NCBI RefSeq assembly: GCF_000152705.1
Contig: NZ_CH672413.1
Span: forward strand, 2,670,139-2,734,138
Direction of reading: 5' to 3'
DNA: 64,000 bases
Origin: Janibacter sp. HTCC2649
GTDB taxonomy: Bacteria > Actinomycetota > Actinomycetes > Actinomycetales > Dermatophilaceae
A program made the position numbers and the translations under genes. The notes under the pieces were generated by a model. The model saw only the letters and a program-made list of their open reading frames with translations, did no database searches and was not told where the DNA came from. Positions 1-64,000 of this stretch are shown in pieces (within the stretch, counting starts at the first letter, position 1; every line of letters begins with the position of its first letter).

Positions 1-513
1 CGGGAGGAACAGTCGGCCCTGCAGTGGCGCGAGGCGGCGAGCGATACCCGTGCTGTTGCGCGCCTGGTTCTGCGACCAGACCAGGAGGTCCGGGGCGACG
101 TCGGGGTCGAGCTCCTCGTGGTTGGGATTCGCGTGGTGCCGGGTGTGCTTGTCCATCCACCAGCCGTAGGACATCCCGAGCAACAGGTTGCCCACGATCA
201 GCCCACAGAACTGGCTGGGCCGCCCCGTCCGGAAGATCTGGCGGTGCGCCAGATCGTGCGCCAGCAGCGCGAACTGGCCCGACAGGATCGCGAGCACCGC
301 GGCCACAGCCAGTTGCCACCACGAGGCGCCCAACGTCATCGAGGTCGCGATCAGGCCAGCGCTCACCAGCGCGAGCAGGCTCACCCGCACGGCGTAGTAG
401 GCGGGTTGGCGCTCGAGGAGCCCAGCCGCCTTGATCCGGCGGGACAGCTCGGTGAAGTCGGACCCCTTGCGTTCGCGGGTCGACGGAGTCTGGGCATGCG
501 CACTGTTCGACAT
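1..513 (-). CDS. Fatty acid desaturase, N-terminal part (cut by window edge)
   Basis: This is the first 171 codons of a membrane acyl-lipid or acyl-CoA desaturase; the C-terminus lies beyond the window. The ATG is at 513. Two of the three histidine boxes of the family are visible: HDLAH near residue 92 and HTRHH near residue 132, which bind the di-iron centre. Hydrophobic stretches lie before the first box (around residues 43-80) and between the boxes. The enzyme would introduce a double bond into fatty acids at the cytoplasmic face of the membrane using an electron donor. It resembles the DesA3-type actinobacterial family, but substrate and position specificity cannot be read from this fragment. 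Confidence 0.85.
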   Translation of the reverse strand, partial: MSNSAHAQTPSTRERKGSDFTELSRRIKAAGLLERQPAYYAVRVSLLALVSAGLIATSMTLGASWWQLAVAAVLAILSGQFALLAHDLAHRQIFRTGRPSQFCGLIVGNLLLGMSYGWWMDKHTRHHANPNHEELDPDVAPDLLVWSQNQARNSTGIARRLAPLQGRLFLP

Positions 514-549
514 GCCTGCGAACGTAGGCACGACCAACGCTGCGGGTCG

Positions 550-565
550 TCACTCGCCGGAGTGA
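550..565. promoter_or_regulatory. Short palindrome upstream of the desaturase
   Basis: TCACTC and GAGTGA flank a 4-base spacer, about 37 bp upstream of the desaturase start and between it and the end of the sigma factor gene. It could be a repressor operator for the desaturase. Only the symmetry supports this. Confidence 0.25.
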
Positions 566-600
566 GTTCGCGGTGCTACCTCAGGGTGACCGCCAAGCGG

Positions 601-1554
601 TCAGGCCAGGAAGCGGTGGACGGCGCTCACGGCTTGTCCGTCCGGGCTTGCGGTGATCACGAGCCGTCCACGGTCCTCACCGTCCAGCAGGCATGCGTAT
701 GCCGGGTGCCCACCTTCCCAGCCCACAGTCACCAGCTCGTAGCGCCCGCCACGACCTGCGGCACTGACCCGAAGGAAACGGCTGATGGCGTCGACCCCCT
801 GGTAGCAGTGCGGCGCTGGAGGCATCCTCAACCAGGCGTCGTCGGTCAACAGAGCCACGACGCCGTCGACGTCATCGCGGGCATAGGCATCCGCCAGCTT
901 CGCGGCCAGCGCCACCTCGGCGTCAGCGGGAGCCAGGTCGACACCCGGTGGCATGGCGGCGCGGGCTCGCTGTAGCAGACCCTTCGTGGCGGTCACGGTG
1001 CTGCCCAGCATTTCCGACACCTCTGACAGCCGGAAGTCGAGGACGTCGCACAGCACGAGAGCCGCAGTCTGTCGTGGTGGCAGGGACTGAAGGGCTGCGA
1101 TGAACGCGATCTCGATGCCCGCGCGCGCGGTGAGGGTTTCCTCGGGGCCGAGCAGCCACCCGGGGTAGGGCTCGAGCCACGTCACGGACTCCCGGCTCGT
1201 CGGCTCGGGTGGGTCGAAGGGTGGCAAGGGTGCTGCCTGCGGTCGGCGGGCCCCATCACGGATGGCGTTGAGGCACCGCGAGGTCGCGATCCGGTAGAGC
1301 CAGGTCCGCAGGGAGGAGCGCCCCTCGAACTGCCCGAGGGCGCGCCACGCCGACAGCAGGGTCTCCTGCAGGGCGTCATCGGCGGCATGGACCGAGCCGA
1401 GCAGCCGGTAGCAGTGCACGTGCAGCTCCCTCTCGAAGGGGCGCACCAGGGCGGCGAAGGCCGCATCGTCCCCGGCAACTGCGGAGTTCAGCGTCGTTGC
1501 GTCAGCCACGGTTCCATCGTGCAGCGTTCCGATCGGGTTCGGGGCGGTGTCCAT
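601..1554 (-). CDS. ECF RNA polymerase sigma factor with C-terminal SnoaL-like domain
   Basis: 317 aa. Region 2 spans about residues 35-110 (ELHVHCYRLLGSVHAADDAL, then the FEGRSSLRTWLYRIATSRCL block). Region 4 follows near residues 150-205 (LQSLPPRQTAALVLCDVL, then the SEVSEMLGSTVTATKGLL helix-turn-helix). The last ~110 residues resemble a SnoaL/NTF2-like fold (DDVDGVVALLTDDAWLRMPP), as in the SigJ/SigG-type ECF groups. Such C-terminal domains are known to modulate the sigma factor in place of a classical anti-sigma factor. The layout matches the TIGR02960 group. A divergent SnoaL-like gene starts 37 bp upstream. The trigger and regulon are not evident. Confidence 0.9.
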   Translation of the reverse strand: MDTAPNPIGTLHDGTVADATTLNSAVAGDDAAFAALVRPFERELHVHCYRLLGSVHAADDALQETLLSAWRALGQFEGRSSLRTWLYRIATSRCLNAIRDGARRPQAAPLPPFDPPEPTSRESVTWLEPYPGWLLGPEETLTARAGIEIAFIAALQSLPPRQTAALVLCDVLDFRLSEVSEMLGSTVTATKGLLQRARAAMPPGVDLAPADAEVALAAKLADAYARDDVDGVVALLTDDAWLRMPPAPHCYQGVDAISRFLRVSAAGRGGRYELVTVGWEGGHPAYACLLDGEDRGRLVITASPDGQAVSAVHRFLA

Positions 1555-1591
1555 CTCTCATCACCTCATCGACGTTCAAGGAGAGATCACC

Positions 1592-1960
1592 GTGACACCA
1601 CTAGAGACCTCGCTCGCGTACTTCCGCGCATGGACCACCGGCGACACCGACACCGCGTGGGCGCTGCTCGCTGAGGACGTCGTCTGCCTCACACCCGCCG
1701 GCCCACTCCAGGGCAGAGACGCCGTCGCGGGGTTCATGGGGCCGTTCGCCGCGATGCTCACCCACTCGAACCTCCTCGCGAGTGGTGGTGATGCGCAGGA
1801 GTCCACCCTCGTCTACGACACCGCCAATGCGGCCGTCCCCAGCGCACCGGCCGCAGAGGTTCACGCTGTCAGCGAGGGGCTGATCACCGAGATCCGGATC
1901 ATCTTCGACCGGCTGCCCTTCGCTCTGGCGCGCGGCGAGGTGGTTCGGGCCGCACGCTGA
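1592..1960 (+). CDS. SnoaL/NTF2-like protein
   Basis: 122 aa. The GTG at 1592 is chosen because AAGGAGA lies 7 bp upstream; an in-frame ATG at 1547 would overlap the divergent sigma factor start. The sequence (ETSLAYFRAWTTGDTDTAWA, then LLAEDVVC) is typical of small cone-shaped NTF2-like proteins, which bind or turn over small hydrophobic ligands or only dimerise. It is divergent to an ECF sigma factor that itself ends in a SnoaL-like domain, so it may belong to the same response. No catalytic residues can be assigned, and the specific function is unknown. Confidence 0.75.
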   Translation: MTPLETSLAYFRAWTTGDTDTAWALLAEDVVCLTPAGPLQGRDAVAGFMGPFAAMLTHSNLLASGGDAQESTLVYDTANAAVPSAPAAEVHAVSEGLITEIRIIFDRLPFALARGEVVRAAR

Positions 1961-1977
1961 CGACGTGGTTCGCCCTG

Positions 1978-2328
1978 CTAGTCCGGCATGGCGCCGATGC
2001 GCCGGACCTCCTGCGGCCAGCCACATCCGACGGCCACCTTGCCCGCCCACATCTTCGCGGTCTCGTCGTCCGGCACCCTGATGACGCAGAACCCACCCAG
2101 GAACTCGGTCGTCTCGACGAAGGGTCCATCGGAGATGACGACCTCGCCACTCGTCGCGTCGGCGGCGTAGACCGGTGCCCCCTCCTCGAGCCCGCCGGCG
2201 AAGACGTAGACGCCGGCCTCCTGCATCTCTTGCATGACGGCCACCGAGGGCTCGACCCGCGAGAGGAACCACTCCTCGGAGTGGTCACCGACCCACTGCT
2301 GGTTGAAGTAGATGAGGTAGTCGGTCAT
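1978..2328 (-). CDS. YciI/DGPF-domain protein
   Basis: 116 aa, starting at ATG 2328 behind AGGAGCACC. It carries the hallmark DGPF motif (VVISDGPFVETTEFLGGFCV) of the YCII-related dimeric alpha/beta-barrel family. DGPF proteins are frequently encoded beside ECF sigma factors of the ECF41/42 type, and one such sigma factor lies here 650 bp away. Biochemical function is not established for most members. The gene ends 17 bp from the converging SnoaL-like gene. An upstream in-frame extension to 2523 has no ribosome-binding site and was not used. Confidence 0.85.
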   Translation of the reverse strand: MTDYLIYFNQQWVGDHSEEWFLSRVEPSVAVMQEMQEAGVYVFAGGLEEGAPVYAADATSGEVVISDGPFVETTEFLGGFCVIRVPDDETAKMWAGKVAVGCGWPQEVRRIGAMPD

Positions 2329-2459
2329 GGGTGCTCCTCTGTGCGAAGTGTCGGCGGACCCGGTGCCCGCGTCACCTCCATGACGAACGAGGCGACCCGG
2401 AATCGACAGCAGCATCCTCTCTCGAAACGAAGAATGTGGTCGAGCCGACGTACTCGGAG

Positions 2460-3677
2460 TCAGTTGCCAGCCGAGTTCGGCGCAAGCTGGGCGCACACAT
2501 CGCCCGCACCCAGATGCGGGCAAATCGTCTGCTCAAGGGTGGGCGCAGAGACGGTGAGCATGATGACACTGAGAATGAGGAAGGCAGTCCAATAGTGCGT
2601 GGGTATCGAGCGCCGCAGGCCGCGCAGGCGCAGCCCCTCGCGCAGGCGCATCATGATCCCAACGACGTAGCAGACATAGATCAAGAACCCCACGAACAAC
2701 AGGCTCGTCGCACCCCACATCGGGAGTCCTCGAACGGCTGTCACCGCGGCCGTTGTCATCAGAACCATGGACGTGGCCACGTGAACCCACCACGGGTACC
2801 CGCGTTCCATCCGCAGAGCCAGGACAACCGACAGAACCACCCCAATGACGATGGTCAACGCGAGCAGATAGAACGGTGCACCTGACGAGCTCGAGCGCGC
2901 GAGGAAGGCGACAGCCAGGGCCAACATCCCCGGGGCGCCGGTGGCGAAGGTGACGTAGGTCGCCGAGTCATGCGTCGCTTCGAGGCCGCATTTGAGGACG
3001 AACGCCATCCCTGCGAGTACCGCCAGGAAAGTCACCCACGGAATCGGCTGGGCGTTGCCTGTTTCCCACGTGGCGATCTGGACCTCGAGGAGAAGAATGA
3101 CCGACGAGGTTCCGGCGAAGACGGTGATCGCGAGCCAGAGGCTGTTGAGGAATGCGTGGAAATGCAGGAGGGAATAGCCGGTGATGTCGTCATTGCGTTC
3201 AGGTTGCAGTCGAACCCGTTGCTGCTCAGCCACTGCGAAGGCAAGGGCTATGAGAACTGCCAAGGGAATGGTGACGTCAAGGGTGAGCTGTTCCGCGGCC
3301 TGACGGGCGGCACCAGCGCCGGCGGCGACCCGCCTGGCTGCGAGAACGAGGGCGACGATCGCGGCCGCGCCGACGAGGTTGGCCAGCAAGTGGCTCACGA
3401 ATCGTGACGACTCGTACACCTTGCTGCCATGTCGCGAAAGTCGCCCTTCCGCCAGTCCTACCAGCGGAGGTAGCGCAGCCATGAGAAGGACGAGGAGCGC
3501 GATCATCGCCGAACTCGCACTCCACGCCACGGGTGCCACGCTCAGGCCCAACTTGGTGAGCAGAAACGTTCCTACCGTGGCGAGGCCGATGAAGGTTTTG
3601 GAGGCACCCTCTGGTTCCGGAGCACGAGCGGCAATGCCCCACACCAACAAGGCAGCGACGAGGATGACGGCGATCAT
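2460..3677 (-). CDS. Polytopic membrane protein of unknown function
   Basis: 405 aa with roughly 11-12 hydrophobic segments spread over the whole length, starting MIAVILVAALLVWGIAARA at residue 1. The start at 3677 is supported by GGGAG a few bases upstream; a longer frame to 3824 would overlap the divergent hydrolase gene. The C-terminus carries two cysteines (ICPHLGAGDVCAQLAP). No transporter signature or enzymatic motif was recognised. It is divergent to a predicted anchored hydrolase, so the two may share a regulatory region. Membrane location is secure; function is unknown. Confidence 0.6.
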   Translation of the reverse strand: MIAVILVAALLVWGIAARAPEPEGASKTFIGLATVGTFLLTKLGLSVAPVAWSASSAMIALLVLLMAALPPLVGLAEGRLSRHGSKVYESSRFVSHLLANLVGAAAIVALVLAARRVAAGAGAARQAAEQLTLDVTIPLAVLIALAFAVAEQQRVRLQPERNDDITGYSLLHFHAFLNSLWLAITVFAGTSSVILLLEVQIATWETGNAQPIPWVTFLAVLAGMAFVLKCGLEATHDSATYVTFATGAPGMLALAVAFLARSSSSGAPFYLLALTIVIGVVLSVVLALRMERGYPWWVHVATSMVLMTTAAVTAVRGLPMWGATSLLFVGFLIYVCYVVGIMMRLREGLRLRGLRRSIPTHYWTAFLILSVIMLTVSAPTLEQTICPHLGAGDVCAQLAPNSAGN

Positions 3678-3763
3678 GAATACTCCCGACTGACGCGCGA
3701 CCGAGTGTGATCCAATCTTGTTGGACTGGCTGACCGCGCAGGCATGAATGATGGGAATTGGCT

Positions 3764-4675
3764 GTGAAACAGCGTGCGGGCACGATCGCGAGGCGAGTAT
3801 TCGTGGCCGCTTGCCTGGTCGCACTGCTGGATTTCTCCAGCGGATTCTTCGTGCAGACAGACCGAACTCCCCACCTGTGCACGAAGTCCCCGTCGGAAAG
3901 CGGCCTACCTCTGCTCCTCGTCTTCCCGGGCTTCGCAGCAGACGGGTGCTCGAGCCATGATGCGTTCACCGCCGCCCTTGGGCAGCCAGTGCACGTCGTC
4001 GCAGTGCAGTATCCCGAGGGCGACATTGACGACGACGCCATCTACGCCTTGGTGCGGCAGGAGATAGAGCAGGCATCACCTGATCGGATTGTCGTGCTCG
4101 CCGGCTCCATGGGGGGCATGGTTGCCACACGCTTTCTTGGGCGCCTCGCCCAGGACTCGTCCATGTCCGAATTCCATTCGGTCGAGCTGTTCCTCGACGC
4201 CGCACCGATCTCACAAGCGACGGTTCGTAGATCGTCAGCCCTGTTCGCCTTCTCCCAGATCTACCGTGGGGGCGTCGTGAGCTCCCTTGGGTGGCGGCTC
4301 ATTTCACGCTTTCAAACTCTTCCTGATCCTGAAGCCGGGGTGAGCACCGTGGCTGTGGACGAGGGCAATGCGTACAACCACGGCTTGGGCACGTGGACCC
4401 TTGCCGCTCAGGCGCGGTACATCGCCGACTTCGACCCGCGCGAGATCAGCAAGGCCCTACCCGCAGTCCGCAGAGCCACGTACCTGTCCGCACCACAATC
4501 CGCCCTCGACCCTGTCGTCGACGTTCCACGCTCGATCCAGGGATGGAGGCGCTACGTCCCCTCCTTGGAGGTTGTTGAAACTCCAAGCCGACACGGCGAG
4601 TGGCACCTTCCTTGGACATATCGGCCTCGCGAACTACTTGTCGCGATGGGCTTCGCGACCACGACGCCCGACTGA
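3764..4675 (+). CDS. Predicted exported or anchored alpha/beta-hydrolase
   Basis: 303 aa. GTG 3764 is preferred because GGGAA lies 6 bp upstream; a TTG six bases earlier would leave no spacing. A basic N-terminus and a hydrophobic segment (RVFVAACLVALLDFSSGFFV) suggest a signal peptide or anchor. The core has the start of an alpha/beta-hydrolase fold (LPLLLVFPGFAADGC). A nucleophile elbow AGSMGGM near residue 113 has Ser in an A-x-S-x-G context rather than the usual G-x-S-x-G. A late His (RHGEWH, near residue 283) could complete a triad. The substrate is unknown; esterase or peptidase activity is possible. Confidence 0.55.
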   Translation: MKQRAGTIARRVFVAACLVALLDFSSGFFVQTDRTPHLCTKSPSESGLPLLLVFPGFAADGCSSHDAFTAALGQPVHVVAVQYPEGDIDDDAIYALVRQEIEQASPDRIVVLAGSMGGMVATRFLGRLAQDSSMSEFHSVELFLDAAPISQATVRRSSALFAFSQIYRGGVVSSLGWRLISRFQTLPDPEAGVSTVAVDEGNAYNHGLGTWTLAAQARYIADFDPREISKALPAVRRATYLSAPQSALDPVVDVPRSIQGWRRYVPSLEVVETPSRHGEWHLPWTYRPRELLVAMGFATTTPD

Positions 4676-4709
4676 GGATGCCGAAGGCCGTGAGCTCACC
4701 GCCCGCTTC

Positions 4710-5750
4710 CTACGACAGCTTGCGCTTCGTCCACCAGAAGGCGAGGCCGGCGAGCAGCGCGGACACGGCGGCATACAGACCGGTTTCGGCCCACTGGAGC
4801 GGCCAGAAGTGGGAGACGGGCTGGACGACGACCCGCTGCTGGTAGCCCTCCGTCGCGAGCCGGTCGAAGCACGCGTCGAGCGACGCTGCGGGGGCCTGTG
4901 ACGGCACATCCCCACTGCCCGAAGGCGGCTGGCGCGGCGGCTGCGGCATGCACTTGGCGAACCAGGCGGGCAGTCCGGTGACCTTGCCGGTGGAGTCGAC
5001 CGTGTCGTTCGCGATCACCCAGTCGCCGGGGTCCTTGGCCTGCGCCTGGAACTCGACGACGTCGCTGCCCCCTTGGGAGCCAAGCCCGGCCATCGTGTCC
5101 ATCGAGATCGCGACGGTCTGGGTCTGCGTCGGGATGAGGTTCGCGCGCACGACGAACGGCACCGCGATCTGGACGACGACATAGATCGCCAGCGTGAGCG
5201 CCATCGCCGGGAGCGAGCGACGCAACAGGATGCCGAGGGTGACGCCGAGAACGAGGGCGAACACGGCATACGAGATGGGAACGATGCCGCGCATCGCGAA
5301 CGCCACGGGAGCGAGGCGCGACGGCAGACTGCCGCGCGTTTCACTCTGTATGCCGTCCAGCGGGTTGGTCCACCACGTCACCGCGAGCGTGAGCGTGCCG
5401 ACCGCGAGCGCGGTGGCGAGGGTGGCGACGCCGAGCTTGGCGGCGAGCCAGCGGGTGCGGGTCACCGACTGGTTCCAGGCGAGGCGGTGCGTGCCGTTCT
5501 CGAGCTCGCGGGCGACGAGCGGAGCACCCCAGAAGATGCCGATCAGCGCAGGGACGACCGCGAGGACGACGATGCCGGAGTAGTAGGTGAACCGGTCGAG
5601 CTGGGTCAGCTGGCTGAAGATGCTGCCGTCCACCGGTGTGAGGTCTGCGAGTCGCGGCCCGGACACCGCCAGGACGACAGCGCCAGCCGCGACGAGCGCA
5701 TGGACGGCGAGGAACTGCGTGCGGATCTGCCGCCAGATCAACCAGGTCAT
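4710..5750 (-). CDS. ABC transporter permease subunit (ABC-2 type)
   Basis: 346 aa. ATG 5750 overlaps the stop of the ATPase gene by the ATGA tetranucleotide, so the two are translationally coupled. There are about six hydrophobic segments: near residues 18-35, 60-85, 110-135, 165-190, 195-215, and a last one before the C-terminal WWTKRKLS. A long extracytoplasmic loop (about residues 215-310) contains two cysteines (WFAKCMPQPP and SLDACFDRL). With the adjacent ATPase and a GntR-type regulator it forms a three-gene export operon. The YtrA-like arrangement suggests a response to cell-envelope stress, but the cargo cannot be inferred. Confidence 0.85.
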   Translation of the reverse strand: MTWLIWRQIRTQFLAVHALVAAGAVVLAVSGPRLADLTPVDGSIFSQLTQLDRFTYYSGIVVLAVVPALIGIFWGAPLVARELENGTHRLAWNQSVTRTRWLAAKLGVATLATALAVGTLTLAVTWWTNPLDGIQSETRGSLPSRLAPVAFAMRGIVPISYAVFALVLGVTLGILLRRSLPAMALTLAIYVVVQIAVPFVVRANLIPTQTQTVAISMDTMAGLGSQGGSDVVEFQAQAKDPGDWVIANDTVDSTGKVTGLPAWFAKCMPQPPRQPPSGSGDVPSQAPAASLDACFDRLATEGYQQRVVVQPVSHFWPLQWAETGLYAAVSALLAGLAFWWTKRKLS

Positions 5751-6667
5751 CCCAACACCTCCAGGGTCGGTCGGGTCGCTGGCGCCGGTGGGGTCGCGAC
5801 GGCGCGACCTGAGCGGGCCGCCTGTTCCATGTAGGCCAGGACGAGGTCCTCGAGACCGAGCGCGCCCACCGACCACGCCGGGTCGAGGATCGGCTCGGCG
5901 GTGCGGATGACGAACGTCGACTGGCGATCGGTGTGGCTCTCGGCGACGACGTACTGGTCGGCCGGCAGCGTCGCCGCGTCGCGCCGCGGCCCGGTGAGCC
6001 GGTGGTGGCTGTCGAGGAGGGACTCGACGTCGCCCTCGACCCGGACTTCGGAGTCGACGAGCACGACGACGTGGTCGCACACGCGCTCGAGGTCGGAGAC
6101 GACGTGCGAGGAGAGCAGCACGCTGAGCTCGTTCTCGGCGACCGCCTCCATGAGCGCCTGCAGGAACTCGCGCCGGGCCAGCGGGTCGAGGCTGGCGACG
6201 GGCTCGTCGAGGATGAGGAGGTCCGGACGCTTGGCGAGTCCGAGGGTGAGGGCGAGCTGGGCCCGCTGGCCGCCGGAGAGCTTGCCGGCCTTCTGCTTCG
6301 GGTCGAGCCCGAGGGCGGCGATGCGCGACTGCGCGATGGACGCGTCCCAGCGCGGGTTGAGGTGCGCGCCCATGCGGAGGTGGTCGGCGATGCTGAGGCT
6401 GGAGTAGGTCGGGGTGTCCTGCGCGACGTAGCCGACCTTGGCCAGCTGGCCCGCGTCGGCAGCGGGCCGACCACCGCAGACCTCGATGGTGCCCTCGGTC
6501 GGCTCGAGCATCCCGACGGCGAGGTTGAGGAGCGTCGTCTTGCCGGCACCGTTGGGGCCGACGAGGCCGGTGACGCAGCCCTGCGGGATGTCGAGCGTGC
6601 AGTTCCTCAACGCCCAGGTGCGGCGGTAGCGCTTGCCCAGTCCGCTCGCCGCGAGGATCGCGCTCAC
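5747..6667 (-). CDS. ABC transporter ATP-binding protein
   Basis: 306 aa. Walker A GPNGAGKT is near residue 38, the Q-loop near YVAQDTP, the signature LSGGQ near 134, Walker B LLILDEP near 155, and the switch His in LLSSHVVSDLE near 190. The C-terminal ~90 residues are an extra domain typical of CcmA-type export ATPases. It overlaps the permease downstream by 4 bp and the GntR gene upstream by 4 bp, giving an operon in the order regulator, ATPase, permease. It energises export through the partner permease at the membrane. Confidence 0.93.
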   Translation of the reverse strand: MSAILAASGLGKRYRRTWALRNCTLDIPQGCVTGLVGPNGAGKTTLLNLAVGMLEPTEGTIEVCGGRPAADAGQLAKVGYVAQDTPTYSSLSIADHLRMGAHLNPRWDASIAQSRIAALGLDPKQKAGKLSGGQRAQLALTLGLAKRPDLLILDEPVASLDPLARREFLQALMEAVAENELSVLLSSHVVSDLERVCDHVVVLVDSEVRVEGDVESLLDSHHRLTGPRRDAATLPADQYVVAESHTDRQSTFVIRTAEPILDPAWSVGALGLEDLVLAYMEQAARSGRAVATPPAPATRPTLEVLG

Positions 6668-7038
6668 GCTATGTCCTCGTCGGCGGCACGAAAGGTGTTC
6701 GTGAACAGGTCCTCGATGCTCTCGTCATCAAGGCCCGCGAGCCGCGCCTTCGCGAGCCACTTGGCGAGGTCGCGGCGCAGCGGCTCGTGGGCGGCCAGCG
6801 AAGAACTGGCCAGGGTCCGCGTCACGAAGGTGCCGACGCCGGGGCGGGCGGCGACGAGGCCGTCACGCTCCAGCTCGCGGTAGGCCTTGAGCACGGTGTT
6901 GGGATTGATCGCCAGGCTGGCGACGACGTCCTTGACGGTGGGGAGCTGGTCCCCCTTCTCCAGCAGGCCGAGACGCAGTGCCCGGCGCACCTGCTGGACC
7001 ACTTGGAGGTAGGGCGAGACACCCGACCGCGCGTCCAA
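6664..7038 (-). CDS. GntR-family (YtrA-type) transcriptional regulator
   Basis: 124 aa if TTG 7038 is used. An N-terminal winged helix (YLQVVQQVRRALRLGLLEKG, then QLPTVKDVVASLAINPNTVL) is followed by a short ~45-residue helical tail instead of a large ligand-binding domain. This is the YtrA pattern. YtrA regulators usually repress their own operon of ABC export genes, which matches the ATPase and permease coupled downstream. A CTG at 7056 would add residues reading IIEFSL, a common N-terminus in this subfamily, so the true start may be there. The candidate operator lies immediately upstream. Confidence 0.88.
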   Translation of the reverse strand: MDARSGVSPYLQVVQQVRRALRLGLLEKGDQLPTVKDVVASLAINPNTVLKAYRELERDGLVAARPGVGTFVTRTLASSSLAAHEPLRRDLAKWLAKARLAGLDDESIEDLFTNTFRAADEDIA

Positions 7039-7068
7039 CGAGAACTCGATGATCAGAACCTCATTCCA

Positions 7069-7093
7069 CTAGGTAACTAGCACAATAGGTCAC
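7069..7093. promoter_or_regulatory. Candidate YtrA-type operator
   Basis: The near-palindrome CTAGGTAACTAG (7069-7080) is followed by a related half-site, so that TAGGTAAC and TAGGTCAC recur with a 16-bp period. The site is AT-rich relative to its surroundings and lies directly in front of the GntR gene. That is where an autoregulatory operator overlapping the promoter would be expected. Confidence 0.45.
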
Positions 7094-7193
7094 TGATGCT
7101 GACGTGACAAGGGGCAGCCGATGAGACAGTGGCACCTCGGACTTCCCCGACGACAGGACTCCACTTCGTGCTCACCTCCAGCAGAGGAACCCG

Positions 7194-8255
7194 ATGACCT
7201 CCTCTGGTGCGTCGACCGCCAATGCGGTGTCACCGGACTCCGGTGAGCACTGGTCTGCCGAGGGGGCATGGCAGGTGGCGGACGGCATACACCGCATTCC
7301 GTTGCCGTTGCCGCTCGACGGCCTCAAGGCCGTCAACGTCTATGTGCTCGAGACCGACGACGGACTGGTCCTCATCGATGGCGGCTGGGCGATCGAGGCG
7401 GCACGCTCGGTCCTGGAGCGGTCACTGCGTCAGATCGGGGCCGGCTTCGCCGACATCCGGCGCTTCCTCGTGACGCACGTGCACCGCGACCACTACACGA
7501 TGGCCGCGGTGATCGGTGGCGACCACGGTGCGCCGGTCTCCCTCGGGGCCGACGAGAAACCCGCCCTGGACCTGCTGCTCGGACCGGAGGGCGCAGCGCA
7601 GGAGGCCATCCTGAGGGGTCTCGTCACGGCGGGAGCCGGTTCCCTCGTGGAGGGCTGGCGGCGCGCACCGGGTGATGCGCCCGACCCCGCGATGTGGAGG
7701 TACCCCGACACCTGGCTCGACGGAGACCACAGCATCGCCGTCGGTGCGCGCACCCTCGACGCCGTCCACACCCCCGGGCACACGCCGGGCCACTTCGTCT
7801 TCGCCGACACCTCGGAGCAGGTGCTCTTCGCCGGTGACCACGTCCTGCCGACCATCACCCCGTCCATCGGTTTCACGGCCCCGGCACCGATCGACCCCCT
7901 GGGCGACTTCATGGCCTCACTGACCAAGGTGCGGACGCTGCCCGACCTGCGCCTGCTGCCGGCCCACGGACCGGTGGCGCCGTCGTCGCACGCCCGAGTG
8001 GACGAGCTGCTCGCCCACCACGAGCACCGCCTCACCCTCAGCCTCGCCGCCCTCGCGCACGGTCCGGCCACGGGATTCGATGTCGCTCACGAGCTGGGGT
8101 GGACCCGGCACGAGCGTTCGTTCGGCGAGCTCGACCTCTTCAACCAGGGCTTGGCGGCGCAGGAGACCAAGGCCCACCTGGAGCTCCTCGTGGCCCGGGG
8201 CCTGGCCACCCGCGAGGACACCCCGGTGGGGGTCGTCTTCGCGCCGGTCCCCTGA
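7194..8255 (+). CDS. MBL-fold metallo-hydrolase
   Basis: 353 aa, ATG 7194 behind GAGGAAC. The metal-binding motif appears as THVHRDHYTMA (near residue 97), followed by HTPGHTPGHFVF (near 193) and FAGDHVLP (near 214), giving the His/Asp set for a dinuclear site. The last ~80 residues (DELLAHHEHRLTLSLAALAH onward) look like the winged-helix tail of LACTB2-type hydrolases. Likely activity is hydrolysis of a thioester, phosphodiester or lactone; the substrate is not determinable. It is divergent to the GntR/ABC operon and ends 13 bp from the converging KAP NTPase gene. Confidence 0.88.
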   Translation: MTSSGASTANAVSPDSGEHWSAEGAWQVADGIHRIPLPLPLDGLKAVNVYVLETDDGLVLIDGGWAIEAARSVLERSLRQIGAGFADIRRFLVTHVHRDHYTMAAVIGGDHGAPVSLGADEKPALDLLLGPEGAAQEAILRGLVTAGAGSLVEGWRRAPGDAPDPAMWRYPDTWLDGDHSIAVGARTLDAVHTPGHTPGHFVFADTSEQVLFAGDHVLPTITPSIGFTAPAPIDPLGDFMASLTKVRTLPDLRLLPAHGPVAPSSHARVDELLAHHEHRLTLSLAALAHGPATGFDVAHELGWTRHERSFGELDLFNQGLAAQETKAHLELLVARGLATREDTPVGVVFAPVP

Positions 8256-8268
8256 CCTCCGGTCCGGC

Positions 8269-11200
8269 TCACCACTCGACGTGGTGGAAGGAGTAGCGGG
8301 CCACCTTGGGCAGCCACGTCGCGATGAGCTCGGGGGTGAGGGTTCCGGTGGCGAGAGTCGCGCAGGCGTCAGCGATGGTCTGCCATTCGGGCCTCGGGGG
8401 AACTCCCGTTGAGTCGCCCTTCACGGACGCCGCGAGGAAGGCGCCGAAGTCCGGCTCGGTCATCGTCGCCAAGTCGGCGATCATCGGATCCCTGACAGGA
8501 ACGGTGCCGGTCACCAACGCGAGGAGGACGAGCACCGGTTCGTACTCCTTGGCGGCCAGGAAGGCGTCCACGTCAGCGACGGTCACCCGCAAGAGCTGGT
8601 AGGTGTTGATGAACCTCTTGGCCGCGCGAGGCGTGCCGACGAGCGGGAGGAACGTCGTCATGCAGTCGCGCTCGTCGGACGTGAGCCGCAGCGCTTCGGG
8701 GTTGAGGTCGTCCGGTGGGGTGTCGTCGGTCGTGCCGGTGGTGGTCGTGCCATCGCCCCCACCCTCACCGTGCGCAGTCTCGGTCACCGGTTCCCCCTGC
8801 TGACCGTCTGGGTCCGGGTCGTCGGCCGGCCCGCCATGGCCCGCGATCCACGGGTTGGTTTCCGTGGGATGGGTGGCGTCGTCGAGGTCGCCCGGTGCGT
8901 TGGTGCCATCGGGCGTCGTGGGGGCCGGCGACTGGGTGACCTCACCGGCCAGACTCGTGATGAGCCGCCCAAAACCCGGAGGCTTCATCGGCTGGACCCA
9001 GAACGGGATCTGGATGATCTTCTCGAGGTAGTTCTGCGGGGTCGGCGCCGCAGCGTCGTTCTTGTCAAAGGCCGCGCTGAACTCGGTGTCCAGGGATCGC
9101 AGCAGCCAGCGGGAGTCGACCGCGACGATGACGACGAAGAGCTCGAAGCCGAACAACAGGTTCACCGCCTCGAGCACCTGGACGACCTGGGATGCAGGAC
9201 AGCGGTCCAGGTCGTCGATGTAGATGACGATCCGATCAATGCCGGGTATGCCGTCCTTGCCGCGAGCGAGGTCGGCGAGCCTTTGGAGGTCGTCACGAAT
9301 CATCGGCGCCATCCCGAGGGGCTGGAGGTACTCGGCGGCCTTGCTGCGATCGTCGACGAACCCGTAGAGGCCGGCGAGCCCCGACATCTTGGCCGACTGC
9401 ATGTCGTTGGTCGCGCGGGCGAGGTCCACCTCCGCTCGACGCAGCTCGTCCTTGTCCCTCGCGTCGGCGCGCAGGATCTTGCGGGCCTGCTCGAGCCCTT
9501 GCCGGACGGGTCCGAGCACGGGCAGGACGGCGCCGAGGATGGCGACGACGGCCCCCAGCAGGGCGGCCATCAGGTCGGGTTTGACGACGACAAGAAGTCC
9601 GAGAGCACCGACAACCAGGAGGCAGGCGACGACGAAGATCTGGCGCGCCCGCGATGCTGCGGACCAGCCCTGTGCGACCTGGGCGGCGAGGGGCCTGAGG
9701 CGGTCGTACTCGTCCTTGAGCTCGCTCATCTGGGACGTCGCGAGGGTCACCTGCAGGCCGATCTCCACCTTCTTCGCCTCGGCGGTGGAGATGTCGTCGT
9801 GCTTGTTGACGACCTCCTCGATCTGCCGGTCGTCGGCCGCGGGAAGGGCATCGGTGACCTTCTGCTTCGCCGCGTCCAACCTCACCCGGGCCTTCACGAC
9901 GGCGAGGTCCTTGTCGGCGAGCTTCTGCATCACCTCCTCGTAGCGATGCTGCTTGGTGAGCTCCACCCGGACCTGCTCGAAGACCTTGTTGATGAGGGCG
10001 GCCCACAGCGCGGTGCCGTGCGCGTACTGCCACGCGTTGAACTCGACCGGGATGACCTCGGTCAGGTAGCCCGTCGTCTGCGGAGCGTTGCTCTCGGCGG
10101 CATGGGAGTCGAGCGTCGCAGGGTGGGGTTGGGATCGCTCGGCCAGGTCCTTGATCCGCAGCTGGACCTGGTGCATGAGGAAGCTCTTGCCGGATCCCCA
10201 CGGCCCGAAGAGGCCGATGGACAGGGGCGGCTTCACGTCCCTGGAGGCGATGAGCTTGGCGAGCATGTCGACGTCCGCTCGGACGCCGAGATCGTCGGTG
10301 TCCGGTTCGAGCAGACCCGCAGCGGCCGAGTCGGCGGCGAAGTTGGCCCGCACGACGCCGCGACGGCGAACCGTCGCACCCACGAGGGCGGACACCGCAG
10401 GGACCTCGCCTTCGTAGAGTGACCGGGCCCGCGACCCCTCGTCCTCCGAGAGCTCGGCGGTGAGCTCCAACCGGCTGGCAGGCGCGAGGCCGAGTCCGGC
10501 CGCCAACTCCACGTCTTCGGGACGCACGATGAGGACCACGGTCGCGGCGAGCGTGTCACGGCGAGCGAGGAGCCAGTCCCTGACGACCGAGTCCAGGCGG
10601 ACCAGCTCGCCCAGGACACGGACCCAGACCACGTCAGGGCCCTTGGCGAGCAGTCGGTCGAGGTCCTCGACGCTGGTCGCCCGGTCACTCCGGACCGGGT
10701 TCAGGGCCTCGTGCAGGAGCAGCACCCGGTCGTCAGAACGCTCTCGACGCAACGCCTCGTAGACCGTGCGAACCGCCCCGCTCACGGGCGGAGCCACGAC
10801 GGCCACGACCGGCAAGCCCTCTCGCAGCTGCTGGCGCAACGCGTCATCGACGTCCCGAGGGACGTAGGGGCCGGGGTCGGACGTGTCTGGCGGGAGCACG
10901 ACCCCGAACTGGAGCGGCGTGATGTCGCGCATCCGCGGCAGGTCATCGCCCTCCGCCTCTGGCTGTCCACTCGAGCCGTCGGTTCCCCCTCCGCGAAGCG
11001 TCGAGAGAACCGCGTCGGCGGTCGTTCCCAGTGTGATGAGCCGGTCACCGACGAGGCCACCGTGGGCCACGATGTCCTCCAGAACCGCCACCGCCAGCGA
11101 TGAAGGTGTGACCGTCAGGGGACCCGCCTGAGGAGAACCGACATAGGTCCTCAGGGCTCGTTCCAAGTCCGCGGACAGCACGTAGGGGCCGACGTGCGGT

Positions 11201-11511
11201 GCTTGCTCAGTGCGGATCCCAATCTCGTTCTGCCATGCGCCGAGACCAACCGAGTTCCGCTCGAGCGCCGTCCGGACCCTGTCGTCCATCCGCGCGAGCG
11301 CCCACAGGAAGGTGCTCCGGTTGACCGCGGATCCGTCCGCTCGCCGATCCACGAGTCGCTGCGCGTGCGCTGCGGCCGCCAGCCGAGCGATCTCGAGCAC
11401 TCTCGGGTCGGCTTCGTGGCCGGCGTTCTCGATGATCGCCACGACGGGATCGCGCGCTTCGCCGTACGGCACGCTGCTCGAGCTGGACGAAGGGGATTGG
11501 CTCACGCTCAT
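8269..11511 (-). CDS. KAP-family P-loop NTPase with Clp-N-like and degenerate NTPase N-terminal regions
   Basis: 1080 aa. ATG 11511 is chosen for its GGAGGG ribosome-binding site; the frame remains open further upstream. Residues ~20-170 form a helical region resembling a Clp repeat domain. Residues ~215-400 (YVPRDVDDALRQQL, then VVAVVAPPVSGAVRTVYEAL) look like a P-loop NTPase whose Walker A has lost its GK[ST]. The active KAP domain has Walker A GPWGSGKS near 435, two adjacent transmembrane segments near 625-680, a preceding coiled coil (~530-610), and the Walker B-like VIYIDDLDRC near 760. A variable Asp/Pro/Thr-rich linker (~850-930) precedes the conserved AAKRFINTYQLL. KAP NTPases are membrane-associated ATPases, one of which (PifA) excludes phage. 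A defence or membrane-signalling role is inference. Confidence 0.85.
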   Translation of the reverse strand: MSVSQSPSSSSSSVPYGEARDPVVAIIENAGHEADPRVLEIARLAAAAHAQRLVDRRADGSAVNRSTFLWALARMDDRVRTALERNSVGLGAWQNEIGIRTEQAPHVGPYVLSADLERALRTYVGSPQAGPLTVTPSSLAVAVLEDIVAHGGLVGDRLITLGTTADAVLSTLRGGGTDGSSGQPEAEGDDLPRMRDITPLQFGVVLPPDTSDPGPYVPRDVDDALRQQLREGLPVVAVVAPPVSGAVRTVYEALRRERSDDRVLLLHEALNPVRSDRATSVEDLDRLLAKGPDVVWVRVLGELVRLDSVVRDWLLARRDTLAATVVLIVRPEDVELAAGLGLAPASRLELTAELSEDEGSRARSLYEGEVPAVSALVGATVRRRGVVRANFAADSAAAGLLEPDTDDLGVRADVDMLAKLIASRDVKPPLSIGLFGPWGSGKSFLMHQVQLRIKDLAERSQPHPATLDSHAAESNAPQTTGYLTEVIPVEFNAWQYAHGTALWAALINKVFEQVRVELTKQHRYEEVMQKLADKDLAVVKARVRLDAAKQKVTDALPAADDRQIEEVVNKHDDISTAEAKKVEIGLQVTLATSQMSELKDEYDRLRPLAAQVAQGWSAASRARQIFVVACLLVVGALGLLVVVKPDLMAALLGAVVAILGAVLPVLGPVRQGLEQARKILRADARDKDELRRAEVDLARATNDMQSAKMSGLAGLYGFVDDRSKAAEYLQPLGMAPMIRDDLQRLADLARGKDGIPGIDRIVIYIDDLDRCPASQVVQVLEAVNLLFGFELFVVIVAVDSRWLLRSLDTEFSAAFDKNDAAAPTPQNYLEKIIQIPFWVQPMKPPGFGRLITSLAGEVTQSPAPTTPDGTNAPGDLDDATHPTETNPWIAGHGGPADDPDPDGQQGEPVTETAHGEGGGDGTTTTGTTDDTPPDDLNPEALRLTSDERDCMTTFLPLVGTPRAAKRFINTYQLLRVTVADVDAFLAAKEYEPVLVLLALVTGTVPVRDPMIADLATMTEPDFGAFLAASVKGDSTGVPPRPEWQTIADACATLATGTLTPELIATWLPKVARYSFHHVEW

Positions 11512-11637
11512 GTGCCCTCCGATCCCGTTCTTTCGTGCCTCCACTGTCCTCCCCAACAGGCCCTCGCGACAGGCCTTTTGCCCACCGATTTCATGGCCGT
11601 GGACACGCGACGAACTGGACGGTCTAGCGTGCGTCGG

Positions 11638-12441
11638 GTGAAGCCTTCCGCTGCGGTCTTTGACCTGTATGCCGTGCCCGAGGACTCCGTGCCCCTCGGC
11701 GGCGGACAGGGGCAGAGCGTCCTCGCGGGCGACCTCGTCCTGTCGCCCGGCCGCAGCGAGCGCACGGCCAACTGGCTCAACCCGATCATCGCGCCGCTCT
11801 CCGCTGAGCTCGACCACGAGCGGCCGCGGTCGATCCGCCTGGCGATGCCCATCCCGACGCGCGATCTCAAGTGGGTCGCAAACGGTTGGGGCGCAACGAG
11901 ATTCGAGCCCGGCACTCGTCCGTGCACGGACCTCGACGTCCTCCTCGCCACCGGCCGGCTGCTTCATGCTCGCCTCGCGGCCAAAGTCGCCACAGCGCCC
12001 CTGGGCATCAACCGCCGTGACGACCGCTGGGCCACAGCGGAACGGATCGCGTTCGGCGAGAGCCAGCCCAGCGGCATACCCACTGCTGTTGGAGCGCTCG
12101 TCTCCCGGCTCATGGCCGAGCTCGACACGACCAGCCTGGGACCCGACCAGCTGGTCCACGGCGACCTCGCCGGCAACGTCCTCCTCGACGCGACGGGCAT
12201 CCCGTTCGTGATCGACGTGTCGCCGTACTGGCGGCCCGCGCTCTGGGCCGAAGCCGTGTGCGTCCTCGACGCCGTGACGTGGATGGGCGCGGACCCGGCG
12301 GTGTTGGGCGAATGGCCCGGGGGAGCGCGGCGCCAGGCCATGCTGCGCGCGGCCCTGTTCCGGATCCTCAGCGACGAGAACCCCGACGTGGCTGCCTACC
12401 AACGCGTCCTCGACACCAGTCTCGGGAAGGCGAGGTCGTGA
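11638..12441 (+). CDS. TIGR02569-like aminoglycoside-phosphotransferase-fold protein
   Basis: 267 aa from GTG 11638; an in-frame GTG 11629 or ATG 11593 are alternatives and no strong ribosome-binding site settles it. The catalytic-loop motif LVHGDLAGNVLLD (near residue 178) and the following VIDVSPYWRP correspond to the HxDxxxxN and metal-binding Asp of APH/choline-kinase folds. The N-terminal GGGQGQSV could be the nucleotide loop. Actinobacterial TIGR02569 proteins have this length and layout; their substrate is unknown. The stop overlaps the ATG of the next gene by one base, so the two are coupled. Confidence 0.72.
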   Translation: MKPSAAVFDLYAVPEDSVPLGGGQGQSVLAGDLVLSPGRSERTANWLNPIIAPLSAELDHERPRSIRLAMPIPTRDLKWVANGWGATRFEPGTRPCTDLDVLLATGRLLHARLAAKVATAPLGINRRDDRWATAERIAFGESQPSGIPTAVGALVSRLMAELDTTSLGPDQLVHGDLAGNVLLDATGIPFVIDVSPYWRPALWAEAVCVLDAVTWMGADPAVLGEWPGGARRQAMLRAALFRILSDENPDVAAYQRVLDTSLGKARS

Positions 12442-13103
12442 TGGAGACCCTCGGCGGCATCGCCGCCCTCGCGGCCGTGCTGGCGGTCCCGATCGGCATC
12501 ATCCTGCTCACCCGGTGGCGGCGCCCGATCGAGGACGTCGTCACGACGGGCTCAGCGCAGGGGAAGACGGGGCTGGCGATCCACCCCCAGCGGGGTCACC
12601 CGACGGTCAATGTCATCGCGGTGATCATCGTCGTCGCCGTCCTGGCGCTCGGCCTGTGGTACCTCAACTCGTCGCTGTATGCCGCCGGGCTCTTCCTCAT
12701 CGGTGGCGGGCTCATGGCCTACGTCGGGTGGGCGCGCGTGACCGGCAGGGCAGGGGACGGGACGCTGACCTTCACCCCAGAAGGCCTGCACCAGCTCTAT
12801 GGCGGCTCCGAGGTCTTCGTCCCGTGGGACGACGTCACGGGGCTGGTCACCACCCCCACGGAGCTCATCGTCGAGACCACGAGGCCAGTCGTCCCTGTCC
12901 ACCACATGCTCCCGCTGTTCGGGCGGCGGGGGGTCGTCAGGCACGACGCCATCGGGCTGCCGCATCGCCAACTGCCACTACTGCCCTACCAGGAGATGGT
13001 CTGGCTCTACGCGACCTCGTCGGCAGCCCGGGACGAGCTCGCCACTGACGCGCCGGTCGAGCGCGCCCGCGACCTGCTGACCCATCCGCCTGTCACGGAA
13101 TGA
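12441..13103 (+). CDS. Membrane protein of unknown function
   Basis: 220 aa, coupled to the upstream kinase-like gene through TGATG, with GGGAAGGCGAGG as ribosome-binding site. Hydrophobic segments occur at residues ~4-25, ~55-72 and ~78-97. They are followed by a soluble C-terminal part (TLTFTPEGLHQLYGGSEVFV, then PWDDVTGLVT) that reads like a bacterial PH-like domain of the YcxB/PH type. It overlaps the converging SDR gene by 11 bp. No enzymatic motif is seen. A structural or sensory role at the membrane together with its kinase-like partner is possible but unproven. Confidence 0.65.
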   Translation: METLGGIAALAAVLAVPIGIILLTRWRRPIEDVVTTGSAQGKTGLAIHPQRGHPTVNVIAVIIVVAVLALGLWYLNSSLYAAGLFLIGGGLMAYVGWARVTGRAGDGTLTFTPEGLHQLYGGSEVFVPWDDVTGLVTTPTELIVETTRPVVPVHHMLPLFGRRGVVRHDAIGLPHRQLPLLPYQEMVWLYATSSAARDELATDAPVERARDLLTHPPVTE

Positions 13104-14049
13104 CGTCCAAGGAGGCGGCCACCCACTCCCACACGCGGCGGCGTTCGTCCGAGCTGGGACGGTTGCGGCCGAGGTAGGCGGTGGGCCGCTCGCGACGGTC
13201 CATCCAGAGTCCTCCGCCACGCGGTCGCGGAGTGGCGGCGACGAGCCAGGTCGTCGTGTCGGCTCCGGAGTCGGCATCGCGCAGGATCGGCCCGAGCACC
13301 CTGTCGAACGTCGGCAGCGAGTCGGTCACGCCGGGAGTCGCCGCCCAGCCGGGGTGCATGGCGTAGACCGCGACCCCAGCAGCGGCCCATCGGCTCGTGA
13401 GGATCGGTAGGAGCTCCACCTGGGTGCGCTTGCTCCGGGCGTAGGCCGTGGCACCGGAGTACTCCCCGCGCTCGTAGTCGGGGTCGTCGACCGGCAGTTT
13501 CTGCGCGTACATCCCTCCAGACGTGACGAGGACGACGCGGGCCTCGTGACCCGTGAGGGCCGGCAGGAGCAGTTCGGTGAGCAGGACCGGTCCAAGGACG
13601 TGCAAGGACATCGACAGCTCGTGACCCTGGGGCGACTCGGTGCGCTCCGGCGGCATGGCCCCCGCGTTGTGGACGAGGGCGTGGAGCTCCAGGCCGGCCG
13701 CCACGATGCGGCTGGCGCAGTCACGCACGCTGTCGAGATCGCCGAGGTCACACACCCACGTCGTCGACGGTCCGGGAAGGTCGGCAGCGACCTCCGTCGC
13801 CTTGTCGGCGTTGCGGACGATGAGGTGGACGTGGGCGCCGAGCTCGCTGAGCTGGTGGGCCGTCGCGACACCGAGGCCAGAGGTGGCGCCGGTGACGGCG
13901 ACGTGGCGGCCCGCCAGGGCTCCGACGGCCGGGTCGGCCGGCCACGTCGGAAGGCGACGGCGCACGGCATACCCAATGCTGGAAAAGCCGGGCACGACCG
14001 CTCGGTCGAGCACGGTGTCGAGCGCACGGGCCAGGGGTCGCAGTGTCAT
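13093..14049 (-). CDS. Short-chain dehydrogenase/reductase
   Basis: 318 aa. The cofactor loop is TGATSGLGVATAHQL (TGxxxGxG, near residue 54), the NAG-type motif is VHNAGAMPP near 130, and the catalytic pair is YARSK (YxxxK, near 205) after TSGGMYAQ. The length and C-terminal extension resemble retinol-dehydrogenase-like SDRs that use NADP(H). ATG 14049 is used; a GTG immediately before it is equally possible. The gene is single and divergent to a YjbR gene 40 bp away. The substrate is unknown. Confidence 0.88.
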   Translation of the reverse strand: MTLRPLARALDTVLDRAVVPGFSSIGYAVRRRLPTWPADPAVGALAGRHVAVTGATSGLGVATAHQLSELGAHVHLIVRNADKATEVAADLPGPSTTWVCDLGDLDSVRDCASRIVAAGLELHALVHNAGAMPPERTESPQGHELSMSLHVLGPVLLTELLLPALTGHEARVVLVTSGGMYAQKLPVDDPDYERGEYSGATAYARSKRTQVELLPILTSRWAAAGVAVYAMHPGWAATPGVTDSLPTFDRVLGPILRDADSGADTTTWLVAATPRPRGGGLWMDRRERPTAYLGRNRPSSDERRRVWEWVAASLDVIP

Positions 14050-14089
14050 CACTCGACCCTACGTCGGTGGGGAGTGCCACGCTGGACGC

Positions 14090-14431
14090 ATGCCGGTCAC
14101 GATCGACGACGTGCGCGCAGTGGCGGACGGGTTGCCTCGCAGCTACGAGGTGATCGTGCGCGACCGGGTGAAGTTCCGGGTCGGAAGCATCGTGTGGCTC
14201 GCGTTCAACCAGGCGGAGACCGAGATGGGGTTCGCGTTCCCGAAGGAGGAGCGCGCGGCCCTCGTCGAGAGTGAGCCGGACGTGTTCCTCCTGCCGCACC
14301 CCTCGGACCTGCGCTTCAACTGGGTGGAGGCGCACCTTGATCGCCTCGACGTGGAGCGCATGACCGAGCTCGTCCTCGACGCCTGGTGCCTGGTCGTCCC
14401 CCAAAAGCTCTGGCCCATGGCCGGTCGGTGA
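14090..14431 (+). CDS. MmcQ/YjbR family protein
   Basis: 113 aa. It has the family pattern: an N-terminal helix (VTIDDVRAVADGLPRSYE), a strand with FRVGSIVWLAF, a central acidic FPKEERAALVESEPDVFLLP, and the C-terminal FNWVEAHLDRLDVERMTELV. The fold is a compact double-wing DNA-binding-like (CyaY-like) domain whose cellular role is still undefined. It starts 40 bp from the divergent SDR and is followed by a perfect inverted repeat. Confidence 0.8.
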   Translation: MPVTIDDVRAVADGLPRSYEVIVRDRVKFRVGSIVWLAFNQAETEMGFAFPKEERAALVESEPDVFLLPHPSDLRFNWVEAHLDRLDVERMTELVLDAWCLVVPQKLWPMAGR

Positions 14432-14449
14432 CCGGAGTCAACGCCGCGC

Positions 14450-14488
14450 GAGGTGTCTTTGCTTCGGCACGTGATGCAAAGACACCTC
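14450..14488. terminator. 13-bp perfect inverted repeat
   Basis: GAGGTGTCTTTGC (14450-14462) and its exact complement (14476-14488) flank a 13-base spacer. The repeat lies between the YjbR gene and the globin-like gene. It could form a terminator hairpin for the YjbR transcript, although no T-run follows. It could equally be a large operator for the globin-like gene 107 bp downstream. Confidence 0.5.
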
Positions 14489-14594
14489 TCCAGCGGGTAT
14501 GCCGAGCACTTCCGCCCGGGTCTGGCGCTCACGGTCGGACCTGAGAGAGTCTGTCCCAGCAAGGGCTGTTCGGGGTCGGCGAAAGGGATGCACG

Positions 14595-15242
14595 ATGTGG
14601 CCGTGGCTCATGATTGCCGTCGGCGTGCTCCTTGTCGTCGGAGGACTCGTCGCCCGCCATCGGATGATGCGCGACCATCGGGCCCAGCTCGCCGAGGCCG
14701 CGCCGACACCGACAACCAAGCCTGCGTCGGTGACCAAGCCTGCGCCCACGCCAGAGCCGGCGCGGTCAATCCCCTTCCCCGACCGCCCGGCCAGCCACCG
14801 GCTCACCTCGCCCCCGATGCTGCGTGCGCGGTCCTCGGACGTGCCGCTGCTCGACTGGCTGCGCTACTACTCCGACGGCAACGCCTGGTCCGGGGTGATC
14901 CAGAGCATCGCCGACCGGATCTCCGGCGACCAGCTGCTCAAGCCCTGGTTCGGCTCGATGGACCGGCCCACCCTCCAGCGCCACGTCATGTCCATCGTCA
15001 TGGAGCTGACCGGCGAAGGCCTCACCGTCGGCACGGTGCGACGTCTGGCCGACGCCCACGTCCAGTTCGTCGCCGCCGGCGGGGCACACATCACCGAACC
15101 CGTCTGGGACAAGCTGCACGCGCCCTTCGCCAACGCGCTGCGCGAGCACCTTGTCCCCGAGTCAGCAGTCCTCGCCCTGGAAGACACCCTCGCGCCACTC
15201 AAGGCCGTCATCGTCACGCGCTCCGACTCCCACGCGGGCTGA
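14595..15242 (+). CDS. Membrane-anchored truncated-globin-like protein
   Basis: 215 aa, ATG 14595 behind GAAAGGGA. An N-terminal transmembrane helix (WPWLMIAVGVLLVVGGLVA) is followed by a Pro/Thr-rich linker (residues ~38-70). The C-terminal ~110 residues have the spacing of a group I truncated haemoglobin: IQSIADRISGDQLLKPWFGS (helices B/C), QRHVMSIVMELTGEG (helix E), RLADAHVQF with His155 as candidate proximal ligand, ITEPVWDKLHAPFANALREH (helices G/H). The distal B10/E7 residues are not canonical, so haem binding is inferred, not seen. A membrane-tethered globin could act in NO or O2 handling or redox signalling. Confidence 0.6.
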   Translation: MWPWLMIAVGVLLVVGGLVARHRMMRDHRAQLAEAAPTPTTKPASVTKPAPTPEPARSIPFPDRPASHRLTSPPMLRARSSDVPLLDWLRYYSDGNAWSGVIQSIADRISGDQLLKPWFGSMDRPTLQRHVMSIVMELTGEGLTVGTVRRLADAHVQFVAAGGAHITEPVWDKLHAPFANALREHLVPESAVLALEDTLAPLKAVIVTRSDSHAG

Positions 15243-15331
15243 GATTGCGTCGAGTGTCGTATCGGGCGGATGCCGTTCGTAGGTGAAGTGAAGGACAGCC
15301 ACCCGGGCTGACCCGCACGAGGAGGAACACC

Positions 15332-15907
15332 ATGACCGCCACCTACACCTGGGACGTCTTCTGCAGTCTCGACGGATTCGGCACCGCGACCGGTGACTGG
15401 ACCGGCTACTGGGGCAAGCAGGGGCCCGAGCTGCTCGAACACCGCAATTCCTTGTATGCCGGTGAGCAGCGGATGGTCTTCGGCGCCAACACCTATCGCG
15501 CGTTCGCGGGCATGCTGGCCGCGAGCACCGAGGACTCGGACGTCCGCGACCCGTGGGTCACCCGCATGGTCAACCTGCCGGCCACCGTCGTCTCGACGAC
15601 GCTGCGCGAACCCCTCGACTGGCCGGACGCCACCGTCATCAGCGGCGACGCCGTCGACGTCGTTGCCCGGCTCAAGGCCGGGTCCGACGTGCCGCTTCGA
15701 TCGCACGGCAGCCTGTCGATGAACCGCGCCCTCCTGGCCGCCGGTCTCGTCGATCGCGTCCAGGTCTCGGTCTTCCCGGTCATCACCGGCCAGAACGGTA
15801 CGGAGCCGATCTTCGGCGGGGCGGCTGACTTCGACCTGGAGCTGCTCGAGGCACTCACCCTCGACGGCCGCACCCAGGAGCTCACCTACCGCCCCACCCT
15901 CCACTGA
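15332..15907 (+). CDS. Dihydrofolate reductase-family (RibD C-terminal-like) protein
   Basis: 191 aa, ATG 15332 behind GGAGG. The N-terminus SLDGFGTATGDW and MVFGANTYRAFAGM, then LRSHGSLSMNRALLAAGLVD and FPVITGQNGTEPIFGG, match the DHFR-like RibD C-terminal fold (COG0262). These proteins bind NADPH; most chromosomal copies have no proven substrate. It stands as a single gene before an SRPBCC gene 39 bp downstream in the same direction. Confidence 0.85.
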   Translation: MTATYTWDVFCSLDGFGTATGDWTGYWGKQGPELLEHRNSLYAGEQRMVFGANTYRAFAGMLAASTEDSDVRDPWVTRMVNLPATVVSTTLREPLDWPDATVISGDAVDVVARLKAGSDVPLRSHGSLSMNRALLAAGLVDRVQVSVFPVITGQNGTEPIFGGAADFDLELLEALTLDGRTQELTYRPTLH

Positions 15908-15946
15908 GGGTCTTGCCGCCGACCGCGGGGAGGCGGACGATGAGGC

Positions 15947-16408
15947 ATGGGTGTCGTCGAGTTCGAGCTGACGCGGACCGTTCACGCGCCCATCGAGGAC
16001 GTCTTCGCGCGGCTGGCTGACATCACTCGCTACGACGACTGGATGCCCCGGCAGGGGAGCATCCTGCGTCGCACGGAGGTCACCTCATCCGGCCCGCCTC
16101 AGCTCGGCACGACCTACCTCGACACGACGTCCTTCGGTGCCACGCCGGGCGAGATCGTCGAGTTCGAGGCACCCCACACGATCGTCTTCCACTGGTGGGA
16201 CACGACGAAGGCGGGCAAGACCAAGGCCGAGGGTTGGCCGGGCTACTCGCTCACAGGGACCGGTCCCGACACGACGCTCGTGCTTCACCGGGCGAGACTG
16301 CGGACTGCGGGCACCTACCGCCTGGCCACGCCGGTGCTCGCCCGGATCGCGCGGCGGGAGCGTGCCGCCACGCTGCAGGCCCTCGCGACATCGTTCGAGC
16401 CTCGCTGA
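15947..16408 (+). CDS. SRPBCC-family protein
   Basis: 153 aa. The N-terminal VEFELTRTVHAPIEDVFARL and following ADITRYDDWMP are characteristic of START/polyketide-cyclase-like helix-grip folds. The mid-section GTTYLDTTSFGATPGEIVEF and the C-terminal helix complete the fold, which forms a hydrophobic cavity. Such proteins bind lipids or small hydrophobic ligands. Cotranscription with the preceding DHFR-like gene is plausible (39-bp gap). No specific ligand can be named. Confidence 0.8.
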   Translation: MGVVEFELTRTVHAPIEDVFARLADITRYDDWMPRQGSILRRTEVTSSGPPQLGTTYLDTTSFGATPGEIVEFEAPHTIVFHWWDTTKAGKTKAEGWPGYSLTGTGPDTTLVLHRARLRTAGTYRLATPVLARIARRERAATLQALATSFEPR

Positions 16409-16426
16409 CCCGCGCGCGAAACGTCG

Positions 16427-17242
16427 CTAGTGGCCTGCGAGCCGAGCGACCACCGGGGCAAGGGTTTCGGCGGAGTTGGAGCCGATGACGACGTGGGTGG
16501 CGCCGATCTCCTCCCGGCGTCGCTGCAGCTCCTCCACAGCGGCAGCAGGGTCGGCCGGCAGGATCGCCAACGAGTCCGCCGCGCGGAGCTGGGCCGGGTC
16601 GACGCCGGGGCCGGTCATGAACGGCGCGGCGGTGTCCCCGACGAACGAGACGTGCAGCGCGACGGGGATCTCACGGATCGCCCGCAGGTCTCTCGCCATC
16701 TGGTCCACGTCCTCCCGCCGGTCGTCCGGCGACGAGGGGAACGTGACGATGTCGGCGATCTCGGCGGCGAGGGCGCGTGCCTTGGGACCGCGAACGGCCA
16801 TCGCCACCGGCGTGTGCACGTTCGGGCCGTCGTACTCCCGCAGCAGGGCAACCACATCTCGGATGCGCTCCACCCGTTGGCCCGGGGTGAGCGTCGGCAG
16901 GTCGAGCTCGCGCAGCAGGTCGTCCAGTCCGGGCCGGCCGGTCCCGATGCCGAGGTCGAAGCGGCCATCGGTCAGCTGCGTCAGGGAGTGCGCCTCCCAC
17001 GCCAGGGTCGAGGCGGGCCGCAGCGGCGACGCGCACACCCAGGTGCCCACCCGAATGTCCGCGAGGCCCGCTGCGACGGCCAACGCCGGGCCGGGTGCTG
17101 GCTGCCATCCCGGCACGTCAGGCATCAGCACCGTCGAGTAGCCGAGGTCGGCGATGCGCCGCACCTCGTCGCGCCACGTCGCCGGGCCGTCCCCGACCGG
17201 CGTCACCACACCAAACCGAAAAGGCTCCTCGATGAAGGGCAT
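16427..17242 (-). CDS. LLM-class flavin/F420-dependent oxidoreductase
   Basis: 271 aa. The luciferase-like TIM-barrel pattern is clear: FRFGVVTPVGDG at strand 1, STVLMPDVPG, IRVGTWVCASPLRPASTLAW, and FDLGIGTGRPG in the middle. The length and motifs resemble the TIGR03621 group of F420-dependent enzymes found in mycobacteria and relatives. F420 use is inferred from family and phylum. It converges with the SRPBCC gene and is followed on its upstream side by the tRNA-Leu terminator and IS block. Confidence 0.85.
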   Translation of the reverse strand: MPFIEEPFRFGVVTPVGDGPATWRDEVRRIADLGYSTVLMPDVPGWQPAPGPALAVAAGLADIRVGTWVCASPLRPASTLAWEAHSLTQLTDGRFDLGIGTGRPGLDDLLRELDLPTLTPGQRVERIRDVVALLREYDGPNVHTPVAMAVRGPKARALAAEIADIVTFPSSPDDRREDVDQMARDLRAIREIPVALHVSFVGDTAAPFMTGPGVDPAQLRAADSLAILPADPAAAVEELQRRREEIGATHVVIGSNSAETLAPVVARLAGH

Positions 17243-17308
17243 GACTTCACGCTATCCACAGGCTGCGCCCCGTGTGAAGGTCGCAACGACGGCACCCCCC
17301 CCCCACGC

Positions 17309-17342
17309 AAGAAACCCCGAACCGTGAGGTCCGGGGTTTCTT
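17309..17342 (-). terminator. Rho-independent terminator, probably the original tRNA-Leu terminator
   Basis: An 11-bp stem (AAGAAACCCCG with CGGGGTTTCTT), extended by ACC/GGT around a GTGA loop, ends in a T-rich arm on the minus strand. It is oriented to stop transcription from tRNA-Leu. That gene now lies 2.7 kb away because an IS481-family element is inserted between the two. Confidence 0.75.
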
Positions 17343-17360
17343 CGATGTCCCGAGGGACAA

Positions 17361-17375
17361 ACGTGCGCAAGGGGG
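17361..17375. repeat. Target-site duplication, left copy (15 bp)
   Basis: ACGTGCGCAAGGGGG is repeated exactly at 20033-20047 and directly flanks the terminal inverted repeats of the IS481-family element. The right copy contains the 3' end of tRNA-Leu. Confidence 0.85.
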
Positions 17376-18192
17376 TGTTGAGTCTCAGGACATCCGCAAG
17401 GCATGTCTCAAGACATAGGCAAGGCCGTGGCGCTGCGATGGGGTGGTGTCTCGAGCGAAGCTGGTCATCACCGCTATCACTGTCGAAGGCCTGAGTCAGG
17501 CGGACGCCGCGCGGCGTTACGACGCCTCGCAGGCGTGGGTGTCCCGCCTGATGGCCCGGTTTCGTGATGAGGGCGAGGCCGCATACGAGCCGCGATCACG
17601 TCGGCCGAAGTCCTCACCGACAGCGATCGGTGGCGAGGTCATCGAGGCGATCCTTGCCCAGCGCGACCGGCTCGTCGCAGCCGGTCACGACGCCGGCCCG
17701 GAAACGATCCACTGGCACCTCGAACAGTCAGACACCCTGGTGCGAGTGCCCTCACGGGCGACCATCGCCCGCACGTTGACCCGCCAGGGCCGCGTCACGC
17801 CGGAGCCGAAGAAGAAACCCAAGAGCGCGTACCTGCGCTTCGAAGCCGCCCAACCCAACGAGTGCTGGCAGTCCGACTTCACCCATTACCGGCTCACCAC
17901 GGGCACCGACGTCGAGGTCATCACCTGGCTCGATGACCACTCCAGGTACGCCCTGCACATCAGCGCCCACAACCGCATCACCGGCCAGCTCGTCCTGGGC
18001 ACCTTCCGGGCCGCCATCACTGAACACGGCTGTCCCGCAGGCACCCTGACCGACAACGGCATGGTGTACACCGTGCGCCATGCGGGCCAAGGCCGCCGCG
18101 GTGGACGCAACGCGTTCGAAACCGAGCTCGCCACCCTCGGCATCCGCCAAAAGAACGGACGCGGAAACCACCCTCAAACCCAGGGCAAGGTC

Positions 18193-18426
18193 TGTGAGCA
18201 TGTTGGTAGGCGCTGCACCGGCCCGGTCTGACCCCGGCCAAGGTATGACCAAGGTGTCCTGCGTTCGATTTGTCGACCGGTGCTGGTGCAGCGCCGTGGC
18301 GCGCACCGGCCAGACGGAACTGACCTGATAGGAGCTTGGACTAGAAGCCCCGTCACAGACCTGTCGTCCGTCCGGCCGGTTCGCCGCATCCGTCAGATCA
18401 GCCCTAACGGAGGAGCGAAATCCAGC
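18193..18426 (+). ncRNA. Candidate IS110 bridge RNA region
   Basis: The 234-bp non-coding left region contains two guide-like pairs. Target loop: CAAGGT (18239-18244, repeated at 18250-18255) equals the left target half. GCGTTCGA (18261-18268) is the reverse complement of TCGAACGC, the right target half. Donor loop: ATAGGAGC (18328-18335) equals the right terminus of the element (19545-19552). TCACAGA (18353-18359) is the reverse complement of TCTGTGA at the left junction (18191-18197). The order target pair then donor pair matches the IS110 bridge RNAs described for IS621. RNA ends and folding are not determined. Confidence 0.75.
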
Positions 18427-19539
18427 ATGACAACCACCACCGCGACTGTCACCGTGATTGGCGGCGTCGACACCCACAAGCACACCCACTACGCAGCAGC
18501 CATCGACGACCACGGCAGGTTGCTCGGCCACCACGAGTTCCCGGCAAACGATTCGGGCTACCAGGCGCTCCTGGGCTGGATTCGCCAGCACGGGACCGTG
18601 CAGGCAATCGGCGTCGAGAGCACCGGCTCCTTCGGCGCGACGCTGACCAGGGCGCTCACGACCGCTGGTGAACGAGTGGTCGAAGTCAACCGACCCAACC
18701 GGGCAGCCAGGCGCATGGATGGCAAATCTGATCGCCTGGACGCCGAGCAGATCGCGCGCGCCGTACTCGGCGAAACGTCGACAGCAACCCCGAAGGCCAA
18801 GTCCGGTGCCGTTGAGGTGATCCGCACCTTACGAGTGACCCGCACCAGTGCCGTGAAAGCGCGCACGCAGGCGTTCAACACCCTGTTCGGGGTAATGATC
18901 GGTTCCCCGTCACCGTTGCGTGACGAACTGGTGATCCTCAGCAAACGAACCTTAGTCAACCGCTGCCTCGGGCTACGTCCGGAAACTGATGACCTGCAGT
19001 CTTTGGCCCACGACCCCAACCGGATGCTGATGGCAGGGGTCAAGACCGCGCTGCGGGATTTGGCCCGCCGCTGGAAGGGCCTCGACGCCGAGATCAAGAC
19101 TCTGAACAAGCAGATCGAGGCCCTCGTCCAGGCGGCTGCACCGGAACTGCTGGAGCTGCATGGCGTCGGAGTAGAGATCGCCGGCCAGTTCCTCGTCACC
19201 GCCGGTGACAACACTGATCGGATCCGCAACGAGGCCGCGTTCGCGAAGCTTTGCGGTGTCGCGCCTCAACCTGCCAGCAGCGGCCGCACCCGCGGGAGAC
19301 ACCGCCTCAGCCGAGGTGGTGACCGGGCCGCCAACAGCGCGCTGTACATCGTCACGCTCGTCCGGATGCGCCACCACCAACCAACTCGTGAATACGTCGA
19401 GCGCCGAACCGCCGAGGGCCTGAGCAAACGCGAGATCATCCGGTGCCTCAAGCGTTACATCGCCCGCGAGGTCTTCAACAACCTGCCCACACCCGCCATC
19501 GCGGACCCACTCGCGCGCACGGTCGAAACTGCCGCTTGA
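18427..19539 (+). CDS. IS110-family transposase (DEDD recombinase)
   Basis: 370 aa, ATG 18427 behind GGAGGA. The N-terminal RuvC-like DEDD domain shows GGVDTHKHTHYAA (Asp), AIGVESTGSFGATL (Glu) and KSDRLDAEQIARA (Asp/Asp). A coiled-coil middle (RWKGLDAEIKTLNKQIEALV) precedes the Tnp C-terminal domain (LLELHGVGVEIAGQFLV). There PASSGRTRGRHRLSRGGDR contains the conserved catalytic serine region. Length and motifs are complete, so the protein is probably active. It would act with the RNA encoded just upstream to excise a circle and reinsert at guide-matched targets. Confidence 0.92.
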   Translation: MTTTTATVTVIGGVDTHKHTHYAAAIDDHGRLLGHHEFPANDSGYQALLGWIRQHGTVQAIGVESTGSFGATLTRALTTAGERVVEVNRPNRAARRMDGKSDRLDAEQIARAVLGETSTATPKAKSGAVEVIRTLRVTRTSAVKARTQAFNTLFGVMIGSPSPLRDELVILSKRTLVNRCLGLRPETDDLQSLAHDPNRMLMAGVKTALRDLARRWKGLDAEIKTLNKQIEALVQAAAPELLELHGVGVEIAGQFLVTAGDNTDRIRNEAAFAKLCGVAPQPASSGRTRGRHRLSRGGDRAANSALYIVTLVRMRHHQPTREYVERRTAEGLSKREIIRCLKRYIAREVFNNLPTPAIADPLARTVETAA

Positions 19540-19975
19540 CGAACATAGGAGCATCGAACGCTTCCAACAAACAATGAAGAAGTGGCTCAGCAAACAGCCG
19601 ACCCAGCCCGCCACGATCGGCGAGCTCCAAACCCTGATCGACCAATTCCGTCGCGAGTACAACCACGACCGGCCCCACCGCTCCCTGAAACGGCGAACCC
19701 CAGCAGCCGTCTACATGTCCATGCCGAAAGCGAACCCTCAGCCCGAACCCACAGGCCACACCCACTCCCGAGTGCGCACCGACAAGATCAACAACGGCAA
19801 GATCACCCTGCGCCACGGCGGGACGCTCTACTCCATCGGCATCGGCCGCCGCTACGACGGCACCACCGTAAAAGCGCTGGTCAACGGCCTAGACATCCTG
19901 ATCGTCGACGCCACCACCGGCGAACTCCTCCGCCAGCTCACCCTCGACCCCACCTGCAAATACCAACCCCAAACG

Positions 19976-20011
19976 CAAGAAACCCCGAACCCGTGAGGGT
20001 TCGGGGTCTTG
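19976..20011 (+). terminator. Terminator at the IS481 3' end
   Basis: CCCCGAACCC pairs with GGGTTCGGGG around a GTGA loop, extended by CAAGA/TCTTG. The transposase stop codon TGA lies in the loop. The stem closely resembles the hairpin at 17309-17342 outside the left end of the element. Confidence 0.65.
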
Positions 20012-20032
20012 CCGATGTCCTGAGACATCACA

Positions 20033-20047
20033 ACGTGCGCAAGGGGG
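20033..20047. repeat. Target-site duplication, right copy (15 bp)
   Basis: Exact copy of 17361-17375. It overlaps the last bases of tRNA-Leu (minus strand), so the acceptor stem is intact on this side. Confidence 0.85.
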
Positions 20048-20118
20048 GATTTGAACCCCCACGCCCTTTCGGACACTGCGACCTGAACGCAGCGCGTCTG
20101 CCGTTCCGCCACTTGCGC
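20036..20118 (-). tRNA. tRNA-Leu (CAG)
   Basis: 83 nt. The acceptor arms GCGCAAG and CTTGCGC pair perfectly, with discriminator A; CCA is not encoded. The anticodon loop TTCAGGT gives anticodon CAG. A variable arm (about 11 nt, GTCC/GGGC region) identifies a class II tRNA, and the T arm GGGGG-TTCAAAT-CCCCC is standard. An IS481-family element abuts its 3' end. Confidence 0.95.
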
Positions 20119-20170
20119 TTGGAACTGGTCCAGTGTGCCGTAGACACGCGCCTGTCTCCAAATGGGTCCC

Positions 20171-21409
20171 TCAGGTGAGCAGGGCGACCGCCCGCCCGAC
20201 GCCGTCCTCACGCCGGATCTCGGCGCCCACGGCCGCCGCCCGCGCGGCGCTCTCACCTCGAGCGAACCCGCGCAGCACCTCCGTCAGCCACTCCGCCGAC
20301 AGCTGGTGCCGCCGCACCGGTCGCGCCCCGACGCCGAGCTCCCACACCCGTCGCGCCCAGTACGGCTGGTCCCCGATGTGCGCCACGACCGCCTGCGGCA
20401 CCCCGGCCCGCAACGCCGCCGCCGTCGTCCCGGCCCCACCGTGGTGCACGACGCCCGCCATCCGCTCGAAGAGCCACGCGTGCGGCACGTCCCCGACCAC
20501 CTGCACCCACTCGTCATCGGTCGACCCCAGACCGGCCGCCCCCGCGTGCAGCACGACCCGAACCCCAGCCTTTCGCGCTGCCTCGGCAACCACCTCGCTC
20601 GTCGCCGCGGCTTCACGAGTCGACATCGAACCGAAACCGACATATGCCGGTTTCGAACCTTCCTTCAGGTATGCCGCGAGCGCCGGTTCCGTTGTGTACG
20701 TTGCCTTTTCGTCGAGGAACCAATACCCCGTGGCCTCCGAGGTGCCGTGCCAGTCGGAGGGCGGAGGCACGACGAGAGGCGATGCGGCCAGCACTCCGGG
20801 GGTCCGCCTGATCGCGTCGAGGAACCCGCGTCGACCCGTCGCCGGAAGTCCGAGCTCAGCCCTCAACCGGTCACCGGGCGGGGCGAAGACCGAGGACATC
20901 GTCTGCAAGGTCCCCTGTCCCGCAATGAGATTCGCGATCGACGACCGCGTCGTGAACGCCGGCTGCATCGTCGCCGCACCGGATCGCGTCGGCCGCATCG
21001 GGGCGAACTCGGCCACCACGTGCCTTCCACCGCCGACCGACACCAGGGCATCGACAGCGTGGACGGTGAGCACTCCACTCACCCACAGGTCAGCGGAACC
21101 GACGAGTGGAACGAGCGCGCCGGCATACCCCTGGGTCGATTGGCGCACGAAGCGGCGCAGGGCGGAGAGCTCGCGGAAGGGGTTGCGGCTCGAGTGCCCG
21201 AGCCATTCGACGCCGAGGGGGGAGGCGATGAGTTCGTCGATGCGTACGCCGGCCGGGACGAAGGCGAGTCCGTGGCCGGTGACGAAGCCCTCGAAGTCGT
21301 TGCCGGCGCAGATCGTGACGTCGTGCCCGGCGCGGGTCAGCCCCACCCCGAGCGCCACCATCGGCTGGACGTCGCCGCGCGAACCCGCGGCCATGATGTT
21401 GACCTTCAT
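20171..21409 (-). CDS. UDP-glycosyltransferase-like (GT1/MGT family) protein
   Basis: 412 aa. The N-terminal KVNIMAAGSRGDVQPMVALG is the typical acceptor-side Rossmann start of GT28/GT1 enzymes. The C-terminal donor domain has PAYVGFGSMS near residue 245 and VVHHGGAGTTAAALRAGVPQ near 305, the signature that binds the nucleotide sugar. ATG 21409 overlaps the MerR stop by ATGA, so the regulator and the enzyme form a coupled pair. Similar enzymes glycosylate sterols, macrolides or other lipophilic molecules; the acceptor is not known. Confidence 0.9.
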   Translation of the reverse strand: MKVNIMAAGSRGDVQPMVALGVGLTRAGHDVTICAGNDFEGFVTGHGLAFVPAGVRIDELIASPLGVEWLGHSSRNPFRELSALRRFVRQSTQGYAGALVPLVGSADLWVSGVLTVHAVDALVSVGGGRHVVAEFAPMRPTRSGAATMQPAFTTRSSIANLIAGQGTLQTMSSVFAPPGDRLRAELGLPATGRRGFLDAIRRTPGVLAASPLVVPPPSDWHGTSEATGYWFLDEKATYTTEPALAAYLKEGSKPAYVGFGSMSTREAAATSEVVAEAARKAGVRVVLHAGAAGLGSTDDEWVQVVGDVPHAWLFERMAGVVHHGGAGTTAAALRAGVPQAVVAHIGDQPYWARRVWELGVGARPVRRHQLSAEWLTEVLRGFARGESAARAAAVGAEIRREDGVGRAVALLT

Positions 21410-22017
21410 CGCTGAGCGGCGCGCCCCATCGAGACGTGCTGCTGGGCCAGCCGGCGCAGAGCGGCGAGGACGGGATCGACGAGCACCGTGCCGAGGATGA
21501 CCTGGCGGATCGCGCCTTCCGGGTCGGCGGGAACCGTCCGCACGTCGATCTCGGCGACGCCCTCGACGTGGTCGGCGTAGGCGTTCATCCGCTCTTCGTC
21601 GAGGCCGAGTCCGACGTCGTCGCAGGCGGCCCACGCGCGGTCGAGGTCGTCGATGAACGGGTCCTCCGGGTCGACGTGCCACCCGCGGGCGGTCACCCAG
21701 GCCGACGCCCGACCGAGGTTGTCGACGACGCGGGCCTCCCGTCCACCGACGAGTGAGCGCTGGGCCGTCGAGAGCACCGTGATCCAGTCCTGGCCGGGCG
21801 ACGTGATGACGTCGAGGACTCGCCCGATCGTCGCGAGCGACAACCCGCCGACCTCGCTGAGAGCGCGGACCAGCCGCACCCGCTCGACATGGGTCTCGTC
21901 GTAGTCGGACTGGGTCCGCGACACCGCCCGCCCCGGGTGCAGCAGCCCCTCGCGCAGGTAGTACTTCAGCGTCGCGACCGCCACGCCAGTGGTGTCGGAC
22001 AACTCGGCCAGCCGCAC
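21406..22017 (-). CDS. MerR-family transcriptional regulator
   Basis: 203 aa. GTG 22017 is selected because GGAGG lies 6 bp upstream. The N-terminal MerR HTH reads VRLAELSDTTGVAVATLKYY then LREGLLHPGR, with the second wing YDETHVERVRLVRALSEVGG. The rest is an all-helical effector region without the cysteines of metal-responsive MerR proteins. It is translationally coupled to the glycosyltransferase, so it probably controls resistance or modification by that enzyme. A 22-bp inverted repeat begins 27 bp upstream of the start. Confidence 0.88.
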   Translation of the reverse strand: MRLAELSDTTGVAVATLKYYLREGLLHPGRAVSRTQSDYDETHVERVRLVRALSEVGGLSLATIGRVLDVITSPGQDWITVLSTAQRSLVGGREARVVDNLGRASAWVTARGWHVDPEDPFIDDLDRAWAACDDVGLGLDEERMNAYADHVEGVAEIDVRTVPADPEGAIRQVILGTVLVDPVLAALRRLAQQHVSMGRAAQR

Positions 22018-22043
22018 GGCATACCTCCACGCCTTTGATTCCC

Positions 22044-22093
22044 GGCTACCGCACCCCAAGTGGGGCAATCACCCCACTTGGGGTGCGGTAGCC
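22044..22093. promoter_or_regulatory. Perfect 22-bp inverted repeat with nested palindromes
   Basis: The arms 22044-22065 and 22072-22093 are exact complements around a 6-base loop (CAATCA). Within each arm lies a second dyad, CCCCAAGTGGGG and CCCCACTTGGGG. It occupies the spacer between the MerR gene and the divergent DUF4188 promoter and has no T-run on either side. An operator or a 5'-UTR hairpin of the MerR transcript is more likely than a terminator. Confidence 0.6.
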
Positions 22094-22112
22094 GGAGCGA
22101 TACGGAAACTCC

Positions 22113-22171
22113 TTGACATTGGATAGTAGACCTCTCCAAACTGGAGAGCGCATCAGGTAGTCCAACTATCC
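22113..22171 (+). promoter_or_regulatory. Promoter/operator region of the DUF4188 gene
   Basis: A consensus TTGACA at 22113-22118 is followed by two nested dyads: CTCTCC-AAACT-GGAGAG (22132-22148) inside GGATAGT ... ACTATCC (22121-22127 and 22165-22171). The inner dyad would overlap the -10 region or start point, the usual place for a dimeric repressor. No clear -10 hexamer was identified. Confidence 0.5.
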
Positions 22172-22186
22172 CAACAGGAGCAGGTC

Positions 22187-22696
22187 ATGGCCGACCGCGT
22201 CACCCACACGACCCACGCGCATGATGGCGAGATCGTCGTCTTCCACATCGGCATGACGATCCGGAAGTGGCACCGCCCCGACCTCTGGATGCCCGTCTTT
22301 GCGGCCATGCCCAAGATGCTCGCCGAGCTGGAGCGCAACAAGGCGGCGGCCGGGCACGGGGACGCGGAGGACCTGGGATTCATGGGCGCCGCAACGCTTT
22401 TCGGAGCCCAAGGTCCCTTCATCGTGCAGTGGTGGCGCAACACGGACCTGCTGTACGCCTATGCGAGGCGGGCCGAGAGCAAGCATCTCCCGGCATGGCA
22501 GGCCTTCAACGCGGCCGCCCGCAAGCACCCGGGGGCTGTGGGCATCTGGCACGAGACGTATGCCGTCCCGGCCGGTCACATCGAGTCGATCTATGGCAAC
22601 GGCGCCAAGGTGGGCCTGGGCAAGATCACGGGGACGGTGCTCGTGATGCAGCGCGGTCGGGGCGCCCGTGAACGCCTCGGCGCCACCCTCAGCTGA
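22187..22696 (+). CDS. DUF4188-domain protein
   Basis: 169 aa, ATG 22187 with AGGAG 6 bp upstream. The sequence VVFHIGMTIRKWHRPDLWMP, then QGPFIVQWWRNTDLLYAYAR and VGIWHETYAVPAGHIESIYG, is characteristic of the DUF4188 family, which adopts a dimeric alpha/beta-barrel (heme-oxygenase/monooxygenase-like) architecture. No activity is established. Its strong operator-like upstream region suggests inducible expression, perhaps in response to a lipophilic toxic compound. Confidence 0.85.
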   Translation: MADRVTHTTHAHDGEIVVFHIGMTIRKWHRPDLWMPVFAAMPKMLAELERNKAAAGHGDAEDLGFMGAATLFGAQGPFIVQWWRNTDLLYAYARRAESKHLPAWQAFNAAARKHPGAVGIWHETYAVPAGHIESIYGNGAKVGLGKITGTVLVMQRGRGARERLGATLS

Positions 22697-22761
22697 CCAC
22701 CCCTTGCGTCTGCGCTTGCGGTCGCCAGAGCAGCCACATCCGCAGACGTTGGAGGGATGGG

Positions 22762-23922
22762 TCAGGCGAGGCGGACGCGAGCGACGTGGAACCAGAAGCG
22801 TTCGCGGACGTCCTGCCGACTCGCGTCGTCGATGTCGTAGACCCCGGCCCGGCCCGACAGGTCGAGCAGCAGCGCGCGGTCGAGCTCGCCCGGGATGGTC
22901 GGCTTCGCAGCGCGCAGGGCGACGAGGTCGTCGGGAGTGGCCGTGCGGCACCAGGAGTCGAGCACGTTCTTGGCGACGACGTCGATGAGTTCGGGGTTGA
23001 ACACTCCGTCGGCGTCAACCACGGGCAGGTCGCCGGTGGTCGTCGACCAGGTGGGCGTGGTCTGGGCCGAGGGGAGGACGACCTCGGTGGCCCGCTTGCG
23101 ACCGAACACTGCCGGGGTCGGGGGAGCGGACGGGGTGGGCGCCGCCGGAGTCGGGGCTGCAGGGGGCGTGGCTCCGGCAGGCTCGGGTTCGGCACACGGT
23201 GCTTCGGGCTGGCTTGCGGCAGGCGTGCCGGCGGCGCTCTCGGCGCGCACGTCCGGGGACTCGCCGTCGGGCGCCACCACCTGCTCGCCAACCGGGACGT
23301 CGCCCGGCTGGCCCGACTCGGAGACCTGCTCGTGCCCGGCCGCCTCGACCGGGATGAGGCCTTCGGGGATGGCCCGCGACCGCACGCACCGGTCGATGAT
23401 CTCGGCGTCGATCGGCTGCTCGCCGTCGGCCGCGCGACGAAGGTGCTTGGAGACGGCGTGACCGTGTCCGTTCAACCCGGGAACGCTGAGCAGCACGACC
23501 TGGACGCCGGCGCTCTGGGCCTCTTCGACGGCTTCGGTGAGGTCGTCGTCGCCGGAGACGAGGTAGACGACATCCGCGACCCGGGCCCTCCCCTGCAACG
23601 CCAGGTCGAGACCAAGGCGCACGTCGACACCCTTCTGCTCACCGGCATACGAGAGACGTCCGAGGCGGAGCTTGATGCGGGGGAGGAGGCCGATCTGGTC
23701 CTGGTGGTAGTCGGGCTGACCACCGGAGCGCGCGCCCGAGTCGTACCAGTTGACCCGCAGCAGCGGCAGCCCCGAGTCGGCCTCGACCTGCGCGACGAGG
23801 CCCGCGATGAGGCCGGGGTAGTCGACCTCGATGCCGCTGCGCAGCGATGACCCGGTGACGCGCGTCGCCGCCGAAGCGAGGAGGTAGCCGACGTCGACAT
23901 AGACCGCGCAGTAGGACCTCAT
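22762..23922 (-). CDS. NYN-domain (PIN-like) putative RNase
   Basis: 386 aa. Residues 1-160 form a NYN domain: YCAVYVDVGYLLASAA with the first Asp, KGVDVRLGLDLALQGRARVA with the middle Asp pair, and VVYLVSGDDDLTEAVEEAQS with the third acidic cluster. This is the metal-binding set of PIN-like nucleases (LabA/DUF88 group). A Pro/Ala-rich linker (~225-285) joins a C-terminal ~95-residue helical domain (GVFNPELIDVVAKNVLDSWC onward). RNA is the likely substrate. It is divergent to the fhaA operon; no partner is obvious. Confidence 0.85.
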   Translation of the reverse strand: MRSYCAVYVDVGYLLASAATRVTGSSLRSGIEVDYPGLIAGLVAQVEADSGLPLLRVNWYDSGARSGGQPDYHQDQIGLLPRIKLRLGRLSYAGEQKGVDVRLGLDLALQGRARVADVVYLVSGDDDLTEAVEEAQSAGVQVVLLSVPGLNGHGHAVSKHLRRAADGEQPIDAEIIDRCVRSRAIPEGLIPVEAAGHEQVSESGQPGDVPVGEQVVAPDGESPDVRAESAAGTPAASQPEAPCAEPEPAGATPPAAPTPAAPTPSAPPTPAVFGRKRATEVVLPSAQTTPTWSTTTGDLPVVDADGVFNPELIDVVAKNVLDSWCRTATPDDLVALRAAKPTIPGELDRALLLDLSGRAGVYDIDDASRQDVRERFWFHVARVRLA

Positions 23923-23985
23923 GCCCCCACTGTCTCAACCCGAACGCCAATTCCGGACCCGACGCCCAAACCTCCCCACCTTCAT

Positions 23986-24087
23986 GGGGCCAAACGCGCG
24001 CCATCCCGCGCCTTTGGCCCCGTGGACCTATCGGGAAAGGGAGTTCACGCCAGCCTCACGAGTCACCACAGCCCCGCCGGATAGCAT
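23986..24087 (+). promoter_or_regulatory. Upstream region of the fhaA operon
   Basis: The 232-bp gap before fhaA contains a dyad GGGGCCAAA/TTTGGCCCC (23986-23994 and 24013-24021) and further on a possible -10 element TAGCAT (24082-24087), 68 bp before the start codon. The dyad may terminate antisense transcripts or bind a regulator. Assignments are tentative. Confidence 0.3.
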
Positions 24088-24154
24088 CGAGCCGGACCGA
24101 CGACCGACTCACCGCTGACCGCAGCACCGATCGCACGACCAAAGGAGGCGCGCC

Positions 24155-25081
24155 ATGGGCCTGTTCGACCGCATGGAAGGCAAGCTCGAGCGCGCCGTCA
24201 ACGGTGTCTTCGCCAAGGCGTTCCGCGCCGAGGTCCAGCCCGTCGAGATCGCGAGCGCCATCCGTCGCGCCATGGATGACCGCGCCGCCAGTTCCGGCCG
24301 CTCCCGCAGCGTCGTCCCCAACGTCTTCACGATCGAGCTCAGCGAGACCGACTTCGAGCGCCTCACCGACCACGGCCAGGAGCTCGAGAACGAACTCATC
24401 GCCGCCGCCGAGGAGCACGCCGACAGCCAGCACTACCAGCCCGGCGGCCCCATCGACATCCTCTTCGACGAGGATGCCGATCTCGAGACGGGTGTCTTCC
24501 GCATCCGCCCCAGCACCGCCAAGCGCCCCCGCGCGACGGGAATGACCGGCCAGCACCAGCCCGTCCGCCGGGCCACGGCCTACGACGACGAGGACTACGA
24601 CGACGCGTATGCCGGCGAGTCACCCGCCGCTGCCGTCGCACCCCCCGTGCCCACCCCCGCCCCAGCGCGCCCAGCCCGTCCGGCCCCGAGCCGACCACGT
24701 CACGAACCGGTCGACGACGACCTCGGCGAGACGGCGGCATACCGGCCGGCGAAGCCGCCTGCCAAGAAGAAGCGCACCAACCCGGCCGACCGACCATGGC
24801 TCGACGTCGACGGCGAGCGCTACCCGCTCATGGGTGCGATCACGATCCTCGGCCGCGACGACAGCGCCGACATCATCCTCGACGACCCGGGAATCTCCCG
24901 TCAGCACAGCGAAATTCGCGTGACGCAGGACGGTCCGCACACTGTCGCGACGATCCGCGACCTGGGTTCCACCAATGGCACGTTCGTGGGTGGCGAGCGT
25001 GTCACGTCTGAGCACCTCGAGGACGGTGACCGGATCACTGTCGGGCGCACCTCAGTCACTTATCGTGCCGGTAGAAAATGA
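24155..25081 (+). CDS. fhaA: FhaA: DUF3662 and FHA domain protein
   Basis: 308 aa, ATG 24155 behind AAAGGAGG. The N-terminal DUF3662 domain (MGLFDRMEGKLERAVNGVF, then KAFRAEVQPVEIASAIRRAM) covers ~120 residues. An acidic and Pro-rich linker follows, and residues ~220-305 form an FHA domain with GRDDSADIILDDPGISRQHS and DLGSTNGTFVGG. FhaA binds phosphothreonine peptides made by PknB and in mycobacteria recruits MviN/CwlM-related factors to restrain peptidoglycan synthesis. First gene of the conserved six-gene operon ending in pknB. Cytoplasmic. Confidence 0.96.
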   Translation: MGLFDRMEGKLERAVNGVFAKAFRAEVQPVEIASAIRRAMDDRAASSGRSRSVVPNVFTIELSETDFERLTDHGQELENELIAAAEEHADSQHYQPGGPIDILFDEDADLETGVFRIRPSTAKRPRATGMTGQHQPVRRATAYDDEDYDDAYAGESPAAAVAPPVPTPAPARPARPAPSRPRHEPVDDDLGETAAYRPAKPPAKKKRTNPADRPWLDVDGERYPLMGAITILGRDDSADIILDDPGISRQHSEIRVTQDGPHTVATIRDLGSTNGTFVGGERVTSEHLEDGDRITVGRTSVTYRAGRK

Positions 25082-25099
25082 CAGAAGTGAGCACCTGGG

Positions 25100-25645
25100 A
25101 TGAGTGAACTCACCATCACCCTCATGCGCCTCGGGCTCCTCGTCGCGCTCTGGGCCTTCGTCATCGCCGTCGTCGGCGTTCTGCGGGGGGACCTCTACGG
25201 CACCCAGGTGACCCCGCGTCGGGCTCCGGGACAGCGCGCGGCCACCCCGCGCCCCGTCCCCCGTGGGGGCAACCCCGCTGCGGTCCCCGCCGAACAGCGC
25301 CCCGTCACCCCCCGGCCGACCGGCCGGCGCTTCAACGCCCGCCCCGCCGAGCGCGAGCCCAACCACCTCCGCGTCACGAGCGGCCCACTCGCCGGCACGA
25401 GCCTGCCGCTGCGCGAGTCCGGCACCCTCGTCGGCCGCAGCCCCGAGTCGGCGCTCGTGCTCGAGGACGACTTCGCATCCGGTCGGCACGCCCGCATCTA
25501 CAAGGGCCCCGAAGGCTGGATGGTCGAGGACCTCGGCTCCACCAACGGCACGTTCATCGGCCAACTGCGGCTCACCACACCGACGCCCGTGACGGCCGGT
25601 AGCGAAATCAGGTTCGGCACGACCGTCGTCGAGCTGCGGAGGTAG
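25100..25645 (+). CDS. fhaB: FhaB (FipA-type) FHA protein
   Basis: 181 aa. An N-terminal transmembrane helix (LRLGLLVALWAFVIAVVGVL region, residues ~8-30) is followed by a basic Pro-rich linker and a C-terminal FHA domain (residues ~95-180). The FHA domain has LVGRSPESALVLEDDFASGR, HARIYKG and DLGSTNGTFIGQ, the Arg/Ser/Asn set that reads phosphothreonine. In mycobacteria FhaB/FipA links PknA/PknB signalling to division proteins. 18 bp after fhaA and 3 bp before pstP. Confidence 0.95.
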   Translation: MSELTITLMRLGLLVALWAFVIAVVGVLRGDLYGTQVTPRRAPGQRAATPRPVPRGGNPAAVPAEQRPVTPRPTGRRFNARPAEREPNHLRVTSGPLAGTSLPLRESGTLVGRSPESALVLEDDFASGRHARIYKGPEGWMVEDLGSTNGTFIGQLRLTTPTPVTAGSEIRFGTTVVELRR

Positions 25646-25648
25646 CGC

Positions 25649-27043
25649 ATGGCGATCGCCTTCCACTTCGCCGCCCGCTCCGATGTCGGGATGGTGCGAA
25701 CCAACAACGAGGACAGCGGGTATGCCGGCCCGCACCTTCTCGCGATGGCCGACGGCATGGGTGGTCACGCCGGTGGCGACGTCGCCTCGTCCGCGATCCT
25801 CGGCGCGCTCGTCGGGCTCGACGGTGAGTCGTTCTCGGGCGTCGACGCGACCCGGACCCTGCTGCGCCGGATCACCGCCGCCAACACCGAGCTCGGCCAG
25901 CTCGCCCACGACGACCCCGACCTCGACGGCATGGGCACCACGCTCATCGCCATCCTGCGTGCCCGCGACAAGCTCGTCCTCGCGCACATCGGCGACTCCC
26001 GTGCCTACGTCGTCCGCGGTGGCGAGGTCAGCCAGATCACCAAGGACCACAGCTTCGTCCAGTCCCTCGTCGACGAGGGCCGCCTCACTCCCGAGGAGGC
26101 ATCAACCCACCCGCAGCGTTCCCTCGTGACCCGCGTCCTCACCGGCGCCGAGGGTGAGGAGCCCGACGTCGTCGTGCGTCAGGCGATCGTCGGCGACCGC
26201 TACCTCATCTGCTCAGACGGCCTGTCCGACTACGTCGCCCGCGACACGATCGACGAGATCCTCACGACCGAGCGCAAGCCCGGCGACTGCGCCGAACGCC
26301 TCGTCCAGCTCGCCCTGCGTGCTGGGGCGCCGGACAACGTCACCGTCGTCATCGGGGACGTCGTCGACATGACCCAGTTCGTGCCCAGCGACTCGCCCCA
26401 GATCGTCGGGGCCGCGGCCGCGATCCGCCGCCACACCCGCCCGATCCCCGTCACACCCGCCGCCAAGGCGGCCGCCCTGTCCCACGAGGCGAGCGGTGGC
26501 TCGGCCGACGACGACATCGAGCTCGCCGACGAAGGCTCGCGCAGTCGCACGACCACGATCCTGCGCACGCTCGGCGTCGCCCTCGTCGCCGCGATCCTGC
26601 TCGTGGGTGGCGGGTATGCCGCCTACTCGTGGTCGCAGGCCCAGTTCTACGTCGGCGTCAACGACGGCCGCGTCGCGGTCTTCAAGGGCGTCGACCAGAC
26701 CCTCGGCCCGCTGGACCTGTCGCAGGCCGAGACCACGAGCGGCATCGACGTCGACGACCTCCCCGACTTCTATCGCGGGCAGCTCGACCGTGGCATCACG
26801 ATGGAGACGCGCTCCGACGCCGCCGCCCTCGTCCGCAACCTCGAGGTGCAGGCCCAGGCGTGCCGCTACGCGAAGTCCCTCGGCCGCTCGTGCGCGACGG
26901 TGCCCTCCACCTGGACGACGCCGACTCCCACGCCCACCCCGAGCGGTTCTCCCACCGTCAGCCCCACGGGTCCGCTTCCCACCGGCACCCCCGGCGTCAC
27001 TCCCAGCGGTTCCCCGTCACCGACCATCAGTCCCAACGCATGA
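25649..27043 (+). CDS. pstP: PstP: PP2C-family Ser/Thr phosphatase
   Basis: 464 aa. The PP2C motifs are complete: SDVGMVRTNNEDSGY, LLAMADGMGGHAGGDVAS, DGMGTTLIA, LAHIGDSRAYVVRGGEV, ICSDGLSDYV and PDNVTVVIGDV. They provide the Asp residues for the Mn/Mg centre. A single transmembrane helix (residues ~310-332) and a ~130-residue extracytoplasmic tail ending in a Pro/Thr/Ser-rich stretch follow. It reverses PknA/PknB phosphorylation. The stop overlaps the rodA ATG by ATGA. Confidence 0.96.
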   Translation: MAIAFHFAARSDVGMVRTNNEDSGYAGPHLLAMADGMGGHAGGDVASSAILGALVGLDGESFSGVDATRTLLRRITAANTELGQLAHDDPDLDGMGTTLIAILRARDKLVLAHIGDSRAYVVRGGEVSQITKDHSFVQSLVDEGRLTPEEASTHPQRSLVTRVLTGAEGEEPDVVVRQAIVGDRYLICSDGLSDYVARDTIDEILTTERKPGDCAERLVQLALRAGAPDNVTVVIGDVVDMTQFVPSDSPQIVGAAAAIRRHTRPIPVTPAAKAAALSHEASGGSADDDIELADEGSRSRTTTILRTLGVALVAAILLVGGGYAAYSWSQAQFYVGVNDGRVAVFKGVDQTLGPLDLSQAETTSGIDVDDLPDFYRGQLDRGITMETRSDAAALVRNLEVQAQACRYAKSLGRSCATVPSTWTTPTPTPTPSGSPTVSPTGPLPTGTPGVTPSGSPSPTISPNA

Positions 27044-28422
27044 CGACGGTTTCCTCACTCGCCTCCCGCAAGGGCCGCAACGTCGAGCTCGCGCTCCTCG
27101 TCTTCGCGGTCGGCATCGTCGTGCTCGCCTACGTCAACGTCGGCATCGCGGTCGAGGGTGCGATCCCGCCGAGCCTCGTCGCCGTGGGTTCCGGCTTCGC
27201 CATCATCACGGCCGTCTTCCACCTCGTGATGCGCTGGCGCGCACCGTATGCCGACCCGCTGATCCTCCCGATCGCCACGCTGCTCAACGGTCTCGGGCTC
27301 GTCATGATCAACCGCCTCGACCTGGCTCATGGCAAGGACCTCGCCGAGGGGCTGGCCCTGCGCCAGCTCATGTGGAGCGCGCTCGGCGCCGGCCTCGCGA
27401 TCGCGGCGCTCATCATCCTGCGCGACCACCGCATCCTGCGCCGCTACACCTACCTTGCGGGGGCGCTCGGTTTCGGGCTGCTCCTCCTGCCCCTCGTGCC
27501 GGGCCTCGGGATCGAGAACTACGGCTCCCGCATCTGGATCAGGCTCGGCCCCTTCTCGTTCCAGCCCGGTGAGATCGCCAAGCTCGTCCTCGCGATCTTC
27601 TTCGCCGGCTACCTCGTGCAGACCCGCGACGCCCTCTCGGTCGCCGGTCGCCGCATCCTCGGCCTCACCCTGCCCCGGGCCCGCGACCTCGGCCCCATCC
27701 TCGTGGCCTGGATGCTGTCCGTCGGCGTGCTCGTCCTCGAGAAGGACCTCGGGTCCTCACTGCTGTTCTTCGGCCTCTTCGTCGCCATGCTCTACGTCGC
27801 GACCGAACGCACCTCGTGGGTCGCCATCGGCATGCTGCTCTTCTGCGTGGGCTGCTACGTCGCCAACATGCTGTTCGACCACGTGCAGCGACGCGTCATC
27901 CTCTGGCTCGACACGTTCAGCACCGAGGCCCTCAACATCTCGGACCAGCTGGCCAAGGGCGTCATGGGCATGGCGTCCGGCGGCATGTTCGGCACCGGAC
28001 TCGGCCGCGGACGCCCCGACCTCACCTACTTCGCCGAGAGCGACTTCATCATCCCGAGCTTCGGTGAGGAGATCGGCCTCGTCGGGCTCTTCGCCCTCCT
28101 GATCCTCTACGTGCTGCTCATCGAGCGCGGCCTGCGCACCGCGATCGGCGCCCGCGACGGGTTCGGCAAGCTACTCGCCTCAGGCCTCGCGTTCTCCCTC
28201 GCGCTGCAGTGCTTCGTCGTCGTCGGTGGCGTCACGCGCGTCATCCCGCTCACCGGCCTGACGATGCCGTTCCTCTCCCAGGGCGGCTCCTCCCTCCTTG
28301 CCAACTGGACGCTCGTGGCGATCCTGCTCCGCATCAGTGACCACGCGCGTCGACCTGTCCCCGACCCAGAGGCTCCCCGTCCTGCTTCCCAAGACCAGAC
28401 CCAGGTGGTGAAGGTGCGATGA
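27040..28422 (+). CDS. rodA: RodA/FtsW-family SEDS peptidoglycan polymerase
   Basis: 460 aa, start fixed by the ATGA overlap with pstP. It is a multi-spanning membrane protein with about 12 helices. Signatures include SRIWIRLGPFSFQPGEIAKL (near residue 163), the ALNISDQLAKGVMGMASGGM block with FGTGLGRGRPDLTYFAESDF (near 295-335), and TMPFLSQGGSSLLANW near the C-terminus. SEDS proteins are lipid II glycosyltransferases working with the class B PBP encoded next. The stop overlaps the pbpA ATG, keeping the pair coupled. Confidence 0.95.
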   Translation: MTTVSSLASRKGRNVELALLVFAVGIVVLAYVNVGIAVEGAIPPSLVAVGSGFAIITAVFHLVMRWRAPYADPLILPIATLLNGLGLVMINRLDLAHGKDLAEGLALRQLMWSALGAGLAIAALIILRDHRILRRYTYLAGALGFGLLLLPLVPGLGIENYGSRIWIRLGPFSFQPGEIAKLVLAIFFAGYLVQTRDALSVAGRRILGLTLPRARDLGPILVAWMLSVGVLVLEKDLGSSLLFFGLFVAMLYVATERTSWVAIGMLLFCVGCYVANMLFDHVQRRVILWLDTFSTEALNISDQLAKGVMGMASGGMFGTGLGRGRPDLTYFAESDFIIPSFGEEIGLVGLFALLILYVLLIERGLRTAIGARDGFGKLLASGLAFSLALQCFVVVGGVTRVIPLTGLTMPFLSQGGSSLLANWTLVAILLRISDHARRPVPDPEAPRPASQDQTQVVKVR

Positions 28423-29876
28423 ACTCACCGATCCGCCGCCTCTCCTTCGTCGTCGCCTTCCTCTTCGCCACGCTGTTGGTGTCGACGACGCTCATCCAGT
28501 TCGTCTACGCCAAGGACCTCAACGCCCGCCCGGACAACCGGCGCACCCTGCTCAGCAGCTACGCCCGTGAGCGCGGCCAGATCCTCGTCGGCGACACCGC
28601 CATCGCGAAGTCGGTCCCGGCCAGCGACGAATACAAGTGGCTGCGCACCTACCCCGGCGGCGCGGCATACGCACACATCACCGGCTACTACTCGTTCTAT
28701 GGCGCGGGCGGCGGCCTCGAGCAGGCCGAGAACGGTCTGCTCTCCGGCAGCAGCGACAAGCTCGCCTTCCGCCGTGTCTCCGACTTCTTCACCGGCCGCA
28801 AGACCAGCGGTGCCAGCCTCGAGCTGACCATCGACGCCAACGTGCAGGCGGCCGCGATCAAGGCCCTCGACGGTCGCAAGGGAGCAGCGGTCGCGGTCAA
28901 CCCGTCGACCGGCGAGATCCTCGCCATGGTGAGCAACCCCGGCTACAACCCGGCCGACCTGTCGACCCACAACCTCACCAAGCTCAACGCGTCCTACAAG
29001 GCTCTCAACACCGACAAGGACAAGCCGCTCGCCAACCGCGCCATCGCCGGCGACCTCTACCCGCCGGGCTCGACGTTCAAGATCGTCACGGCCGCCGCGG
29101 CACTGTCGAGCGGGAAGTTCCAGCCCGACACCGAGCTGCCCGGCCCGGCCGTGCTCGACCTGCCCCAGACGACCGTCGGCCTGCCCAACATCGGCAAGAA
29201 GTCGTGCGGCGCCGACGACAAGACGACGTTCCTGCACGCGATGGAGATCTCCTGCAACAGCGCGTTCGGCTACCTCGGCCTCCAGCTCGGTGCCGACGCC
29301 CTGCGTGACCAGGCGGCGAAATTCGGTGTGGGAGACCAGCTTTCGATCCCGATGAGGGTCACCCCGAGCAGCGTTCCCGCCGAGCTCAACCAACCGCAGC
29401 TTGCGCAGTCGGCGGTCGGTCAGTACGACGTGCGCGTCACGCCGCTCCAGGTCGCGATGCTCAGCGCAGCCGTCGCCAACCACGGTGTCGTCATGAAGCC
29501 CTACCTCGTGAAGTCGGTCCTCTCGAGCGACCTCAGCGTCATCGAGCGCGCCGAGCCCGCGCAGCTCTCCGAGGCCGTGACCCCCGAGGTCGCCGCGCAG
29601 CTCACCGAGATGATGGAAGCCGTCGTCGAGAACGGCAGTGGCAAGCCCGCTCAGATCGACGGGGTGCGCGTCGCCGGCAAGACCGGCACCGCCGAGACCG
29701 ACGGGAAGGCCCGGGCCCACGCCTGGTTCACCGGGTTCGCACCCGCCAATGACCCGCAGATCGCTGTCGCCGTCGTCGTCGAGAACGGCGGAGACCCCGA
29801 CAGTGAAGCCCGTGGTGGTGGCGCCGTGGCCGGCCCCGTCGCCAAGGCCATGCTCGAAGCAGGACTGAAGAAGTGA
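28419..29876 (+). CDS. pbpA: PbpA: class B penicillin-binding protein
   Basis: 485 aa. It has a single N-terminal anchor (LSFVVAFLFATLLVSTTLIQ) and a dimerisation region. The transpeptidase domain carries SxxK in PPGSTFKIVTAAAAL (near residue 220), SxN in ISCNSAFGYLG (near 287) and KTGTAETDG (near 428). The enzyme cross-links nascent peptidoglycan outside the membrane, paired with RodA. It is 8 bp before pknB. Confidence 0.96.
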   Translation: MNSPIRRLSFVVAFLFATLLVSTTLIQFVYAKDLNARPDNRRTLLSSYARERGQILVGDTAIAKSVPASDEYKWLRTYPGGAAYAHITGYYSFYGAGGGLEQAENGLLSGSSDKLAFRRVSDFFTGRKTSGASLELTIDANVQAAAIKALDGRKGAAVAVNPSTGEILAMVSNPGYNPADLSTHNLTKLNASYKALNTDKDKPLANRAIAGDLYPPGSTFKIVTAAAALSSGKFQPDTELPGPAVLDLPQTTVGLPNIGKKSCGADDKTTFLHAMEISCNSAFGYLGLQLGADALRDQAAKFGVGDQLSIPMRVTPSSVPAELNQPQLAQSAVGQYDVRVTPLQVAMLSAAVANHGVVMKPYLVKSVLSSDLSVIERAEPAQLSEAVTPEVAAQLTEMMEAVVENGSGKPAQIDGVRVAGKTGTAETDGKARAHAWFTGFAPANDPQIAVAVVVENGGDPDSEARGGGAVAGPVAKAMLEAGLKK

Positions 29877-29883
29877 GGAAGCA

Positions 29884-31740
<1,857 letters not shown>

Positions 31741-31754
31741 GGCTGACCCACTCC

Positions 31755-31923
31755 GACTTCGTGCCCCGCACGGACACAACGCGGCCCGACTTCGTGCCCC
31801 ACACGGACACAACGCGACCCGACTTCGTGCCCCACACGGACACAACGCGGCCCGACTTCGTGCCCCGCACGGACACGCCCCCCGGCCGAAGGCCCATCGC
31901 TTGTCCGTGCGGGGCACGAAGTC
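31755..31923. repeat. Dispersed palindromic repeat, locus A (four tandem copies plus inverted copy)
   Basis: Four direct copies start at 31755, 31788, 31821 and 31854, an exact 33-bp period. Each begins GACTTCGTGCCCC[AG]CACGG and ends ACAC, then about 10 bp of linker. An inverted copy (31903-31923) follows a GGCCGAAGGCC linker, so the last direct copy and the inverted copy can form a ~21-bp stem. It separates the converging pknB and trpG genes. Loci B, C and D carry the same arms as single hairpins. Confidence 0.9.
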
Positions 31924-31926
31924 GAT

Positions 31927-32637
31927 TCAGCCGGTGACTTTGGCGGCGACGTCGGCGCCGTCGTGCACCAGCGGGCTCAGCCCGTGGGAACGCTCGACCG
32001 CGCCCGCGTCGCCGCACACCTCGAGCCAGTTGGCGAGGAGCCGGTGACCACCCTGTGTCAGGACGGACTCGGGGTGGAACTGCACCCCGTGCAGGGGCAG
32101 GTCGCGGTGCTGGACAGCCATGATGATGCCGCTCTCGGTGTGACCGGTGCCGATGAGCGAGTCAGGCAGGGACGGCGGGTCGATCGTCAGCGAGTGATAG
32201 CGCGTCGCCGTGAACGGCGTCGGCAATCCGGCCAGCACACCCTCGCCCGAGTGGTGCACCAGAGAGGTCTTGCCGTGGAGCAGTTCGGGTGCGCGACCGA
32301 CCACGCCGCCGGCCACGACACCGAGGGCCTGGTGCCCGAGGCACACGCCGAGCATGGGCTGCGACCGCTCGCCACACGCCTCGATCATCGCCATCGAGAC
32401 ACCGGCCTCCTCGGGCGTGCCCGGCCCGGGTGAGACGAGCACCCCGTCGAAGTCGGCGCCGTCAGCAGGGGCGATCGCGTCGTTGCGAACGACGGTGCAC
32501 TCCGCGCCGAGCTGCTCGAGGTAGCCCACGATCGTGAACACGAACGAGTCGTAGTTGTCGATCACGAGGATCCGACTGGTCGGGGCAGCTGGGGACATCG
32601 GGGCAGTCGGGGCATCAGGTGCGTTGGTGGCGTTCAT
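31927..32637 (-). CDS. trpG: Glutamine amidotransferase: anthranilate/aminodeoxychorismate synthase component II
   Basis: 236 aa. A class I glutamine amidotransferase with SRILVIDNYDSFVFTIVGYL, VSPGPGTPEEAG, the nucleophile in MLGVCLGHQALGVVAG, and VQFHPESVLTQGG giving the His and Glu of the triad. It supplies ammonia from glutamine to chorismate for anthranilate or p-aminobenzoate; no component I gene is nearby, so the pathway is not settled. The N-terminal ~22 residues are low complexity, and ATG 32598 is a possible shorter start. ATG 32637 overlaps the stop of the small membrane gene by one base. Confidence 0.93.
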   Translation of the reverse strand: MNATNAPDAPTAPMSPAAPTSRILVIDNYDSFVFTIVGYLEQLGAECTVVRNDAIAPADGADFDGVLVSPGPGTPEEAGVSMAMIEACGERSQPMLGVCLGHQALGVVAGGVVGRAPELLHGKTSLVHHSGEGVLAGLPTPFTATRYHSLTIDPPSLPDSLIGTGHTESGIIMAVQHRDLPLHGVQFHPESVLTQGGHRLLANWLEVCGDAGAVERSHGLSPLVHDGADVAAKVTG

Positions 32638-32849
32638 CACAGGACCTCACGGTGCGAAGACAGCTGGGGCAGAAGGGCACTGGCACCAGTGTCAGTACCA
32701 ACGGTGGTCTCGTCGTAGGGCAGCCAAGATGCGACCAGTGGGAAGACCCACTCGAAGCACACCACGACGACGCCCGCGAACAAAGCCACGAGCAGCAGGG
32801 CCTTGAGCGCGACGGGACCGGGAAGCACACGCCAGAGGGCGGCATACAT
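32637..32849 (-). CDS. Small conserved membrane protein
   Basis: 70 aa beginning MYAALWRVLPGPVALKALLL, with one hydrophobic helix (residues ~12-38) and a short tail (LPYDETTVGTDTGASALLPQ). Small proteins with WRxLPGP at the N-terminus and PFxxTTV-like residues after the helix are found next to class E sortase or trpG in many actinomycetes. It overlaps the sortase stop and the trpG start by single bases (TGATG each time). Function unknown; membrane-located. Confidence 0.78.
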   Translation of the reverse strand: MYAALWRVLPGPVALKALLLVALFAGVVVVCFEWVFPLVASWLPYDETTVGTDTGASALLPQLSSHREVL

Positions 32850-33580
32850 CAGCTTGCTCCGTTCGCCGGTGCAGCCGGCACCGAGACGGCGAGCGAGGGC
32901 GCGCCCTGGGCGCGGGTGCGGGACTCGACGAGTTCGGCGTGCACGACCCAGCGCTGCTTGGCGCTGAACTTCGGGTGGCAGGACGTGAAGGTCAGTAGGC
33001 GCTTGGTCGGCTTGGCGCTGCGATCGCCGGGGACGGGGGCGATGACCTCGGACTGCCAGGGGCGGACGATCTCGTGGCTCGACACGGCATACACGGTCCA
33101 TCCGGCGGCGGTCTCGACGATGATCCGGTCGCCATTCTTCAGGCGGTCGATCTCGCTGAGTGGCTTGCCGTAGGTCGTGCGGTGCCCGGCGATGGCGAAG
33201 TTGCCGACCTCACCGGGACCGGCTGTCCCCGTGTAGTGCCCGAGGCCTTCCGCCAGCTGCTTGGCACTGGTGCCCTCGACCAACGGACGCGCGTAGTCGG
33301 CGCCAAAACGCGGCACCCGCACGATCGCGAACGCCCCGTCCGGGACCTTCGCCGCACCCGAACCGGCTGCGGCACCGGGCGCCGGAGCCGCTGCGAACTC
33401 TCGCGACAGGGTCGACACCGTGGCGGCGTGGACCTTGTCGGACTGGACATCGGTCCACCACACCTGCCACACGACGAAGAGCAGGACCAGGACCCCGAGC
33501 GTCATGACCAGCTCGCCGACAACCCCCAGGACCCCGCCCCCACGTCGTTCCTGGCGGTGCCGGTGACGTGGTCCGCTCAC
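32849..33580 (-). CDS. Class E sortase
   Basis: 243 aa. GTG 33580 overlaps the DUF881 stop (GTGA). A basic N-terminus and a transmembrane helix (LVMTLGVLVLLFVVWQVWW) precede the sortase barrel. The catalytic residues are visible: His in IAGHRTTYGKPL, Cys in LLTFTSCHPKFS (TLTxC-like), and Arg in AKQRWVVHAEL. Class E sortases anchor surface proteins at LAXTG-type signals outside the membrane. No obvious substrate with such a signal is encoded in this window. Confidence 0.92.
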   Translation of the reverse strand: MSGPRHRHRQERRGGGVLGVVGELVMTLGVLVLLFVVWQVWWTDVQSDKVHAATVSTLSREFAAAPAPGAAAGSGAAKVPDGAFAIVRVPRFGADYARPLVEGTSAKQLAEGLGHYTGTAGPGEVGNFAIAGHRTTYGKPLSEIDRLKNGDRIIVETAAGWTVYAVSSHEIVRPWQSEVIAPVPGDRSAKPTKRLLTFTSCHPKFSAKQRWVVHAELVESRTRAQGAPSLAVSVPAAPANGAS

Positions 33581-34326
33581 TTCGTCACCGTGGCGTGCTC
33601 GGGCGTGATCGAGCCCGCGTATGCCGGGAACTCCTGTCGTTCGTGCGTCGTCACCTCGTAGCCCAGGCCGACCGCCTTGACGTACTCCTGGTAGATCTGG
33701 ATCTCGGGCGACTGGTTCAGGATGTCGCGCAACCTGGCCGGGTCGCCGATGGCGCGGATGCGGTAGGGCGGCGAATAGACGCGGCCCTGGAGGATGAGGG
33801 TGTTGCCGACACAGCGGACGGCACTCGTCGCGATGATCCGCTGGTCCTGGATCATCATCGCCTCGGCACCGCCGGCCCAGAACGCGTTGACGACGGCCTG
33901 GACGTCCTGCTGGTGGACGACGACGGAGTCGACGCCGAGGTTCTCGGGGATCCGGTCGGTGGGCAGCTTGGAGTCGTCGAGCTGGACCTCGACGACCGGA
34001 CCCTGCACGGCGGTGCGACCGGCGCTGACGCCGAGGGCATCGGCCTTGCGCTCGAGTCCTTCGACGGCCGCGTTGCCCGGGGCCCCGTCGTGGGTGAGCT
34101 GGTCGACCTCGTTCGTGAGCTTCTGCAGGTCCCCGGTCATCCGCGCGTTGTCCTGCGTCTTCTCGCGGATGATGTCGGGCAGTCCGGCAGCGTCGGAGCG
34201 CAGGCTGCGGCCCTGTGCGGCGGTCCCGCTCGTGGCAAAGAGGATGCCCGCGATGACGGCCACGATCGGCACGAGCACCGACCATGGGCCGGGTCGTGTC
34301 GTGAGGAACGCCTTGCCTCGCACCAC
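33577..34326 (-). CDS. DUF881-domain protein
   Basis: 249 aa. It has an N-terminal transmembrane helix (WSVLVPIVAVIAGILFATSG), a coiled-coil stretch (~45-85), and the DUF881 core with VEVQLDDSK, VVHQQDVQAVVNAFWAGGAE, MMIQDQRIIATSAVRCVGNT and VYSPPYRIRAIGD. Proteins of this family sit next to crgA or sbp in actinomycetes and are extracytoplasmic; the function is unknown. Either of two tandem GTG codons (34326, 34323) may start it. First gene of the DUF881-sortase-small protein-trpG run, with overlaps throughout. Confidence 0.9.
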   Translation of the reverse strand: MVRGKAFLTTRPGPWSVLVPIVAVIAGILFATSGTAAQGRSLRSDAAGLPDIIREKTQDNARMTGDLQKLTNEVDQLTHDGAPGNAAVEGLERKADALGVSAGRTAVQGPVVEVQLDDSKLPTDRIPENLGVDSVVVHQQDVQAVVNAFWAGGAEAMMIQDQRIIATSAVRCVGNTLILQGRVYSPPYRIRAIGDPARLRDILNQSPEIQIYQEYVKAVGLGYEVTTHERQEFPAYAGSITPEHATVTK

Positions 34327-34393
34327 GGGTCCACACCTCTTCCTGTTCAGGCTCTACGCTAGGCCACGACACCACACGCCAAGGAGACAGTCC

Positions 34394-34648
34394 GTGCCAG
34401 AGTCCAAGGGCCGCTCAAAGCCCGCATACACGCCGCCCCGCACGGCGCAGAGCCGCGTCACCAAGCCCAACCCGCGCTGGTTCGTGCCGCTCATGCTCGC
34501 GCTGATGGTCATCGGGCTCCTGTGGGTCGTGACCTATTACATCTCCGGCTCCAACGAGTTCCCTGTTCCCTCGCTCCACCGCTGGAACCTCGGCGTCGGA
34601 TTCGGGTTCATGATGGCTGGCTTCCTCATGACGACGCGCTGGCGCTGA
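34394..34648 (+). CDS. crgA: CrgA cell-division protein
   Basis: 84 aa, GTG 34394 behind AAGGAGA. The basic N-terminal tail (SKGRSKPAYTPPR) is followed by two transmembrane helices, WFVPLMLALMVIGLLWVVTY and LGVGFGFMMAGFLMTT. The first is followed by the conserved YYISG. CrgA binds FtsZ, FtsQ, FtsI and PBPs and helps place the septum. It is divergent to DUF881 with a 67-bp spacer and followed by its own terminator. Confidence 0.95.
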   Translation: MPESKGRSKPAYTPPRTAQSRVTKPNPRWFVPLMLALMVIGLLWVVTYYISGSNEFPVPSLHRWNLGVGFGFMMAGFLMTTRWR

Positions 34649-34669
34649 CGCCGCGCCTCACCCACGCTG

Positions 34670-34702
34670 AACGGCCCCTGACCTTCGTGGTCAGGGGCCG
34701 TT
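34670..34702 (+). terminator. crgA terminator
   Basis: AACGGCCCCTGACC and its exact complement (14-bp arms) flank the loop TTCGT and are followed by a short T-run (GTTTCG). It lies 21 bp after the crgA stop. Confidence 0.85.
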
Positions 34703-34736
34703 TCGCTGTGTTCACTGCCTCGATCGGGGTATGCCG

Positions 34737-34817
34737 TGTGGACAAGTGTGTGGATATCCAAGAGTTGTCCACAGGGGTTGTCCCCAATGTGGATGAATGA
34801 CATCGATGTAATCCACA
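34737..34817. promoter_or_regulatory. Cluster of six DnaA-box-like 9-mers
   Basis: Within 81 bp there are TGTGGACAA (34737), TGTGGATAT (34749), TTGTCCACA (34765), TTGTCCCCA (34778), TGTGGATGA (34788) and TAATCCACA (34809). The first (on the minus strand) and the third are exact TTGTCCACA, the box preferred by high-GC actinobacterial DnaA. The others differ at one or two positions and all but one keep TCCACA. The stretch is non-coding, between the crgA terminator and repeat locus B. Confidence 0.7.
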
Positions 34818-34828
34818 GGCCCTGAGCG

Positions 34829-34902
34829 GACTTCGTGCCCCGCACGGACACGCAAAAGGAGGCCTTCGGCCGAGGGGGCGTGTCCGTGCGGGGCACGACG
34901 TC
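34829..34902. repeat. Dispersed palindromic repeat, locus B
   Basis: The arm starting GACTTCGTGCCCCGCACGG (34829-34851) is inverted at 34880-34902 with one change (ACGACGTC). The loop contains AGGCCTTCGGCC. It lies after the rhomboid stop (minus strand), so it may terminate that transcript. Confidence 0.88.
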
Positions 34903-34916
34903 GAAGGGGCGGGCGG

Positions 34917-35846
34917 TCAGATGGGGGAGGTGGTGACCGCGTACTTGGCCACCGCGAGCACGACGAGCAGCACCGTGATGCCGGCGAGAGCGATCCAGTG
35001 GATGGCGAAGCTCGCCCGCTGCGTGCCCCCGACCTCGGGACGCTTTCCCAGGTAGGCGAAGACCGCAGCGCACGCGATGCCGACGAGGAACCCGCCGAGA
35101 TGGGCCTGCCAGGCGATGCCGGGGACGACGAACCCGATGACGGCATTGATGGCGATCGTCGCGTACATCGTGGCGGCAGACCGGCCGAGCCGGCGCTGCA
35201 GGATGAGGAACGCACCGAAGAGCCCGAACACAGCACCCGACGCCCCGACCGCCGCGGTCTCCCACGGGCCGTAGTCGCGGTTGTTGAGCTGCGCGATCGA
35301 GTGGGGGAACGCGAGGAGCAGGTAGACGACCGACCCACCGAACGCGCTGATCAGATAGAGCGCCGCGAACCTGGCCCGACCGAGCATCGGCTCGAGGTAC
35401 TGGCCCATCATCCACAGCGCCCACATGTTGAAGCCGATGTGGAGGAAGTTGTTCGGGGCGTGCGCGAACGCCGACGTGAGGAACCGCCACGGCTGCGTGT
35501 CACCCAGGTAGGGCGCGAACGCCACGTCGTCGGTCAGGCTCGGTATCGCCATCTGCCCGACGAACACGGCCACGCAGATCCCGATGATCGTCAGCGTGAC
35601 GAGCGGACGTCCACCGATCGCAGCAACGTCTCCACCGAAGATCGTGCGGCCCTGCCGGATCGTCTTCGCACCCTCACGGACACAGTCGACGCACTGCACC
35701 CCGACCGCGGCCGGGCGCTGGCACTCGGGGCAGACCGGTCGTCCGCACCGTTGACAGCGGACGTAGGAGACGCGGTCGGTGTGGCGCGGGCAGACCGGCA
35801 CCTCGTCCGGGGCATTGGACTGTGGGTATGCCGTGGGCTCGCTCAC
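34917..35846 (-). CDS. Rhomboid-family intramembrane serine protease with N-terminal zinc-finger-like region
   Basis: 309 aa. Residues ~18-60 contain CPRHTDRVSYVRCQRCGRPV and CPECQRPAAVGVQCVDC, a B-box-like Cys/His array that could bind zinc. The membrane domain has about six to seven helices, with catalytic Ser in GASGAVFGLFGAF (near residue 208) and His in WQAHLGGFLVGI (near 260). It cleaves membrane-protein substrates within the bilayer. GTG 35846 is 15 bp from the left end of an IS481-family element, and the original promoter region now lies on the far side of that element. Confidence 0.92.
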   Translation of the reverse strand: MSEPTAYPQSNAPDEVPVCPRHTDRVSYVRCQRCGRPVCPECQRPAAVGVQCVDCVREGAKTIRQGRTIFGGDVAAIGGRPLVTLTIIGICVAVFVGQMAIPSLTDDVAFAPYLGDTQPWRFLTSAFAHAPNNFLHIGFNMWALWMMGQYLEPMLGRARFAALYLISAFGGSVVYLLLAFPHSIAQLNNRDYGPWETAAVGASGAVFGLFGAFLILQRRLGRSAATMYATIAINAVIGFVVPGIAWQAHLGGFLVGIACAAVFAYLGKRPEVGGTQRASFAIHWIALAGITVLLVVLAVAKYAVTTSPI

Positions 35847-35856
35847 CGTCCCGAGT

Positions 35857-36843
35857 CTAGTTGTACTGACCCGACAGGTTGGTTAAGCGGGTGATGGGTG
35901 GCTTGTTCCCGCAGGCGGTGTGGGGTCGGTGGTGGTTGTACTCGTGGAGCCATGCTGGCAGAGCTTGGCGTCGTTCGGTTTCTGAGGTGTAGCAGCGGGC
36001 GTATCCCCACCCGTCGGCCATGGTGCGGTGGAAGCGTTCGATCTTGCCGTTGGTCTGCGGACGGCGGGGTCGGGTGCGGGAGTGCTTGATCCCGAGCTCG
36101 GCGCACACGTCGCGCCACAGGTGCGAGATGTAGGCGGATCCGTTGTCGGACAGGACTCTGCGTGTGGTGATGCCACGGACAGCGAACCAGGCGACGGCGC
36201 GGCGTAGGACACCAGTGGCGGTCACGGCGGTTTCGTTGTCGTGGACCTCGGCGTAGGCCACACGAGAGTGGTCATCGATGACGGTGTGCACGAACGCGTG
36301 GCCCATCTTCGGCTGGTAATGCTTGTTCCTCGGTTTGCCCGGGGTGCCTGCCCGGTTCTTCCCGCCTTGGGCTCGGCCCACGAAGCGCCACCCGCCACCG
36401 TCGGGGATGTTTCCGAACTTCTTGACGTCCACGTGCAGCATGTCCCCGGGGCGCTCGTGCTCGTAACGGCGCACCGGCTCCCCGGTGGCACGGTCGACGT
36501 GCGCCAACCGGTTGAGGTGGCACCTGGTGAGCACCCGGTGCACTGTGGAGGGTGCAACCCCCACGTGTGCGGCGAGCTGGACCGGGCCCAACCGTTTGCG
36601 CAGCCGCAACGACACGATCCGCTTCGTCGTCGAGGGAGACGTCTTGGCGGGCATCGCGTGTGGACGGCTCGAGCGGTCGCTCATCGGTTCACCAGCGGCG
36701 TACCGATCGGCCCATCGCTTCACCGTCGGCCAGGAACATTGGAATCGTGCCGCGACCTCGCTGATCGGGACTCGCTGATCGACGACGAGCTGAGCGACCT
36801 TGAGCCGGTGACGAACCGTCAGAGCGGCGTTAGCGTGGGACAT
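35857..36843 (-). CDS. IS481-family transposase
   Basis: 328 aa, ATG 36843 behind AGGAGG. An N-terminal HTH (VPISEVAARFQCSWPTVKRW) and a second DNA-binding helix set (LGPVQLAAHVGVAPSTVHRV) precede the integrase core, which has MLHVDVKKF (Asp), VLSDNGSAYI (Asp) and QTNGKIERFHRTM (Glu). All catalytic residues are intact, so it is probably active. The reading frame runs through the left inverted repeat and ends at a TAG that lies in the flanking target duplication, not in the element. Confidence 0.93.
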   Translation of the reverse strand: MSHANAALTVRHRLKVAQLVVDQRVPISEVAARFQCSWPTVKRWADRYAAGEPMSDRSSRPHAMPAKTSPSTTKRIVSLRLRKRLGPVQLAAHVGVAPSTVHRVLTRCHLNRLAHVDRATGEPVRRYEHERPGDMLHVDVKKFGNIPDGGGWRFVGRAQGGKNRAGTPGKPRNKHYQPKMGHAFVHTVIDDHSRVAYAEVHDNETAVTATGVLRRAVAWFAVRGITTRRVLSDNGSAYISHLWRDVCAELGIKHSRTRPRRPQTNGKIERFHRTMADGWGYARCYTSETERRQALPAWLHEYNHHRPHTACGNKPPITRLTNLSGQYN

Positions 36844-36965
36844 GAGGGCCTCCTGTGTGTGGCAGTGGTGACTTGGCAGTTCCACTCCACCGCGGGAGGC
36901 CCTTCCCGCGCCACTGATCAGATCAGCGGATCGCAATCACTCAACCAACCTGTCGGGTCAGTACA
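35862..36965 (-). mobile_element. IS481-family insertion sequence, intact (1104 bp)
   Basis: Terminal inverted repeats begin TGTACTGACCCGACAGGTTG at both ends (35862 inward, 36965 inward). They are flanked by 6-bp direct repeats TCTAGT at 35856-35861 and 36966-36971. The element is a different IS481 subgroup from the one at 17.4 kb, with other ends and a shorter transposase. It is inserted 10 bp upstream of the rhomboid start, between rhomboid and ppiA, in the same orientation as both. Confidence 0.92.
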
Positions 36966-37034
36966 TCTAGTGGCGCACTCTGGACCTTCCCTGAACGCGG
37001 CACCGGCTCGCGACGAACCACCGCCCCCGAAAAC

Positions 37035-37108
37035 GACTTCGTGCCCCGCACGGACACGATCCGTCGGCCGAAGGCCTCCGTCGTTGTGTCCGTGCGGGGC
37101 ACGAAGTC
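37035..37108. repeat. Dispersed palindromic repeat, locus C
   Basis: Arms at 37035-37057 and 37086-37108 are exact 23-bp complements, and the loop contains CGGCCGAAGGCC. It follows the ppiA stop (minus strand) and probably acts as its terminator. Confidence 0.9.
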
Positions 37109-37136
37109 GAACTCCCGCGTGGGGGCGCAGGCGTGC

Positions 37137-37655
37137 TCAGGCCTCGATGTCGAAGCTCTCGATGACGACGTCTTCGCGGGGCTTGTCCTGGCCACCGGTC
37201 TGGACGGCCGCGATCTTGTCGACGACGTCGCGGCTCTCCTGGTCGGCGACCTCACCGAAGATGGTGTGCTTGCCGTTGAGGTGAGGCGTCTTCGTCACGG
37301 TGATGAAGAACTGCGAGCCGTTGGTGCCCTTGCCCATCTGCTTGCCGGCGTTGGCCATGGCGAGGAGGTAGGGGCGGTCGAACTGGAGCTCGGGGTGGAT
37401 CTCGTCGTCGAACGCGAAGCCGGGGCCACCGAAGCCCTGACCGAGCGGGTCGCCGCCCTGGATCATGAAGCCCGGGATGATGCGGTGGAAGATCAGACCG
37501 TCATAGAAGCGGTCGGGGTTGGTGCGACCCGCGTCGTCCTTGTACTCGAGGTCGCCGGTGGCGAGACCCGTGATGGTCTTGACCGTCTTGGGAGCCTGGT
37601 CCGCGAAGAGGTTCAGGTTGATGGTGCCGTGGTTGGTCTTGAGAGATGCCTTCAT
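37137..37655 (-). CDS. ppiA: PpiA: cyclophilin-type peptidyl-prolyl cis-trans isomerase
   Basis: 172 aa. Cyclophilin motifs are clear: FYDGLIFHRIIPGFMIQGGD with the catalytic Arg, GFAFDDEIHPELQFDRPYLL, LAMANAGKQMGKGTNGSQFF and HTIFGEV. There is no signal peptide, so it is cytoplasmic. It catalyses prolyl isomerisation in protein folding. It keeps its conserved neighbourhood between the tRNA/gyr cluster and rhomboid/crgA. A TAGAGT hexamer 14 bp upstream of the ATG may be a -10 element. Confidence 0.95.
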   Translation of the reverse strand: MKASLKTNHGTINLNLFADQAPKTVKTITGLATGDLEYKDDAGRTNPDRFYDGLIFHRIIPGFMIQGGDPLGQGFGGPGFAFDDEIHPELQFDRPYLLAMANAGKQMGKGTNGSQFFITVTKTPHLNGKHTIFGEVADQESRDVVDKIAAVQTGGQDKPREDVVIESFDIEA

Positions 37656-37829
37656 GCCTCCACTCTAGGGCCGCTCGACAGGTGAGCAAATGCGCAGGTG
37701 AGAGGGTCGCGGAGGCGGGCGGGCGGCATACCCACGATGTGGTCTTCGGGGGCACCCCAACTGTCATGACCAGCGGAAACAGTGTTTGATGGAAGCAATC
37801 GTTCATTCGTTCATCGATAGGAGAACGCT

Positions 37830-38813
37830 GTGTTCCGCACCAAGAGCAAGACCGAGCAGGCGCGCGAAGCCGTTGCCGCTCGCGTCGAAACCGCCGCCTC
37901 CACCGCATCCGACGCCACGTCGGCGGCACAGTCCACCGCCGCAGACTTCACGTCGCGCGTTGCCGACTTCAAGGACAAGGCCGGCCCCCGCGTCGCCGAC
38001 CTCCGCGACAAGGCTGCACCGCACGTCGAGAGCGCTCGCGACACGGCTCGTGCCTACGCCGACCAGGCCGCCCCGCGCGTCCAGGAAGCCGCTGACCACC
38101 TCGCGCCGAAGGTCCAGGACGCCAAGGACACCTTCATCGACGACATCGTCCCCAAGCTGGCGTCCGCCCTCGCGACCGTCGTCGCCGGTGCCGCCGCAGC
38201 CAAGGGCGCTGCGTCCGAGGCCGCCGACCGTGCGCCCGACGCGTACCACGTGCTCAAGGGCGATGCCGTCGCCAAGCAGAGCAAGCGTGGCGGCAAGGGC
38301 TTCCTCGTCCTCGGCCTCCTCGCAGCGGGTGCCGCGGCCCTCGCCTGGAAGAAGTCGACGCAGAAGAAGGACCCGTGGGCTACTGCGGGCGCCTACACGC
38401 CGCCGGCCGGTGGCCGTGCCTCGACCGTTGGCGGTCACGGCGCGACCAACGGTGCGTCGGTCAGCGACAAGGTGACCGACCTCGCCGCCGCCGCCAAGGA
38501 CAAGGCTGCTGCTGCGGGTTCGGCCGTCAAGGAGAAGGCCGCCGAGGCCAAGGACGCCGCGTCCGACAAGGCCGCCGAGGTCAAGGACAAGGCGACCGAC
38601 GCCAAGGACAAGGCCGCTGACAAGGTCGACGAGCTGACCGACGAAGCGAAGGCCTCGGAGTTCGGTGGCGAGCCCACGACCGAGTCCGTCGAGGGCGACG
38701 CCTGGTCCAGTGCCGGCGAATGGGCCGAGGGCTCCGCTCCCGCCACGTCGGGCACGTCCGAGGGCGCTGACCTCTCGACCCCCCACATCGACCAGGGCCA
38801 CGACAAGGCCTGA
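37830..38813 (+). CDS. LEA-like/apolipoprotein-like repeat protein
   Basis: 327 aa, GTG 37830 with AGGAGA 5 bp upstream. The N-terminal ~110 residues and residues ~215-275 are built of amphipathic Lys/Asp/Ala-rich helices in loose 11-residue periods (VADFKDKAGPRVADLRDKA; EKAAEAKDAASDKAAEVKDK). They resemble group 3 late-embryogenesis-abundant proteins. A hydrophobic helix (GFLVLGLLAAGAAALAWKK, ~residues 160-178) could anchor it. The C-terminus is acidic. LEA-like proteins protect against desiccation or stabilise membranes; that role here is inference. It is followed by a strong terminator. Confidence 0.7.
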   Translation: MFRTKSKTEQAREAVAARVETAASTASDATSAAQSTAADFTSRVADFKDKAGPRVADLRDKAAPHVESARDTARAYADQAAPRVQEAADHLAPKVQDAKDTFIDDIVPKLASALATVVAGAAAAKGAASEAADRAPDAYHVLKGDAVAKQSKRGGKGFLVLGLLAAGAAALAWKKSTQKKDPWATAGAYTPPAGGRASTVGGHGATNGASVSDKVTDLAAAAKDKAAAAGSAVKEKAAEAKDAASDKAAEVKDKATDAKDKAADKVDELTDEAKASEFGGEPTTESVEGDAWSSAGEWAEGSAPATSGTSEGADLSTPHIDQGHDKA

Positions 38814-38828
38814 CCCTTCGGGTCCACG

Positions 38829-38876
38829 AACGCGAGGCGGTATGCCGGGCACTCACCCGGCATACCGCCTCGCGTT
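38829..38876 (+). terminator. Terminator with 21-bp perfect stem
   Basis: The arms 38829-38849 and 38856-38876 are exact complements around the loop CACTCA, followed by TTTGGTTT. The stem contains the window-wide octamer GTATGCCG and its complement. Confidence 0.88.
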
Positions 38877-38910
38877 TGGTTTGTGAACAGCCGCCGATAG
38901 GTTGAGCGCC

Positions 38911-40029
38911 ATGTCATCGCCGACCTCGCCCGTCCCTGCGCCCCTCGTCGACACGGGACTGCGGACCGAGCCCGACCGGGCCTGGGTGCGCGACGCCATC
39001 CGCAAGCTGCGAGCCGACGCGACGCGCACCTCCGACACCCACCTCATCAAGGTGCACCTGCCCGGTTGTGGGCGCGTCGACCTCTATCTCAAGGACGAGT
39101 CGACGCACCCGACCGGTTCGCTCAAGCACCGGTTGGCGCGCTCGCTGTTCCTCTACGGCCTGTGCAACGGGCTCATCGGGCCGAGCACCACGGTCGTCGA
39201 GGCGTCGTCGGGATCAACGGCCGTGAGCGAGGCGCACTTCGCACGCATGCTCGGGGTGCCGTTCGTCGCGGTGATGGCGTCGTCGACGTCGCCCGCCAAG
39301 ATCAAGCTCATCGAGCGCGAGGGCGGCACGTGCCACCTCGTCGATGACCCCACGACGGTCTATGACGAGGCGCGGCGGTTGGCCGATGCCGCGGGCGGCA
39401 TCTATCTCGACCAGTTCAGCAACGCCGAGCGGGCGACCGACTGGCGCGGCAACAACAACATCGCCGAGTCGATCTTCGAGCAGATGGCGATGGAGGAGCA
39501 CCCGGTCCCGAGCTGGATCGTCGTCGGCGCGGGGACCGGCGGGACGTCAGCGACGATCGGCCGGTTCGTGCGCTACCAGGCGCTCGACACCCAGGTGTGC
39601 GTCGTCGACCCGGAGCGTTCCGCGTTCCTGCCCGCGTGGCAGCGCGATGGCGAAGCGCGGCTGGAGCCGTCGCGCATCGAGGGCATCGGGCGGGCGCGGC
39701 TGGAGCCGTCGTTCCTGCCGCTCGTCGTCGACCGGATGCTCGGCGTGCCCGACGCCGCATCGATCGCGGCGACGCGATTCCTGCGCGAGCGGACCGGCAT
39801 ACACGCTGGTCCCTCGACCGGCACCAACATCTACGGCGCCCTCAAGCTGGCGGCTGAGATGCAGTCCGCGGGGCAGCGCGGGTCGATCGTGTCGCTGGTG
39901 TGCGACCGCGGCGATCGCTACGAGGACACCTACAACAACGATGCCTGGGTCACCGAGAAGGGTCACGACCTCGAGGCGTATGCCGCGGTGCTCGCCGCCG
40001 CGTGGGACGACGGCACCTGGATCGGCTGA
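38911..40029 (+). CDS. PLP-dependent cysteine synthase-family enzyme (Cds1-like)
   Basis: 372 aa from ATG 38911. It is a fold-type II PLP enzyme: the Schiff-base lysine lies in [14 protein letters not shown] (near residue 72), the substrate loop in [15 protein letters not shown], and the phosphate cradle in [14 protein letters not shown] (near 213). The length and the SSGST loop resemble mycobacterial Cds1 (cysteine desulfhydrase) rather than CysK. It could release H2S from cysteine or act as a synthase; motifs alone do not separate these. Single gene. Confidence 0.85.
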
Positions 40030-40060
40030 GTTCCTGGTCGAGCTGCGTGTGGCGCTGGGG

Positions 40061-40459
40061 TCAGGCCTTGGCGAGGACGACGGCGACGGCCTTGTTGAGC
40101 ATGACGAGACCCTCACGGGTCACCATCGTCGCGCCACCCTTGGCCGTCGTGCGATTGTCACAGGCGGGGGTCCACTTGAGGCCGGACTTCGACGTGATGA
40201 GGGCAGCCGTCTCGGGCATGGTGCCGGCCTTGACGCCACAGGCCTTGGCCGCAGCGGCGAAGACCTCGCCGGGCAGGGTGCTGTCGGCGCCGACCTTCGC
40301 GGTCGGGATGGCGAGCTGACGGCACAGGCGATCGAGCTGAGCCTGCATGCCGTTGCCGAAGACATTGCGTCCTGCGGTGGGTGACAGAGCACGATCGTCG
40401 TCACCTCGGCACGATGCACACCACTCGGGGTTCAAACCGTGCCTGCAGTCTTCGCTCAT
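40061..40459 (-). CDS. Small protein with N-terminal Cys motif, function unknown
   Basis: 132 aa. The N-terminus MSEDCRHGLNPEWCASCRGD has a C-x(8)-C-x2-C arrangement typical of a small zinc knuckle. The remainder is a helical region with two more cysteines (CGVKAGTMPE, TPACDNRTTAKGG). No family was recognised. It converges with the Cds1-like gene. Confidence 0.6.
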   Translation of the reverse strand: MSEDCRHGLNPEWCASCRGDDDRALSPTAGRNVFGNGMQAQLDRLCRQLAIPTAKVGADSTLPGEVFAAAAKACGVKAGTMPETAALITSKSGLKWTPACDNRTTAKGGATMVTREGLVMLNKAVAVVLAKA

Positions 40460-40507
40460 GTTCGCAACCTATCCGCTCTGGCAACCCCCTCAGACCACAC
40501 CGAGGCC

Positions 40508-40526
40508 GCCTGAGCACGGCTCAGGC
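40508..40526. terminator. Short hairpin upstream of the secreted repeat protein
   Basis: GCCTGAGC and GCTCAGGC flank ACG in the 191-bp spacer between two divergent genes. A possible -10 element TACGAT follows at 40574-40579. The hairpin has no T-run; its role is unclear. Confidence 0.3.
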
Positions 40527-40650
40527 GTGCAGCCAATGAACTTGGAGCCATAACGTCACCGGGCGTGGGCCGCTACGATTTCCGGCGGGGGGTCACGTTC
40601 ATGCGGATTGACGACTCCAAACCGGTTCAGCCACGTCCTAGGAGTTGTCC

Positions 40651-43600
40651 ATGAGCATGTCTGTTGATACATCCAAGCGGCGTATGCCGCGGCTCGAGCG
40701 GGTGCGGCGGCTGGCCGTCCTGCTGCTCACCGCGATTTTCGGCCTCACCTTCGCGGTGGCCGCGGCCACGCCCGCGCAGGCGGCCTCCGGCTACACCATC
40801 ACCGGAGTCGTCACGGGCCTCGACGCCGCGGGCAACCCGGTCCCGATCGCTGACGCGTACCTGTATGCCGAGCCGGTCGACTGGGCGGACAACCGCAACA
40901 TCTACGGCGAGGCCGACGCCACGGGTCGCTTCACGATCGATGTCGGTGAGCCGGGCGAGTACACGTTGTGGGCGAACTGCCAGACGACGGCCTGCAGCGA
41001 CGTCTACGGGGACCAGTACTACGACCAGGCCAACGGTCACGGCGACGCCAAGACCATCGTCGTGAGCACGACGACCCCCGTGACGGCCAACATGCGCATG
41101 CCGCGCTGGGCCACCGTCAAGGGCAAGGTCACCGACACCGCCGGTGTGGCCATCCCCGGGATCACCATCGAGAGTGCACCCTCTGCTGGCGGCTCGGTCA
41201 TCAGCACCACGAGCGACGCCTCCGGCAACTACACCCTGTCCAAGGTCATGCCGGGCAAGGTGAACATCACCGCTCGCGAGGGGTGGGACCAGCACACGTG
41301 GACCGCTGAGTACTGGAACGGCACCGCCCAGAGCACCCCGACCTATCCCTCCCCTGCACCGATTCTCCCGGCGGGTCCGACGGTCACGACGGCGAACTTC
41401 CAGCTGGCCCAGACGTCCGGCTTCTACGGGCGGGCCGTGGACACTGCGGGCGCCCCCATCCAGGGCGTGGGCTGGACCGTCTACACCTACAACGCGACCA
41501 CCGGTAAGTGGGACACCCCGCAGTACGGACCCCTCATCACCGACGAGAACGGTCAGTTCTTCTGGAAGACCGTGGCCGGAGGCCGCTACAAGGTCTGCTT
41601 CTCCGACTCGTACTACGGTCCCGAGGCGCCCGACCGCGACGTCCGCTACGGCTCACGCTGCTGGGACAACGCCGCGGACAGTGACTCGGCGACGATCTTC
41701 ACCCAGCCGACGACGCCCCTGCAGCGCACCCTGAGCGTCACCCTGCCCACCCTCGGCAAGTCGCTCACCGCGAGCGAGCCCTGGGTCGATGGTGCCTCGA
41801 AGGTCGGCTCACCACTGAAGGTCTACCCCGGTGCCTGGGGACCCACGGGGGTCCAGCTGACCTACCAGTGGGGTTGGTACGACGAGGCCAACGACTGGGC
41901 CTTCGTGCCGATCGCCGGCGCGACGGCAACGACGTTCACGCCGACGGCAGACCTCCAGGGCAAGTACCTCGCCATCCGCGTCACCGGGACGCTCGCTGGC
42001 TACGCCCCCGCCCAGATGTCAGGCGGCCCGTACGGCACCGTGGGTGCCGGCGGCGTCACTCTCACGTCGCCACTGACGATCACGGGTAGCCCCGTGTCGG
42101 GCCAGGTCCTCACCGCCACTCACGGCACGCCCGCCAACGGTGCCGAGATCGACTATGACAGCTACGAGTGGCGGGTCGATGGCGTCGGGGCTGGTTACGA
42201 CAAGACGCTGACGCTGACCCCGGCCATGGTGGGCAAGACCGTCGCCGTGCGCTACTACGTGCGGACCACGGCGGGCAACGACGACACCGCCTTCGTTGCC
42301 ACGGCCGGTCCGGTCACGGCCCCGCTGGCCACCCTCACCGCACCCACCCCGACGATCACGGGCACGGCCAAGGTTGACTCGACCCTGACCGCCGTGCCCG
42401 GCACCTGGGGTCCGGCACCCGTCACGCTGGCCTACCAGTGGAAGCGGGCCGGAGTCGCCATCACCGGCGCGACCGCCAGCACCTACAAGCTGACCGGCGC
42501 TGACGCTGCCAAGGCGATCACCGTCACGGTGACCGGCACCAAGTCGGGCTACACCACGGCCGCCAAGACGTCGGTGGCCACGGCTGCCGTCGCTGCGGGC
42601 ACGCTGACTGCACCGGTTCCGACCATCTCGGGGTCCAAGACGGTGGGCCAGACCCTCACCGCCGTTCCGGGCACGTGGGGTCCGGCACCGGTCACGCTGG
42701 CCTACCAGTGGTACCGCTCGGGTGTCGCCATCACCGGCGCCACGGCCAGCACCTATGCGCTCACGGCGACCGACCAGACGAAGACCATGACGGTCCGTGT
42801 CACCGGTTCGAAGACGGGCTACACCTCGGTCGCGAAGACCTCGGTGGCCACGACGGCAGTGCTGGGCGCACTCACGGCTCCCACGCCCACCATCTCGGGC
42901 TCCAGGACCGTGGGCGCGACCCTCACCGCCGTTCCCGGCACGTGGGGTCCGGCACCGGTGACGCTGGCCTACCAGTGGTACCGCTCAGGCGTCGCCATCA
43001 CCGGCGCCACGGCGAGCACCTTCGCGCTCACGACGCTCGACCGGGGCAAGACCATGACGGTCCGCGTCACGGGCACCAAGAGCGGCTACACCTCGGTCGC
43101 CAAGACGTCCACCGCCACCACGGCCGTCCTCCTGGCCCTCACCTCGGGAACGCCGACGATCACCGGCACGGTCAAGGCGGGCTACACCCTGACGGCCAAC
43201 CCGGGTACGTGGGGACCGGCACCGGTCACGCTGGCCTACCAGTGGAAGCGGGCAGGAGTCGCCATCACCGGGGCCACCGCGAGCACCTACAAGCTGACGG
43301 GCTCCGAGACCGGCAAGACGATCACGGTGACCGTCACGGGCACGAAGACCGGCTACACCTCGGTGGCCAAGTCCTCGGCGGCGACCGCCGCCGTCGTGGC
43401 CGGCACCCTGACCGCTCCCACACCGACGATCTCGGGGACGAAGACCGTGGGCTCGACCCTCACGGCGGTCCCCGGGACGTGGGGACCGGCACCGGTGACG
43501 CTGGCCTACCAGTGGTACCGCTCAGGCGTCGCCATCACCGGCGCCACGGCGAGCACCTTCGCGCTCACGACGCTCGACCGGGGCAAGACCATGACGGTCC

Positions 43601-43671
43601 GCGTCACGGGCACGAAGACCGGCTACACCTCGGTCGCCAAGACCTCGGCAGCGACGACGGCGATCCTCTGA
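40651..43671 (+). CDS. Secreted multi-repeat (carboxypeptidase-regulatory-like plus Ig-like) protein
   Basis: 1006 aa, ATG 40651 with AGGAG 6 bp upstream. A signal peptide (LAVLLLTAIFGLTFAVAAAT, then PAQAA) is followed by three Cna-B/carboxypeptidase-regulatory-like beta domains to about residue 370. Two divergent Ig-like repeats come next, and then five nearly identical ~86-residue repeats containing PGTWGPAPVTLAYQW and GVAITGATAST. No LPxTG-like sorting signal or transmembrane helix is present at the C-terminus, so it is probably released or bound non-covalently. A surface, adhesion or matrix role is likely but unproven. It is followed by a terminator. Confidence 0.85.
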   Translation: MSMSVDTSKRRMPRLERVRRLAVLLLTAIFGLTFAVAAATPAQAASGYTITGVVTGLDAAGNPVPIADAYLYAEPVDWADNRNIYGEADATGRFTIDVGEPGEYTLWANCQTTACSDVYGDQYYDQANGHGDAKTIVVSTTTPVTANMRMPRWATVKGKVTDTAGVAIPGITIESAPSAGGSVISTTSDASGNYTLSKVMPGKVNITAREGWDQHTWTAEYWNGTAQSTPTYPSPAPILPAGPTVTTANFQLAQTSGFYGRAVDTAGAPIQGVGWTVYTYNATTGKWDTPQYGPLITDENGQFFWKTVAGGRYKVCFSDSYYGPEAPDRDVRYGSRCWDNAADSDSATIFTQPTTPLQRTLSVTLPTLGKSLTASEPWVDGASKVGSPLKVYPGAWGPTGVQLTYQWGWYDEANDWAFVPIAGATATTFTPTADLQGKYLAIRVTGTLAGYAPAQMSGGPYGTVGAGGVTLTSPLTITGSPVSGQVLTATHGTPANGAEIDYDSYEWRVDGVGAGYDKTLTLTPAMVGKTVAVRYYVRTTAGNDDTAFVATAGPVTAPLATLTAPTPTITGTAKVDSTLTAVPGTWGPAPVTLAYQWKRAGVAITGATASTYKLTGADAAKAITVTVTGTKSGYTTAAKTSVATAAVAAGTLTAPVPTISGSKTVGQTLTAVPGTWGPAPVTLAYQWYRSGVAITGATASTYALTATDQTKTMTVRVTGSKTGYTSVAKTSVATTAVLGALTAPTPTISGSRTVGATLTAVPGTWGPAPVTLAYQWYRSGVAITGATASTFALTTLDRGKTMTVRVTGTKSGYTSVAKTSTATTAVLLALTSGTPTITGTVKAGYTLTANPGTWGPAPVTLAYQWKRAGVAITGATASTYKLTGSETGKTITVTVTGTKTGYTSVAKSSAATAAVVAGTLTAPTPTISGTKTVGSTLTAVPGTWGPAPVTLAYQWYRSGVAITGATASTFALTTLDRGKTMTVRVTGTKTGYTSVAKTSAATTAIL
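42334..43668 (+). repeat. Five tandem ~265-bp coding repeats
   Basis: The repeats begin at the Leu-Thr codons of each unit and encode about 86-90 residues each. Units 2, 3 and 5 carry the YQWYRSG variant and units 1 and 4 the YQWKRAG variant, so two unit types alternate. Long stretches are identical at the DNA level, which points to recent duplication or gene conversion. Confidence 0.85.
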
Positions 43672-43695
43672 CCACGTTGGTGTGATCACCCGCAC

Positions 43696-43733
43696 GACAG
43701 AAGGGCCCGACCACCAGGTTGGGCCCTTCTGTC
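43696..43733. terminator. Bidirectional terminator
   Basis: GACAGAAGGGCCC and its exact complement flank a 12-base loop. It lies between the converging secreted repeat gene and the ArgP-like gene and can serve both. Confidence 0.85.
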
Positions 43734-43751
43734 ATTCCCGCCCCGACCGGC

Positions 43752-44612
43752 TCAGCGGGTCGGGGCGTGGTGTCGGATCGCTTCCGTGAGGCGTTCCACG
43801 AGCGGGGAACGCAGCCGCCAGGACTGCCAGTGGAGCGGGACGTCGACGTGCTCACGAGCACTGAGCCGGACCAGCCTGCCTGCGTCAAGGTCGTCGGTGC
43901 ACTGCACGGTCGGCAGAGCGCCCCAGCCGAGCCCTGCCCGCACCGCCTCGGCGAATGCTTCCGACGAGGGGATGCGGTGCGTCGGCGGGTCCCCCTCGAC
44001 GCCGCGCCCACGAAGGACACCACGCTGGAGGTCGTCGTGGTCGTTGAACTCGAGCACCGGCATACGCTCCCAGTCGACTCCTCGACCCAACGCAAACTGC
44101 TCGCGCAGCTCGGGCGTCGCGACCGGGAGATATCGCATCCCACCGATCCGCTCGACCGAACACCCCTGCACCGGAACGGGGTTCGACGTGATCGCGCCGA
44201 GCACGGTGCCGGCGCGCAGGAGCTCGTGGCTGTGGCCCTCGTCCTCGACATGGAGGCGGAGGACGACCCCGTCCCAGTCAGCCACCTCACGCAGGATCGG
44301 CCGGAACCACGTCGCCAGCGAGTCGGCGTTGACGGCAATGGGGAGCTCGGTCGCGGCGGCCGACTCGTCGAGAGCGGCCTGCGCCTCCTGCTCAAGGAGG
44401 TGCTGCTGGCGCGCGAGTCGGACGAGCACCTCGCCGGCGGCCGTTGCTGCACACGGCTGCCCGCGTCGCACCACGACCTGACCCATCGAGTGCTCGAGCG
44501 CCTTGATTCGCTGGCTCACGGCCGACGGGGTGACATGGAGTTCGCGAGCGGCAGCCTCGAACGTCCCCGTGTCGACAACGGCGAGCAAGGCCCTGAGCTG
44601 GTCGGTGTGCAC
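43752..44612 (-). CDS. argP: ArgP/LysG-type LysR-family regulator
   Basis: 286 aa, GTG 44612. The N-terminal HTH is LRALLAVVDTGTFEAAAREL followed by HVTPSAVSQRIKALEHSMGQ, and the rest is a periplasmic-binding-like effector domain. It is divergent to a LysE-family exporter 87 bp away. In corynebacteria and enterobacteria this pairing means a lysine/arginine-responsive activator (LysG/ArgP) controlling an amino-acid exporter. The assignment rests on family and context. Confidence 0.9.
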   Translation of the reverse strand: MHTDQLRALLAVVDTGTFEAAARELHVTPSAVSQRIKALEHSMGQVVVRRGQPCAATAAGEVLVRLARQQHLLEQEAQAALDESAAATELPIAVNADSLATWFRPILREVADWDGVVLRLHVEDEGHSHELLRAGTVLGAITSNPVPVQGCSVERIGGMRYLPVATPELREQFALGRGVDWERMPVLEFNDHDDLQRGVLRGRGVEGDPPTHRIPSSEAFAEAVRAGLGWGALPTVQCTDDLDAGRLVRLSAREHVDVPLHWQSWRLRSPLVERLTEAIRHHAPTR

Positions 44613-44699
44613 GGGCCGATCCTACGATGAAGCACTGCTAAGGACACCCGAGAAACCTTCGCTGGCCTTCACCCCTCCCCGCCTCTAGCGTCGAGGGCA

Positions 44700-45314
44700 A
44701 TGAACACCACGATCCTTGCCGCAGTCGTCGCCGGCCTCTTTTCCGGCTTCTCCCTCATCGTTGCCATCGGCGCCCAGAACGCCTTCGTCCTGCGCCAGGG
44801 TGTGTCCCGTCAGCACATTGGCCTGGTCGTCGCGATCTGCGCGATCAGCGACCTCGCCCTCATCGGCGCCGGGGTTGTCGGCGTGGGTGCGCTCGTCCAG
44901 GGGCACCCCACGATCCTGCGCATCGTGACCGTCGGCGGGGCGGCATACCTTGTCTGGTTCGGGGTGCGATCGCTCCTCGCGGCGCGGCACCCGAAGACGC
45001 TCGTCGCCGGGGCGCCGTCGGCCAAGACGTCCGCGGTGGCAACGGCATTCGCGCTGACCTGGCTCAACCCGCACGTCTACCTCGACACGGTCCTCATGCT
45101 CGGCAACCTCAGCACGTCCTACGGACCCACCGGCCGTTGGTGGTTCGGTGCGGGTGCCGGGGCGGCGAGCATCCTGTGGTTCACCACTCTCGGGTATGCC
45201 GCCCGCCTCGCCTCGCGCTGGTTCGCTCACCAGCGCACGTGGCGGGTGCTCGACACCGTGATCGGGCTCGTCATGTTTGCCCTTGCGGCGATGCTGCTGC
45301 GTACCAGCTTCTGA
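44700..45314 (+). CDS. lysE: LysE/ArgO-family amino-acid exporter
   Basis: 204 aa with six hydrophobic segments. The family signature [20 protein letters not shown] is near residue 23, and the later [20 protein letters not shown] (near 118) carries the conserved NPH. It exports basic amino acids through the cytoplasmic membrane and is probably activated by the divergent ArgP-like regulator when lysine or arginine accumulates. The next gene begins 22 bp downstream. Confidence 0.93.
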
Positions 45315-45336
45315 GCCACGTGGAAGACTCCCCGAC

Positions 45337-45726
45337 GTGGCCCTCGACCCGCGCAACCTCTCCGCTGACGCCCTCGACTTCCTGACCGAGCGGCACCTGG
45401 CAACGCTCACGACGCTGCGGGCTGACGGCTCGCCGCACGTGGTGCCGGTGGGGTTCACCTGGGACAACGAGGCCGTGGTCGTGCGGGTCATCACGAACGA
45501 CGTCTCCCAGAAGGCGATCAACGCGGGCCGGTCAGGCACGGCTGCGGTCTGTCAGGTCGAGGGCCGGCGCTGGCTCTCCCTCGAAGGGCGCTCGCGAGTC
45601 CTCGACGATGCCGACTCAGTGCTCGATGCCGAGACCCGCTACGCGGCCCGCTACAGGCCCCCGCGCATCAACCCCACGCGTGTCGTCATCGAGATCGCCG
45701 TCACCCGCATCCTCGGCAACCTCTGA
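45337..45726 (+). CDS. PPOX-class F420/FMN-dependent oxidoreductase
   Basis: 129 aa, GTG 45337. The split-barrel pattern is [20 protein letters not shown] followed by [14 protein letters not shown], with [20 protein letters not shown] and [20 protein letters not shown]. This small type in actinobacteria usually binds F420; the cofactor is inferred from family. It may share a transcript with the exporter. Confidence 0.85.
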
Positions 45727-45896
45727 GCGCGACTGTGGGGTCATTCCGCGCGCTGAGGCGGGGCATGCACATGCGGGGCTGGCTCTCAGTGACTATTGCC
45801 TGCCGAACCGGACGACCATCACGCTGAAAGGCGCGGCTCGACACTCGCTCGAGTGCTCGCCGCGGACCCCTCCACGTCACGGAGAAGGAGCTGATC

Positions 45897-46973
45897 GTGA
45901 GGCCCCGTTCGAGCATGTGGTTCCGCGCACGTCCAGGGCGCCGGACCGACACCTCCGCTCTCACCGCCCTGGTCCTCGTTGCTCTGGTGGGCATGACGGC
46001 CCCGAGTGCGGCGGGCACGACACCGGGGGTCAACGGTCGGATCAGCTTCATGCGCATGGACGACACCGGGCACTGGCAGACCTGGACGGCCAATCCGGAT
46101 CTGACCGCCCAGCACAAGATCACTGACGGGGACTTCGACAACAGCTGGGCGGCGTGGTCTCCCGACGGCACCCGTCTGGCCTTCGACTCCTCTCGGCTCG
46201 CGCCGGAGGCCAACGGTGATCTCAAGGAAATCTTCACGATGGCCCCCGACGGGACCGACGTCCATCAGGTGACGAATCTCGGCTTCTTCGCGGGCCAGCC
46301 CACTTGGTCCCCCGACGGCCGCTGGATAGCCTTCACCACCGATGGTGGTGACTACCCCACCTCCCAGGGCATCTACGCGATCCACCCCGATGGCACCGGC
46401 CTGCACAGGATCGTTGCCCTTCCAGCCGGACCTCGATCGGTCTGGCTCGATGCCCCACGGTTCTCGCCCGACGGGTCCCGACTCGCGTACACGTTCTTCC
46501 AGGGAGGAAAACCGACCCGATCTCCGTGGAGCTGGAAGGGCGAGACCTCGGCCCTGTGGACCGTCGGTGTCGACGGTGCGAACGCCCGTCAGGTCGTCGC
46601 TCCCGGACAGAAGGTGGGAGACGCCGACTGGTCACCCGACGGTCGCCACCTCGTCTTCGAGCAGATGGGCAACGACCCCGGGTCATTGTCGCGCGTCCTT
46701 CGGGTACCCGCCACCGGCGGCGGCATCACAGCCCTGAGCCAGGACACCGGTCTGCGGGGAGGTCGCAGCGATAACTGGTCCTTCCAGGCCAGCTTCGACC
46801 CCGTGTACTCGCCGGACGGAACGACCATCCTCTTCCCGCACGACGAGTACTCACCCACGTTCGGCTGCACCAGCCTGCAAGCCATGAACGCCGACGGAAC
46901 CAACCCGCACTGGGTCAACGATCAGTGCGGCGTCGAGCACCAGGTCGACTGGGGCACTGCGCCGCTGGAGTGA
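45897..46973 (+). CDS. Secreted TolB-like beta-propeller (PD40 repeats) protein
   Basis: 358 aa, GTG 45897 with GGAGAAGGAG upstream. A signal peptide ends near residue 42 (ALVLVALVGMTAPSAAG). The rest is WD40-like PD40 repeats, each with a (W)SPDGTRLAF- or WSPDGRWIAF-type motif; at least five are visible (AAWSPDGTRLAF, PTWSPDGRWIAF, PRFSPDGSRLAY, ADWSPDGRHLVF, PVYSPDGTTILF). Such propellers bind other proteins or glycans outside the cell. No enzymatic domain is attached. Confidence 0.85.
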   Translation: MRPRSSMWFRARPGRRTDTSALTALVLVALVGMTAPSAAGTTPGVNGRISFMRMDDTGHWQTWTANPDLTAQHKITDGDFDNSWAAWSPDGTRLAFDSSRLAPEANGDLKEIFTMAPDGTDVHQVTNLGFFAGQPTWSPDGRWIAFTTDGGDYPTSQGIYAIHPDGTGLHRIVALPAGPRSVWLDAPRFSPDGSRLAYTFFQGGKPTRSPWSWKGETSALWTVGVDGANARQVVAPGQKVGDADWSPDGRHLVFEQMGNDPGSLSRVLRVPATGGGITALSQDTGLRGGRSDNWSFQASFDPVYSPDGTTILFPHDEYSPTFGCTSLQAMNADGTNPHWVNDQCGVEHQVDWGTAPLE

Positions 46974-46980
46974 TGCGAAC

Positions 46981-48636
46981 TCAGCGTGACGGCAGGAGAA
47001 GCCAAGCGGCCGCGTCGACGGGCAGCAGCCCGCCCACGACCGGAGCACTGCAGAGCACCACGTCCGCGGCCGGGACCTCGACCGGCTCGGGGCCCAAGTT
47101 GACCACGCAGCGCAGGGCGGTGCCTCGATCGAAATCGAGCACCCCCGAGGGAGATTCGCGCCAAGCCAGCCCCGCGGCATACAGGCCCTTGGTGGTTCGC
47201 CGCAGGCGCAGCGCAGACCGGTAGAGCGACAACATGGAGCCCTCGTCGGCGGACTCGGCCTCGACTGTGAGCTCACTCCACGACTCCGGTTGGGGCAGCC
47301 ACGTCTGAACACCTCTGGGAGAGAACCCAAATGGCGGCGCGCTGCCGCTCCACGGCATCGGCACCCGACAGCCGTCGCGACCGCGCATCACGCCACCGCT
47401 GCGGAGGAACATGGGGTCCTGGAGCACCTCGTCGGGCAGGTCGTCGACCTTGGGCAGGCCGAGTTCCTCACCCTGGTAGATGTAGGCGCCACCCGGCAGC
47501 GCGAGCATCAACAGCGCCGCAGCCCGGGCCCGTCGGGTCCCGAGCGCGAGGTCGGACTCCTCGCCCTGACCGTCGGCCACGAAGAATGAGCTCGTCGTCG
47601 CGCGGCCGTACCTCGTGACCGGGCGCGTCTCGTCATGGCTGGTGAGGACCCACGTCGACGACACACCGACCGGGTCGAACGAGGCGAGCGTTGCGTCGAT
47701 GATCCTGCGCAACGACTCCGCCTCCCACGGGCCCTTGAGATAGGGGAAGTTGAAGGCTGTGTGCATCTCGTCCGGCCGGACGTAGCGCACGAGCCGCTCG
47801 GGCGTGTTCACGATGGCCTCGGCCACGAACGCGCGGTCGCCGTCGTAGGAGTCGGCGATCGCGCGCCACCTCCGGAAGATGTCGTGGACCTCGTCGACGT
47901 CCCAGTGGGGGTTGCCGTCCCAGTCCACCGTCCGGAACTGCAGGACCCCGCCGTAGTCCGCATCAGGGAGGCCGCCCCTCTTGGCCATGGCCGGCGCCGC
48001 GTCGATCCTCAGCCCGTCGACGCCGCGATCGAACCAGAACCGCAGGACGTCATCGAAGTCCTCGAGCACAGAGGTGTTGGTCCAGTCCAGGTCCGCCTGC
48101 TCGGGGGCGAAGAGGTGCAGGTACCACTGGCCCGGCCTGCCGTCGGCGTCGGTGACCCGACTCCAGGCCGGCCCGCCGAAGGCGCTGATCCAGTTGTTCG
48201 GCGGCTCCGAACCATCGGACCCTCGACCGTCCCGGAAGAAGTACCTCGCCCGCTCGGGGGAACCCGGATCGGACTCGAGCGCAGCCACGAACCACGGGTG
48301 CTGGTCCGACGTGTGGTTGGGAACGAGGTCGATGATGATGCGCAGTCCCAAGTCTCGCGCCTCCTTCAGGACGGCATCGGCATCGTCGAGCGTGCCGAAC
48401 ATGGGGTGTATGCCGCGGAAGTCACTGACGTCGTAGCCCCCGTCCGCCATCGGCGAGGGGAACCACGGCGAGATCCACAGTCCGTCGACGCCGAGGTCGG
48501 CGAGGTAGGGAAGGCGCGCTCGCAGGCCGAGAAGGTCACCCGTGCCGTCGCCGTTCCCGTCGGCAAAGCTGCGGGGGTAGACCTGATACATGACGGCGGT
48601 GCGCCACCACTGCGAGGTGCCGTCGCTCCCGCTCAT
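46981..48636 (-). CDS. Glycoside hydrolase family 13 (alpha-glucosidase type)
   Basis: 551 aa. GH13 regions: IIIDLVPNHTSDQHPWF (region I), VDGLRIDAAPAMAKRG with the nucleophile Asp (region II), DRAFVAEAIVN with the acid/base Glu (region III), and WVLTSHDETRPVTRYG with the transition-state Asp (region IV). The set and length fit oligo-1,6-/alpha-1,4-glucosidases, trehalose-type hydrolases or sucrose-active relatives acting in the cytoplasm. ATG 48636 overlaps the stop of the preceding glycosidase gene (ATGA), so both belong to one sugar-use operon. Confidence 0.93.
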   Translation of the reverse strand: MSGSDGTSQWWRTAVMYQVYPRSFADGNGDGTGDLLGLRARLPYLADLGVDGLWISPWFPSPMADGGYDVSDFRGIHPMFGTLDDADAVLKEARDLGLRIIIDLVPNHTSDQHPWFVAALESDPGSPERARYFFRDGRGSDGSEPPNNWISAFGGPAWSRVTDADGRPGQWYLHLFAPEQADLDWTNTSVLEDFDDVLRFWFDRGVDGLRIDAAPAMAKRGGLPDADYGGVLQFRTVDWDGNPHWDVDEVHDIFRRWRAIADSYDGDRAFVAEAIVNTPERLVRYVRPDEMHTAFNFPYLKGPWEAESLRRIIDATLASFDPVGVSSTWVLTSHDETRPVTRYGRATTSSFFVADGQGEESDLALGTRRARAAALLMLALPGGAYIYQGEELGLPKVDDLPDEVLQDPMFLRSGGVMRGRDGCRVPMPWSGSAPPFGFSPRGVQTWLPQPESWSELTVEAESADEGSMLSLYRSALRLRRTTKGLYAAGLAWRESPSGVLDFDRGTALRCVVNLGPEPVEVPAADVVLCSAPVVGGLLPVDAAAWLLLPSR

Positions 48637-49607
48637 ACGAGGTAGCCGTCCTCGTCGAGGGTGACGGGGATGGGGTCGCAGATCTCGAAACTCTCCTCGC
48701 CCCGATCCTCAAGGTTGTGGAAGCCGAGGATCACCCACGTGCCATCCCGCTGCTGGATGAGCGGGGCGGCGAAGAGCGTGGGGTCGGCCGTGAACGGTCG
48801 CGCGGCGTCGATGTCGAAGGGCCCGAGCGGCCCGGCGCACGGCACGGACCACGTGCAGAACTTCCCGGTGCGAGCAACCCGTTCGGGGGTCATCTCCTGC
48901 GGGTGACAGGTGAAGACCAGCACCCAGCGCCCGTCGATCTGGCGAACCTGGAGGACTTCGAGCTGGCCGAACCCCGTCCCCGGCTCGGACAAGGGTGGCA
49001 GGGCTTCCCAGGTTGTGAGGTCGGAGGAGTGCAGGTGTCCGACCACACCGTCGTCGTTGCGCGCGGCGCCGGCGGCCCGGGCGGTCACGAGCAGGTGCCA
49101 CCCGTCGCCGTCCGTGTCGGGGATGGCGAACGGGTCGCGCCAGGTCTCGCTCACCGTGTCCGGGCTCGGGCCGGTCGTGGTCACGTCCGGATAGTCGGCG
49201 AGCGTCTTGTACCAGCGGCGGTCGGGGCCGGTGATCGGCGCGACGGAGCGATCGGTCCATGTGTGCAGGTCGGTCGAGGAGGCCACACCGAGCCGCTGGT
49301 CGCGCAGGCCGTGGCCGGCGGTCGAGATGGCGGTGTAGAAGAGACGGTAGGTCCCGTCATCGGCCGCGATGACCGAACCGGTCCACGTCGCGAGGTCGTC
49401 GAAGGCGCCCGCTGCTGCCGGTCCGAAGGTCTCACCCAGAACCTCCCAGGAGGTCAGGTCCTGCGACACCGCGTGACCGACCCGGGCCATGTCGTGACGC
49501 AGGTTCGGGTGCTCCAGACGGGGTGCCTGCAAGTAGTACAGGTGGTGACGGGTTCCGTCGTCGAAGGACCACGAGTCCCAGATCCAGGCGTCGTCGAAGC
49601 GCAGCAT
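48633..49607 (-). CDS. GH32/GH68-like glycosidase
   Basis: 324 aa from ATG 49607 (49619 is possible). It is a five-bladed beta-propeller enzyme: the N-terminal MLRFDDAWIWDSW carries the candidate nucleophile Asp, TWTGSVIAADDGTYRLFYTA is the second blade, and the ETWRDPFAIPD RDP motif provides the stabiliser. A Glu (GQLEVLQV) is a candidate acid/base. Likely substrates are beta-fructosides such as sucrose or levan. There is no signal peptide, so it acts inside the cell. Coupled to the GH13 gene. Confidence 0.82.
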   Translation of the reverse strand: MLRFDDAWIWDSWSFDDGTRHHLYYLQAPRLEHPNLRHDMARVGHAVSQDLTSWEVLGETFGPAAAGAFDDLATWTGSVIAADDGTYRLFYTAISTAGHGLRDQRLGVASSTDLHTWTDRSVAPITGPDRRWYKTLADYPDVTTTGPSPDTVSETWRDPFAIPDTDGDGWHLLVTARAAGAARNDDGVVGHLHSSDLTTWEALPPLSEPGTGFGQLEVLQVRQIDGRWVLVFTCHPQEMTPERVARTGKFCTWSVPCAGPLGPFDIDAARPFTADPTLFAAPLIQQRDGTWVILGFHNLEDRGEESFEICDPIPVTLDEDGYLV

Positions 49608-49770
49608 GGGGCACAGCATGGCAGTCCGCATCGGCGGCGTGAGGACAGTGATCACCACCGGGACGCGAGCACTTCCGGTAACCACGCAAGTGGTCCCGCG
49701 ACCTCGTCTGCCGTGAACGGTTCGGTTCAGGGCGGCGGTCGCAGCCAGGTGGGCTGCCAGCAGGCTGGCC

Positions 49771-50010
49771 CTAGGAGGCGGGTGTTGTCTGGACGACACC
49801 GTCGAGGAACTCGTGGATCCCGCCGCACTCGCTGCAGATGAGCGCGAGGCTCTCCTTGTTGGCCCACGCGAACCCGAAGAACTCCGCCCCCGAGGTGTTG
49901 AGCTTGATCCGGCGCGTCCCGAAGCGCGCGTTGTCGCAGTAACTGCAGACCACAGGCCGCTCCCCAACGGTCGCGGTCACCAGCACTGACTCATCAAAGA
50001 AGTTTCCCAT
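49771..50010 (-). CDS. Small zinc-ribbon-like protein
   Basis: 79 aa, ATG 50010 behind GGAGGG. Two CxxC pairs (VVCSYCDNARF and ALICSECGGIHEFL), about 34 residues apart, form a likely rubredoxin/zinc-ribbon knuckle. It begins MGNFFDESVLVTATVGERPV. No partner gene or activity is evident. It lies just downstream of the tRNA-Ala terminator. Confidence 0.7.
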   Translation of the reverse strand: MGNFFDESVLVTATVGERPVVCSYCDNARFGTRRIKLNTSGAEFFGFAWANKESLALICSECGGIHEFLDGVVQTTPAS

Positions 50011-50055
50011 GCCAGCACCCTCCCACCTCGATCTGCGCCGGCGGGTCCAAACACG

Positions 50056-50090
50056 AAGAGGCCCTTCCCGGATTCCGGGAAGGGCCTCTT
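50056..50090 (-). terminator. tRNA-Ala terminator
   Basis: AAGAGGCCCTTCCCGG and its exact complement (16-bp arms, 3-base loop) lie 6 bp beyond the encoded CCA of tRNA-Ala. The minus-strand arm ends in CTCTT. Confidence 0.88.
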
Positions 50091-50098
50091 GATGGTGG

Positions 50099-50171
50099 TG
50101 GAGACTAGGGGGTTCGAACCCCTGACCCCCGCCTTGCAAAGGCGGTGCTCTACCAGCTGAGCTAAGTCCCC
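50099..50171 (-). tRNA. tRNA-Ala (TGC)
   Basis: 73 nt, with CCA encoded just beyond it (50096-50098). The acceptor GGGGACT pairs with AGTCTCC through one G-U pair. The D arm is GCTC/GAGC, and the anticodon loop TTTGCAA gives TGC. The T arm is AGGGG-TTCGAAC-CCCCT. Part of the conserved tRNA-Ile/tRNA-Ala pair downstream of gyrA. Confidence 0.96.
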
Positions 50172-50175
50172 TGGT

Positions 50176-50313
50176 TCAGTTCTGCGGGGTGACCGCGGGG
50201 CGGTCGTCGGTGGCCTCGGCCCACAGTCGCTGGTCGGCACCCTGTGCGTCGAGCTTCTTCTTGACGAGGCCGGCGGTGAGCGCGGTCAGGGCAACGAGAA
50301 GGATCTTCTTCAC
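50176..50313 (-). CDS. DLW-39 family small protein
   Basis: 45 aa, GTG 50313, translated as VKKILLVALTALTAGLVKKK then LDAQGADQRLWAEATDDRPA and VTPQN. A short hydrophobic N-terminal helix is followed by the conserved D-x-x-LWAEATD segment that names the DLW-39 family; here it reads DQRLW. These very small proteins are encoded between tRNA-Ile and tRNA-Ala or near gyrA across Actinomycetota and are easily missed. Function is unknown; the hydrophobic helix suggests membrane association. It lies between the two tRNA genes, ending 4 bp before tRNA-Ala. Confidence 0.85.
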   Translation of the reverse strand: MKKILLVALTALTAGLVKKKLDAQGADQRLWAEATDDRPAVTPQN

Positions 50314-50349
50314 GGAAATACCACCTGAGTTGAGTCGAGGATCGGATGG

Positions 50350-50423
50350 TGGGCCTAAGAGGACTTGAACCTCTGGCCTCTTCCTTATCAGGGAAGCGCT
50401 CTAACCGTCTGAGCTATAGGCCC
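50350..50423 (-). tRNA. tRNA-Ile (GAT)
   Basis: 74 nt, with CCA encoded (50347-50349). The acceptor GGGCCTA pairs with TAGGCCC, the anticodon loop CTGATAA gives GAT, and the T arm is AGAGG-TTCAAGT-CCTCT. It lies directly downstream of the DUF3566 gene, as in other actinobacteria. Confidence 0.96.
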
Positions 50424-50501
50424 GTCGCCGATCCGGCGGCGCCACCGTTGCACGGTGGCGCGAGAGACGAGGTTACCCCACGCTTCGCCCTACTCACAAA
50501 A

Positions 50502-50539
50502 CGGTATGCCGCCCGCTCTGGTGGGCGGGCGGCATACCG
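50502..50539 (-). terminator. Terminator after the gyrA-DUF3566 transcript
   Basis: CGGTATGCCGCCCGC and its exact complement (15-bp arms, 8-base loop). It lies 18 bp beyond the DUF3566 stop and upstream of tRNA-Ile, so it separates mRNA from tRNA transcription. The arms contain the octamer GTATGCCG. Confidence 0.8.
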
Positions 50540-50556
50540 GATGTTGGTGCGTGAAG

Positions 50557-51066
50557 TCAGTCGTCGGTGAGGGTCAGCTGGAGACCGCCGACGAGGCTGG
50601 ACGACACGTTGTAGAGGAAGGCCGCGAGAGTCGCGAGCGCCGTCATGAGGATGACGTCGATGACGCCGACAACGATCGCCAGGGAGACGACCCGGCCGAA
50701 GCCGAGGAAGTCCATGATGTCGAAGGTGTTGTCGCCGTCCTGGATGATCTGGCCGACGAGGCCGTTGACCTGGTCGAAGACCCCCATGCCCGCGAGGATC
50801 ATCCACAGCACCGAGATCATGACGACTCCGGCGATGCCGAGCGCCACGGACAGCAGGAACGACATCTTCATCGCCGACCAGGGGTCGACGCGAGAGACGG
50901 TGAGTCGCACGCGGCGACCGGTGCCGCGAGCCGCTGCCGGCGGAGCGGACGATGCCGCACCATTGGTCGCGGGGGCTTCTGCCTGAGCACGCGTCAGCGG
51001 CCGAGCGTCAGCGGAGGAACCCGATGCCGATCGCATCGAGGTGCCTGCCTGGTCTGCCGTGCTCAC
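50557..51066 (-). CDS. DUF3566-domain membrane protein
   Basis: 169 aa, GTG 51066 overlapping the gyrA stop (GTGA). A disordered N-terminus (~50 residues) precedes the DUF3566 core: [20 protein letters not shown], a first helix ending [20 protein letters not shown], and a second membrane segment near residues 125-150. The family is restricted to actinobacteria, always next to gyrA. Its role is unknown, with suggested links to the cell envelope. Confidence 0.92.
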
Positions 51067-53828
51067 TCGTCGCCTCCGTCGCGCTCTGCGTCACCGGCAG
51101 CGTCGTTGTCGTCGTCGCCTTCGGTGGTCTTGTCCACCGACGGTACGCCATCGGCTGTGTCGCGGTCACTCTCCGTACCTGTGGGTGCGGACGTGTCGGT
51201 GTCGGCCTGGGCACCAGCAACAGCGGCGTCGTCGACGGGCGAGCCATCCACTGGGGAGACTCCCTCGGCGTCAGCCTCGGCGACCTCTTCCTCGACGGCC
51301 TTCTCGGCGTTGCGGGCCACTCCGACGATCGCGTCGTTCTTGCCGGGCTTGGCGAACCAGACACCGGCCGTGTTGCGACCGGTGAGGCGGACCTCGTCGA
51401 CGCGGGAGCGGACGATGTTGCCGCGCTCGAAGACGACCATGACCTCGTCGTCCTCGGAGACCGTGAGGGCGCCGACGAGGTCGCCGCCCTTCTCGGTCTG
51501 CTTCGCGACGGTGACACCGAGGATCGCGCGACCCTTGACGTTCCACTGCGAGGCCTGCGAACGCTTGGCCAGACCGGACTCGAAGACCACGAAGACGTCG
51601 GGGTCGGTGCCCTCCTCGATGACGGACATCGAGAGGAGCGAGTCCTCGCCGCGGAACTTCATGCCGGTGACACCGGACGTCGAGCGGCCCATGGGCCGCA
51701 ACGTCGCGTCGTCGGCGTGGAAGCGGACCGACTGGCCCTTCTTCGACACCAGGAGCAGGTCGTCCGCCGACGACGTCAGGCCCGCGCCGACGAGCTCGTC
51801 CTCGTCGCGCAGGTTGACGGCGATGAGGCCACCGGTGCGCGGGGAGTCGTACTCGGACAGGCGGGTCTTCTTGACGAGGCCGTTCTTCGTGGCGAGCACG
51901 AGGTAGGGCGAGATCTCGTAGTTGCGCAGCGCCAGCACCTGGGCGATGTGCTCGTCGGGCTGGAACGCCATGATGTTGGCGACGTGCTGGCCCTTGGAGT
52001 CACGGCTCGCGTCGGGCAGCTCATAGGCCTTGGCGCGGTAGACCCGGCCGAGGTTGGTGAAGAAGAGCAGCCAGTGGTGCGACGTCGTCGTGAAGAAGTG
52101 CGCCACGACGTCCTCGCCACGCAGCGAGGCGCCCTTGACGCCCTTGCCGCCGCGCTTCTGCGAGCGGTAGGCGTCGACCTTGGTGCGCTTGGCGTAGCCA
52201 CCGCGGGTGATCGTGACGACGACGTCTTCCTCGGGGATGAGGTCTTCCATCGACATGTCACCGTCGAAGCCGTGGATGATCGAGCGCCGGTCGTCGCCGT
52301 ACTTCTCGACGATGGTCCCGAGCTCGTCGGACACGATGTTCCGCTGACGCTCGGGCTTGGCGAGGATGTCCTCGTAGTCCTCGATCTCACGCTGGATCGC
52401 GTCGTGCTCATCGATGATCTTCTGACGCTCCAGGGCCGCGAGACGACGCAGCTGGAGCTCGAGGATCGCGCGGGCCTGGATCTCGTCGATCTCGAGGAGG
52501 TCGATCAGTCCGTCACGAGCAGCCTCGGCCGTCGGCGAACGACGGATGAGGGCGATGACCTCGTCGAGCAGGTCGAGGGCCTTGAGGAGTCCGCGGAGAA
52601 TATGGATGCGGTCCTCGGCCTCCTTGAGGAGGTAGGCCGTGCGGCGCTGGATGACGTCGATCTGGTGATCCACCCAGTGACGGATGAACGCGTCGATCGG
52701 CAGCGTGCGCGGCACACCGTCGACGAGCGCGAGCATGTTGGCGCCGAAGTTGGTCTGCAGCTGCGTGTGCTTGTAGAGGTTGTTGAGCACGACCTTGGCG
52801 ACCGCGTCACGACGCAGCACGATGACGAGGCGCTGCCCGGTGCGACCGGACGTCTCGTCGCGGATGTCGGCGATGCCGTGGAGGCGGCCGTCCTTGACGT
52901 GCTCGGCGATCTTCTGCGCGAGGCTGTCGGGGTTGACCTGGTAGGGCAGCTCGGAGACGACGAGGCACTGACGCCCCTGGATCTCCTCGACCTCGACGAC
53001 CGCGCGCATGATGATCGAGCCGCGGCCGGTCCGGTAGGCGTCCTCGATGCCCTTGCGGCCCATGATGAGCGCGCCGGTCGGGAAGTCGGGGCCCTGGATG
53101 CGCGCCATGACGGCGTCGAGCATCTCGTCACGCGTCGCGTCCGGGTGCTCGAGCACCCACAGGGCGGCAGCGGAGACCTCGCGCAGGTTGTGCGGCGGGA
53201 TCTGCGTGGCCATGCCGACGGCGATGCCGGACGAACCGTTGACGAGCAGGTTGGGGAAGCGCGACGGCAGAACCTTCGGCTCCATCGTCTTGCCGTCATA
53301 GTTCGGCGCGAAGTCGACCGTCTTCTTGTCGATGTCACGCACGAGCTCCATCGACAGCGGCGCCATGCGGCACTCGGTGTATCGCGGAGCAGCGGCCGGG
53401 TCATCACCGGGGCTACCGAAGTTGCCCTGCCCCTGCACCAGCGGGTAGCGAAGCGACCAGTCCTGCACGAGACGGACCAGGGCGTCATAGATCGAGGAGT
53501 CACCGTGCGGGTGGTACTGACCCATCACCTCACCGACGACGCGGCTGCACTTGTTGAAGCCGCGATCGGGCCGGTAGCCGCCGTCGTACATGGCGTAGAT
53601 GACGCGGCGGTGCACCGGCTTGAGCCCGTCCCGCACATCCGGGAGCGCGCGCGACACGATGACGCTCATGGCGTACTCGATGTAGCTGCGCTGCATCTCG
53701 GTGTTCAGGTCGATCGGCTCAACCCGGTCGGTCTCACCCGGGGACCGGTCCTGCACCACTGATCCGAGCTCGTTGGGCGCGTCAACGTCCTCGTTCTCGT
53801 TGTCGGTGCCGTCGATGTCGTCAGCCAT
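51063..53828 (-). CDS. gyrA: GyrA: DNA gyrase subunit A
   Basis: 921 aa. The N-terminal winged helix contains [12 protein letters not shown]; Ser111 and Asp115 correspond to the quinolone-determining Ser/Asp pair and are of the sensitive type. The catalytic tyrosine is Tyr150 in APRYTECRM. The C-terminal beta-pinwheel holds the GyrA box ([11 protein letters not shown]). A ~90-residue acidic Asp/Glu/Ala tail extends beyond the pinwheel. The enzyme introduces negative supercoils with GyrB. It is separated from gyrB by a 248-bp structured spacer. Confidence 0.98.
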
Positions 53829-53948
53829 CAGTTTCCCTGTCTCTCAATACAATTCATAAGTTCAGTTGGTGCTCGAACCGAGCCACACCGTGGCCCGGGA
53901 GTCGAGCGAGGTGCGCGGTGCGCGAGCTGGAAGGTGCCGAACGTGCGA

Positions 53949-54053
53949 GCAAATGAACGTCCCGTTCGCCGCTGGCTGGGCTTGGCGGGAGCGCGGAGCG
54001 CGGCCAGCGCGCGCAGCGCGGATGGGACTGCGGCGAACGGGATGTTCATTTGC
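53949..54053. repeat. Large inverted repeat in the gyrB-gyrA spacer
   Basis: The arms 53949-53972 and 54030-54053 are complementary over 24 bp with one mismatch (a G-T position). Their core is AATGAACRTCCCGTTCGCCG, read inward. The 57-bp loop is G/C-rich and contains GCGCGGAGCGCGG and GCGCGCAGCGCGG, which can pair internally. It could be an attenuator or an RNA-processing site between the two subunit genes. Confidence 0.7.
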
Positions 54054-54076
54054 GACGCGAGCGAACGGCATACGCA

Positions 54077-56245
<2,169 letters not shown>

Positions 56246-56495
56246 TCAGCTGGTCTGGCTCATGCATCGCGCCCGGGGCGGGAGATCGCCCTGGGCGCGA
56301 CGTTCACCCCAAAGTTTACCTGTCAGCACAGTCAGCGCGAGCCGGTGGAGGCCCGAGAACGCACTTTTCTCAGGTTTTCACCGGTGCGAACGACCCGGCA
56401 TACGCCCCCCACCCCTCTCAGACGCTCTGACGGCCTTTTCCACAACCTTCGGCGGTCCGCCTGCGAGGCGGTCGCGGCGCACGTACCCTCGACGC

Positions 56496-57176
56496 ATGTC
56501 GAAGCGCGCCCTCACCGCTGTCCTTGCCCTCTCCTTCGCCCTCGCGGGGTGCGGTTCGGCGGGTGACAAGAGCACGGCCAAGCCGGTGGCGTCGACGCCC
56601 GCCGCCGCGTCCACGGGGACGTCGTCGTCCTCCACGCCGAACACCGCCACGACTCCGGAGCTCCCCAAGGGCTACACCTGGCAGACGATCGAGGACGCGT
56701 CGCTGAAGTTCGCCGTCCCGGAGGCGTGGTCCGCCATCAACCCCAAGAAGCTCATCGCCGAGGGCGACACCTCCGTCTTCGACGACATGGCCAAGAAGAT
56801 GGGCATCACGTCGGACCAGATGATGCAGGCCGTGGGCAACGCCGACCTCATGCTGCTGGCTCCGCCCAAGGACGGCTACGCCGCCAACGTCTCAGGCCTC
56901 ATCGTCCCGTTGGAGGGACTGCCCACGGAGGCCCAGCTCAAGGGCCAGCTGGGCGCCATGTCCGAGACCGACGTCGTCGTCACCCCCGGCACATCGGCGG
57001 CAGGACCCATGATCGCCGCGGACTACGTCCTCAAGGTGGGGGCCGCGTCGGTGCAGGGACGCACGCAGTTCTTCCAGGGTGAGGACGGCGTCCTCAACCT
57101 GGCGATCTCGACGCTGGACACCAAGACCACCGCAGCGGTCAGCGAGGCCATCCGCTCGACCATTCACAAGGTCTGA
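56496..57176 (+). CDS. Lipoprotein of unknown function
   Basis: 226 aa, ATG 56496. A lipoprotein signal (ALTAVLALSFALAGCGS) has its Cys at about residue 20, followed by a Ser/Thr/Ala-rich linker to ~55. The mature part (YTWQTIEDASLKFAVPEAWS, then DMAKKMGITSDQMMQAVGNA) has no recognised domain, but the pattern of a PsbP/LpqN-like surface protein is possible. It lies 259 bp from gyrB. Confidence 0.75.
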   Translation: MSKRALTAVLALSFALAGCGSAGDKSTAKPVASTPAAASTGTSSSSTPNTATTPELPKGYTWQTIEDASLKFAVPEAWSAINPKKLIAEGDTSVFDDMAKKMGITSDQMMQAVGNADLMLLAPPKDGYAANVSGLIVPLEGLPTEAQLKGQLGAMSETDVVVTPGTSAAGPMIAADYVLKVGAASVQGRTQFFQGEDGVLNLAISTLDTKTTAAVSEAIRSTIHKV

Positions 57177-57221
57177 GCCGGGCCGACCTTCACGCCGAGC
57201 TGGATGGAGCGGCGTTCGACC

Positions 57222-57938
57222 TCAGCGGCCGCTGGTGAAGAAGGTCCAGGTGCCGTCGCCGGCGATGCCGACGCGGTAGCCGGTGTAGCCCCCGTCGTCC
57301 TGGCGCATCTTCGTCGCGGCCGCCTTGGTGAGCAGTCCGGCAGCGACGACCTTGTTCCACTCGGCGTCATCCTGGGCGTAGCGCTCCGAGAAGACCTTGG
57401 GCTGGATCGTCCCGTCGAACGTCTCGGTCGGCTCCAGGGTGAGCAGGGTCGCGAGGGCGACGAAGTTCTGGGGTGTGCTCGAGGTGAAGATCGCACTGGG
57501 TGCCTTGTCCCCGGCCAGTCCCGTGGTGTCCGCCTTGGCGAGCGTGATCAGGGTCTTGGCGTCGCAGGCCTTCGCCGCAGTCATGATCTTCTTCGCCTTG
57601 GAGGCGGCGGCGGCCGTCATGCCCTTGGTGTTGACCGCGCCAGCCCTGGACGCTGCACAGGAGGCCTGGGTCACCGTGGGCGTGGCCGTCGCCGCGGGCG
57701 GGGTGGTCTTGCTGGGCGTGGGGGTGGCACTCGGCGTCGTTGACGTGGTCTGCGTGACGGTGGGGGTGGCACTGGGTGAGGTCGTGGTCGGGGTGGCCGA
57801 CGGGGTCTGGCTGGTGCTCGTCGACGGCACGGACTTCGGCTCGTCGTCGGAGCAGGCGCTCAGGGCGAGCGCGGCGAGCAGCATCGGCGCCGCCACGCGA
57901 GTGAGGCGTGCGGACAGGATCGATCCCCGAGGCGTCAT
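57222..57938 (-). CDS. Lipoprotein with Ser/Thr/Pro-rich linker
   Basis: 238 aa. A lipobox LALSACSD has its Cys near residue 29 after a basic/hydrophobic signal. It is followed by ~60 residues of Thr/Ser/Pro repeats (TPTTTSPSATPTVTQTTS) and a C-terminal domain with two Cys (ASCAAS, KACDAKTL) ending GYRVGIAGDGTWTFFTSGR. It is probably an extracytoplasmic lipid-anchored protein. It converges with the other lipoprotein gene; function unknown. Confidence 0.75.
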   Translation of the reverse strand: MTPRGSILSARLTRVAAPMLLAALALSACSDDEPKSVPSTSTSQTPSATPTTTSPSATPTVTQTTSTTPSATPTPSKTTPPAATATPTVTQASCAASRAGAVNTKGMTAAAASKAKKIMTAAKACDAKTLITLAKADTTGLAGDKAPSAIFTSSTPQNFVALATLLTLEPTETFDGTIQPKVFSERYAQDDAEWNKVVAAGLLTKAAATKMRQDDGGYTGYRVGIAGDGTWTFFTSGR

Positions 57939-57992
57939 GGCGCCACTGTAACGGGAGTGACTGGTGTGACTTGGGATCCCGGGCCCGCGTGG

Positions 57993-58625
57993 CTACGCCG
58001 GGCGGTAGAGCTGAACCGAACCCACCGGCTCGAAGCCCGCCCGCAGTGCCGCCCGCAGACTCGACACGTTGCCGGGCGAGACCAACGCGATCACGGGTTC
58101 ACCCTCGGGCACCAGCCCTCGAGCGGCCTGCACAGTGCGCGTGCCCAGACCTTCGCCGCGAGCCCCCGGCTCGATCTCGTAGCTCACGACGGCCAGGCCA
58201 CCGAAGGACAGACCGCGAGTCACCACGACGTCATCGCGGCCGTGCCACCCGAAGACCTCGACCTCATCCCGCACCTCCCGGGCGTGGGCCACCCGGGGAT
58301 GGCGGGCGAGGTCCGGGCGCGCCACGAGTCCACCGTCGCCTGTCCCGGCCGCCACGAGCACCGCGTCGAGCACGTCGACCCAGCCGTCCTCGCCGACCAG
58401 CCGGGTCATGACGCGCGGGTCGTGCGCTCCACCGAAGCCGTCCACGCCCCACGACGTCAGGTCGGCATCACTCACGGACTCCGGGGCACTCACCGCAGCG
58501 TGACCCGTGAACGACAACACGGCATACAGGCCGGTTTGCCAGGACGCGATGCGTTGCCACGAACCGTCGGCGGGCCGATGCTCACCGCGCCAGGCCGCGA
58601 CCACGAGGTTGCCCGCGGAGGTCAC
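57993..58625 (-). CDS. GNAT-family N-acetyltransferase
   Basis: 210 aa, GTG 58625 overlapping the thioesterase stop (GTGA). The C-terminal GNAT fold shows VVSYEIEPGARGEGLGTRTV with the acetyl-CoA loop (RGEGLG), then VIALVSPGNVSSLRAALRAG and FEPVGSVQLYRP. Residues ~1-90 are a less typical extension beginning SAGNLVVAAWRGEHRPADGS. The substrate is unknown. Cotranscribed with the acyl-CoA thioesterase. Confidence 0.85.
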   Translation of the reverse strand: MTSAGNLVVAAWRGEHRPADGSWQRIASWQTGLYAVLSFTGHAAVSAPESVSDADLTSWGVDGFGGAHDPRVMTRLVGEDGWVDVLDAVLVAAGTGDGGLVARPDLARHPRVAHAREVRDEVEVFGWHGRDDVVVTRGLSFGGLAVVSYEIEPGARGEGLGTRTVQAARGLVPEGEPVIALVSPGNVSSLRAALRAGFEPVGSVQLYRPA

Positions 58626-59092
58626 TGCGCGGCGCTGGCTCGCTCGATGACCGCGCGCACGTCGGCCGGGATCGGCACCGAATGCCGCTGTGCCCGGTCG
58701 ATGTAGACCTGCGCCCACAGCCCGTGCGCCGCGATGTCGTCGCTGCCCTGCGCGAAGAGGCCGAAGGCGAACGTGACGCTCTTGGTGCCGATCCGCTCCA
58801 CCCGCACGCCGACGTCGATCGGCTCCGGGTAGGCCAGCTCGGCATAGAAGCGGCACGACGACTCGGCCACGACTCCCAGCGTCGGGGTGCTCACCTCGTC
58901 GGTCCCGGTCTCGCGGATGAGCCAGGCGTTGAGGACCGCGTCGAAGAGCTCGTAGTAGACGGCGTTGTTGAGGTGGCCGTACATGTCGTTGTCGGCCCAC
59001 CGCGTCGTCATGCGCTGGATCTCCGGGAAGTCCGCACGCCGCAGGGCGCGTGGATCGGCGGTGTGTCCAGGGGTTCCGGCGTCCGACGTCAT
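58622..59092 (-). CDS. Acyl-CoA thioesterase (4-hydroxybenzoyl-CoA type hotdog fold)
   Basis: 156 aa from ATG 59092. The hotdog motif RWADNDMYGHLNNAVYYELF (near residue 30) contains the Asp used for catalysis in the YbgC/FcbC class. SSCRFYAELAYPEPIDVGVR and VYIDRAQRHSVPIPADVRAV follow. It hydrolyses acyl-CoA esters in the cytoplasm; the acyl chain is unknown. It is divergent to the metallophosphoesterase with a 41-bp gap. Confidence 0.88.
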   Translation of the reverse strand: MTSDAGTPGHTADPRALRRADFPEIQRMTTRWADNDMYGHLNNAVYYELFDAVLNAWLIRETGTDEVSTPTLGVVAESSCRFYAELAYPEPIDVGVRVERIGTKSVTFAFGLFAQGSDDIAAHGLWAQVYIDRAQRHSVPIPADVRAVIERASAAQ

Positions 59093-59133
59093 GGGGGCGA
59101 GCCTAGTTCGGCCCACGGTGCGAGGATCGGAGC

Positions 59134-59919
59134 ATGGAACGCATCGCGCTGGTGTCCGATGTCCACGGCAACCTCACGGCCTACGAAGCGGTCCTGGCCG
59201 ACATCGACCGACGCGGGATCACCCGCATCTTCAACCTCGGGGACTACGTGGGCAAGGGGCCTCGGGGGCGCGAGGTCGTCGAGCTGTCGCAGCAGCGGTG
59301 CGAGGTCAACATCCTGGGCAACTGGGACGACTTCCTGCCCGATCCGCAGCGCACCTTCGACGACGAGGCCCTGCAGTTCTGGCTGACACAGCTCGGGCCG
59401 GGGCAGGGCGAGTGGTTGCGGTCGCTGCCGTTCAGCCACGACTTCTGGCTCAGCGGGCGACGGGTCCGGCTGTTCCACGCGAGCGAGGAGACGGTCCACC
59501 GGCGGGTGCGCTACGTCCGCAGCCAGGACGAGTTCGAGGGCCTCTTCACCAACACCGAGGCCACCGGCGACGGACCAGCCCCGGACCTCATCGGCTACGC
59601 CGACACCCACGACCCGATGTATGAGTGCCAGCTCGAGGGACACACCGTCTTCAACACCGGGAGCGTCGGCAACTGCATGGGCGACCCGACGCCGATGTAC
59701 TGCATCCTCGAGGGCGAGTTCGGGAGCGAGGAGGTGGCGCCGTGGTCGGTGGCCTACGCCCGGGTCCCCTATGACGTCGAGGCCGAGCTGGCCGTCACCC
59801 GTGAGCTGGGGATGCCGCACTACGACGGCTACGAGCTCGAGCTGCGGCACGGCATCTATCGCGGCTCACTCAAGGAGTGGCAAACGGGCGAACCCGTCAC
59901 CGGCTACCACGAGCGGTAG
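59134..59919 (+). CDS. Metallophosphoesterase (YfcE/MJ0936-like)
   Basis: 261 aa. The calcineurin-type metal motifs are present: IALVSDVHGNLTAYEAVL (D-x-H-G-N), IFNLGDYVGKGPRG (GDxxxxGP), ILGNWDDFLP (GNxD-like), the LFHASEE segment, and the final GYADTHDPMYECQL and NTGSVGNCMGDP. It probably cleaves a phosphodiester or phosphomonoester; the substrate is unknown. Its 3' end lies in a terminator stem shared with metQ. Confidence 0.9.
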   Translation: MERIALVSDVHGNLTAYEAVLADIDRRGITRIFNLGDYVGKGPRGREVVELSQQRCEVNILGNWDDFLPDPQRTFDDEALQFWLTQLGPGQGEWLRSLPFSHDFWLSGRRVRLFHASEETVHRRVRYVRSQDEFEGLFTNTEATGDGPAPDLIGYADTHDPMYECQLEGHTVFNTGSVGNCMGDPTPMYCILEGEFGSEEVAPWSVAYARVPYDVEAELAVTRELGMPHYDGYELELRHGIYRGSLKEWQTGEPVTGYHER

Positions 59920-59932
59920 CCGATGACGGGTT
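59891..59932. terminator. Bidirectional terminator between the metallophosphoesterase and metQ
   Basis: AACCCGTCACCGGCTACC and GGTAGCCGATGACGGGTT pair over 18 bp with one G-T position around ACGAGC. The arms overlap the metallophosphoesterase stop codon and end 25 bp from the metQ stop. Confidence 0.8.
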
Positions 59933-59956
59933 CGAGTCGCGATCAGCGGTGGTCGA

Positions 59957-60808
59957 TCAGAAGGCCGGGAGCACCGATCCGTCGGACCAGGTCTTCTCGA
60001 CGTAGGCCTTGACCTCGGGGGAGTGCAGCAGCGCGTCGAGCTTCTTGAGCGCCGCGTTGTTCTCGTCCTTCTTCTGCACCGTGAGGAAGTTGGCATAGGG
60101 GTTGCCCTCCGCCTCCTCGACGAGGATCGCGTCCTTGGACGGCGACAGGTTGGCCTCGAGCGCGTAGTTGCCGTTGATCACGGCGACGTCGAGGTCGTCG
60201 AGCGAGCGCACGAGCTGCGCCGGGTCGGTCTCGACGAACTTGAGCTTCTTGGCGTTCTGGTCGACGTCATAGATCGTCGCGTTCGTCGCGTCCTTGCCGG
60301 ACTTCAGCGTGATGACGCCGGCCTTGGCGAGCAGCTCGAGCGCGCGACCCTGGTTGGACGGGTCGTTGTTGATGCCGACCTGAGCACCGGTGGGGAGCTG
60401 CGCGACGTCCTTGACCTTCTTCGAGTACAGCGCGAACGGCTCGATGTGGATGCCTGTGTAGTGGGCGAAGTCGTAGCCGCGGTCCTTCACCTGCGCGTCG
60501 TAGTACGGCTGGTGCTGGAAGTAGTTCGCGTCGAGCGTGCCCTCGGACAGCTGCACGTTGGGCTGGACGTAGTCGTCGAAGCTCTTGATGTCGAGGTCGA
60601 GCCCGGCCTTGGCCGCGAGGTTGGCGTCGACGTACTCGAGGATCTTGGCGTGCGGCGTCGGGGAGGCACCGATGGTGAGCTTGGTGACGCCCTTGTCATC
60701 GGCCTTCGGACCACTCGAGTCACCGCCACCGGCACCACAGGCCGCGATGCTCGAGACGGCGAAGAGGGCGATGCCGGCGACGAGTGCGGGACGGCGGAGC
60801 GAGGACAT
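59957..60808 (-). CDS. metQ: MetQ: methionine-binding lipoprotein
   Basis: 283 aa, ATG 60808. A lipobox AVSSIAACGAG has its Cys near residue 23. The NlpA/MetQ fold follows: LTIGASPTPHAKILEYVDAN, FDDYVQPNVQLSEGTLDANY, FQHQPYYDAQ and QVGINNDPSNQGRALELL. It captures D- or L-methionine outside the membrane for the MetN-MetI importer. It is separated from metI by 131 bp containing a hairpin. Confidence 0.94.
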   Translation of the reverse strand: MSSLRRPALVAGIALFAVSSIAACGAGGGDSSGPKADDKGVTKLTIGASPTPHAKILEYVDANLAAKAGLDLDIKSFDDYVQPNVQLSEGTLDANYFQHQPYYDAQVKDRGYDFAHYTGIHIEPFALYSKKVKDVAQLPTGAQVGINNDPSNQGRALELLAKAGVITLKSGKDATNATIYDVDQNAKKLKFVETDPAQLVRSLDDLDVAVINGNYALEANLSPSKDAILVEEAEGNPYANFLTVQKKDENNAALKKLDALLHSPEVKAYVEKTWSDGSVLPAF

Positions 60809-60900
60809 GAGTGCTTCCTTTCGGTATGCCGGTGAGTCACCGACGTGGGTGTGCCGCCGTGGGCGGCGGTTCAGGTGAGCCGACAACGCTGTCGGGAGCG

Positions 60901-60916
60901 GGCGGCATACGCCGCC
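60901..60916 (-). promoter_or_regulatory. Hairpin between metI and metQ
   Basis: GGCGGC and GCCGCC flank ATAC in the metI-metQ spacer, and a second hairpin (CCGCCG/CGGCGG) lies 40 bp further on. These could stabilise or attenuate the metNI-metQ transcript, giving different amounts of binding protein and permease. Confidence 0.3.
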
Positions 60917-60939
60917 GTGTTTCAGGGTTCTCGGGAGGT

Positions 60940-61623
60940 TCAGCGGTGGTCGACAGCGCGGGCGACTCGGTCGCCGACGACCTGGACCAGCTGGACGACG
61001 ATGACGAGCAGGACCACGGCCGCGATCATCACGTCGGTCTGAAAACGGTTGTAGCCGTACGACATTGCCGTCGCGCCGAGTCCGCCACCGCCGACGGCAC
61101 CGGCCATCGCGCTGTAGCCGATGAGGGCGATGACGGTCGTCGTCAGGCCGGCGACGATGCCGGGCAGGGCCTCGGGGAGGAGGACCTTGCGGGTGATGTT
61201 CCAGCGGGTCGCGCCCATGATCGTGGCGGCCTCGACCTTGCCGGACGACACCTCACGCAGAGACGTCTCGACGAGGCGCGCGAAGAACGGCACGGCGCCG
61301 ACCGTGAGCGGCACGATCATGGCCCGCCAACCGACGGTCGTCCCGGCGATGAAGCGGGTGATCGGGATGATCGCGATCATCAGGATGAGGAAGGGCAGCG
61401 AGCGCCCGACGTTGACGATGGCGCCCAGGACCCGGCTCACCGCACGGTGGGGGGAGATGCCGCCGGGGGAGGTGTTGTGCAGGAGCACGCCGACCACGAC
61501 ACCGAGGACGGCGGTGATGAGGGCCGAGCCGATCGTCATGGCCAGGGTTTCCCAGAGTGCCTTGGGCAGGCCCTCGGTGATGACCGGGTTGTCGAGCCAG
61601 GTGGGGTCGCCGTTGAGTGTCAT
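60940..61623 (-). CDS. metI: MetI: methionine ABC importer permease
   Basis: 227 aa. The ATG overlaps the metN stop (ATGA). It has five hydrophobic segments. The EAA-type coupling loop is ATIMGATRWNITRKVLLPEA followed by LPGIVAG, and the N-terminal ALWETLAMTIGSALITAVLG is family-typical. It forms the membrane channel of the MetNIQ importer. Confidence 0.95.
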   Translation of the reverse strand: MTLNGDPTWLDNPVITEGLPKALWETLAMTIGSALITAVLGVVVGVLLHNTSPGGISPHRAVSRVLGAIVNVGRSLPFLILMIAIIPITRFIAGTTVGWRAMIVPLTVGAVPFFARLVETSLREVSSGKVEAATIMGATRWNITRKVLLPEALPGIVAGLTTTVIALIGYSAMAGAVGGGGLGATAMSYGYNRFQTDVMIAAVVLLVIVVQLVQVVGDRVARAVDHR

Positions 61624-62633
61624 GCCGCCACCTCCGGGTGGAGGTGGGCGCCGGCGAGGAGGGCCGTGGCGCGGTCCGTGGTGGTGGAGTCGGCGAGTTC
61701 GATGAGGAGTCGTCCGACGCGGCGGCCGGCGATCGTCTCGACCGTGGCTGCGGCGACGTCGGACTCAATGCCGTCGTGGCGGAGCAGGGCGACGATTCCG
61801 TCGATGGTGCCAACGGTGGCGTCCGGGTGGCCGAGGGCAACCTGGAGGCGCACGAGGCCGGCCGGGGACGGTTCGACCAGGGGGATGAGCTCGCGGTGCA
61901 GGCGGGTGGTGGGGTCGGCGATGACGTCGCTGAGCCGGCCCTGTTCGACCACGGCGCCGTCACCGAGGAGGGTCACGGCGTCGCAGATCTCGCGGACGAC
62001 GGACGGCTCGTGGGTGATGATGACGACGGTGATGCCGAGGCGGTCGCGCAGCTCTCGGAGGAGGGCGAGGATCGAGCCGGTCGTGCTCGCGTCGAGGGCT
62101 GACGTGGGCTCGTCACACAGGAGGATCTCGGGTCCGGCGGCGAGGGCGCGGGCGATGCCGACGCGCTGCTGCTGGCCGCCGGAGAGCTGGCCGGGATGGT
62201 TCTGGGCGCGGTCGGAGAGACCGACGAGCTCGAGGAGCTCGGCGACGCGGGCATCGCGCTTGGCCTTGTCCCAGCCGGCGATCTCGAGCGGCAGGGCGAC
62301 GTTGTCGGCGGCGGTGCGGGAGTCGAGGAGGTTGGCGTGCTGATGGACGACGCCGAACTGGCGGCGGGCCGCGCGCAGCTCCTCGCCGCGCAGGGTCGTG
62401 ATGTCCTGACCGGCGACGACGACCTCGCCCGAGGTCGGGCGTTCGAGGCCGGTGAGGCAGCGGATCAGGGTCGACTTGCCGGCGCCGGAACGCCCGACGA
62501 TGCCGTGGATCTCACCGCGCGGAACCGCGAGGGAGACTCCGTCGAGGGCCTTGACCGTGGCCCCTCGAGCGTCGAAGACCTTGGTCAGGTCACGGACGGC
62601 CAGGGCCAGCTGGTCCGATGAATTGTCAACCAC
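61620..62633 (-). CDS. metN: MetN: methionine ABC importer ATPase
   Basis: 337 aa, GTG 62633. Walker A GRSGAGKST is near residue 43, signature LSGGQQQRVGIARAL near 145, Walker B ILLCDEPTSALD near 167, and the H-loop VVIITHEPSVV near 200. The C-terminal ~95 residues form the NIL (ACT-like) regulatory domain that binds methionine and inhibits transport. An AT-rich upstream stretch (62640-62675) with GTTAT/ATAAC dyad symmetry and TTGAAT is the probable promoter. Confidence 0.95.
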   Translation of the reverse strand: MVDNSSDQLALAVRDLTKVFDARGATVKALDGVSLAVPRGEIHGIVGRSGAGKSTLIRCLTGLERPTSGEVVVAGQDITTLRGEELRAARRQFGVVHQHANLLDSRTAADNVALPLEIAGWDKAKRDARVAELLELVGLSDRAQNHPGQLSGGQQQRVGIARALAAGPEILLCDEPTSALDASTTGSILALLRELRDRLGITVVIITHEPSVVREICDAVTLLGDGAVVEQGRLSDVIADPTTRLHRELIPLVEPSPAGLVRLQVALGHPDATVGTIDGIVALLRHDGIESDVAAATVETIAGRRVGRLLIELADSTTTDRATALLAGAHLHPEVAA

Positions 62634-62686
62634 ACGACCATAATGTCAAGTTATTCAAGCGATAACCAAATCCACACCACCAACCC

Positions 62687-62748
62687 GTCTTCGTGCCCCG
62701 CACGGACACGCTAGCGCGGGCGCCGCCGTCCGTGCGGGGCACGAAGAC
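62687..62748. repeat. Dispersed palindromic repeat, locus D
   Basis: Arms at 62687-62709 and 62728-62748 share TTCGTGCCCCGCACGGAC with loci A-C, but the outer bases read GTC...GAC, a compensated change. It follows the stop of the ABC-2 permease (minus strand) and lies in front of metN. Confidence 0.88.
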
Positions 62749-62771
62749 GGAGGTGGGTCCGGGCAGCGTTG

Positions 62772-63611
62772 TCAGCTGAGGATGTCCTGGCGGCGGAACC
62801 GTCGGTAGCCGAGCGCGACGAAGAGCACCGTGTAGAAGATCGACCACAGGGCACCGTGGCGCAGGTCGACCCAGTTGATCGGCCCGTCGACGAGCAGGTC
62901 GAGCCACGCCCGTGAGTAGTGCGCGGGTAGCGCCTTGCGCCAGTCGCCCAGGGCATCGATCGAGTCGAGGATGCCCGAGACGATGAGGAGCATCAACGCG
63001 CCACCGACGGCGGCGAGTGGAGTCTGGCTGCGTACGCCCACCCAGAACGAGAAGGCGCCGACGGGCGCGATCGTCACGAGGACGTAGCCCATCGCGATCA
63101 GCATGCGCGGGAGCCACTGGCCCCACGCCATCTCGCCACCGCCGAGGATCGAGAAGGGTTGCGATCCATAGGCGAGCGTGCCCACGAGCAGGGCCCACGC
63201 CGGAAGGACGACCACGAGGGCCGCTGTCGAGAGGAACCCGACGACGAGCTTGCTCGTGAGCAGGCGCGCCCGGCTGACCGGCGCCGTGAGCAGGTAGCGC
63301 AACGATGCCCAGGACGCCTCGGCGGGCACGGGGTCACCGGCGAAGAGCGCGGCGACGATGAAGAGCAGGAGTTCCGCCGACACGACGAGCATGAAGACCG
63401 TGAAGTTCGGGCCACCACTCGTCGCGAGGTCGACGAGCCGGACGGTGGTGTCACCGGGCCGGCCCGGGTCGTCGTCGAGCGAGAACGCCGCGACGAGGAG
63501 GAGGGGCAGGACGGCGACGATCGCGGCGACCCAGAGAGTGCGACGTCGACCGAGCTGGCGCCGAAGCTCAGCGCGCCAGGACAGGGGCCTGCTCGTGACT
63601 GACCCGCTCAT
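62772..63611 (-). CDS. ABC-2 type transporter permease
   Basis: 279 aa, ATG 63611 overlapping the ATPase stop (ATGA). There are six hydrophobic segments: near residues 28-50, 75-95, 125-150, 165-195, 200-222, and a terminal one ending FVALGYRRFRRQDILS. The conserved ABC-2 pattern PAEASWASLRYLLTAPVSRA (residues ~95-115) precedes the third helix. It exports an unknown substrate or confers resistance. A dispersed repeat follows it. Confidence 0.88.
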   Translation of the reverse strand: MSGSVTSRPLSWRAELRRQLGRRRTLWVAAIVAVLPLLLVAAFSLDDDPGRPGDTTVRLVDLATSGGPNFTVFMLVVSAELLLFIVAALFAGDPVPAEASWASLRYLLTAPVSRARLLTSKLVVGFLSTAALVVVLPAWALLVGTLAYGSQPFSILGGGEMAWGQWLPRMLIAMGYVLVTIAPVGAFSFWVGVRSQTPLAAVGGALMLLIVSGILDSIDALGDWRKALPAHYSRAWLDLLVDGPINWVDLRHGALWSIFYTVLFVALGYRRFRRQDILS

Positions 63612-64000
63612 CGCGCTCTCACCTGTCGCAGCCTTTCGATGAGGGAGGCGTCCCCACTTCCGTCCTCGGACGGCGCCTGCGAGGACGCGATGACCCCGAG
63701 GAAGACCTCCTCGAGATGGCGGCGGCTACCCACTCCGACGACGTCGGCGCCCGAGGCGACGAGCTCGCGCACGACCTCTTCGCGAGGTCGGTCGGACACG
63801 ACCGTGAGGGTCGGCTTCGACGGGTCGTCGACCAGTTCAACGGAGCGTATGCCGTCCATTGCCGCGAGCGCGGATCGTGCCGGTTCCAGCGCACCGACCG
63901 AGGCGAACTCGAAAACCGTGGTGTCGTCGCTCGAGAGCAGATCGCTGACCGGCCCAGCCGTGACGACCTTGCCGGCGTGCATGACGACGACATGGCTGCA
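63608..64000 (-). CDS. ABC transporter ATP-binding protein, C-terminal part (cut by window edge)
   Basis: 131 codons remain. The visible start CSHVVVMHAGKVVTAGPVSD is the strand after the H-loop in export-type ATPases. It is followed by the C-terminal domain (VFEFASVGALEPARSALAAM, then VVGVGSRRHLEEVFLGVIA) with the HLEEVFL motif typical of drug-export ATPases. The Walker motifs lie beyond the window. Coupled to the ABC-2 permease. Confidence 0.88.
   Translation of the reverse strand, partial: CSHVVVMHAGKVVTAGPVSDLLSSDDTTVFEFASVGALEPARSALAAMDGIRSVELVDDPSKPTLTVVSDRPREEVVRELVASGADVVGVGSRRHLEEVFLGVIASSQAPSEDGSGDASLIERLRQVRAR

What the first reader, a model, noticed from the sequence alone, without database searches (positions are those of the whole stretch)
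18193..18426. IS110 bridge RNA whose guides match both the insertion target and the element's own ends
Seen: the interrupted IS481 gene defines the junctions exactly (CAAGG-TC | element | TC-GAACGC). The non-coding left region then contains CAAGGT and GCGTTCGA, which read as left guide and complement of right target (TCGAACGC). Further on, ATAGGAGC equals the right terminus and TCACAGA is the complement of the left junction (TCTGTGA). Four short matches in the expected order (target pair, then donor pair) are unlikely by chance. Established: IS110-group elements such as IS621 use a bispecific bridge RNA from this position. Inference: this is an intact programmable recombination unit, with target recorded in its own RNA and a TC core.
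Basis: partly seen in the sequence, partly recalled or inferred. Interest (0 to 1): 0.88.

Follow-up and report, generated by a model that had tools for sequence, protein, structure and literature searches.

The report
Transposon RNA aimed at rivals' catalytic codons
A small bacterial jumping gene carries an RNA whose guide-like sequences match both its own ends and the stretch of another jumping gene that encodes that rival's catalytic site, and relatives of it sit in the matching place in many different rivals.

Summary
Region 18193-18426 folds into two conserved loops holding, in order, left and right target guides and left and right donor guides; 0 of 20,000 shuffles carry even three of the four motifs. 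It precedes an intact IS110 DEDD recombinase, and an identical second copy lies elsewhere in the genome.

15 of 16 loci of this subfamily with a readable flank (both own copies included) sit at that motif, in host transposases sharing 24-71% pairwise (11 compared). A sister lineage sits four codons before the Glu of IS3-type transposases (12 discovery loci, plus 12 of 12 plasmid loci picked beforehand by protein similarity, nine with both flanks). There the guides follow codon variants of the target (19 of 21).

The mechanism is known (IS621, ISEc21), and ISEc21 is published as targeting codons of another catalytic residue, the second Asp of IS3 transposases. So this is a new member of a known kind that shows a recurrent pattern I did not find in the papers searched. 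Expression and activity were not tested.

The parts
18193..19555 (+). IS110 element, 1363 bp; core TC at 18191-18192 (target side) and 19554-19555 (donor side)
   Evidence: identical second copy G000:C1:605251-606613 (-)
18208..18385 (+). bridge RNA region (covariance-model match)
   Evidence: 209.6 bits; this sequence is in the model
18207..18296 (+). target-binding stem-loop; main stem arms 18209-18222 and 18282-18295
18237..18245 (+). left target guide GCCAAGGTA; matches left target GGCAAGGTC at 7 of 9
18261..18268 (+). right target guide GCGTTCGA, complement of right target TCGAACGC
18301..18384 (+). donor-binding stem-loop
18328..18335 (+). left donor guide ATAGGAGC = right end of the element at 19545-19552
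18353..18359 (+). right donor guide TCACAGA, complement of core plus left end TCTGTGA (18191-18197)
18427..19539 (+). IS110 recombinase, 370 aa; D15, E64, D102, D105, S285-G286
19536..19541 (+). -35-like TTGACG in the right end, overlapping the stop codon; in a circle it would face a weak -10-like hexamer (GAGCAT) of the left end
17443..18192 (+). left piece of the interrupted transposase (rve), ends ...QTQGKV
19556..19996 (+). right piece of the interrupted transposase, begins ERFQQT (rve_3 from profile position 20)
17382..17400 (+). left inverted repeat of the host element
   Evidence: 19 nt, 95% with 20008-20026
20008..20026 (-). right inverted repeat of the host element
36029..36048 (-). 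unoccupied exact target site in an uninterrupted transposase ORF (35857-36936, -), the same kind as the host of the second copy

Best explanation
An IS110 element with a bispecific bridge RNA (seekRNA) upstream of its DEDD recombinase. The RNA's first loop pairs with both strands of a target split around the core, and its second loop pairs with the joined ends of the excised circle. The target is the codon run G-K-V/I-E-R around the catalytic Glu of rve-type DDE transposases, so the element inserts directly before the Glu codon, in one orientation. Such a site is repeated, dispensable to the cell, mobile between genomes, and held constant by the rival's need for its active site. Shown: anatomy, conserved fold, guide-target and guide-end agreement, repeated independent insertion. 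Inferred: transcription of the RNA (perhaps from a circle-junction promoter), strand exchange, present activity, that this Glu is catalytic (from the domain and the Asp-to-Glu spacing), and why the target is favoured.
For: Pfam DEDD_Tnp_IS110 and Transposase_20; IS621 is the best solved relative. Four guides in order, 0 of 20,000 shuffles. Fold in 14 sequences: 97.5% of cells paired; 10 pairs changed on both sides against 3.7 shuffled, 0 of 500 as high. Identical second copy in a host transposase 34% identical to the first. 15 of 16 subfamily loci with a readable flank lie at the Glu motif; of their left pieces submitted 10 of 11 match rve (10; L023 does not), of their right pieces submitted 4 of 4 match rve_3 from position 20. 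Asp-to-Glu spacing 33-35 in 7 of 10 measurable (in L023 the Asp reads Asn), 41-46 in 3. Own guide-target match 14.1 of 18 on average against at most 11.85 in 20,000 permutations over 53 elements, and 14.7 against at most 12.2 in the 31 elements outside the two Glu-site lineages. Four unoccupied exact sites in the genome, all in uninterrupted transposase ORFs.
Against: No transcript, circle or activity data. L011 (70% identical) sits at a similar sequence with no Pfam match on either side. L003 and L023 have an odd left junction (GGCAAAGCATC) and no empty site was found for them. The left guide pairs only one of the two core bases. 7 of 53 elements have a weak own match (12 or less of 18; L007, L010, L011, L023, L051, L054, L091). 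The permutations treat related elements as independent.
Confidence: 0.93

Rival explanations
1. The recombinase protein, not an RNA, recognises the target; the guide-like motifs are remnants of the target or regulatory repeats.
For: No RNA data here.
Against: Guide changes follow target changes: 19 of 21 at the Y/F/W/N codon (7 of 100,000 permutations as good) and 17 of 20 exact at the right target (207 of 100,000); covariation of the fold; published dependence of IS621 and ISEc21 on the RNA (PMC11208160, PMC11187229; passages read).
Confidence: 0.04
2. Common descent: the nested arrangement arose once and was inherited, so shared flanks do not show targeting.
For: L074 and L075 show the same flanks as L004 and L006 and were not counted again.
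Against: Eleven host transposase pieces share 24-71% pairwise; the two identical copies in the window's genome lie in hosts 34% identical, and the two M. triplex copies (L007, L008) likewise.
Confidence: 0.02
3. The position reflects where insertions are tolerated or sampled (transposase genes are common and dispensable), not guide specificity for the catalytic motif.
For: L011 shows an insertion where the sequence fits and no transposase is recognised.
Against: The same codon boundary is used in 15 of 16 subfamily loci and the guides spell it. This rival explains why such a programme persists rather than how the site is chosen, so it is partly compatible.
Confidence: 0.05

Closest known systems
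ISEc21 (IS110 family; Siddiquee et al. 2024, PMC11187229; passages and two sections read)
   Same: Upstream non-coding region giving a guide RNA; recombinase in the 345-385 aa class; target is codons around a catalytic residue of the DDE transposase of another IS.
   Different: ISEc21 addresses codons around the second Asp of certain IS3 members; this element addresses codons around the Glu of rve-type (IS481-like) transposases. ISEc21 itself was not fetched or aligned here.
IS621 (Durrant et al. 2024, PMC11208160; passages read)
   Same: Bispecific bridge RNA with left and right target guides, then left and right donor guides, in the same order and strands; long left end, short right end; dinucleotide core.
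   Different: Core TC instead of CT; target a transposase codon motif instead of REP elements; 370 aa against 328, weak sequence similarity (E 9.4e-11).
IS4321/IS5075
   Same: An IS of this wider group that inserts in another transposon (recalled; I saw only listings and the mention of an IS4321 target logo in PMC11187229 section 13).
   Different: Targets end repeats of Tn21-like transposons (recalled), not catalytic codons; IS1111 type (recalled).

Membership tests
IS110 family, IS110 group | RuvC-like DEDD domain plus Transposase_20 domain with S-G | tested here: met
   PF01548 2.3e-23 and PF02371 1e-17; D15, E64, D102, D105, S285-G286; these columns invariant in 6 aligned proteins. That these are the catalytic residues is recalled.
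IS110 family, IS110 group | Long non-coding left end upstream of tnp, short right end | tested here: met
   234 bases left, 16 right
IS110 bridge RNA | Two internal loops, target loop first, donor loop second | tested here: met
   the model matches 67 of 72 loci at E up to 0.01 and the other 5 at E 0.012-0.87; 15 of the 72 built the model
[quoted passage not shown]
IS110 bridge RNA | Core dinucleotide shared by donor and target and paired by all four guides | tested here: inconclusive
   TC is shared here and complemented by both right guides; the left target guide has TA, one of two. In IS3-site relatives the target side reads AC and the donor side TC
IS110 family | No target duplication beyond the core | tested here: met
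   Uninterrupted copies read AAGATCGAACG against AAGATC|element|GAACG
IS110 family | Circular intermediate with junction promoter | not testable with these tools
   Sequence only: TTGAC in the right end in 49 of 53 elements, in 44 of these 14-15 bases before the end of the core; the facing hexamer in the window is weak (GAGCAT)
IS110 bridge RNA | RNA expressed and bound by the recombinase | not testable with these tools
   No reads available
Rfam family | Match to a curated RNA family | tested here: not met
   No match there at gathering score; two matches far below gathering score at E up to 5
IS1111 group | Long non-coding region downstream of tnp | tested here: not met
   Only 16 bases after the stop codon
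ISEc21-type target programme | Target = codons around the second catalytic Asp of IS3 transposases | tested here: not met
   Target is the Glu motif; a second-Asp site was seen in L118 and at the left of L142

The most novel reading that the evidence does not exclude
A large group of IS110 elements is repeatedly aimed by its guide RNAs at active-site codons of rival DDE transposases (Glu of IS481-like, Glu and second Asp of IS3-like, and single cases near the Glu of an IS256-like and an Asp of an IS630-like gene), with guides tracking codon variants of those motifs. Such elements act as RNA-guided hyperparasites of other transposons: the rival cannot change the site without losing catalysis, each insertion disables it, and its intact end repeats may let sister copies carry the nested element along.
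Probability: 0.3. Interest if true: 0.85.

Novelty: new member of a known kind. Interest (0 to 1): 0.6.

Why it matters
It gives a natural data set in which RNA guide, target codon and recombinase can be read together, so guide rules (core tolerance, wobble, length) can be inferred from evolution. It also turns a single published case (ISEc21) into a recurrent strategy: guides written against protein-constrained catalytic codons, which is testable as a form of transposon-on-transposon parasitism, and it points to compact recombinases with a TC core.

Tried and rejected
Rfam gave nothing. The viral-contig scan with the window protein found no relative; with an alignment it found four, none with both ends cleanly readable. 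A pattern search for the empty sites of L003 and L023 found none in their records. Whether the Glu-site programme arose once or twice is open: each lineage is one clade (100/100 and 100/98), but one clade of both is not rejected (p-AU 0.306). The first guide finder gave 41 rows, some visibly misplaced (L029, L043, L078, L080, L086), and no row for the others; it was replaced by an anchor-free score.

Rows dropped. Of 102 loci in hand, 71 had both ends placed; the others lacked a donor guide, a right end or enough upstream sequence. Of the 71, 13 were left out before scoring (L024 same place as L002; L009, L034, L037 at contig ends; L026, L057, L030, L032, L041, L046 uncertain left end; L070, L071, L072 poor ends), and L055 and L091 left ends were set by hand; identical guide-target rows then reduced 58 to 53. 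Not counted among subfamily loci: L074 and L075 (same flanks as L004, L006), L024, L076 (split element), L017 and L019-L022 (ends not found). L059 repeats L028. Flank calls resting on the motif alone, without Pfam: L009, L018, L029, L085, L086, L116 and the validation loci L127-L138. In the tree 33 rows are labelled 'other'; their flanks were not scanned with Pfam (pseudo-proteins were made but not submitted), so I do not know how many lie in transposases. Of 39 plasmid records I fetched 12. In the non-subfamily elements the left end was placed with help of the right donor guide, so donor pairing there is not independent evidence. L091 and L132 have left guides that do not match their target codon.

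Full report
Observation. Left junction CAAGG-TC|TGTGAGC, right junction ATAGGAGCA-TC|GAACGC. CAAGGT occurs twice; by structure the first copy is the left target guide.

The protein. The 370-aa ORF matches DEDD_Tnp_IS110 and Transposase_20, holds D15, E64, D102, D105 and S285-G286, and its two solved relatives at E up to 0.01 are the IS621 and ISCro4 transposases.

The RNA. The region folds into two stem-loops. Fourteen sequences align; the consensus structure has 58 pairs, 97.5% of cells paired, 10 pairs with changes on both sides against a shuffled mean of 3.7, and slid controls pair 31-45%. A covariance model from 15 sequences matches 67 of 72 loci at E up to 0.01 and the other 5 at E 0.012-0.87; its 15 sources match by construction. 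Rfam holds no matching family.

Copies in the same genome. A second copy, identical over 1363 bases, lies at G000:C1:605251-606613. Its flanks are GGCAAGATC and GAACGCTTCC, again in a DDE transposase (RPQTNGKI|ERFHRT), whose left piece is 34% identical to the window's host. Four unoccupied sites fitting GGCAARRTCGARCGSTTCNA exist in the genome, all inside uninterrupted ORFs of this kind; three are the same transposase as the second host but for single residues, one of them inside this window at 36029-36048. They show the empty site with TC once.

The subfamily (67-100% identical). Sixteen loci, the window's two copies included, had at least one readable flank: L001-L008, L009 (right), L010, L011, L012 (left), L013, L014, L018 (left), L023. 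Fifteen sit at the motif (N/Q/T)GK(V/I/A)|E. Pfam on the pieces, each side apart: 10 of 10 left pieces match rve; the left piece of L023 has no match, and the right pieces of L004, L002, L010 and L001 match rve_3 from profile position 20. L009 and L018 rest on the motif alone. L011 has no match on either side and is the exception: the sequence resembles the target but no transposase is recognised. Host pieces share 24-71% pairwise (11 compared), so the insertions are independent. Spacing from the second Asp to the Glu is 33-35 in 7 of 10 loci measurable with both flanks (L023 has Asn for the Asp) and 41-46 in L001, L008 and L013.

The IS3 lineage (about 47-52% identical to the window's protein). 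In twelve loci found with the window protein (L015, L025, L028, L029, L080, L084, L085, L086, L091, L111, L112, L116) the element sits four codons before the Glu, as in GDSYD|NALAE; L112 has only its left flank there. Of these, eight pieces were submitted to Pfam and all match rve or rve_3, the right pieces from position 16; L029, L085, L086, L116 rest on the motif. The Asp-to-Glu spacing is 35 in the six that the script could measure with both flanks. I then picked twelve of 39 plasmid records by protein similarity before seeing flanks: 12 of 12 have at least one flank in this motif, nine have both (L127, L128, L130-L134, L136, L138), L129 left only and without the last codon, L135 and L137 right only. 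Guides follow the codon variants: the residue encoded at the Y position agrees between guide and target in 19 of 21 (W in L112 and L138, F in L133, N in L084; not in L091, L132), as good in 7 of 100,000 permutations; the right target matches exactly in 17 of 20, 19 with G-U, as good in 207 of 100,000. Relatedness is not corrected for.

Wider test. Over 53 nonredundant elements with placed ends, own guide-target agreement averages 14.1 of 18 against at most 11.85 in 20,000 permutations. In the 31 elements outside both Glu-site lineages it averages 14.7 against at most 12.2. Seven of 53 score 12 or less, and 16 of 53 beat every other target. Further transposase sites: L042 at HWRQIWSN|NPPERLN and L110 at SYFPD|WLL, both Transposase_mut; L039 at VLVWDN|LNTHL (DDE_3 below its curated cut-off); L118 at HTD|RGSQF and L051 at FGRLK|EFFY, both rve. 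Thirty-three rows of the tree have other or unclassified targets, so the pattern is recurrent, not universal.

Junctions. Where target and donor cores differ, the left junction keeps the target's and the right junction the donor's TC (L007; IS3 lineage). L003 and L023 share an unexplained GGCAAAGCATC left junction; no empty site was found, whereas L005's and L014's genomes each hold one uninterrupted CAGACCAACGGCAAGGTCGAACG. TTGAC lies in the right end in 49 of 53 elements, in 44 of them 14-15 bases before the end of the core, so a circle would set it near a hexamer that reads GATGAT in several; in the window this hexamer is only GAGCAT.

Tree. Of 63 recombinases, the 12 subfamily rows (L011 among them; L014 and L018 were too short) form one clade (100/100) and the 12 IS3-site rows another (100/98). 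One common clade is not rejected (p-AU 0.306).

Known work. PMC11208160 (passages read) defines the guides and their covariation; [quoted passage not shown] So targeting of catalytic codons has a published precedent. PMC12500396 and PMC2516522 (passages) do not describe it. The searches listed no paper that I saw to report Glu-codon targeting or its recurrence; I judged most by listing alone, supplements were not read, and most subscription papers are missing from the library.

Mechanism. Most likely the RNA and recombinase are made from the circle, the RNA bridges the circle ends to the codon motif, and the element enters in one orientation, co-directional with the host gene. The host's end repeats stay in place (17382-17400, 20008-20026), so a related transposase acting in trans might move the pair; this is inference.

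Noticed in passing
17360-17375 and 20032-20047: A 16-base direct repeat AACGTGCGCAAGGGGG lies just outside the inverted repeats of the host element; the right copy overlaps one end of a tRNA gene (20036-20118, -). Possibly a target duplication.
   Followed up: no
L083, L092: Two relatives carry guides for, and sit in, TTATCCAC|AGG and TTGTCCAC|AGG, which resemble DnaA boxes (consensus recalled): another guide programme.
   Followed up: no
L054, L055, L056 (G000:C1:1069164, 2639865, 3937356): The same genome holds three copies of a 47-49%-identical IS110 with a different guide programme (GGCACTGAC); their flanks were not classified.
   Followed up: partly
L003 about 2757-2772, L023 about 2971-2986: Two relatives in different host transposases (47% identical pieces) share the odd left junction GGCAAAG-CATC-TGTG.
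   Followed up: partly
L026: Its right flank, read on the other strand, looks like an IS3 orfA protein (read by eye, no Pfam run).
   Followed up: no
19536-19541: The -35-like TTGAC overlaps the recombinase stop codon.
   Followed up: partly
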